Shown in pieces: positions 1-26,645 of a stretch of DNA of 26,645 bases (its first letter is position 1; each line of letters starts with the position of its first letter). The notes beneath the pieces are model-generated. The model worked only from the letters and a program-made list of their open reading frames with translations. It was not told the DNA's origin and did no database searches. The translations under genes and the position numbers were made by a program. Source of the DNA: a virus; IMG/VR virus record IMGVR_UViG_3300004154_000242, positions 1 to 26,645 of that record; one strand, 5' to 3'.

Positions 1-40
1 CGGGCGCGGATTAAGGGGTATGTGGGGGACTGAAACGAAA

Positions 41-61
41 AGCCCCGCGCGGGGCGGGGCT
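41..61 (-). terminator. Intrinsic terminator of the leftward cargo operon
   Basis: Read on the minus strand, an 8-bp perfect stem (AGCCCCGC / GCGGGGCT) with a 5-nt loop is followed by TTTCGTTT. It lies just beyond the stop codon of the last leftward gene, so it is the natural end of the minus-strand transcript. The bases from 1 to 40 hold nothing I can identify. Confidence 0.75.
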
Positions 62-67
62 CGAAGG

Positions 68-820
68 TCAGGCAGCGAGCGCAGAAAGCAAGTGCGCCGG
101 GGTGGTGTAGACGATAACCGAGGCGGCATCGGCCAGAGCTGTTGCGGCCTTGCGGTTTTCCTCTTCGTCGCTGGCTTCTAGGATGACCCGCCGTCGCGTG
201 CCAAAGTGCGCATTTTTGATGTCTAAGAGCTTGCCCACGGCTCGATAGACCAGGCTCCAGTCCACCTTGCCGTCTTTGGCGGGCACGGTCTGGATCAGCG
301 TCAGCGCTTCTCCATCCGCCTCAATGGCGAACGGCAAGGTCAGCTGGTGCCCGCTGGCACCGGTGATGCGGTAGTCGATCTTGAGCTGCGGGTAGGCGCT
401 CTTCAGCGTCGATTCAATCATGCGGTCAAAGCGCGACGCCGGCGTCGGGCGCATCGCGCTGCAGGCGTAGCCTACATGCTCGGCGGCCTCAATGAAGCGC
501 GCAAGGTAGAATCCCACCTGTTCCTCGGCGCAGATCTTGAAAATTTCGCCATCGTCGGACAACTCAAGGCCGCGCTCCGCGACCAGAGCGGCCAGCCGTC
601 TTCCCTTCTCGGCGGTCGGTTTTACGCCGTGAGTCATGGCGGCGAACAGGGTGTCGGCATTATCGCTGATGCGCACGCGTCCAGCCCCGAGCTCTTGCAC
701 GTAGGCGCCGATGAGCAGGCCGTCAAAGGCCAGCGCTAGAGGGGATTGCAGATAAACCACGCCGTCCGCCACCGGTTTACATTTGAAGCCCAGTTGGCTC
801 CCAATTAGTGTGCAGTTCAT
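68..820 (-). CDS. DUF1828-like protein of unknown function
   Basis: This 250-residue soluble protein has an N-terminal half that looks like the DUF1828 family. It has a strand-rich stretch ending in FDGLLIGAYVQELGAG (about residues 32-47), then an ISDNADT segment (51-57) like the usual 'L(T/S)DDGxT' of that family, and a later ELSDDGEIF (86-94). The C-terminal half (about 130-250) is alpha/beta and resembles the domain that often follows DUF1828, but I cannot name it firmly. No signal peptide, membrane segment or catalytic motif is visible. The start overlaps the stop of the upstream gene in an ATGA arrangement, so the two are translationally coupled and probably act together. It is the last gene before a terminator. 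The function of DUF1828 proteins is not established to my knowledge. Their presence in phage cargo arms fits a defence, anti-defence or toxin-antitoxin role, which is inference only. Confidence 0.75.
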   Translation of the reverse strand: MNCTLIGSQLGFKCKPVADGVVYLQSPLALAFDGLLIGAYVQELGAGRVRISDNADTLFAAMTHGVKPTAEKGRRLAALVAERGLELSDDGEIFKICAEEQVGFYLARFIEAAEHVGYACSAMRPTPASRFDRMIESTLKSAYPQLKIDYRITGASGHQLTLPFAIEADGEALTLIQTVPAKDGKVDWSLVYRAVGKLLDIKNAHFGTRRRVILEASDEEENRKAATALADAASVIVYTTPAHLLSALAA

Positions 821-1326
821 AGGCTGAATCCCATTTGGCCTTGCTCAGGCAATTCGAACGGCGGCGCCCCGGAGATGTTTGCTTTCGCCAAGAATAGCCG
901 CCATAGCGCCTGATCGGTAGAGCTGGCTAGGGGTTCGGCGTAGCCCTCACTGCCATCAGGTACTGGTATGTGCAGGTGGGGATGGTCGATCTGCTGCTGG
1001 AAGAACGGGAGTCCGGCGCCCACTGAGTTGACGTGCGCCGACGGGCCGTTGTCATCGATGGCGATGATCCTGGTGCTGTTGGCAATCAGCACCATGGACA
1101 GTGTGTCTCTGGCGCCGGGAATGCGGGAGCGCTTGAAGTAGAGGTCGACGAACCAGCCCTCAGCTGTCTTCCCATTGACCTCCAAGGCAGCGCGGAAGCT
1201 GTAGGGCGCAGGGAACCTACGGGCTGAGGTTGATCGCCAGACGATCCGGGCGCCGCCGGCCCATACCTTCGGCTGGCTGGCGGCATGGATGGCTTCATCG
1301 TAGGGGATAATGTTCGGACTGGCCAT
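817..1326 (-). CDS. Hypothetical protein coupled to the DUF1828-like gene
   Basis: This protein of 169 residues is not recognised. It has no signal peptide and no obvious membrane helix. It begins MASPNIIPYDEAIHAASQPK and looks like a mixed alpha/beta soluble protein. A strand-rich core around residues 25-85 includes WFVDLYFKRS and LSMVLIANSTRIIAID. A His/Pro-rich segment, DHPHLHIPVPDG, lies near 114-125 and could be a metal or active-site loop, but there is no family evidence for this. Its stop overlaps the downstream DUF1828-like start by 4 nt, a strong sign of a two-gene module. The start chosen is the ATG at 1326; the AAGGAAG upstream is rather distant for a good ribosome site. A 109-bp gap separates it from the nuclease gene upstream, so it could have its own promoter. 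Confidence 0.7.
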   Translation of the reverse strand: MASPNIIPYDEAIHAASQPKVWAGGARIVWRSTSARRFPAPYSFRAALEVNGKTAEGWFVDLYFKRSRIPGARDTLSMVLIANSTRIIAIDDNGPSAHVNSVGAGLPFFQQQIDHPHLHIPVPDGSEGYAEPLASSTDQALWRLFLAKANISGAPPFELPEQGQMGFSL

Positions 1327-1435
1327 CGTGCTGGCTCGGCTTCCTTGCGTTGGTGGTTGTACTGAGGGGGTTGCACCCCGACCCTGCCGCGCCCGGCGGG
1401 CAGGCGGTGTTCAGCACCGGTAAGACGATGGTGCT

Positions 1436-2335
1436 CTACCGGCACAGGCTTTCACACGGCACCCCATCGTTGTCCGGATCAAGCCGGCCATTCCCGCACT
1501 CGTTCAGGTGGTGTCGAGCCTCTTCGCAGCTCGACATCTGCCCGCACGTCTTCTTCGTCGAGCAGCTGTAGGTCGAGCTGTTGGTCGCCTGAGCCGCTGC
1601 TTTGATCGGGGCAACCTTCTGGCTTACCGCGCCCAGGCAGCTGGTCATATTCACCGGCCCCACGTAGGGATTGCCCCAGCCCATCGCACAGGCAGTTTTC
1701 TGGTTGCGCCACTGCTCCCATTCGCTGACTGGGTACATCTTGTTCCAGGCCTCGTAGGTGCGGCGGTCTTGGCTCGAGAGACGCAGCTTGTACCGATCAG
1801 CCATGTAGAGCGTGACGCGAGCTGCGGGGCCGCGGACGTTCTCTGGCGGCATGGCAGTCTTCTGCTTGAAGTCGATCACAATCTGGCACTGGCCATACTG
1901 GCTGGGCTTTTCCGTGAGCATGCCGTAGGCGAAGTTCGAGCGATCGCCATTCACCTCGCCAACGCTGGGTACCAGGTTGTGCAGGTCAGCCTCGGCGGCG
2001 GCAAACACCGGATCGTTGGCCGTGCAGTTATCGCGCCCGCCTTTCTGCCAGCATTGGCGTTGGTTGCCGATCACCCACGCTGGGACGATGTGCTCCCATT
2101 CGACGCGCCCGGCGCGGTTCGCATCTTTCCGGACCGAGTAGCCGCAGCTCTTCAGGTCGATGCGGTTCCCTTCGTATTTGCAGCCACAGTAGAAGTCGAC
2201 TGGGCGCTCGGCGTAGATCTTCCAGGCGATCTCCTTGGCCTCGCGGAAGGTGCGGGGTGCTTCTGTAGGCTGGAGGGCCAAGGCGAGCGGTGAAACGAGG
2301 ACGAGCAGCAGGGCTGCGAACAGCTTGGAGCGCAT
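1436..2335 (-). CDS. Secreted EndA-family (endonuclease I) nuclease with excalibur domain
   Basis: The 299-residue protein begins with a typical signal peptide (MRSKLFAALLLVLVSPLALA), so it should act in the periplasm or outside the cell. The body matches endonuclease I (Pfam Endonuclease_1, as in E. coli EndA and Vibrio Vvn). It has the EHIVPAW active-site block with its histidine, then DLHNLVPSVGEVNGDRSN, with many cysteines as in periplasmic members. After a Ser/Ala-rich linker the last 45 residues form a cysteine-bearing excalibur domain ending in LDPDNDGVPCESLC, a predicted calcium-binding DxDxDG motif. A longer frame exists upstream, but the ATG at 2335 has AAGGAT at the right distance and places the signal peptide at the N terminus. 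As prophage cargo it could degrade incoming DNA at the envelope or serve the host in nutrient scavenging or biofilm turnover. The family is confident; the role is inference. Confidence 0.9.
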   Translation of the reverse strand: MRSKLFAALLLVLVSPLALALQPTEAPRTFREAKEIAWKIYAERPVDFYCGCKYEGNRIDLKSCGYSVRKDANRAGRVEWEHIVPAWVIGNQRQCWQKGGRDNCTANDPVFAAAEADLHNLVPSVGEVNGDRSNFAYGMLTEKPSQYGQCQIVIDFKQKTAMPPENVRGPAARVTLYMADRYKLRLSSQDRRTYEAWNKMYPVSEWEQWRNQKTACAMGWGNPYVGPVNMTSCLGAVSQKVAPIKAAAQATNSSTYSCSTKKTCGQMSSCEEARHHLNECGNGRLDPDNDGVPCESLCR

Positions 2336-2369
2336 GTGGATCCTTGCGTTCAGAGTTTTTTGGGAAGGC

Positions 2370-2385
2370 AAAAGTCTTTTAGACT
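2370..2385 (-). terminator. Weak terminator-like hairpin after the DUF3037-like gene
   Basis: On the minus strand AGTCT-AAA-AGACT is followed by TTTG, in the 70-bp gap between the DUF3037-like and nuclease genes. The stem is only 5 bp and the T-run short, so it may attenuate rather than stop transcription and so lower nuclease expression relative to the repressor-kinase genes. Confidence 0.3.
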
Positions 2386-2405
2386 GGCTCTTGCAGTCGT
2401 AGCGC

Positions 2406-3287
2406 TCAGGCGCAGCGGTTGCGCCACCATTCGATGGTTCGCTCGGCAAGTTCCGGTGTTGAACTCGCCTCGATCACCTCAAGGCCCGAAATTCGAATCC
2501 GATCAAGCTGGCGCTGGGTGGCACAGGAGAGCTTGTTGAATTCCCGGTTGGTCAGCCCGCTCTCCTTGTTGGGAACGAGCACGGAGATGGATGCCGCGCG
2601 GTCGCTGTTGCTGCGGATCAGGTTGAGGTCGGCCGAGGCCTGCAGCAGATTGTTCTCTACTACCAGCGGGCTCTTGTACCAACCCGATACGACGGTGCCG
2701 GCGGCGCTGGCGCTGAGCAGCGGCACGTCCATTTCGATCCTGTGTCCGCTCTTCAGCTTCAGTTCGAAGCGTGAGTCTTGGATGATGCGCGAGGCCTGCA
2801 TGTGCATGCGCTCTTTCATCAGGCCAAACACGTTGCCGCGCAGTTTGGGCGTGGACTGGTAGCGGAAGCTGTATTCGCGCACGCCTGGCCGTGGCCTAGC
2901 CAGCGTTACGACATCGGTGAAGAACTCATCGACAACGGCCTCCGGGCTTATGCCTGCGGCGAACAGCGGGGCTCCCAGGCGGATGGTTTCGCTCAGCTCG
3001 TCGGGCAGGTCATGACCCGCATTGACTATCGAGTCCTCGATGTCGTGCATGAGGTGCGATAGGTCGTTGAAGTCGATGCGGTTATCGTACAGGCACTTGA
3101 TGCGGTCGAAGGCGTCGAGCATGCGCACCTCCACCTTGCCGGATCCGTAGGTGAACAGCACGCCGACGTTCAGGAACTCACCGGCATCCTCATCAAGGCA
3201 GGCGCTTATCGGGCGCCACTGGCCCTTGACGAGGGGTTCGGAGGGGCGCTCGCTTAATCGAGCGCGCAAACGCGCTAGGTTGCTCAT
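2406..3287 (-). CDS. DUF3037-like partner of the HipA-like kinase
   Basis: This soluble protein has 293 residues. The N-terminal segment (about 22-65) reads GQWRPISACLDEDAGEFLNV followed by GVLF. This resembles the DUF3037 signature, in which a strand is followed by 'R-x-E-F-x-N-(I/V)-G-V'. The rest (about 100-293) is alpha/beta and not recognised; the whole is longer than I expect for a minimal DUF3037 protein, so there is probably an extra C-terminal domain. No signal peptide or membrane segment is seen. It overlaps the kinase stop by 4 nt (ATGA), implying coupled synthesis. DUF3037 genes are commonly found next to HipA-like kinase genes, which supports both calls. It may be the kinase's substrate, regulator or antitoxin; the sequence does not say which. 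Confidence 0.75.
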   Translation of the reverse strand: MSNLARLRARLSERPSEPLVKGQWRPISACLDEDAGEFLNVGVLFTYGSGKVEVRMLDAFDRIKCLYDNRIDFNDLSHLMHDIEDSIVNAGHDLPDELSETIRLGAPLFAAGISPEAVVDEFFTDVVTLARPRPGVREYSFRYQSTPKLRGNVFGLMKERMHMQASRIIQDSRFELKLKSGHRIEMDVPLLSASAAGTVVSGWYKSPLVVENNLLQASADLNLIRSNSDRAASISVLVPNKESGLTNREFNKLSCATQRQLDRIRISGLEVIEASSTPELAERTIEWWRNRCA

Positions 3288-4165
3288 AGGACGAGGCCGG
3301 CTGTCTTGGCATATTGTTCTGAGTCGAGTCGATCATCCAGCAATCGAATGATCGCTTCAATGTTTACCGCTTCGTCGAAGAACTCGGCGAGCACCTGCCT
3401 TGCGGCGTCGGCGCCATGCTGCCTGAAGCTGACGACAAAGCCATTGTAGGCCAAAACCATGGCGCTCTTGTTGGGCAGCATCTCGCTCCAGCGCGAGCCG
3501 TGCGTATCTAGCGTGTGGAGCAGACGATTCTGCCACGGCCATGGCGTGGAGCCTGTACCGCCCGGCTGCCAGTTCGGGTAGTGAAGAATGCGCCCATGAT
3601 CGATCAGCACTAGGTCTGTGCCGCTCGCGTCCAGCAGGTTGCCGACGTGGCGGTCGGAGTTGAGCAGCCATTCGTCGAGGGCAATCGTCTTTGGCGTATC
3701 CGGGGAGCTGGCCAGTTTTTTGAGCAGCCGCTTTTCTCTACGCTCACGAAGAAGTGGGAGCTGAACACCTTCCAGGTGACGCTGCTTCAGGCTTGGGAAT
3801 TCCATGTCCTTGCTGAACCAGCAGAAGTAGTTTTCCTGAGCCTTGCCTTTGTCTTCCTTGATCAGTGCAGTCAGCATGTCCTTCGGGAGCTGCTCGGTAT
3901 CAAGGAGGATGACGCCGGCCACGTCGGGCACGTTCAGCCCCGCGGATTTCGCTAGGACGTAGCCCAGCGCCTCGCTGATGATCTCGCGGTTACTGACATT
4001 CAGGCCGGTCACCGGGCAGCGGATGATGTCCGGGAGCGGCTTGATGTAGCAGCGGAGCTTCTCGTCGTTGATCTTGATCTTGCCCCTGAAGATCGGGCTG
4101 ATCCCGCGACTCTTCGGCGGGCGTAGCGGGCCGGAGAAGGCGGCCCCATCCAGGAATTCAATCAT
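3284..4165 (-). CDS. HipA-like Ser/Thr kinase (compact HipA_2 type)
   Basis: The 293-residue protein carries the core of the HipA/PI3K-like kinase fold. A candidate ATP-binding lysine lies in YIKPL (K42). The catalytic loop is NSDRHVGN (169-176, with D171 and N176), and the metal-binding motif is IDHG (D189). It lacks the extra N-terminal domain of E. coli HipA (about 440 residues) and fits the shorter HipA-like family. HipA kinases phosphorylate translation factors such as GltX and can arrest growth; this substrate is unknown. The ATG overlaps the end of the phage repressor gene by 8 nt, the same order as hipB-hipA, and the stop overlaps the DUF3037-like gene. Expression should therefore follow the repressor promoter in the lysogen. 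All key catalytic residues appear intact, so it is probably an active kinase rather than a relic. Confidence 0.85.
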   Translation of the reverse strand: MIEFLDGAAFSGPLRPPKSRGISPIFRGKIKINDEKLRCYIKPLPDIIRCPVTGLNVSNREIISEALGYVLAKSAGLNVPDVAGVILLDTEQLPKDMLTALIKEDKGKAQENYFCWFSKDMEFPSLKQRHLEGVQLPLLRERREKRLLKKLASSPDTPKTIALDEWLLNSDRHVGNLLDASGTDLVLIDHGRILHYPNWQPGGTGSTPWPWQNRLLHTLDTHGSRWSEMLPNKSAMVLAYNGFVVSFRQHGADAARQVLAEFFDEAVNIEAIIRLLDDRLDSEQYAKTAGLVL

Positions 4166-4703
4166 TGCGCTTCAGCTTTTCCCTAAGTCTCTGATGGGGC
4201 CTGGCTGGGGTGGTGGCTGCATCCGGCTTCCGGCTCTCGAAGCGGGCAGCTATCTGGTCGAGCAGATTGAGATCGTCTTCGGTCAGCCGGCCTTCATTCG
4301 CGGCCATGGCTATCCGCCAGAGGATTTCGCGCGAGCGCGGCGTGGCGTCTATGGCGAGCATATCGGCACAGTGCGCAACTTCTTGGGCGCCTTGATCCGC
4401 CTCTGCCTGCCCAGCGCGGGCGGGCTCCGGCTCAGCAGCCGGCGCCGCCTGGGCGATGCGGGCGATCTCGGCGGCCAGGGCGGGTTGGGGAATTTTGACG
4501 TGATCGCCATAGGCGAGCTGGGAAACTGACATGCCAAGCGCTGTGGCAATTTTCTCAAGGTCTGCCAGCGTTGGCTCTCGGGTGTCTTTCTCGTAGTTCC
4601 CAATTCTAGATTGCGATTTCCACCCGCATGCAGTGGCCAGCTCCGCCTGTGATAGGCCAGCAGCTTTGCGGTAATGAGCAATACGTGCGCCGAGGGTTTT
4701 CAT
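4158..4703 (-). CDS. XRE-family phage immunity repressor (CI-like, no S24 peptidase)
   Basis: Residues 1-65 form a clear lambda-repressor-type helix-turn-helix: LGARIAHYRKAAGLSQAELA, then an SRIGNYEKDTREPTLADLEK recognition region. The remaining part to residue 181 is Ala/Glu-rich and helical, without the Ser-Lys LexA/S24 cleavage domain seen in lambda CI. Induction may therefore not use RecA-stimulated self-cleavage; the antirepressor in the early operon is a candidate alternative. The gene is divergent from a Cro-like gene across a region with three related operator-like sites, the expected place for the immunity repressor. The ATG at 4703 has no Shine-Dalgarno sequence but coincides with the predicted transcript start. 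The 3' end overlaps the HipA-like kinase, so the repressor may also act as the HipB-like partner. Confidence 0.9.
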   Translation of the reverse strand: MKTLGARIAHYRKAAGLSQAELATACGWKSQSRIGNYEKDTREPTLADLEKIATALGMSVSQLAYGDHVKIPQPALAAEIARIAQAAPAAEPEPARAGQAEADQGAQEVAHCADMLAIDATPRSREILWRIAMAANEGRLTEDDLNLLDQIAARFESRKPDAATTPARPHQRLREKLKRND

Positions 4704-4709
4704 AGCTTT

Positions 4710-4738
4710 ATTTTAATCACGCTCCGTTATTGCCCTGT
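4710..4738 (-). promoter_or_regulatory. Putative leftward maintenance promoter (PRM-like)
   Basis: On the minus strand a -10 hexamer TAAAAT (4715 to 4710) is followed six bases later by the A of the repressor ATG at 4703, so transcription should begin at the start codon. The -35 position (4738-4733, ACAGGG) is very poor, as in activator-dependent promoters. A repressor site centred at 4747 would lie at about -44, close to where lambda OR2 sits relative to PRM. Confidence 0.5.
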
Positions 4739-4774
4739 TCTCACTTATCGTGTTTGCAATAATCACATTTCGTG
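4718..4774. promoter_or_regulatory. Three operator-like sites of the lysis-lysogeny switch
   Basis: Three 11-bp sites share the pattern CAC-N5-GTG or a close variant: CACGCTCCGTT at 4718-4728, CACTTATCGTG at 4742-4752 and CACATTTCGTG at 4764-4774. They are spaced 24 and 22 bp apart, roughly two helical turns. Flanks also agree: AAT precedes the first and third, and TTT follows the second and third. The rightmost lies within the rightward promoter and the leftmost within the leftward one, as expected of repressor/Cro operators. Confidence 0.6.
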
Positions 4775-4783
4775 TTTTATGCT
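4754..4783 (+). promoter_or_regulatory. Putative rightward early promoter (PR-like)
   Basis: TTGCAA (4754-4759) and TATGCT (4778-4783) are separated by 18 bp and would start transcription near 4790. The third operator-like site (4764-4774) lies inside the spacer, so bound repressor would block it. The start near 4790 argues against using the ATG at 4790 and favours the GTG at 4811. Confidence 0.5.
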
Positions 4784-4810
4784 TCTGCCATGAGCAGCTG
4801 GAGCGCACGA

Positions 4811-5035
4811 GTGAACCGTGTACGAGAAATCAGAGAAAAGGCCGGTATTAGCCAGGCCGACCTTCGGCGCCGTCTTGATTGGAGCCAAGGGCGCCTCGCC
4901 AATTACGAGCTCGGAATTCGAAAGGTTGGCCTGGATGAGGCGCGAAGCATTGTCTGTGCGCTGAATGATCTTGGCGCGAAATGCACTCTCGATGAGGCAT
5001 TTCCACCCGCAACTCCAAAGCGCAAAACCCCGTAA
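4811..5035 (+). CDS. Cro-like XRE regulator
   Basis: This small helix-turn-helix protein is 74 residues long from the chosen start. It begins (V)NRVREIREKAGISQADLRRR and has a second helix pair, DWSQGRLANYELGIRKVGLD. It should bind the same operators as the divergent repressor and turn down both promoters. I chose GTG 4811 because GGAG lies 7 nt upstream and the protein then begins as XRE proteins usually do. The in-frame ATG 4790 and GTG 4772 lack a ribosome site and fall at or before the predicted transcript start. It is the first gene of the rightward early operon, and the last residues (PPATPKRKTP) form a short basic tail. Confidence 0.8.
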   Translation: MNRVREIREKAGISQADLRRRLDWSQGRLANYELGIRKVGLDEARSIVCALNDLGAKCTLDEAFPPATPKRKTP

Positions 5036-5046
5036 CACCAACTCCC

Positions 5047-5256
5047 TCATTCCATGAATGCCGTCAGCGACGTCACCGCCCGATCGAGCGCTACGGCGCC
5101 GGCCGGCGGGAGCTGGTCGCGCATCAGCTCGGTGAGGCGCTCGAAGGCCGGCCAGGCCTGCCGCTGGATGTCTTGGGGAAGGCTGGAGAGCAGGGCGGCA
5201 AGACAGCAACGGAGGGCGACGACTTCGCCCTGGAGTGTTTGAAGGTCGGTCGGCAT
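5047..5256 (-). CDS. Small leftward protein between cro and cII
   Basis: The reading frame gives 69 residues (MPTDLQTLQGEVVALRCCLA onward), two or three predicted helices, no membrane segment and no recognised family. GGGAG lies 6 nt before the ATG at 5256, a good ribosome site, and the composition looks protein-like rather than like an antisense shadow. It converges on the Cro-like gene and lies head-to-head with the CII-like gene. In lambda the CII-activated PRE promoter runs leftward from this interval, so the gene could be the first product of a PRE-type transcript. That role is inferred from position only. Confidence 0.55.
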   Translation of the reverse strand: MPTDLQTLQGEVVALRCCLAALLSSLPQDIQRQAWPAFERLTELMRDQLPPAGAVALDRAVTSLTAFME

Positions 5257-5341
5257 GGGACTCCCTGTCGGTCGGTCGAGTGATGACAGGTTGCCTGGGC
5301 TGGGTCCAGGGAGCCACGCGAAACGAGAGGAGCTTTCGCAG

Positions 5342-5773
5342 ATGGAGAGATTCGAGCGTGCGATCCACGACGAGGTGATCGCCGAGGGCGGCACCGAGCT
5401 GGCCCGTCGCATGGGGGCAAACCGCACGCGCCTGCTGGACTGCGCCAACCCGAACCGGGAAGCGCACCGGATGAACATCGAGATGTTTTTCCAGGTGCTG
5501 AGGCACCTGCCGGCGGACGGGTGCCGCCGGATCCTGGCCGTGCTGGTGGAGGAGTTCGGGTACCAACTGGTGGGGAAGGAGCAGCCGCAGGGGCTGACGA
5601 TCAACGACGCGCTGCTGCGCCTGCATGCCGACCTGGGCGACGTGGCGCGCCTGGCGGTCGATGCGCAGGCCGATGGCCGGGTGTGCAGCGCCGAGAAGGC
5701 CCAGCTGCTGCGGGAGGCCGACGAGGTGGTGGATAGCCTGAACGTGTTCAGGGAGTCGGTCCGTAAGGCCTGA
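5342..5773 (+). CDS. Phage regulatory protein of the CII (CP76) family
   Basis: This 143-residue protein begins MERFERAIHDEVIAEGGTEL and continues ARRMGANRTRLLDCANPNRE, the N-terminal helix-turn-helix of the Phage_CP76 / regulatory CII family. It is followed by a helical C-terminal half. Members are thought to act as transcription regulators in the lysis-lysogeny decision, as lambda CII does, though they are not close sequence relatives of lambda CII. The frame is open upstream to 5255, but the ATG at 5342 has AGGAG about 9 nt ahead and starts exactly at the conserved N terminus. It sits directly downstream of the Cro-like gene apart from the small leftward ORF, the classical cII position. 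Confidence 0.85.
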   Translation: MERFERAIHDEVIAEGGTELARRMGANRTRLLDCANPNREAHRMNIEMFFQVLRHLPADGCRRILAVLVEEFGYQLVGKEQPQGLTINDALLRLHADLGDVARLAVDAQADGRVCSAEKAQLLREADEVVDSLNVFRESVRKA

Positions 5774-5787
5774 CCCGGAAAGCAAAA

Positions 5788-5809
5788 AGCCCGGCGTGCA
5801 GGCCGGGCT
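5788..5809 (-). terminator. Terminator-like hairpin facing left, between cII and the antirepressor
   Basis: A perfect 8-bp stem AGCCCGGC / GCCGGGCT with a 6-nt loop lies in the 76-bp gap. On the minus strand it is followed by TTTTTGCTTT, so it best terminates leftward transcription. On the plus strand only CTTCAAC follows, so it would be at most a weak stop for early genes. Confidence 0.55.
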
Positions 5810-5849
5810 CTTCAACGGCGCCAAGGCGCCACAACGAACGGGAAGAATT

Positions 5850-6596
5850 ATGACCCAAGAAGTCCAGCTGTTCAATTTCGAGAAGGCCCAGGTGCGCCTC
5901 GTGACCATCGACGGCGAGCCGTGGTTTGTGGCGAAGGATGTGGCGGCGGTGCTGGGTTACGCCAAGCCTCGCAATGCGATTGCCAGCCACTGCAAGGGGG
6001 CCCTGATTCGGGGCGTCCTTACCGCTGGTGGCATGCAGGAGATGACGCTCATCCCCGAGCGCGACCTGTACCGCCTGGTGATGAAGTCGCACCTGCCGTC
6101 CGCCGAGTGCTTCGAGGAGTGGGTGGTGGGCGTGGTGCTGCCGAGCATCCGCAAGACCGGCAGCTACTCCGTGACATGTCACGCTCCGCAGATTCCGCAA
6201 TCTCTGCCCGAGGCGCTGCGCCTGGCGGCTGATCTGGCCGAACAGAACAGCCACCTGCAGCTGGTGGTCGCCGAGCAGGCGCCGAAGGTGCGTGCCCTGG
6301 AGGTGCTGACCGAGACCGCGGGGGCGATCTGCATCACCGACGCGGCCAAGCAGGTCGGCGTGCCGCCCATGGCGCTGTTCCAGTGGCTGCAGGAGAACCG
6401 CTGGATCTACCGCCGGGCCGGCTCCAGCCGCTGGCTGGCCTATCAGCCGCGTCTGGAGCAGGGCGTGCTGGTGCACAAGCTGACGGAGCTGGGCATCGAT
6501 GACGACACCGGGCAGCAGAAGGTGGCCGAGCAGGTGCTGGTGACGCGCAAGGGGCTGGCTCGGCTGGGCGAGAAGCTGGCGGGGAGGGTTGCCTGA
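5850..6596 (+). CDS. Phage antirepressor, Bro-N plus KilAC
   Basis: The protein has 248 residues and two domains. Residues about 1-110 are a Bro-N domain, with GEPWFVAKDVAAVLGYAKPR, then LIPERDLYRLVMKSHLPSAE and an FEEWVVGVVLPSIRKTG end, all hallmarks. After a helical linker, residues about 135-245 match the KilAC antirepressor domain (ITDAAKQVGVPPMALFQWLQ, then ENRWIYRR). Proteins of this build bind DNA or bind repressors and can trigger lytic growth. The ATG at 5850 follows GGAAG with 5-nt spacing; an upstream GTG overlaps the hairpin and is less likely. The stop overlaps the next start (TGATG), so it is coupled to the replication genes. Because the repressor lacks an S24 domain, this protein is a good candidate for the inducing factor. 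Confidence 0.88.
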   Translation: MTQEVQLFNFEKAQVRLVTIDGEPWFVAKDVAAVLGYAKPRNAIASHCKGALIRGVLTAGGMQEMTLIPERDLYRLVMKSHLPSAECFEEWVVGVVLPSIRKTGSYSVTCHAPQIPQSLPEALRLAADLAEQNSHLQLVVAEQAPKVRALEVLTETAGAICITDAAKQVGVPPMALFQWLQENRWIYRRAGSSRWLAYQPRLEQGVLVHKLTELGIDDDTGQQKVAEQVLVTRKGLARLGEKLAGRVA

Positions 6597-7390
6597 TGGC
6601 CAACCAGTGGTTCCGCATGTACGGCGAGTTCGCCACCGACCCCAAGGTCCAGATGCTCAGCGAAGCCAACCAGCGCCGCTACATCATGCTGTTGTGCCTG
6701 CGTTGCAGTAACGGCGATGTAACGTTACATGACGACGAAATCGCGTTTCAGCTTCGCATCAGTAGCGAAGAGTGGGCGGCAACCAAGGCCGTCCTGCTGG
6801 GCAAGAAGCTGATCACAGAGGACAGCCGCCCGACCGCCTGGGATAAGCGTCAATACCTCTCCGACTCAAGCGCAGCGCGGGTTGCAGCGCATCGTGCGAA
6901 GAAGAAGGCTGACAAGAAACGGGTATGTAACGTTACAGAAACGCCCCCAGATACAGATACAGATACAGAGGTAAAAGCCCCTCTCACTCCCGCGGGCGAG
7001 GACGCAGCGCCCGTCGAGCCGGAGCAGGAGCCTGCCCAGGCCGCACGTGCCGAGCCGGCGGCGCCTGTTGCCGGCCTGTTCCCGATGCACCTGGAGTGGG
7101 TGCCCGATCAGGTCCAGCTCAAGGCCCGCGCCACGATGGCCGGCCTGTCGCTGGACCTGTTCGACCGCGAAGCCATCGCCGGCTTCGTGATCCACCACGA
7201 AGCCAAGGGGCTGGCGAAGACCGAGCGCGAGTGGCTGGCGGCCCTGGTCAACTGGGTCAAGCGCGACGCGGTGCAGGCCGCCGCCCGGCCGGCCGCGGTG
7301 GTGAACTTCCCCGGCAAGGGCCAGCGCCGCGCCAACGGGCCCGACTTCGAGGACGACGGCTGGCGGACCATGACGGAGTACGACCTGTGA
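6596..7390 (+). CDS. Replication protein with DnaT-like ssDNA-binding C-terminal domain
   Basis: The 264-residue protein has an N-terminal winged-helix-like region (MANQWFRMYGEFATDPKVQM, then LSEANQRRYIMLLCLRCSNG) of the kind found in phage O-type replication initiators. A basic stretch near 95-110 and a disordered Thr/Asp and Ala/Pro/Glu-rich linker (about 115-155) follow. The C-terminal domain (about 160-235) resembles the DnaT ssDNA-binding domain, ending in FVIHHEAKGLAKTEREWLAA. It probably opens the phage origin and loads the P-like protein with host helicase. The linker-coding DNA holds two copies of a 12-bp palindrome and a hexanucleotide repeat, features that often mark an origin inside the initiator gene. 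It is coupled at both ends to its neighbours. Confidence 0.82.
   Translation: MANQWFRMYGEFATDPKVQMLSEANQRRYIMLLCLRCSNGDVTLHDDEIAFQLRISSEEWAATKAVLLGKKLITEDSRPTAWDKRQYLSDSSAARVAAHRAKKKADKKRVCNVTETPPDTDTDTEVKAPLTPAGEDAAPVEPEQEPAQAARAEPAAPVAGLFPMHLEWVPDQVQLKARATMAGLSLDLFDREAIAGFVIHHEAKGLAKTEREWLAALVNWVKRDAVQAAARPAAVVNFPGKGQRRANGPDFEDDGWRTMTEYDL
6717..6730. repeat. Palindrome copy 1 in the replication gene
   Basis: ATGTAACGTTACAT is a perfect 14-bp palindrome within coding sequence. Its 12-bp core recurs at 6926-6937. It is AT-rich for its surroundings, and it is a candidate protein-binding or origin element. Confidence 0.5.
6926..6966. repeat. Palindrome copy 2 plus AGATAC x3 tandem repeat
   Basis: TGTAACGTTACA (6926-6937) repeats the core of the earlier palindrome. 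It is followed 11 bp later by three exact copies of AGATAC (6949-6966) encoding alternating Asp and Thr. Together they form a low-GC, repeat-bearing patch inside the initiator gene, as in lambda-type origins, where iterons and an AT-rich region lie inside O. Confidence 0.5.
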
Positions 7391-8145
7391 TCCAGATCGG
7401 GAACGTGGTCGCGATGACCGGTGAGCGGCTCGCTGCTGGGCGTGCACTCCCGGCCGGGCAGGTTTCCACCCAGCCGCTCGGCGAGGTCGACGAGCAGACC
7501 GCCAAGGTGGTGGACATGGTCTTCCTGCAGCTGCAGGCGATCTTCCCGGCCTGGCGTCAGGCGTGGCCGGACGACAAGGCACTGGCGCTGGCCAAGCGCA
7601 GCTGGACCAAGGGGCTGCAGGCCTCGGGGATTCGCACGATCGAGCAGGTGCGCTTCGGCATCGAGCAGTGCCGGCGCAGCGGTTCGGCCTTCGCCCCAAG
7701 CATCGGCCAATTCGTGGCCTGGTGCCTGCCGACCGCCGAGATGATGGGCTTGCCGACCGAGGAAGCCGCCTGGCGCGAGGCCGTGCAGGCCTGCACGAGC
7801 CCGGATGGTTGGCGCTGGAGCCATGAGGCGGTGCGCCTGGCCGTGGCGGCGGTGGGGTTCTGGGAGCTGCGCCAGGGGGCCGGCGGCGCCGATGCGCTGC
7901 GCCGGCGGTTCGGCAATGCCTACGCGCAGGTGGTTGGGCGCTTGGCACGCGGCGAGGTGTTGGCCGAGCCCATGCAAGTGCTGGAGTGGGATGGGGCGCG
8001 CACGGCGGCCGAGCGGGCGGACATGGCTGCCGAGCAGGCGCTGCAGGAGCGGCTACGCAAGCAGGGGCTGGCAGAGGGCGGGCGTGGTGCCCGGGCGGAT
8101 CTGCTGGCGCAGTTGGGGATCAAGCGAGGAAACCACGATGCATGA
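7387..8145 (+). CDS. Lambda P-like replication protein (helicase loader)
   Basis: From GTG 7387 the protein has 252 residues. The central part (about 50-120) carries the recognisable P-family block IFPAWRQAWPDDKALALAKR, then FGIEQCRRSGSAFAPSIGQF and VAWC. Proteins of this family recruit host DnaB to the origin with the O-type partner. The GTG overlaps the previous stop in GTGA, which indicates translational coupling; ATG 7414 is the alternative start. A longer upstream extension of the same frame is out-of-frame translation of the preceding gene and was discarded. The C-terminal 60 residues are Ala/Arg/Glu-rich and helical. The gene sits immediately after the initiator, the expected O-P order. 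Confidence 0.82.
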   Translation: MIQIGNVVAMTGERLAAGRALPAGQVSTQPLGEVDEQTAKVVDMVFLQLQAIFPAWRQAWPDDKALALAKRSWTKGLQASGIRTIEQVRFGIEQCRRSGSAFAPSIGQFVAWCLPTAEMMGLPTEEAAWREAVQACTSPDGWRWSHEAVRLAVAAVGFWELRQGAGGADALRRRFGNAYAQVVGRLARGEVLAEPMQVLEWDGARTAAERADMAAEQALQERLRKQGLAEGGRGARADLLAQLGIKRGNHDA

Positions 8146-8344
8146 CACGGATTTCAAGTTTCACGCCCAGCGTCTGGGCTACACGAATTTCACCCGCGAG
8201 AACGGTTGCTATTGCCACCAGCCGCTGAACGAGCTGCGGGCCATGTACGACGCGGCGCATCGGGATGGCCGGTTGACGGGGAGAGCTGAGGTGGCTCTTG
8301 GCAAGGGGGGCGCAGGGCAAGGGAGGGGTAGTGGTGGTCGATGA
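8138..8344 (+). CDS. Small hypothetical early protein
   Basis: This 68-residue protein begins MHDTDFKFHAQRLGYTNFTR, with a CYCH motif at residues 24-27 and a Gly-rich basic C terminus. It has no family I recognise. The ATG has GAGGA upstream and overlaps the end of the P-like gene by 8 nt, so it belongs to the same operon. The Cys-Tyr-Cys-His cluster could bind metal, but with so few ligands that is a guess. The Gly/Arg-rich last 15 residues look disordered. Confidence 0.6.
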   Translation: MHDTDFKFHAQRLGYTNFTRENGCYCHQPLNELRAMYDAAHRDGRLTGRAEVALGKGGAGQGRGSGGR

Positions 8345-8427
8345 GTGAGCAGGAACGGCAGGCCGTGCTGCGTGAGCTGGCGCGGGACACTTGGGAGCAG
8401 TTGCGGAAGTTGGGGGTGGTGGATTGA
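8341..8427 (+). CDS. Possible very small protein (28 residues)
   Basis: MSEQERQAVLRELARDTWEQ followed by LRKLGVVD would form a single amphipathic helix. Its ATG overlaps the previous stop (ATGA) and its stop overlaps a TTG codon in frame with the integrase (TTGA). These tight junctions are the main reason to believe in it. There is no well-placed ribosome site, so translation would depend on coupling. It could be a coupling leader rather than a functional protein. Confidence 0.35.
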   Translation: MSEQERQAVLRELARDTWEQLRKLGVVD

Positions 8428-8432
8428 GCAGT

Positions 8433-9719
8433 ATGACGCTGACGGTGGCGATGTCGGACGCGGAGATCCGGCGGCAGGCGGCGCGGCCAGGGGTTGGGCG
8501 GCTACGGGCGGCACAGCATCCGGCGCTGCGCCTGCGCTTCCTCGAGGAGCGGTCCCGGGGGAGCTGGGATGTCCGGGCGGCGGGCGAGTGGAAGAAGTTC
8601 GCCGGCTGGCCGGAGCTGAACACGAAGGCGGCGCTGGCGGTGCTGCCCGAGGTGCTGGCCCGCCTGGTGGCCGATCCGGAGGCGGTCGTGGGCCAGGGTG
8701 GCTGGTCGACGGTGGGCGAGCTGCTGGAGTGGTATCGGGAGCGGGTGATGCGCGACCGCAAGCTGTCGGCCAAGCGCAAGGCGTCGGTGAAGTCGGCTAT
8801 CGACTGCCACCTGCTGCCGCGCCTGTCGAGCCTGCCGCTGGCCGCGCTGAACCGCTCGGCGGTAGACCAGACACTGATGTGGCCGCTGCAGGAGACGCTG
8901 TCGCCGAGCTATGTGCGCCTGATCCTGCGGGTGCTGACGATGGCCTTCAAGCAGGCGCTGCGGCTTGAGCTGATCGCCGAGGATCCGCTGGCCTCGGTGA
9001 AGTTCACGGACTTCGTCCAGGCGCGGATCAAGCCGAAGGCGGCGCGGCTGCATGTGATGGATGCCGGGCAGCTGCTGGCCACTCTGGCGACGCGCTTCGA
9101 GCAGGCCCCGCTCGAGGGGATTCTGGCGGTCATGATGCTGGCCCACGGCACGCGGGTGGGCGAGACCCGGCTGGCCCGCTGGCGGCATATCAGCCTGAGC
9201 GAGCGGGTCTGGCTGATCCCGGCGGAGAACACCAAGACCAGGACCGAGCATGTGCTGCCGCTGACCGAGCAGGCCTGTGCGCTGCTGCGCCGGTACCGGG
9301 CTATCCAGGAGGCGAAGGGCGGCGATCCGGTGTGCCTGTTCCCCGGGCGGGACGGCAAGCCGATCAGCGACAAGACGGCCAGCGCGATCTTCTCCAGCCT
9401 GGGCGGCGGGCAGTGGTCGAGCCATGACCTGCGCAAGATGGCCCGCACCGGCTGGGCCGAGCTGGGCGTGGATTACCTGATAGGCGAGCTGCTGCTGAAC
9501 CATGCAATGGGCTTTTCGGCGCAGACCTACATCAACACCAGTGCCGACGACCTGAAGCTGGATGCGCTGAAGCGCTGGCATGCGTGGCTGGATGAGCGCG
9601 GTTTTGCGGCGATTCACGGCGGTACGGTGGCGGTTTCTTCCGTTTCGAGGTTCGACGCGCAGGCCGCGCCAGTCGTGGCATGCAGCGATTTTCGAGAACT
9701 CCAAAAAGAGAGGCCCTGA
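8433..9719 (+). CDS. int: Tyrosine site-specific recombinase (phage integrase)
   Basis: The protein has 428 residues from ATG 8433; TTG 8424, overlapping the preceding stop, is an alternative. An N-terminal SAM-like core-binding domain (about 90-190) precedes the catalytic domain. The full tyrosine-recombinase set is visible: Arg in GTRVGETRLARW (R241), Lys in NTKTR (K268), HDLRK (H331, R334), LLLNH (H357) and nucleophile Tyr in AQTYIN (Y366). It cuts and joins attP and attB by a covalent 3'-phosphotyrosyl intermediate. It lies inside the early operon on the same strand as the replication genes, with phage genes on both sides, unlike the usual position beside a prophage end. No attP-like repeat was recognised next to it. 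Confidence 0.92.
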   Translation: MTLTVAMSDAEIRRQAARPGVGRLRAAQHPALRLRFLEERSRGSWDVRAAGEWKKFAGWPELNTKAALAVLPEVLARLVADPEAVVGQGGWSTVGELLEWYRERVMRDRKLSAKRKASVKSAIDCHLLPRLSSLPLAALNRSAVDQTLMWPLQETLSPSYVRLILRVLTMAFKQALRLELIAEDPLASVKFTDFVQARIKPKAARLHVMDAGQLLATLATRFEQAPLEGILAVMMLAHGTRVGETRLARWRHISLSERVWLIPAENTKTRTEHVLPLTEQACALLRRYRAIQEAKGGDPVCLFPGRDGKPISDKTASAIFSSLGGGQWSSHDLRKMARTGWAELGVDYLIGELLLNHAMGFSAQTYINTSADDLKLDALKRWHAWLDERGFAAIHGGTVAVSSVSRFDAQAAPVVACSDFRELQKERP

Positions 9720-9722
9720 AAA

Positions 9723-9881
9723 GTGCACGAGATCATGATGATTTTCGGCTTGGTCGCGCTGGCTGGACTGGCCGTAGCCGCCTTGGTCGGGCAGCGCCGA
9801 GAGGCCGGCTACAGAGAGTTTCTCCACCGCCATCGGCAGCAAAAGGCGGAAGTCGAGCGCGAAGCAAGGAGCCGCTTATGA
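9723..9881 (+). CDS. Small single-span membrane protein
   Basis: A 52-residue reading frame from GTG 9723 (AGAGG 9 nt upstream) gives MHEIMMIFGLVALAGLAVAA and then a polar, highly charged tail (RREAGYREFLHRHRQQKAEV). The first 22 residues form one transmembrane helix, with the tail probably cytoplasmic and helical. Its stop overlaps the ATG of another frame (TTATGA). It follows the integrase by 3 nt, which supports operon membership. It could be a small inner-membrane modulator, but no family is recognised. Confidence 0.55.
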   Translation: MHEIMMIFGLVALAGLAVAALVGQRREAGYREFLHRHRQQKAEVEREARSRL

Positions 9882-9899
9882 GCATCCAGGGCGGAGACG

Positions 9900-10181
9900 A
9901 TGGAGAGCGTTGCCGTGAAGAATCGTTCGGAGAGCACTGGTTCATGGAATTTGGCCTCATTGACTGCCGAGAAGCGGGCGGAGATCGAGGCACACAAGGC
10001 GGCCTGCATGGAGCGGTACAGAGCAGCGCAGGAACTGGCCTGCCAGATCCACGCCCAGCGCAGGGACAAGGGGAAGGGCTGGAGAGCCTGGGCCGAGGAG
10101 GAGCTGACCAGGCATCCGGAGCTGGAGAAGGAAGCGCGGGCGAAGCTCAACAGGCTGATGAAGGGGGTAAGCGGTGATTGA
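9900..10181 (+). CDS. Hypothetical early protein, charged and helical
   Basis: The protein has 93 residues, Arg/Glu/Lys/Ala-rich and almost entirely helical, for example LTAEKRAEIEAHKAACMERY near 21-40. It has no signal peptide or known motif. The ATG at 9900 is preceded by GGAG at 5-nt spacing. The 3' end overlaps the start of the resolvase gene by 8 nt, placing it in the same operon. A competing plus-strand frame through the same DNA is Gly-rich and unprotein-like. A small nucleic-acid-binding or regulatory protein is possible, but nothing shows it. Confidence 0.6.
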   Translation: MESVAVKNRSESTGSWNLASLTAEKRAEIEAHKAACMERYRAAQELACQIHAQRRDKGKGWRAWAEEELTRHPELEKEARAKLNRLMKGVSGD

Positions 10182-10539
10182 GATCGATCTGCCGTGGCCG
10201 CCCAAGGAGCTGAGCCCGAATGCCCGCACCCACTGGGCGAAGCGCAGCAAGGTGGCCAAGGGATACCGGGCAGCCTGCCACCTGCTGGCCAAGAAGGCTG
10301 GTTTGGTGGCTCCGGTGGGTAGGGCCCTGCTGCTGCTGGAGTTTGTCCCTCCGGACAGGCGCCGGCGCGATGACGACAACATGCTTGCCAGCTTCAAGGC
10401 CGGTCGGGACGGTCTGGCTGATGCGCTGGGCATCGACGACAACCGCTTTGTGACGCAACTGCAGGTGAGCCGGGAGGTTGTTCCTGGTGGTGCGGTGCGA
10501 GTACGCATTTCAAGATTTGAAGAGGGGGAAGCGGCATGA
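10174..10539 (+). CDS. rusA: RusA-family Holliday junction resolvase
   Basis: This 121-residue protein is the usual size for RusA. It begins IEIDLPWPPKELSPNARTHW, a typical RusA N terminus, and carries the acidic cluster RRRDDDNMLASFKAGRDGLA (about 63-82), then ALGIDDNRF. These hold the aspartates that bind Mg2+ in this endonuclease. It cuts four-way junctions and branched DNA made during phage replication and recombination, readying concatemers for packaging. The start is GTG 10174 with GGGGG upstream, overlapping the preceding gene; the stop overlaps the next ATG. Its place late in the early operon is the usual one. Confidence 0.92.
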   Translation: MIEIDLPWPPKELSPNARTHWAKRSKVAKGYRAACHLLAKKAGLVAPVGRALLLLEFVPPDRRRRDDDNMLASFKAGRDGLADALGIDDNRFVTQLQVSREVVPGGAVRVRISRFEEGEAA

Positions 10540-11084
10540 TCTATCCGAGCGTGATTTCAGCAGTGGTCCGGGCCTTGGCGGCCGAGGTGATGAGCGACGT
10601 GGCGCAGTGCTGGCGTGATCCTGACGCTATTGGTGCGGCCCGGCGGGCTGGGGAAATCGTTGGGAAGGATGAGGCCAGGCTGTATGACGTGATGGTGCAT
10701 GCCCTGCTTCATGATGTTCTGACCCCTGAGCAGTGGGACGCGCTGACCGCCAAGTACAGCACAGACATCGACCGTAAGAGGGGGGCGATCAAGGCGCTGC
10801 GGCTACGGGTACAGACGCCGGCGCCAGATCGGTTCAGGGATGCGGCCGTGCTGACTTGGGCTCTGCCAAAGCTTCCTGGGCGTGACGGGAAGCGCTCCAC
10901 AAGCGTGCTGCCCGAGGCGTGGTACTGCATGGATCGCTGGAGCGATGAGCCGGTGCCCGTCAAGACACAAGAGCGCTGGAGGCGCGATATCCGCAAGAGC
11001 CTTGAGCAAAAAGTCGATGATGCTCTGGCCGCGGCGCAAGAGGTACTTGATGCAGAGGGACTGATTAGGACCGAGGCTGCCTAG
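10536..11084 (+). CDS. Hypothetical protein in the position of lambda Q (late regulator candidate)
   Basis: This 182-residue soluble protein is mainly helical, with no Cys cluster or helix-turn-helix that I can see. It begins MIYPSVISAVVRALAAEVMS, and its centre contains LHDVLTPEQWDALTAKYSTD. A Trp-rich segment (VLPEAWYCMDRWSDE) lies near 124-138 and a basic-acidic helix at the C terminus. Its ATG overlaps the resolvase stop (ATGA). It is the last early gene before a promoter-like sequence and two strong terminators that precede the holin, which is where lambda places its antiterminator Q. I assign this role by position only; sequence similarity to known Q proteins is not evident to me. Confidence 0.6.
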   Translation: MIYPSVISAVVRALAAEVMSDVAQCWRDPDAIGAARRAGEIVGKDEARLYDVMVHALLHDVLTPEQWDALTAKYSTDIDRKRGAIKALRLRVQTPAPDRFRDAAVLTWALPKLPGRDGKRSTSVLPEAWYCMDRWSDEPVPVKTQERWRRDIRKSLEQKVDDALAAAQEVLDAEGLIRTEAA

Positions 11085-11093
11085 AATCAGTGT

Positions 11094-11122
11094 TTGACGC
11101 AGATGAGCCAATGAGCCATCAT
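11094..11122 (+). promoter_or_regulatory. Possible late promoter
   Basis: TTGACG (11094-11099) and CATCAT (11117-11122) with a 17-bp spacer form a fair sigma-70-type promoter just after the Q-position gene. Transcription would begin near 11129 and run about 300 nt to the first of two terminators. This matches the lambda plan of pR', a leader RNA and tR' before the lysis genes. Confidence 0.4.
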
Positions 11123-11211
11123 ATCCACATCCTGTCGATCTTGCGTGTTGGGGATTGGCGAAACATCTTCGGGGAGCCGGATCAAAACCGGCAGCTATTC
11201 CTGGTGCCCAG

Positions 11212-11415
11212 ATGGCGGTTCTGTTTGTCCTTGCGGTATTCGTTACCGCGCTTCCTGGTATTTCAGAACTGCTGACTGCGACAGCTAATTTCGCAGGGGA
11301 GGGTATCGGTATGGTGTGTGCATTCGGTGATGTTGTGTTCAAGGCTGTGACTTCATCCATCGCCGCCATCTGGTGTAGCTGTTTAGCTGCTGGTGCAGTA
11401 CCCCGCTCCATTTGA
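11212..11415 (+). CDS. Doubtful small hydrophobic ORF in the late leader
   Basis: A 67-residue frame starting at ATG 11212 (MAVLFVLAVFVTALPGISEL) has one clear hydrophobic segment and a second weaker one. There is no good ribosome site, and third-position GC is lower than in neighbouring genes. It ends just before a terminator. It could be a small lysis-associated membrane protein, but chance is at least as likely. The same 569-bp interval (11085-11653) otherwise holds only the possible promoter and the two terminators; no tRNA was found. Confidence 0.22.
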   Translation: MAVLFVLAVFVTALPGISELLTATANFAGEGIGMVCAFGDVVFKAVTSSIAAIWCSCLAAGAVPRSI

Positions 11416-11430
11416 GGTCATTGACCTCCG

Positions 11431-11468
11431 AAACCCCGGCACAGAGCGATCTGGCCGGGGTTTTTATT
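11431..11468 (+). terminator. Strong intrinsic terminator 1 before the holin
   Basis: AAACCCCGGC pairs with GCCGGGGTTT, and an inner CAGA-GCGA-TCTG stem closes on a GCGA tetraloop. It is followed by TTATTT. A further small hairpin, GAGGTC-ATT-GACCTC (11414-11428), precedes it. This should stop unmodified transcription before the lysis and head genes. Confidence 0.8.
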
Positions 11469-11555
11469 TCTGGCGCACCCAGGCGACGGCAGAAGTCACT
11501 GCCAGCGACAAGCGAAACAACGACTGGGCTCGCCCCCTGCGCCAATCCATTCCAG

Positions 11556-11585
11556 GCCCCGCCATCGTGCGGGGCTTTTTCGTTT
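11556..11585 (+). terminator. Strong intrinsic terminator 2 before the holin
   Basis: GCCCCGC pairs with GCGGGGC over a 6-nt loop and is followed by TTTTTCGTTT. It is the second stop within 125 bp, which suggests that the late genes are read only by antiterminated polymerase or from a promoter further right. Confidence 0.78.
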
Positions 11586-11653
11586 CGGCCCCTCGCCCCT
11601 TAGCTCCCTGGCAGGACTGCGCTGCGGGCCACCTAACTCCCAAGGAAACACTC

Positions 11654-11983
11654 ATGCCCAACGAGCACCAGACGCTCGCCGACATGCCGTTCTGGCTGCT
11701 CGTGCTGATCTCCATGGCTGGCCTGTCCGGTGAAATGCTCCGTGCCTCCGGTGGCGACCTAACCATGGAACAGATCCTCAAGCGAGTGATGCTGCGGTTC
11801 GGTGCTTCGGGTCTGCTTGGCATGGCGACGCTGATGCTGGCCATGGCAGCAGGCTCAGGCATACACCTGGCCGGTGGGCTGGGTATTGTTGTCGCGGTAC
11901 TGGGCGCTGACGTAGCTGGTGGGCTCTATACCCAGTGGCTCGCCAAGAAGGCCGGCGTCGAGCGGAGGGTGGGGGGGCAGTGA
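11654..11983 (+). CDS. Phage holin (LydA/holin_3-like)
   Basis: The 109-residue protein has a hydrophobic segment near 13-27 (FWLLVLISMAGLSGE) and two closely spaced helices near 50-67 (FGASGLLGMATLMLAMAA) and 72-92. It ends in a basic cytoplasmic-type tail, KKAGVERRVGGQ. This three-segment plan and the N-terminal sequence resemble the phage holin family that includes P1 LydA. It would form inner-membrane lesions at a set time to release lysis enzymes. AAGGAA lies 6 nt before the ATG. It is the first gene past the tandem terminators. No endolysin or spanin follows; the next gene is the terminase small subunit. Confidence 0.8.
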   Translation: MPNEHQTLADMPFWLLVLISMAGLSGEMLRASGGDLTMEQILKRVMLRFGASGLLGMATLMLAMAAGSGIHLAGGLGIVVAVLGADVAGGLYTQWLAKKAGVERRVGGQ

Positions 11984-12027
11984 CGGGCGCTGGCCCGGTG
12001 CGCCGGGGACCCTGGCCACCCGCCCCC

Positions 12028-12081
12028 TACCGCGGGGAAGGCGTCGAGCCTCGCGGTAACGGACAATTTTTCGATTTTTCG
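12028..12081. other. Candidate cos site region
   Basis: The stretch GGCGTCGAGCCTCGCGG (12040-12056) resembles the lambda nicking-site core (GGCGGCGACCTCGCGG) apart from one substitution and one extra base. It lies in inverted repeats TACCGCG (12028-12034) / CGCGGTA (12052-12058) and AGGC / GCCT. Two tandem ATTTTTCG copies follow (12066-12081). It is about 200 bp upstream of the terminase small subunit; in lambda nu1 starts about 190 bp from the cohesive end. The rest of the 270-bp gap (11984-12253) shows no convincing gene. Confidence 0.45.
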
Positions 12082-12253
12082 GATGCTCCACCACAACACC
12101 GAGTCCTATCTGCTGGAGGCCGCGTGGCTTCTGGCTTCCAGACGTTTTGAAGAGTTGTGCGGGGTGAGCATTTGCCGAAAGTCAATGTACAAGAGGCGCT
12201 CCGCTCGCGAATCGCTGCAGGCCCCGTGGTTGCTGGGCTGAATAGGAGTCTGC

Positions 12254-12763
12254 ATGAGTGTGACCCTTGTACATTCGGGGGCGCGCTTGTGGTCCATCAA
12301 CGCGCTGGCCGAAGAATTCGGCATCGACCGTCGCACCGTGAAGCGTCGCCTCGAGGGCATCCCTCCTGTTGGCGAAACAAAAGGCCATCCCGCCTGGCGG
12401 CTGCGCGATGTCGTCGTCGCGGTGATGGGGCCACAAGTTGCCGCGCCGGAAGATGACCCCGACAAGCTCCCGCCGTCCGAGCGGCTCACCCACTACCGGG
12501 CCGAGCGGGAAAAGGCCAAATGGCTGGCAGAACAGCGATTCCAGATCCCAGTTGACGAGGTCGAGCAGGTCGTCGCCACGGCGTTCAAGTCCCTGGCCTC
12601 GGCGCTCGACACCCTTCCGGACGTGCTGGAGCGCGACTGTGCCCTGCGGCCCGAGGAGGTCGAACGAGTGATCAGCGTAGTGGATGGTGCCCGAGAGGCT
12701 CTGTATCAGCAGCTGCTCGATGTGTGCAGCTTGCTGGACGAGACAGTCTATGAAGACAGCTGA
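12254..12763 (+). CDS. Terminase small subunit (Nu1-like, DUF1441 family)
   Basis: This 169-residue protein has an N-terminal winged-helix DNA-binding region (LWSINALAEEFGIDRRTVKR, then RLEGIPPVG) resembling Nu1 and DUF1441 proteins. A Pro/Asp-rich linker (about 62-76) and a helical C-terminal half for oligomerisation and large-subunit contact follow. It should recognise the cos region just upstream and direct the large subunit to it. TAGGAG stands 7 nt before the ATG. The end overlaps the large-subunit gene by 14 nt, the usual coupled pair. Confidence 0.88.
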   Translation: MSVTLVHSGARLWSINALAEEFGIDRRTVKRRLEGIPPVGETKGHPAWRLRDVVVAVMGPQVAAPEDDPDKLPPSERLTHYRAEREKAKWLAEQRFQIPVDEVEQVVATAFKSLASALDTLPDVLERDCALRPEEVERVISVVDGAREALYQQLLDVCSLLDETVYEDS

Positions 12764-14846
12764 CATCGTCCGCAACACTGCCGAGATTATCCGGCCGCCA
12801 CGACGCATCCTGGTGAGCGATGCTGCAGAGCAGAACCTGTACCTGAACGAGCCGGGCGGTTACCAGGGAAAATTTACCCTCGACGTCGCTCCCTACATGC
12901 GCGAGCCGCTGGACCTGCTGGCCAGCCGGCGCTTCGAAGGCGTGGTATTCGCCGGCCCGGCGCGGTCGCTCAAGACCCAGGCCTTGATCGACGGCGGTTT
13001 TGCCTACACCGTCACCTGCGACCCGGGCGACGCGCTGATCGTGCAGATGAGCCAGGAGTCCGCGCGGGACTTCTCGCGCACCCGCATCGACCGCGCCATC
13101 CGTTACAGCCCCGAGCTGGCCTCGCGAATCGCCACCGGCCGCGCCGACGACAACGTCTTCGACAAGTTCTTCAAGAGCGGCATGGTGCTCAAGATCGGCT
13201 GGCCCGCCGTCTCCCAGCTGTCGTCGAAGTCGATCCGCTGGGTCTGGTTGACCGACTACGACCGCATGGATGACGACATCGACGGCGAGGGCGACGCCTG
13301 GTCGCTCGCGCTCAAGCGCACCCAGACCTTCCTCTCGCGCGGCATGTGCTGCGCGGAGTCCTCGCCGGGACGGGAAATGAGCGACCCGGCCTGGCGGCGA
13401 AAGACACCGCACGAAGGGCCTCCCTGCAAAGGGATTGTCGGCCTGTACAACATGGGCGACCGCCGCCGCTGGTACTGGCAGTGCCCGGACTGCAAGGAGT
13501 TCAGCGAGCCGGAGCCCGGCATCGGCAGCTTCGCCCTGCCGAGCATGGAGCAGCTCAAGGAGCAGATCCGCACCGCAGACCTCGCCAGGCTGATCCGCGA
13601 GTGCGCCTACTTCGCCTGCCCACATTGCGGCAGCCTGATCGGCGAGAAGCACAAGCGGGCCATGAACCGCGCTGGCCTCTGGCTGATCGAGGGGCAGCAG
13701 ATCGACCGCGACCGCACCATCAGCGGCGAGCCGCGGCAAAGCAAGGTCGCCAGCTTCTGGCTGGGGGGCATGGCCGCTGCGTTCCAGGGCTGGGAGTCCA
13801 TCGTCGGCCGCTACCTGCAGGGCGTGCACGCATACGTCACCACCGGCGACGAGGAAATGCTCAAGACCACCACCAACCTCGACCAGGGCGCGCCCTACAT
13901 GCCGCAGCGCGCCGAGTCGGTGCGCTCGCAGGATCTGCTGATCGTCCGCAAGGAGGAAACGGTCAAGTTCCAGGTGCCTGACGGCGTGCGCTTCATCACC
14001 GTCGCGGCGGACGTCCAGGCTGGCGGCAAGCCGCGCTTCGTCGTTCAGGTCGAGGGCTGGGGCGCTCACGGCGAGAACTGGCTGATCGACCGCTACAACA
14101 TCCGCACCAGCAAGCGCCTGGACGAAGACGGCCAGCCGCTGCCGGTCGATCCTGCCGCCTACCTGGAGGACTGGGACCTGCTGACCGAGGTCATGCAGAA
14201 GGCCTACCCGCTGGCCGATGGCAGCAACAGGGCGATGCTCCCGGTCATGGTCGCCTGTGACTCCGGCGGCAAGGCCGGCGTGACCGAGCGGGCCTACGAC
14301 TACTGGCGCAAGCTCAAGCGCGCAGGCCTGCACAAGCGCTTCATGCTCATCAAGGGCGACGGCGCCCCGAATGCACCGCGGCTCAAGGAGACCTACCCGG
14401 ACAGCGACCGCAAGGACCGAAAAGCCAAGGCCCGCGGCGAGATCCCTGTCTGGCGGCTCAACACCAACCAGCTCAAGGATGCGGTGGACGCCGATCTGCA
14501 GCGCGAAGCGCCGGGCCCGGGCTACCGCCACTTCCCCGAGTGGCTGGGCGACTGGTTCTTCGAGGAAATGACCTTCGAGGTTCGCACCCCGCAGGGTTGG
14601 AAGAAGCCCGGCAAGGGCAACAACGAAGCGTTCGACCTCGCCTGCTACAACCGCGCCGCAGCGATCCGCCAGGGCATGGAGAAAGTCGACTGGTCCAGTC
14701 CGCCGGCCTGGGCGCGCGACTGGGGCAACAACCCGAACGTGGTCCAGGCCGCGCCCGATCAGGTCGCACAACCGCGTCCGGTCGATCCGCCCAAGCCGAA
14801 ACCCCAACGAACCGCCACCCGCCGGGTGCGCATGGCATGCAGGTAA
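12750..14846 (+). CDS. Terminase large subunit, lambda GpA family
   Basis: The protein has 698 residues. The packaging ATPase has a divergent Walker A, GPARSLKT (69-76), and a Walker B region, WVWLTDYDRMDDD (164-176). A zinc-ribbon-like insertion has CPDC (245-248) and CPHC (290-293). The C-terminal nuclease has acidic residues in TVAADVQAGG (D421) and VACDSGGKAG (D504). The C-terminal tail is Pro/Lys-rich and basic. It translocates DNA into the prohead and makes the staggered cos cut with the small subunit. I start at ATG 12750; the frame is open 22 codons upstream, but that part lies inside the small-subunit gene and is Cys-rich and unlike the family. Confidence 0.95.
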   Translation: MKTADIVRNTAEIIRPPRRILVSDAAEQNLYLNEPGGYQGKFTLDVAPYMREPLDLLASRRFEGVVFAGPARSLKTQALIDGGFAYTVTCDPGDALIVQMSQESARDFSRTRIDRAIRYSPELASRIATGRADDNVFDKFFKSGMVLKIGWPAVSQLSSKSIRWVWLTDYDRMDDDIDGEGDAWSLALKRTQTFLSRGMCCAESSPGREMSDPAWRRKTPHEGPPCKGIVGLYNMGDRRRWYWQCPDCKEFSEPEPGIGSFALPSMEQLKEQIRTADLARLIRECAYFACPHCGSLIGEKHKRAMNRAGLWLIEGQQIDRDRTISGEPRQSKVASFWLGGMAAAFQGWESIVGRYLQGVHAYVTTGDEEMLKTTTNLDQGAPYMPQRAESVRSQDLLIVRKEETVKFQVPDGVRFITVAADVQAGGKPRFVVQVEGWGAHGENWLIDRYNIRTSKRLDEDGQPLPVDPAAYLEDWDLLTEVMQKAYPLADGSNRAMLPVMVACDSGGKAGVTERAYDYWRKLKRAGLHKRFMLIKGDGAPNAPRLKETYPDSDRKDRKAKARGEIPVWRLNTNQLKDAVDADLQREAPGPGYRHFPEWLGDWFFEEMTFEVRTPQGWKKPGKGNNEAFDLACYNRAAAIRQGMEKVDWSSPPAWARDWGNNPNVVQAAPDQVAQPRPVDPPKPKPQRTATRRVRMACR

Positions 14847-14853
14847 CCCGCTG

Positions 14854-15087
14854 ATGGCCTACACCCGCGAACAGCTCCAGGCCGTCGAGGCCGCCATCGT
14901 CGCGCTGGCTGCCGGCGAGCGCGTGGTCGAAGTGCGCTTCGGCCCCAACGACTCCACCCGCTACGCCACTGCCGAGCTGCCGCAACTGATCGGCCTGCGC
15001 GACCGTATGAAGGCCGAGATCCAGGCCAGCGAAAACAACGGCCGCCGCCTGCGGGGCTACCGACTCAACCACCGCCGGGGACTGTGA
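14854..15087 (+). CDS. Head-tail joining protein gpW
   Basis: This 77-residue protein (lambda gpW is 68) begins MAYTREQLQAVEAAIVALAA and continues GERVVEVRFGPNDSTRYATA. That is the helix, beta-hairpin, helix signature of gpW (Pfam gpW). It stabilises packaged DNA at the portal and forms part of the connector. The gene sits between terminase and portal exactly as in lambda, and its TGA overlaps the portal start. Confidence 0.92.
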   Translation: MAYTREQLQAVEAAIVALAAGERVVEVRFGPNDSTRYATAELPQLIGLRDRMKAEIQASENNGRRLRGYRLNHRRGL

Positions 15088-16535
15088 TGGACTTCGAAAC
15101 CCTGCAATCCCGCGGCTTCCTGCTCGACGGCGCGCCGCTCCGGCCGCAGGCCAGCTACGATGCCGCCAGCCAGGGCCGGCGCATGAAGGACTGGGCGCCC
15201 GGATCGCCGGGGCCGACCCGGGCAGCCGTCGGCCAGATGTCCACCGTCCGCGCTCGCTCGCGCGATGCCGGCCGCAACAACGGCTGGATCGCCAACGGCG
15301 TGCGCAACTGGGTCAGCAACGAAGTCGGCGCCGGCATCAAGCCGCGCTCCAAGGCTCCGGATGCCACATTTGCCGCCGAGGCCAACCGCCTCTGGGACGA
15401 GGAGTTCTGCGCCGCTGCCGACTACGACGGCACGCTCGATGCCTATGGCCTCATGGCCCTGGCCGTGCGATCGCGCAAGGAGGCCGGCGAGGTGTTCGTG
15501 CGCATCCGCCACCTGGGGCTGAACAGCGGCACCCCGGTGCCGGTGCAGTTCCAGCTGATCGAGTCGGAGCAGGTACCGCACACCCACAGCATGCAGTACG
15601 GCGACCGCGAGATCGTCGCCGGCATCGAGTTCGACGGGGGCGGCAAGCGCTCGCAGTACTGGATGTACCGTCGCCACCCCTGCGATATGTCGCCGAATGG
15701 CATGGAGCTGGTCCCGGTGCCGGCCAGCGAAGTCATTCACCACTTTGCTCCGCTGCGCCCCGGGCAGGTACGTGGTATTGCCGAGACCGTCCAGGCGCTG
15801 ATCAAGGCCCGCGACTTCGACGAGTACGACGATGCCGAGCTGACCCGCAAGAAGACCCGGGCCAACTACACCGGAGCCATCACCCGGCAGAGCTTCGACG
15901 ACAGCGACTTCCAGTTCGACCCGTTCACCGGAGAGCCGCTGGAAGGCGGCGCAGCGCCGATGGTCAACATCGAGCCCGGCACCTTCCCGGCCCTGCTGCC
16001 GGGCGAGGAGATCAAGCTGTTCGACGCCGACCAGGGCGGCGCCTATGGCGAATTCATGCGGCAGCAGCTGATGGGCGTGGCGGCCTCGCTGGGGATTCCC
16101 TACGAGCTGCTGTCCGGCGACATGCGCAACGTCAACGACCGCATTCTGCGCGCGCTGCTCAACGAATACCGCCGGCTGATCGAGCAGGCACAGTGGCTCT
16201 ACACCATCCCGCAACTGTGCCGGCGCATGTGGGAAGCGTTCATCGACGCGGCAGTGCTCGCCGGCCGGCTCAAGGCCCGCGACTACGCCACCAACCGCAA
16301 GGCCTACCTGGCATGCGACTGGCGACCCCAAGCATGGCGCTACCTGCACCCGGTGCAGGATGCCCAGGGCGAGCTGATGCTCATCAAGGGCGGGCTCAGC
16401 TCGCGCGCTGCGGCCGCTGCCGAGCGCGGCTACGACGTCGAAGACATCGACCGCCAGAACCGGGCCGATACCGAGCGCGCCCAGGCCATGGGCCTGCAGT
16501 ACAGCCACGACCCCGTCAAGGTCACCGACGAATAA
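15087..16535 (+). CDS. Portal protein, lambda gpB family
   Basis: The protein has 482 residues from ATG 15087; GTG 15084 would add one residue. It shows the lambda-portal features: NGWIANGVRNWVSNEVGAGI near 65-85, VPASEVIHHFAPLRPGQVRG in mid-protein, and GVAASLGIPYELLSGDMRNV in the C-terminal third, which is the strongest family signature. It forms the dodecameric ring through which DNA enters and leaves the capsid. The C-terminal end is Gln/Asp-rich, and N-terminal processing by the protease encoded next is usual in the family. The 5' end overlaps gpW by 1 nt. Confidence 0.95.
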   Translation: MDFETLQSRGFLLDGAPLRPQASYDAASQGRRMKDWAPGSPGPTRAAVGQMSTVRARSRDAGRNNGWIANGVRNWVSNEVGAGIKPRSKAPDATFAAEANRLWDEEFCAAADYDGTLDAYGLMALAVRSRKEAGEVFVRIRHLGLNSGTPVPVQFQLIESEQVPHTHSMQYGDREIVAGIEFDGGGKRSQYWMYRRHPCDMSPNGMELVPVPASEVIHHFAPLRPGQVRGIAETVQALIKARDFDEYDDAELTRKKTRANYTGAITRQSFDDSDFQFDPFTGEPLEGGAAPMVNIEPGTFPALLPGEEIKLFDADQGGAYGEFMRQQLMGVAASLGIPYELLSGDMRNVNDRILRALLNEYRRLIEQAQWLYTIPQLCRRMWEAFIDAAVLAGRLKARDYATNRKAYLACDWRPQAWRYLHPVQDAQGELMLIKGGLSSRAAAAAERGYDVEDIDRQNRADTERAQAMGLQYSHDPVKVTDE

Positions 16536-16552
16536 CCCAACCGGAGCGCCCC

Positions 16553-17875
16553 ATGCTCAAACCGAACCTGCTGTCCCGGCTGTTCAGCCGCGGACAGGGC
16601 GGCCCGCTCGTGCCGCAAATCTACTCCCGCGTGGTCAACCGCCCGCTGCTGGTCGAGCCGGCCATGGCCGACGCACTGATCGACGGCTGGCTGCGCGGCG
16701 GTGTCGAGGCCGGCGCCGGCGGCGAGCCGCGGCAGATCCTCGAGCGGGTCGGCCATGTCGCCGTGCTCGACGTGTCCGGCCCGCTGATCGCCCGCGCCGT
16801 CGAGCCGGTCTGCGGCGTTGCCCCGACCAGCTACGAGGGCCTGATGCTGGCCTTCGACGAGATCGAGGCCGACGCCAGCATCACCCACGTCGTGCTGCGC
16901 CTGGAAAGCCCGGGTGGAGAAGCGGCCCAGGTATTCGACCTGACCGACCGCATGGCCGAGCTGCGCAACAGCAAGACCCTGATCGCCATGGTCGACGACT
17001 ATGCCTATTCCGGCGGCTACGCCATCGCTGCAGCCTGCTCAGAGATCTGGATCACCCGCACCGGCGGCGTCGGCAGTATCGGCGTGGTCATCGGTCATCG
17101 CGACGTGTCCGAGGCCAACGCCAAGGCCGGCATCAAGTGGACCTACGTCCACTCCGGAGCCATGAAGGTCGCCGGCAACCCCAACGAGCCGCTGAGCGAG
17201 GAGGCCCGCACCTTCATGCAGGGCGAATCGGATCGCCTCTACGACCTGTTCGCCGGCAGCGTGGCCCAGTACCGGGGCCTGTCTGTCGAGGCGGTGCGGG
17301 CTACCGAGGCCGGCATCCTGTTCGGCCAGAACGCCATCGACGCCGGCCTGGCCGACCACCTCGGCACCTTCCGCGAGCTGATGGCCGAGCTGCAGGGCGG
17401 CGCCTACACCCGCAAGGTGCCGCTGCGGGAAGAGGATATGCCCCATGAGCAAGGGGATCTCCCGGACGACATCGAGCTTCCGGAGCCGCCCGAAGAGGGC
17501 GATCCCGGCGTCGAGAACGAATCGGAAAGCAGTAGTGTCGAGGCCTCTGCCACCCCGCTGAGCCCTGCCGTCCTGGCCGAGCAGTGTGAAAAGCACGGCC
17601 TTTCCGTCGCCATTGCCATCCGCAATCAGTGGACTGCCTCGCAGCTCGAGGCGGCCGTCGAGCGCGCCCAGGAGATCCGCAACCTCTGCACCGCCGCCGG
17701 CATGGCGCAGTTGGCCGCCGACTACATCACGGCCGGCACCGGCGTCGAGGTGGTTCGCAGCGAGCTGGCCAGCCGCCTGCAGCGCGGCCCGCACCTGAGC
17801 AACCGCCAGTCGGCGGTCGGCACCCACAGCACCGCGGACGCCTGGCGCCGCACTATGAAGAAAATCGGAGCCTAA
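16553..17875 (+). CDS. S49-family capsid protease (lambda gpC-like) with C-terminal scaffold region
   Basis: The protein has 440 residues. Residues about 65-290 are an SppA/S49 peptidase with the Ser nucleophile in DYAYSGGYAIAAAC (S153) and the general-base Lys in SGAMKVAGNP (K205). Residues 296-440 are very acidic, then helical, as in gpC where the tail overlaps the Nu3 scaffold. The enzyme matures the prohead by cutting scaffold, portal and itself. The true start is ATG 16553, after CCGGAG; the frame runs upstream through the portal gene but is not coding there. An in-frame ATG at 17438 with its own ribosome site suggests the scaffold is also made separately. Confidence 0.92.
   Translation: MLKPNLLSRLFSRGQGGPLVPQIYSRVVNRPLLVEPAMADALIDGWLRGGVEAGAGGEPRQILERVGHVAVLDVSGPLIARAVEPVCGVAPTSYEGLMLAFDEIEADASITHVVLRLESPGGEAAQVFDLTDRMAELRNSKTLIAMVDDYAYSGGYAIAAACSEIWITRTGGVGSIGVVIGHRDVSEANAKAGIKWTYVHSGAMKVAGNPNEPLSEEARTFMQGESDRLYDLFAGSVAQYRGLSVEAVRATEAGILFGQNAIDAGLADHLGTFRELMAELQGGAYTRKVPLREEDMPHEQGDLPDDIELPEPPEEGDPGVENESESSSVEASATPLSPAVLAEQCEKHGLSVAIAIRNQWTASQLEAAVERAQEIRNLCTAAGMAQLAADYITAGTGVEVVRSELASRLQRGPHLSNRQSAVGTHSTADAWRRTMKKIGA
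17438..17875 (+). CDS. Nested scaffolding protein (Nu3-like), internal in-frame start
   Basis: ATG 17438 is in frame with the protease and is preceded by GGGAAG with 5-nt spacing, a stronger ribosome site than most in this operon. It would yield a 145-residue protein starting MPHEQGDLPDDIELPEPPEE, with an acidic, disordered N terminus and helical C terminus, the composition expected of a scaffold. In lambda, Nu3 is produced in just this way inside gene C. The separate product is inferred, not shown. Confidence 0.55.
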   Translation: MPHEQGDLPDDIELPEPPEEGDPGVENESESSSVEASATPLSPAVLAEQCEKHGLSVAIAIRNQWTASQLEAAVERAQEIRNLCTAAGMAQLAADYITAGTGVEVVRSELASRLQRGPHLSNRQSAVGTHSTADAWRRTMKKIGA

Positions 17876-17878
17876 CCC

Positions 17879-18511
17879 ATGACCATCCTCACCCAAGGCG
17901 CCCGCACGGCAGAATTCCTGCTCTCCGAGGCCAACGGCCAGCGCTCCCGCGAGCAGATCACCGTCAACGCCACGGCCGGCAAGCTGGCGGCCGGAACCCT
18001 GCTGGCCAAGATCACCGCCGCCAATGCCGCCACCCCGAGCGCCGCCGGCGGCAACACCGGAAACGGCACGCTCGGCACCGTAACGGTCGGCAACGATGCC
18101 ATCACCGGCACTTATGTCCTGACCATCACCGCCGCCGCGGCCAACGGCGGCGAGTTCAGCGTGGTCGACCCGAACGGCGATGCAGTCGGCGCCGGCGAGG
18201 TCGGCGTGCTGTTCAGCGCGGGAGGCCTGACGTTCACCCTGGCCGACGGCAGCACCGACTTCATCGTCGGCGATACCTTCACCATCGCCGTCAATGCCGG
18301 CCTCGGCGAATGGGTCGCCTACGACGACGACGGCACCAACGACGGCCGGCGCGCCGCCACTGGCATCCTGTATGCCGCGGTCGATGCCACCGAATCTGAT
18401 GCACAGGCCGCCGTCATCGTGCGCGACGCCGAGGTCGTGGGCGCGAAGCTGACCGGCCTCGACGCCAACGGCCAGGCCGACTTGCTCGCCCTGGGCATCG
18501 TCGTTCGCTAA
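17879..18511 (+). CDS. Head decoration protein, lambda gpD family with an inserted domain
   Basis: The protein has 210 residues, about twice lambda gpD (110). The ends match gpD: MTILTQGARTAEFLLSEANG at the N terminus, and GEWVAYDDDGTNDGRRAATG followed by ILYAAVDAT in the C-terminal half. Between about residues 57 and 140 lies a Gly/Thr-rich beta domain (GNTGNGTLGTVTVGNDAITG to DFIVGDTFTIAV). Trimers of gpD cap the capsid surface and stabilise it after expansion, so the insert would project outward. It starts 3 nt after the protease stop. A terminator follows it. Confidence 0.9.
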   Translation: MTILTQGARTAEFLLSEANGQRSREQITVNATAGKLAAGTLLAKITAANAATPSAAGGNTGNGTLGTVTVGNDAITGTYVLTITAAAANGGEFSVVDPNGDAVGAGEVGVLFSAGGLTFTLADGSTDFIVGDTFTIAVNAGLGEWVAYDDDGTNDGRRAATGILYAAVDATESDAQAAVIVRDAEVVGAKLTGLDANGQADLLALGIVVR

Positions 18512-18532
18512 CCCCCCACACGCTCACTTTCG

Positions 18533-18556
18533 AAACCGCCCCCGTGGCGGTTTTTT
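18533..18556 (+). terminator. Intrinsic terminator between decoration and major capsid genes
   Basis: AAACCGCC pairs with GGCGGTTT over a 5-nt loop and ends in a run of six T. It is within the late operon, 18 bp before the major capsid ATG. Either transcription is antiterminated, or the hairpin acts as a processing or stability element that tunes capsid expression. Confidence 0.7.
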
Positions 18557-18573
18557 CGTTTCCGGAGAACGAC

Positions 18574-19581
18574 ATGGCGACTCTCGATATTTTCAACGGC
18601 GATGCCTTCAGCGCGATCAGCCTGACCGATGCCATCAACACCAGCCCGGAGGGCCAGCGCGTTCCGACGCTGCTGGACTCCCTGTTCGAGGAAGAGGGCG
18701 TCAGCACCACCGCCGTATTCATCGAGCGCGAAAACGATAGCCTCGCCCTGGTCCCGGCCGGCGAGCGTGGCGCACCGGCCGACATCACCACCGGTGCACA
18801 GCGCGACGCTATCTCCTTCAGGACCCTGCACCTGCCGACCCGCTCGACCATCCGCGCCGACGAGGTACAGGGCGTGCGTTCCTTCGGCTCCGAGACCGAG
18901 CTGGAAACCGTCATGGAGCTGGTCGGCAAGCGCCTGGCCAAACAGCGCAAACGCCTCGAGGCGACCATCCGCTTCCAGCGGGCCGGCGCGATCACCGGCA
19001 AGATCTACGATGCTGACGGACAGCGTCTGCTGCTCGACCTGCACAAGCAGTTCGGTATCAACCCGCAGACCCAGGCCATGGCGCTGGGCAGCGATGCCAC
19101 CAAGGTGCTCGGCAAGATCGTCGAGGCCAAGCGCAAGGGTGAGGACGCCATCGCCGACAGCGGCATCATCACCGGTTGGCTGGCCGTGTGCGGGCGCGGC
19201 TTCTGGGACGCCTTCACCGGCCACAAGTCAACCACCGACGCCTGGGATCGCTACCAGGACGGCCAGTTCCTGCGCGCCGACATGCGCCCGATGGGTTTCC
19301 AGTTCGGTGGCGTCGAGTGGCAGGAGTTCTACGGCAAGGTCGGAAGCGTGGAGTTCATCGGCACCGACGACGCCTACCTGATCCCGCTCGGCGTCGACGG
19401 CTTGCTGGTCACCAAGTACGCCCCGGCGGACTACATGGATACGGTCAACACCATGGGCCAGAAGTTCTACGCCAGCCAGGAGCCGCTGCCGCACAACAAG
19501 GGCATCGAGCTGGAGGCGCAGTCCAATCCGCTGTCCATCTGCACCCGCCCGCGGGCCATCATCAAGCTGACCAAGGCATGA
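18574..19581 (+). CDS. Major capsid protein, lambda gpE family
   Basis: This 335-residue protein is close to lambda gpE (341). Family features include LTDAINTSPEGQRVPTLLDS near the N terminus, ISFRTLHLPTRSTIRADEVQ around 90-110 and the C-terminal CTRPRAIIKLTKA. It folds as an HK97-type shell subunit. ATG 18574 has GGAG 7 nt upstream; the frame extends 10 codons earlier into the terminator and is not used. It ends in an ATGA overlap with the next gene. Confidence 0.95.
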   Translation: MATLDIFNGDAFSAISLTDAINTSPEGQRVPTLLDSLFEEEGVSTTAVFIERENDSLALVPAGERGAPADITTGAQRDAISFRTLHLPTRSTIRADEVQGVRSFGSETELETVMELVGKRLAKQRKRLEATIRFQRAGAITGKIYDADGQRLLLDLHKQFGINPQTQAMALGSDATKVLGKIVEAKRKGEDAIADSGIITGWLAVCGRGFWDAFTGHKSTTDAWDRYQDGQFLRADMRPMGFQFGGVEWQEFYGKVGSVEFIGTDDAYLIPLGVDGLLVTKYAPADYMDTVNTMGQKFYASQEPLPHNKGIELEAQSNPLSICTRPRAIIKLTKA

Positions 19582-19892
19582 CCCGCCAGCTGCTCAAGGC
19601 GCGCGCCGCCCGCGACATCTTCCGGCGGCATCGTGAGGCGTCGCTGGGCAGCTACCAGGATGCGAGCGGCGGGCTGCTGGAGGGGCTGGAGCTGGTACTG
19701 GCCCGCGACGTCGAGCGTGTCGGCGAGGAGGGCGTGCTGCTGGTCGACCAGGTGCAGATCAGCATCCTGGTCGAGCAACTGCCCAAGGTCCGCCGCGACG
19801 GGCTATTCATCCTGGACGGCAAAAGCTGGCTGGTCACCGTGCCGGTGCGCAATGACGGCGTGATCGTTACCGCCGCGGTGCGGCCAGCATGA
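19578..19892 (+). CDS. Putative head-tail connector (FII-like)
   Basis: The 104-residue protein is mostly beta after an N-terminal helix, with LLVDQVQISILVEQLPKVRR and then GLFILDGKSWLVTVPVRNDG in the second half. Its size and place after the major capsid protein match lambda FII (117 residues), which caps the connector where the tail attaches. Direct similarity is modest, so the call rests partly on position. It overlaps both neighbours by 4 nt. No separate FI-like chaperone gene is seen between it and the capsid gene. Confidence 0.65.
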   Translation: MTRQLLKARAARDIFRRHREASLGSYQDASGGLLEGLELVLARDVERVGEEGVLLVDQVQISILVEQLPKVRRDGLFILDGKSWLVTVPVRNDGVIVTAAVRPA

Positions 19893-20500
19893 GCATCAAG
19901 GTCGGATTCAGGGGCGGCAAGGCAGCGCTGAAGCGCCTGGAGGTCGCCGACGAGAAGGCCAAGCGCGCCGTGCTCATGGCCACCAACGACACCGGCGAAA
20001 CCCTGCGCGCCCAGATCCTCCGGGAGATGGGGGCGGCGGTGAACATCAAGCGCAACACCCTGCGCGAGCGGGTGATCCTGACCCGGGCGGCGAGCTGGAG
20101 CGGCCAGGTGCGCATCTGGGCGCGGCGCAAGGGGCTGGTGCTGAGCCATTTTCCGCACCGGCAGCTGTACCGGAAGCAGAAGAAGGGCAAGCGCCGTCGT
20201 GCCGGCGTGCAGGTCAACGTCTCCGGCAGGGCGCGCGTTCTCCCGGGCGCGTTCATCGTCGAGTCGGCGGGATCTGGATCGACCGATGGCCTGATCTTCA
20301 TTCGCACCGGCAAGCGCTCCAAGGCCGAGCGCCTCGGCATGGCCGTCGATGGCGGCGACTTGTCGCGCACGAAGATCCAGGCGCTCTACGGTCCGTCGCC
20401 CTCGCAGATCCTCAACAGCAAGCTCCCCGACTACCAGGCGGCAGGCCAGCGCATCCTGCGCGAAGAAATTGCCCGCCAGCTCAAGAGGACCAACCTGTGA
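19889..20500 (+). CDS. Minor tail protein Z family
   Basis: The protein has 203 residues and is very basic. It matches the minor tail Z family (Pfam Minor_tail_Z): a helical N terminus (ALKRLEVADEKAKRAVLMAT), a conserved VNIKRNTLRERVILTRA stretch, and a later LPGAFIVESAGSGSTDGLIF. Lambda gpZ helps position DNA and complete the tail at the head-proximal end. A Lys/Arg-rich loop (about 91-110) could contact DNA. Its ATG overlaps the connector stop (ATGA), and its TGA overlaps the next GTG start. Confidence 0.85.
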   Translation: MSIKVGFRGGKAALKRLEVADEKAKRAVLMATNDTGETLRAQILREMGAAVNIKRNTLRERVILTRAASWSGQVRIWARRKGLVLSHFPHRQLYRKQKKGKRRRAGVQVNVSGRARVLPGAFIVESAGSGSTDGLIFIRTGKRSKAERLGMAVDGGDLSRTKIQALYGPSPSQILNSKLPDYQAAGQRILREEIARQLKRTNL

Positions 20501-20949
20501 ACCCGCTGAATCTGGCCGATCAGGCACTGCTCGACCGGCTGCGCACCATCACGCCGGACAATGGCTACCTGACCGACATCGGCCATCGCGTGCATGCCGG
20601 CTACCTCGGCGCGCTGCTCGAAGCCGAGGAGGTCGAGTACCCGCTGATCGTCGTCCAGCCGGACGAGTGTCCCGCGCCGAACCAGCGCGGGCCTGGCTGG
20701 CTGGTCGGCCTCGGCCGCAAGGTGGTCGGCGCCGCCGATCCTTCCGGCGGTCTCGAGGCGCTGAACGACGTCTATTGCGACCTGCTGCGCTGCCTGGTCA
20801 CGCCGAAAAGCACTCCCACCCCCTGGGGCCAGCCGGGACTGCACAGTGTCACCTTCAAGGAAATGCAGCAGTTCCTGGCCGACCACGAAGTCCCCAAGGG
20901 CACGGTAGTCATCTCGTTAAACCTGCACACCTTCATCACTGGCCTCTGA
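20497..20949 (+). CDS. Putative tail terminator (gpU-position protein)
   Basis: The protein has 150 residues in the place of lambda gpU. A compact alpha/beta fold is suggested by LADQALLDRLRTITPDNGYL, VEYPLIVVQPDECPAPNQRG and the final VVISLNLHTFITGL strands. It would form the ring that ends tube growth and joins the tail to the head. Sequence similarity to gpU itself is weak, and the name rests on order (Z, this, tail tube) and size. It starts at GTG 20497, overlapping the previous stop (GTGA). Confidence 0.65.
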   Translation: MNPLNLADQALLDRLRTITPDNGYLTDIGHRVHAGYLGALLEAEEVEYPLIVVQPDECPAPNQRGPGWLVGLGRKVVGAADPSGGLEALNDVYCDLLRCLVTPKSTPTPWGQPGLHSVTFKEMQQFLADHEVPKGTVVISLNLHTFITGL

Positions 20950-20962
20950 TCCGGAGAACCCC

Positions 20963-21727
20963 ATGAGCGAACTCTATTCCCTGCAGGGACGTTTTTTCTC
21001 TGCCGTCCGCAACGCCACCACCGGCAAGCCCGGCAAGCGTACCTGGCTCGGCAACGCCTCGGCCGCCACCCTGGCGATTTCCGCCAACAAGTCCGACAAG
21101 AACGAATCGTTCGGCGGATCGCGCGGCCTCTACGGCTCGCTGATCACCGGCAAGAGCGGCACCCTGAACATCACCCTCGACGAGTTTCTGCTCGAGAACC
21201 TGACGCTGGCCCTGCATTCGACTCCGGTCGCCATCGCCTCCGGCACGGTATCGGCCGAGGAGTTGCCGAGCGGGCTGGTGGCCGGCGACGAGGTGCAACT
21301 GGACCAGCGCTTCGTCTCCAGCCTGGTGCTGACCGACGGCAATGCCAGCCCGGTCACGCTGGTCGAGGGCACCCACTACGAGATCGTCTCGCTCGCCGGC
21401 GGCATCGTCAAAGTCCTCAGCCCGGCCAGCCTGACCCAGCCGTTCGAGGCGGACTACAGCTACGCCGCCGCCGACAGCCTGGCGATCTTCGCCAACAGCA
21501 CGCCGCCCGAGCGCTGGATCTTCTTCGACGGCATCAATACCGTGACCGGCGACCAGGTGATCCTCGACCTGTACCGCGTGCAGTTCGACCCGGTGAGAGA
21601 CTTCGGCCTGATCAACGACGACTGGGGCGGCCTGCAACTGACCGGCACCCTGCTGCTCGACCCGATCAACCTCAAGAACAGCAACCTCGGCGGCTACGGC
21701 CGGATGATGAAGTCGAAGGCGGCATAA
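20963..21727 (+). CDS. Major tail (tube) protein
   Basis: This 254-residue protein is rich in beta strands and small residues. It begins MSELYSLQGRFFSAVRNATT and ends with DDWGGLQLTGTLLLDPINLK, the closing sheet typical of phage tail tube proteins of this type. It stacks as hexameric rings around the tape measure to form the flexible tail of a siphovirus. Unlike lambda gpV it has no obvious Ig-like C-terminal domain. CCGGAG precedes the ATG by 8 nt. Confidence 0.85.
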   Translation: MSELYSLQGRFFSAVRNATTGKPGKRTWLGNASAATLAISANKSDKNESFGGSRGLYGSLITGKSGTLNITLDEFLLENLTLALHSTPVAIASGTVSAEELPSGLVAGDEVQLDQRFVSSLVLTDGNASPVTLVEGTHYEIVSLAGGIVKVLSPASLTQPFEADYSYAAADSLAIFANSTPPERWIFFDGINTVTGDQVILDLYRVQFDPVRDFGLINDDWGGLQLTGTLLLDPINLKNSNLGGYGRMMKSKAA

Positions 21728-21729
21728 CC

Positions 21730-22200
21730 ATGGCGAAGAAGCGCGAACCGAGGAAGGCGGCGGCCGGGAGCGACGACCTGGAGGTGCTCCACCCGGAGCG
21801 AACCGCAGTCATTTCCGGCCGGAAGATCACCGTGCGCGAGTACGGCTTCGTCGAGGGGCTGCGCCTGCTGCCCAAGGCTGAGCCGATCGTCGCCGCGCTG
21901 CAGGGCCTCATCGGCGCCGACGGCACGATCTTCGACGCGGTGCTGGCCGTGGCGGCCGAGCATGCCGATACCGTCGTGCACCTGCTGGCCGTGGCGGCCG
22001 ACGTCGAGGACGAGTGGGTGGAGTCGCTCAGTCAGGCCGACGGCCACCTGCTGCTGATGATGTGGTGGGGGGCCAACGGCCCTTTCTATCTGCGCCGCGC
22101 GGCCCTGCAATGGCTGGCGGCGCAGGCCCCCGCTGGGGCGACGTCTACGCCACCCTCGTCGGCGCCGGCTACGGAAGCCCCGCCGACATCGGCCGGATGA
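21730..22200 (+). CDS. Tail assembly chaperone, gpG-like (zero-frame product)
   Basis: The 156-residue protein includes LEVLHPERTAVISGRKITVR and EYGFVEGLRLLPKAEPIVAA, the pattern I associate with the DUF6631-type tail protein upstream of tape measure genes in Pseudomonas phages. The last 23 residues (from GATSTPPSSAPATEAPPTSA on) look like read-through of the overlapping frame rather than folded protein. This supports a frameshift near 22129 that makes the longer product. It keeps the tape measure protein soluble and recruits tube subunits during tail assembly. It begins 2 nt after the tube gene stop. Confidence 0.82.
   Translation: MAKKREPRKAAAGSDDLEVLHPERTAVISGRKITVREYGFVEGLRLLPKAEPIVAALQGLIGADGTIFDAVLAVAAEHADTVVHLLAVAADVEDEWVESLSQADGHLLLMMWWGANGPFYLRRAALQWLAAQAPAGATSTPPSSAPATEAPPTSAG
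22126..22139 (+). promoter_or_regulatory. Probable -1 frameshift site in the tail chaperone genes
   Basis: The zero-frame codons GCC CCC GCT contain a run of five C. The Pro tRNA on CCC (22129-22131) can re-pair perfectly one base back, and GCCCC-CGCT-GGGGC can fold as a hairpin at the same spot. After the shift the reading continues RWGDVYATLVGAGYG. It is not the classical X-XXY-YYZ heptamer, so the exact slip point is uncertain. Confidence 0.5.
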
Positions 22201-22340
22201 CCCAGCGGCAGATCCTCCTGCACTACGACTGCGCCCTGCGCCGGGAGCGCCGGCTGCGCGCCGAGCGGATCGTCGACGTGGGGTACGGTATGGCCGGCGG
22301 CAAGGAGGCGCAGGCGCTGGTCAGGCAGTTGGCAGGGTAG
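22131..22340 (+). CDS. Tail chaperone extension, gpT-like (made by -1 frameshift)
   Basis: From the slip point the -1 frame encodes 69 residues: RWGDVYATLVGAGYGSPADI, then GRMTQRQILLHYDCALRRER and onward. This looks like a real helical domain and includes the (M/L)TxRQI pattern seen in such extensions. It has no ribosome site or sensible start of its own, so it is expected only as the C-terminal part of a fusion of about 203 residues with the upstream chaperone. In lambda gpGT is made in the same way and binds the tube protein. Confidence 0.65.
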   Translation, partial: RWGDVYATLVGAGYGSPADIGRMTQRQILLHYDCALRRERRLRAERIVDVGYGMAGGKEAQALVRQLAG

Positions 22341-22416
22341 AGGCTGGGCCGAATGGCTCAAGGATGGGAGCTGCCCGGTGACGAGTCGCACCCGCCGCGG
22401 GGCTTTCGGTTGTTGG

Positions 22417-22632
22417 CTATCGCTTGTCTGTCGTCCTTGACCGCCCCTTGGTGAAGCGCGGATTCCACGAAATGACCTGGCCGGTGTGCTTCTTCTGCAT
22501 GTCCCGGGCCTTTTCTTTCCAATAGGCGTCGCTTTTGGGTTTGAAGCGGCGGGGCTTCAAGGCTATGCGGAGCGCTACTGCCACGGCTACCAGAGCGGCA
22601 ATCGCCGAGGCGGTGATCCAGAGAGTGTCCAT
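22417..22632 (-). CDS. Reverse-strand moron: small membrane protein
   Basis: The protein has 71 residues: a single N-terminal transmembrane segment (LWITASAIAALVAVAVALRI), then a strongly basic, Lys/Arg-rich cytoplasmic-type domain (KPRRFKPKSDAYWKEKARDM onward). AAGGAG lies 8 nt before the ATG, a near-ideal ribosome site. It is the only minus-strand gene in the morphogenesis region, set between the tail chaperones and the tape measure, so it must have its own promoter. Small anchored proteins in such places are often superinfection-exclusion or other lysogenic conversion factors. No family is recognised, so that role is inference. Confidence 0.7.
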   Translation of the reverse strand: MDTLWITASAIAALVAVAVALRIALKPRRFKPKSDAYWKEKARDMQKKHTGQVISWNPRFTKGRSRTTDKR

Positions 22633-22906
22633 GGGGGGGCTCCTTGGTGGTGGGGGTTATTCCTCTGGTTCTTCTTTGCTCGCCGGGTGCTCTGTAGAGC
22701 TTCCTGCAATTTCGCGCACAGGCGAGCCACTCGAGCTTGGCTTTCCATTGGCTCAGCCTGGCTTTGCGCGAGGAATTGCGGGGTCTGGCGAGGTGTCGGG
22801 AGAACGTGTCTTTATGTATTCGAAAAATACCAGAAAAGACCTGCTTCCGAGTTTGAAAGTCAGTGTTTTCTGGCTTGCATGACGTGATCTGAAGCAGGAC
22901 ACCAAT
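22633..22906. other. Non-coding, lower-GC spacer upstream of the reverse-strand moron
   Basis: About 275 bp between the moron start and the tape-measure terminator has no convincing gene on either strand. Part of it (about 22805-22875) is clearly AT-richer than the flanks. It should carry the promoter of the leftward moron gene, but I could not pick a -35/-10 pair with confidence. Confidence 0.4.
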
Positions 22907-22927
22907 CCCGCCAGGTGCGGGTTTTTT
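22907..22927 (+). terminator. Intrinsic terminator just before the tape measure gene
   Basis: CCCGC pairs with GCGGG over a 5-nt loop and is followed by six T (22922-22927). It lies 18 bp upstream of the tape measure start, inside the late operon, and resembles the hairpin before the major capsid gene. Confidence 0.65.
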
Positions 22928-22944
22928 ATTGCCCGGAGAAACCC

Positions 22945-25900
22945 ATGGCGGAAAAGATCGAGCTGAACATCTCCGCGAACGTCAGCGAGGCGATGAAGGA
23001 AGTTGCCGGTTTCCGCCAGCAGTACGCCGAACTGGTGAGGGCGGTGGAGAAGCCGCTGCGCCAGGTCAACAGCTTCCGCGAGCTGGAAAGCTCCCTGGAA
23101 CAGACCGGCCGCAAGATGCGCGAGGCCCGCGACCGGGTGCGCGACCTGGGGGCTTCCCTGGCCTCTGTCGACAGGCCGACCAAGGAGATGGCGGCGAGCT
23201 ACAAGTTGGCCGTCTCCGAGTTAAGGGCACTGGAGCGTCAGGAGCTGACCCAGATCGGCCAGTTGACCAAGATGCGCGCCGCGCTCCAGGGCGCCGGCGT
23301 CGACATGCGCAACCTGGCCGCCGAGCAGAGCCGGCTGGCCCAGCAGTTCTCCAGCCGCCTGGATGCCGGCCGTGTAGACGCCGCCCAATCCTCGGCCAGG
23401 AGTTCCCTCGGCGTCGGTGCCATCGAGCAGACCCAGCGTCAACTGGTCGAGCTGCGGCAGCAATACCGGCTGGTCACCAGCGACAGCACCCTGTCGGCCA
23501 AGCAGCGGGCCGAAGCCGAGGCGAATTATCGCCACAGCGTGGAGCAGACCCTCACCCGGCTGCGCGAGCTGCGGCAGGCGTCGTCCGCCCGGGCCGGATC
23601 GGCAGGGCAGAGCGCATCGTCCTCCCCATCGACCCAGCAGACGTCCTTGGCGGCGGCTCGCAGCGCGCTCGGCGTGGGGGATATCGAGCAGACCCAACGC
23701 CAGTTGGTCGAGCTGCGCCAACAGTACCGGCTAGTCACCAGCGACGGCACCTTGTCGGCCAAGCAGCGGGCCGAGGCCGAGGCGAATTATCGGAACAGCG
23801 TGGCATCCACGCTCACTCAGCTGCGCGCGATGCGCAGCAGTCTGAACGACAACAGCCAGGCTATGCAGCGCGCTGGCCTGTCCGCAGGCGAATATCGCCA
23901 AGCCATGCGTATGTTGCCGATGCAACTGACCGACGTGGTTACCAGCCTGGCCTCCGGCATGCCGATCTGGATGGTCGCCATTCAGCAGGGCGGGCAGATC
24001 CGGGACTCGTTCGGCGGGATCGGCAATGCGGCGCGGGCCGTCGTCTCCAGCATCAACCCGATGGCGGCGGCGATTGGCGCGGCCTCTGCCGCAGCGGGTG
24101 TCCTGGCCTTGGCCTATTACAAGGGAAGCGAAGAGCAGGACCGGTTCAATGAGTCGCTGATGCTGACCGGCAATTACGCCGGAACTACGGCAGGCGGCCT
24201 GGGTGCCATGGCTCGCCAGGTCGGTACTACGGTCGGCACCGTCGGCGCAGCGGCAGACGTACTGGCCCAGCTTGCCGGAACCGGAAAGATCACCAGTGAT
24301 CGCTTCGAAGAGATTGCAGTTGCTGCACTCAAAATGGAGCAGGCTACCGGCAAGGCTTTGGCCGAGACCGTAGCCGAGTTTGCCAAGATTGCCGAGGACC
24401 CGGTTAAGGCCGTGGTCCAGCTCAATGAGCAGTACCACTTCCTCACCGCGTCGGTATACGAGCAGATCCGGGCCTTGCAGGAGCAAGGCGATACCCTGGG
24501 GGCCGCCTCGCTCGCCGAGCAGGCTCTTGCCGAGGCCCAGACGGCGCGTGCAGACAAGATCATCGAGAACCTTGGGTATATCGAGACGGCCTGGGGAGGC
24601 GTAAAGGAAGCAGCCAAAGGCGCATGGGATGCGGTTCTTGATGTTGGGCGGGAGGATACCCTCGACCAGAAGCTGACGAAGCTGCAGGCGCGCCTCGCAA
24701 CGATCCAGCAGGCCAGGGTCAACCCTTTGGTACTGGGCGACAATCCCAACATGGTTGCACTCTCGGCAGGCGAGACGGGCGTCTCCGCCGAGTGGACCGC
24801 GGCACTGCAGAAAGAGGTCGACGACGTGGCGGAAGCCCGTCGAAAGATGTTCGACGCACAGAACATCAGCGCAGGAACCAAGGCCTACGAGGAAATCCAG
24901 AAGAGCATCGACGCGACTGCTTCCAAGGCCGACAAGCTTACCCAGGCGCTGGAAAATAATCGGCGCTTGATCGCGTCGGCGAGAACGGCTGGCTATACCA
25001 TCACCGCCGAACAAGAGGCTGCCCTGGAAAGGCAGACCCGGGATCAGTACAAGGAAACGGCCAAGCGACAGAAGGCCGTCACCGACGATGCTGCGACCCG
25101 CATGCTCCAGCAACTGCGCAACCAGCAGGCAACGCTGGAAAGCCAGCTGGGCAGCACGGACAAGCTCACGGAGGCCCAGCGGCAACAGGCACAGTTCGTC
25201 CAGCTGATCGCCGACCTCAAAGAGAAAAAGATCCTCACCGCCGACCAGCGGAGCTTGCTGGCCAACGAGGCGGCCATCAAGGCCCAGTTGGCCCAGAACG
25301 TCGCCCTGGACGAGCAGGTCCGCAAGCACCAGGCCCTGACCGAAAACGCCCGCACCAATGCTGGACTGGAAGCGGAACTGCTGCGCTCGCAAGGCAAGGC
25401 AGGCGAAGCCGCCCGTATCGAACTGGAGGCGCAATTCGCGCAGGCCATGCGGGATCTCGAGAAGACCGGCAACCAGCGCGGCATCCAGCTGATGAAGGAC
25501 GTGCTGCCGATTCGCCAGGCGCAGATCCAGCTCGACGAGATCGGCAAGCAGATCGACAAGACCTTTTCGCGCAACGACCGGGCCGAGCAGAGCATCGGCG
25601 TTCAGCTGGATGCCGGCCTCATCACCGAAACCGAAGCGCGCCAGAAGATCCTTGATTTGCGCCGGAAGGAAGCCGACGAGCTGGAAAGGCAACTGCCCGT
25701 CCTGGAAGAGATTGCCGTCAAGGGCGGTACGGCCGGCGAGGCTGCGCAGGTCCAGATCGACGCGATCCGCGACAAGATCACTCTGGCCCGCAATGCCGCC
25801 GGCGACTTCGAGCGCGCCCTGAAGAGCGGCCTGGCCGGCGGCATCCAAGAGGCCCTGGCCGGCTTGACGGATGGCACGATGAACCTGCGCGACGCGGTGA

Positions 25901-26645
25901 CCAGCCTGGTCTCCAGCGTGGCGGACGCCATGCTGCAGCTGGCGACGCAGCGGCTGGCCGAGCAGGCGACCGCAGGCATCATGGGCCTGCTCGGCGGCGG
26001 ACAGAGCGAGTCCAGCTCCCAGGCAGCGGCGATCACCAGCGCTTCGGCGGTAGGTGGCCAGAGCATGGCGGCGGCCATTGTTGCTGCCGGGGTCCAGGCG
26101 GGGGCCGCCATGGCGGCGGCGATTTCGTCGGCGGGGACCGGGCAGGCTGCCGGCGGAGCGGCATCCGGCGCGTCCGGAGCCTCGGGGATAGCGGGAGAGA
26201 TCGGAGCAGCCTCGTCGCAGGGCGCGGCAGAAATGGGCAGCTCCATCACATCCGCATCGGAAACCGGCAGCGGTACGTTCAGCAGTGCTTTGGACTCGGT
26301 GTTCAGCGGCGGCGCCGATCTGTTCGGCAGCCTGTTCGATAGCCTCGGTGGTCTGTTTAGCGGGGGCGGCGGCGACTCGATTTTCAGCGGCATCCTGGGT
26401 GGTATTGGCGGCCTGTTCGGCGGCGGATCGGTAGCGGCAGCCACGGGTGGCCATGTCACCGGCCCCGGCACCGGAACCTCCGACAGCATTTCCGCCTGGC
26501 TCTCCAATAACGAGTTCGTCACCCGCGCCGCGGTGGTCCAGCAACCCGGCGCGCTGGACTTCCTGCACGCCTTCAACGCCCAGGACATGGCCGCCCTGGA
26601 CGACTACGCCCGCCGCGTGCGCCACGCCACCGGCGGCCTGGCCGG
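22945..26645 (+). CDS. Tail tape measure protein (partial, runs off the window)
   Basis: ATG 22945, after CCGGAG, opens a frame of 1233 codons with no stop before the window edge. The N terminus is coiled-coil-rich (AEKIELNISANVSEAMKEVA). Residues 153-210 and 240-297 are two copies of a 58-residue repeat. Next comes the tape-measure signature QLTDVVTSLASGMPIWMVAI (327-346), typical of the prophage tail length tape measure family. A hydrophobic segment lies near 373-392, followed by long Gln/Ala/Glu-rich coiled coils. The C-terminal region is Gly/Ser/Ala-rich, with GTGTSDSISAWLSNNEFV near 1175-1192, as in many members. It sets tail length and is expelled at infection. A very long minus-strand frame opposite it is a composition artefact. 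Confidence 0.93.
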   Translation, partial: MAEKIELNISANVSEAMKEVAGFRQQYAELVRAVEKPLRQVNSFRELESSLEQTGRKMREARDRVRDLGASLASVDRPTKEMAASYKLAVSELRALERQELTQIGQLTKMRAALQGAGVDMRNLAAEQSRLAQQFSSRLDAGRVDAAQSSARSSLGVGAIEQTQRQLVELRQQYRLVTSDSTLSAKQRAEAEANYRHSVEQTLTRLRELRQASSARAGSAGQSASSSPSTQQTSLAAARSALGVGDIEQTQRQLVELRQQYRLVTSDGTLSAKQRAEAEANYRNSVASTLTQLRAMRSSLNDNSQAMQRAGLSAGEYRQAMRMLPMQLTDVVTSLASGMPIWMVAIQQGGQIRDSFGGIGNAARAVVSSINPMAAAIGAASAAAGVLALAYYKGSEEQDRFNESLMLTGNYAGTTAGGLGAMARQVGTTVGTVGAAADVLAQLAGTGKITSDRFEEIAVAALKMEQATGKALAETVAEFAKIAEDPVKAVVQLNEQYHFLTASVYEQIRALQEQGDTLGAASLAEQALAEAQTARADKIIENLGYIETAWGGVKEAAKGAWDAVLDVGREDTLDQKLTKLQARLATIQQARVNPLVLGDNPNMVALSAGETGVSAEWTAALQKEVDDVAEARRKMFDAQNISAGTKAYEEIQKSIDATASKADKLTQALENNRRLIASARTAGYTITAEQEAALERQTRDQYKETAKRQKAVTDDAATRMLQQLRNQQATLESQLGSTDKLTEAQRQQAQFVQLIADLKEKKILTADQRSLLANEAAIKAQLAQNVALDEQVRKHQALTENARTNAGLEAELLRSQGKAGEAARIELEAQFAQAMRDLEKTGNQRGIQLMKDVLPIRQAQIQLDEIGKQIDKTFSRNDRAEQSIGVQLDAGLITETEARQKILDLRRKEADELERQLPVLEEIAVKGGTAGEAAQVQIDAIRDKITLARNAAGDFERALKSGLAGGIQEALAGLTDGTMNLRDAVTSLVSSVADAMLQLATQRLAEQATAGIMGLLGGGQSESSSQAAAITSASAVGGQSMAAAIVAAGVQAGAAMAAAISSAGTGQAAGGAASGASGASGIAGEIGAASSQGAAEMGSSITSASETGSGTFSSALDSVFSGGADLFGSLFDSLGGLFSGGGGDSIFSGILGGIGGLFGGGSVAAATGGHVTGPGTGTSDSISAWLSNNEFVTRAAVVQQPGALDFLHAFNAQDMAALDDYARRVRHATGGLA
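23401..23835 (+). repeat. Two-copy imperfect direct repeat inside the tape measure gene
   Basis: Bases 23401-23574 and 23662-23835 (offset 261 bp, 87 codons) encode near-identical 58-residue units built around IEQTQRQLVELRQQYRLVTS and LSAKQRAEAEANYR. Many differences between the copies are silent, so the duplication is not recent and protein sequence has been conserved. The units are separated by a Ser/Ala/Gln-rich spacer. Confidence 0.8.

What the first reader, a model, noticed from the sequence alone, without database searches (positions are those of the whole stretch)
2406..4703. Phage immunity repressor fused by overlap to a HipA-like kinase and a DUF3037-like gene
Three genes overlap in series: XRE repressor, compact HipA-like kinase with intact catalytic residues, and a DUF3037-like protein. 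The order copies hipB-hipA, but here the HTH gene also sits divergent from cro across phage-type operators. One protein may therefore control both prophage immunity and a growth-arresting kinase. Loss of repression or of the prophage could change kinase activity, giving addiction, abortive infection of superinfecting phage, or coupling of induction to host arrest. HipA kinases and HipA/DUF3037 neighbours are known; their direct coupling to a phage repressor is what seems unusual. The function is inference.
Basis: partly seen in the sequence, partly recalled or inferred. Interest (0 to 1): 0.78.

Follow-up and report, generated by a model that had tools for sequence, protein, structure and literature searches.

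The report
Phage repressor operon carrying a HipA-type kinase
A virus that can hide inside bacteria keeps, in the same operon as the protein that holds it dormant, a suspected toxin kinase and its likely antidote, and this three-gene set recurs next to very different dormancy repressors in many unrelated bacterial viruses, which suggests a built-in way to defend the infected cell.

Summary
On the minus strand, an HTH repressor (4158-4703), a compact HipA_2/PI4K-fold kinase with all catalytic residues (3284-4165) and a DUF3037-like protein (2406-3287) overlap by 8 and 4 nt. They lie divergent from cro across three operator-like sites. The kinase/DUF3037 pair is a divergent relative of the known defence system HipAD (DS-6, PADLOC PDC-M66), in which the kinase is the toxin and the DUF3037 protein the apparent antitoxin. 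The coupling to a phage repressor is not a one-off: it recurs in Pseudomonas, Azotobacter, Moraxella, Alteromonas and Gordonia phages. In 26 of 26 IMG/VR records found through the repressor's C-terminal tail, a kinase gene follows directly. The repressor lacks the S24 autoprotease domain and has a helical-hairpin tail instead. Phages with a 60-73% identical DNA-binding domain carry an S24 repressor and no kinase. A sister prophage shows a natural exchange of exactly tail, kinase and DUF3037 N-domain. Against strict dependence, the same kinase clade also sits behind S24 repressors, and the tail also occurs without a kinase. Best reading: a HipAD-type defence/TA module in the rexAB position, expressed with cI in lysogens. 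Direct control of the kinase by the repressor is plausible but unproven.

The parts
4158..4703 (-). Immunity repressor (CI type): HTH domain res. 9-62, linker, helical-hairpin tail; no S24 autoprotease domain
   Evidence: Pfam HTH_3 9.7e-15 and no S24; NTD about 50% identical to CI of mEp213/ECP1; divergent from cro
4161..4358 (-). Repressor C-terminal tail ([ST]P[RK][ST]-helix-GRL-helix, then RLREKLKxxD), co-inherited with the kinase
   Evidence: Alignments A3/A5; 26/26 IMG/VR records found with the tail have the kinase directly downstream
3284..4165 (-). Compact HipA_2-type kinase, 293 aa; K42, E65, D171, N176, D189 intact
   Evidence: Pfam/PADLOC on relatives; AF2 pLDDT 92 and Foldseek to CtkA/PI4KII/HipA; invariant residues
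2406..3287 (-). DUF3037-like protein (HipD / PDC-M66B type), probable antitoxin; two domains with a linker at res. 132-143
   Evidence: PF11236 and PDC-M66B matches, sub-threshold singly; AF2 model
4158..4165 (-). 8-nt overlap of repressor end and kinase start
   Evidence: 4 to 101 nt in most relatives (one 4-nt gap, L028; 134 nt in L073)
3284..3287 (-). 4-nt ATGA overlap of kinase and DUF3037 gene
   Evidence: the same 4-nt overlap in nearly all close relatives
2870..4430 (-). Natural exchange unit: repressor tail + kinase + DUF3037 N-domain differ (41-76% nt) from a sister prophage that is mostly 93-100% identical on both sides
   Evidence: window vs Azotobacter beijerinckii prophage L048
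4715..4731 (.). Operator-like site 1 AATCACGCTCCGTTATT
   Evidence: dyad 6/7; array test 19/2000
4739..4755 (.). Operator-like site 2 TCTCACTTATCGTGTTT
   Evidence: by alignment to site 3 (read from the sequence; array test)
4761..4777 (.). Operator-like site 3 AATCACATTTCGTGTTT
4772..5035 (+). Cro-like HTH gene, divergent (start perhaps ATG 4790)
   Evidence: HTH_3 4.9e-9
5255..5773 (+). CII-like regulator (Phage_CP76), early operon
   Evidence: Pfam 4e-17
5796..6596 (+). Bro-N/KilAC antirepressor (Ant), early operon; candidate inducer for a repressor that cannot self-cleave
   Evidence: Pfam 4e-25 / PHROG Ant 6e-73

Best explanation
This is the lysogenic operon of a temperate tailed phage: cI (without the S24 domain), then a HipA_2-type toxin kinase, then its DUF3037 antitoxin. 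The pair is a divergent HipAD (PDC-M66) toxin-antitoxin/abortive-infection module in the position that rexAB occupies in lambda. It is expressed with the repressor in the lysogen, held inactive by the DUF3037 protein, and released by infection with other phages to arrest the cell. Shown: gene order, overlaps, immunity position, kinase fold and residues, constraint, recurrence, co-inheritance of tail, kinase and DUF3037 N-domain. Inferred: toxicity, neutralisation, defence, trigger, and whether the repressor tail touches the kinase/DUF3037 complex.
For: Gene anatomy. Kinase fold and invariant catalytic residues. Relatives match HipA_2, PDC-M66A and PDC-M66B; profile-profile match to chromosomal HipA_2 kinases at 97%. 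Published relatives: deleting HipA abolishes defence and deleting DUF3037 is toxic (PMC12548924); DS-6/HipAD needs kinase activity for defence (PMC13092281). Recurrence at the immunity locus in Pseudomonas phage D14P and Moraxella Mcat22, Alteromonas P24 and Gordonia ZiggyZoo, IMG/VR and genomes. Purifying selection. Position analogous to cI-rexAB, with RexABpp of P. putida prophage P1 as an independent case (PMC12894663).
Against: No experiment exists on this subfamily. Kinase and DUF3037 matches for the window's own proteins are below the curated cut-offs, and the DUF3037 profile match to classical members is weak (47%, C-terminal only). No promoter was found by consensus. Expression from the repressor promoter is assumed.
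Confidence: 0.62

Rival explanations
1. Tripartite control: the repressor tail binds the kinase/DUF3037 complex, so one protein sets both immunity and kinase state (HipB-like autoregulation, and kinase release when the prophage is induced or lost).
For: Tail, kinase and DUF3037 N-domain were exchanged as one block between prophages that are mostly 93-100% identical on both sides, with breakpoints at the repressor linker and at the DUF3037 interdomain linker. Tail and kinase distances correlate (0.35, p 0.002) whereas NTD and kinase distances do not. All 26 IMG/VR records reached through the tail have the kinase.
Against: The same kinase clade sits behind S24 repressors without the tail at least four times. 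Tail-like hairpins occur in 20 Pseudomonadaceae genomes without a kinase nearby. Tail and kinase are neighbours, so linkage alone gives some correlation.
Confidence: 0.3
2. Kinase-based induction switch: the kinase/DUF3037 pair replaces the SOS-cleavable S24 domain and inactivates the repressor (by phosphorylation or sequestration) on an infection or stress signal.
For: Phages with 60-73% identical repressor NTD have an S24 domain and no kinase, while the window has tail plus kinase plus DUF3037. The tail carries a conserved [ST]P[RK][ST] motif. A prophage kinase module that controls lysogeny and defence together is known (KKP, PMC11341870).
Against: The kinase also co-occurs with S24 repressors. 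The [ST]PRS motif is equally conserved in kinase-free tails, so it may be only a helix cap. The phage has its own antirepressor (Ant).
Confidence: 0.15
3. The tail is only a dimerisation hairpin and the kinase/DUF3037 pair is ordinary lysogenic cargo (moron) with no dealings with the repressor.
For: Tail without kinase in host regulators and some prophage repressors; kinase behind S24 repressors.
Against: Block exchange and correlated divergence; invariable adjacency and overlap in tail-type IMG/VR loci.
Confidence: 0.4

Closest known systems
HipAD / DS-6 / PADLOC PDC-M66 (HipA-like kinase + DUF3037; PMC13092281, PMC12548924)
   Same: Two adjacent genes, HipA_2 kinase then DUF3037 protein; catalytic residues; relatives match PDC-M66A/B.
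   Different: Sequence divergent (sub-threshold singly); here co-cistronic with the phage immunity repressor and exchanged with its tail. DS-6B also carries DUF1829, not detected here.
lambda cI-rexA-rexB and RexABpp of P. putida prophage P1 (PMC12894663)
   Same: Two-gene exclusion module downstream of, and presumably co-transcribed with, the prophage repressor.
   Different: Unrelated proteins: kinase plus DUF3037 instead of RexA sensor plus RexB membrane effector; genes overlap the repressor gene.
hipBA and hipBST toxin-antitoxin operons (PMC10627512 for hipBST)
   Same: HTH gene directly before a HipA-fold kinase.
   Different: Compact 293-aa kinase in the PF20613 family, no classical HipA N-domain detected, extra DUF3037 gene, HTH protein is a phage immunity repressor.
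Lambdoid CI repressors (mEp213, HK-type)
   Same: HTH domain, divergent cro, three operators.
   Different: S24 autoprotease domain absent, replaced by a helical tail.
KKP kinase-kinase-phosphatase module of Pseudomonas Pf prophages (PMC11341870)
   Same: Prophage kinases linked to both lysogeny control and phage defence.
   Different: Different proteins, filamentous phage; only the abstract was seen here.

Membership tests
HipAD / PDC-M66 | HipA-like kinase gene directly followed by a DUF3037 gene | tested here: met
   3284-4165 then 2406-3287, 4-nt overlap; family matches among relatives
HipAD / PDC-M66 | Own proteins score above the curated Pfam cut-offs | tested here: not met
   HipA_2 17.0 vs 27 bits; DUF3037 17.1 vs 22.6 bits; hence 'divergent relative', not a plain member
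HipAD / PDC-M66 | Intact kinase active site | tested here: met
   K42, E65, D171, N176, D189 invariant in 26
HipAD / PDC-M66 | Kinase toxic without DUF3037; anti-phage activity | not testable with these tools
   shown only for a relative (PMC12548924)
hipBA | Full-length HipA (PF07804/PF13657) with HipB as sole antitoxin | tested here: not met
   only PF20613, PF00454 and PF03109 matched, all weakly; third gene present
hipBST | Separate HipS (HipA N-subdomain) antitoxin between hipB and hipT | tested here: not met
   order HTH-kinase-DUF3037; third gene is not HipS
Lambdoid CI repressor | HTH plus S24 peptidase domain | tested here: not met
   HTH present, S24 absent, while NTD relatives have S24
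Phage immunity repressor (functional sense) | Divergent from cro across an operator array, next to CII and replication genes | tested here: met
   operator array support moderate (19/2000)
RexAB-type exclusion | RexA/RexB homologues, RexB a membrane protein | tested here: not met
   kinase and DUF3037 families instead

The most novel reading that the evidence does not exclude
A class of phage repressors has exchanged the SOS-cleavable S24 domain for a tail that docks a HipA-type kinase/DUF3037 complex. The complex then reads infection or stress and acts on both arms at once: it arrests the cell against invaders and resets or induces the resident prophage's immunity.
Probability: 0.2. Interest if true: 0.85.

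Novelty: new variant of a known kind. Interest (0 to 1): 0.56.

Why it matters
HipAD is a recently recognised defence system whose trigger and control are unknown. Finding it wired into the immunity operon of many phages, with a repressor tail that travels with the kinase, gives a natural set of variants for asking how a prophage defends its host without harming itself. It also raises a directly testable question: whether a kinase can stand in for the classical SOS-cleavage switch of phage repressors.

Tried and rejected
Early idea: the repressor tail is exclusive to kinase loci. Rejected after the Pseudomonadaceae genome search: 20 of 27 tail hits have no kinase next door. Idea: the repressor is the HipB-type antitoxin. 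Lowered because S24 repressors precede the same kinase clade. Idea: [ST]PR[ST] in the tail is a phosphosite for the kinase. Unsupported, because kinase-free tails keep it. Fold search of the DUF3037 model gave nothing significant (best E 0.006; weak hits to PRPP synthetase and ERCC1/XPF-type folds). Sequence search of the PDB with the kinase and the repressor gave no hit. Consensus promoter/terminator scan of the operator region: none. Whole-window search against phages found no near relative. Brenes & Laub 2025, the E. coli prophage HipAD paper, is not held, so whether E. coli HipAD also sits next to cI could not be checked. One script failed on a syntax error.

Full report
OBSERVATION. The window is a 26,645-base IMG/VR virus record. 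On its minus strand lie an HTH repressor (4703..4158), a compact kinase (4165..3284) and a DUF3037-like protein (3287..2406), overlapping by 8 and 4 nt. A small HTH (cro-like) gene, a CII-like gene and a Bro-N/KilAC antirepressor follow in the other direction, then replication, integrase, terminase, portal and tail genes.

THE REPRESSOR. Its HTH domain is a normal CI-type domain, about 50% identical to the CI NTD of mEp213 and ECP1. Pfam finds no S24 autoprotease. Where lambdoid CI has S24, this protein has a roughly 70-residue tail with the pattern [ST]P[RK][ST]-helix-GRL-helix and, in close relatives, RLREKLKxxD. The helices are read from the sequence pattern; the repressor itself was not modelled. 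The intergenic region holds three 17-bp operator-like sites (4715, 4739, 4761); 19 of 2000 dinucleotide shuffles score as high on an array statistic, so this is moderate support only.

THE KINASE. Alone it scores below the HipA_2 cut-off. However, 27 of 34 aligned relatives match HipA_2 and 18 match PADLOC PDC-M66A; a profile-profile comparison with chromosomal HipA_2 kinases gives 97%. The AlphaFold model (pLDDT 92) matches H. pylori CtkA, PI4KIIalpha and HipA. K42, E65, D171, N176 and D189 are invariant in 26 relatives, and dN/dS between close pairs is 0.06-0.19. It is very likely an active kinase under selection.

THE THIRD GENE. DUF3037 and PDC-M66B match below threshold for this protein, and PDC-M66B matches 17 of 28 relatives. 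The model (pLDDT 86) has two domains and a disordered linker at residues 132-143. The profile match to classical DUF3037 proteins is weak (47%), so 'DUF3037-like' is the right wording.

RECURRENCE. Searching IMG/VR with the tail alone returned 24 records, and a second broader search returned two more. In all 26 a HipA-type kinase gene follows directly, usually overlapping. The arrangement is also in Pseudomonas phage D14P, Moraxella phage Mcat22, with Mcat18 encoding the same kinase, Alteromonas phage P24 (same type of tail) and Gordonia phage ZiggyZoo, where the annotation reads 'immunity repressor' followed by 'serine/threonine kinase'; EMsquaredA and Marteena encode the same kinase. Chromosomal HipA_2/DUF3037 pairs in Pseudomonadaceae (L107-L111, L113) have no HTH gene before the kinase. 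The coupling is therefore a recurrent phage arrangement.

MODULARITY. (a) Phages whose repressor NTD is 60-73% identical to the window's carry S24 repressors and no kinase. (b) Compared with an Azotobacter beijerinckii prophage (L048), the window is mostly 93-100% identical over cro, operators and repressor NTD, and again over the DUF3037 C-domain and beyond. In between (about 4430 to 2870) identity falls to 41-76%. The exchanged block is tail, kinase and DUF3037 N-domain, with its ends in the repressor linker and in the DUF3037 interdomain linker. (c) Over 24 loci, tail and kinase divergence correlate (Spearman 0.35, permutation 0.002), whereas NTD and kinase do not (0.07, 0.18). L004 and L031, for instance, have 89% identical kinases and 84% identical tails but only 39% identical NTDs.

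LIMITS OF THE COUPLING. Within the same kinase clade the upstream repressor is of S24 type in L046, L047/L052, L053 and L102, and the tree requires several changes between the two types. Conversely, 20 of 27 Pseudomonadaceae genomes with a tail-like hairpin have no kinase beside it. Most of these are a conserved host XRE regulator, and a few are prophage repressors. So the tail cannot be strictly required by the kinase, and the tail by itself does not imply a kinase.

MECHANISM. In a relative, deletion of the HipA kinase abolished defence and deletion of DUF3037 was toxic (PMC12548924). In DS-6/HipAD, kinase activity is needed for defence and a kinase-DUF3037 complex is predicted (PMC13092281). 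The most economical reading is that this phage carries a divergent HipAD in the rexAB position, made in the lysogen together with CI, with DUF3037 as the antitoxin. The co-inheritance of the repressor tail with the kinase suggests, but does not show, that CI is a third partner. The boldest reading is that a kinase module stands in for the SOS-cleavage switch; it remains open at about 20%.

NOVELTY. HipAD, its presence in E. coli prophages (Brenes & Laub 2025, cited in PMC13092281 but not readable here) and cI-linked exclusion modules are known. I found no paper on a repressor-kinase-DUF3037 immunity operon or on the tail; only open-licence papers were searchable. I file it as a new variant of a known kind.

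Noticed in passing
window 68-1326 (-): Two overlapping genes: a DUF1828 protein (Pfam 9e-6; PADLOC PDC-M24B 2e-5) and a 169-aa protein without family; possibly a second candidate defence or TA pair downstream in the same operon.
   Followed up: no
window 1436-2335 (-): Endonuclease I homologue with an apparent signal peptide and an Excalibur calcium-binding domain encoded by a phage, just downstream of the DUF3037 gene.
   Followed up: no
L075-L082, L084-L088, L092: A conserved chromosomal XRE regulator of Pseudomonadaceae (about 124 aa) resembles the window's repressor in both HTH and tail, without any kinase: a host regulator and a phage repressor that appear to share an origin.
   Followed up: partly
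L089-L091, L093, L094: Prophage-type repressors with the same kind of tail (divergent cro and CII seen in several) but no kinase nearby; the natural kinase-free control set.
   Followed up: partly
L105: Kinase gene split into two ORFs (137 and 167 aa) next to an intact DUF3037-like gene: a possible decayed toxin with the antitoxin kept.
   Followed up: no
L022, L025, L026, L028: Very divergent kinases whose third gene shows no DUF3037 match but keeps a start such as 'W(M)PV-IEPI--SGERI-VAVA' that resembles it; probably an undescribed branch of the same antitoxin family.
   Followed up: partly
window 11549-11586: 38 bp, 97% identical to a terminator annotated in coliphage HK639, the only near match of the whole window to known phages.
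   Followed up: no
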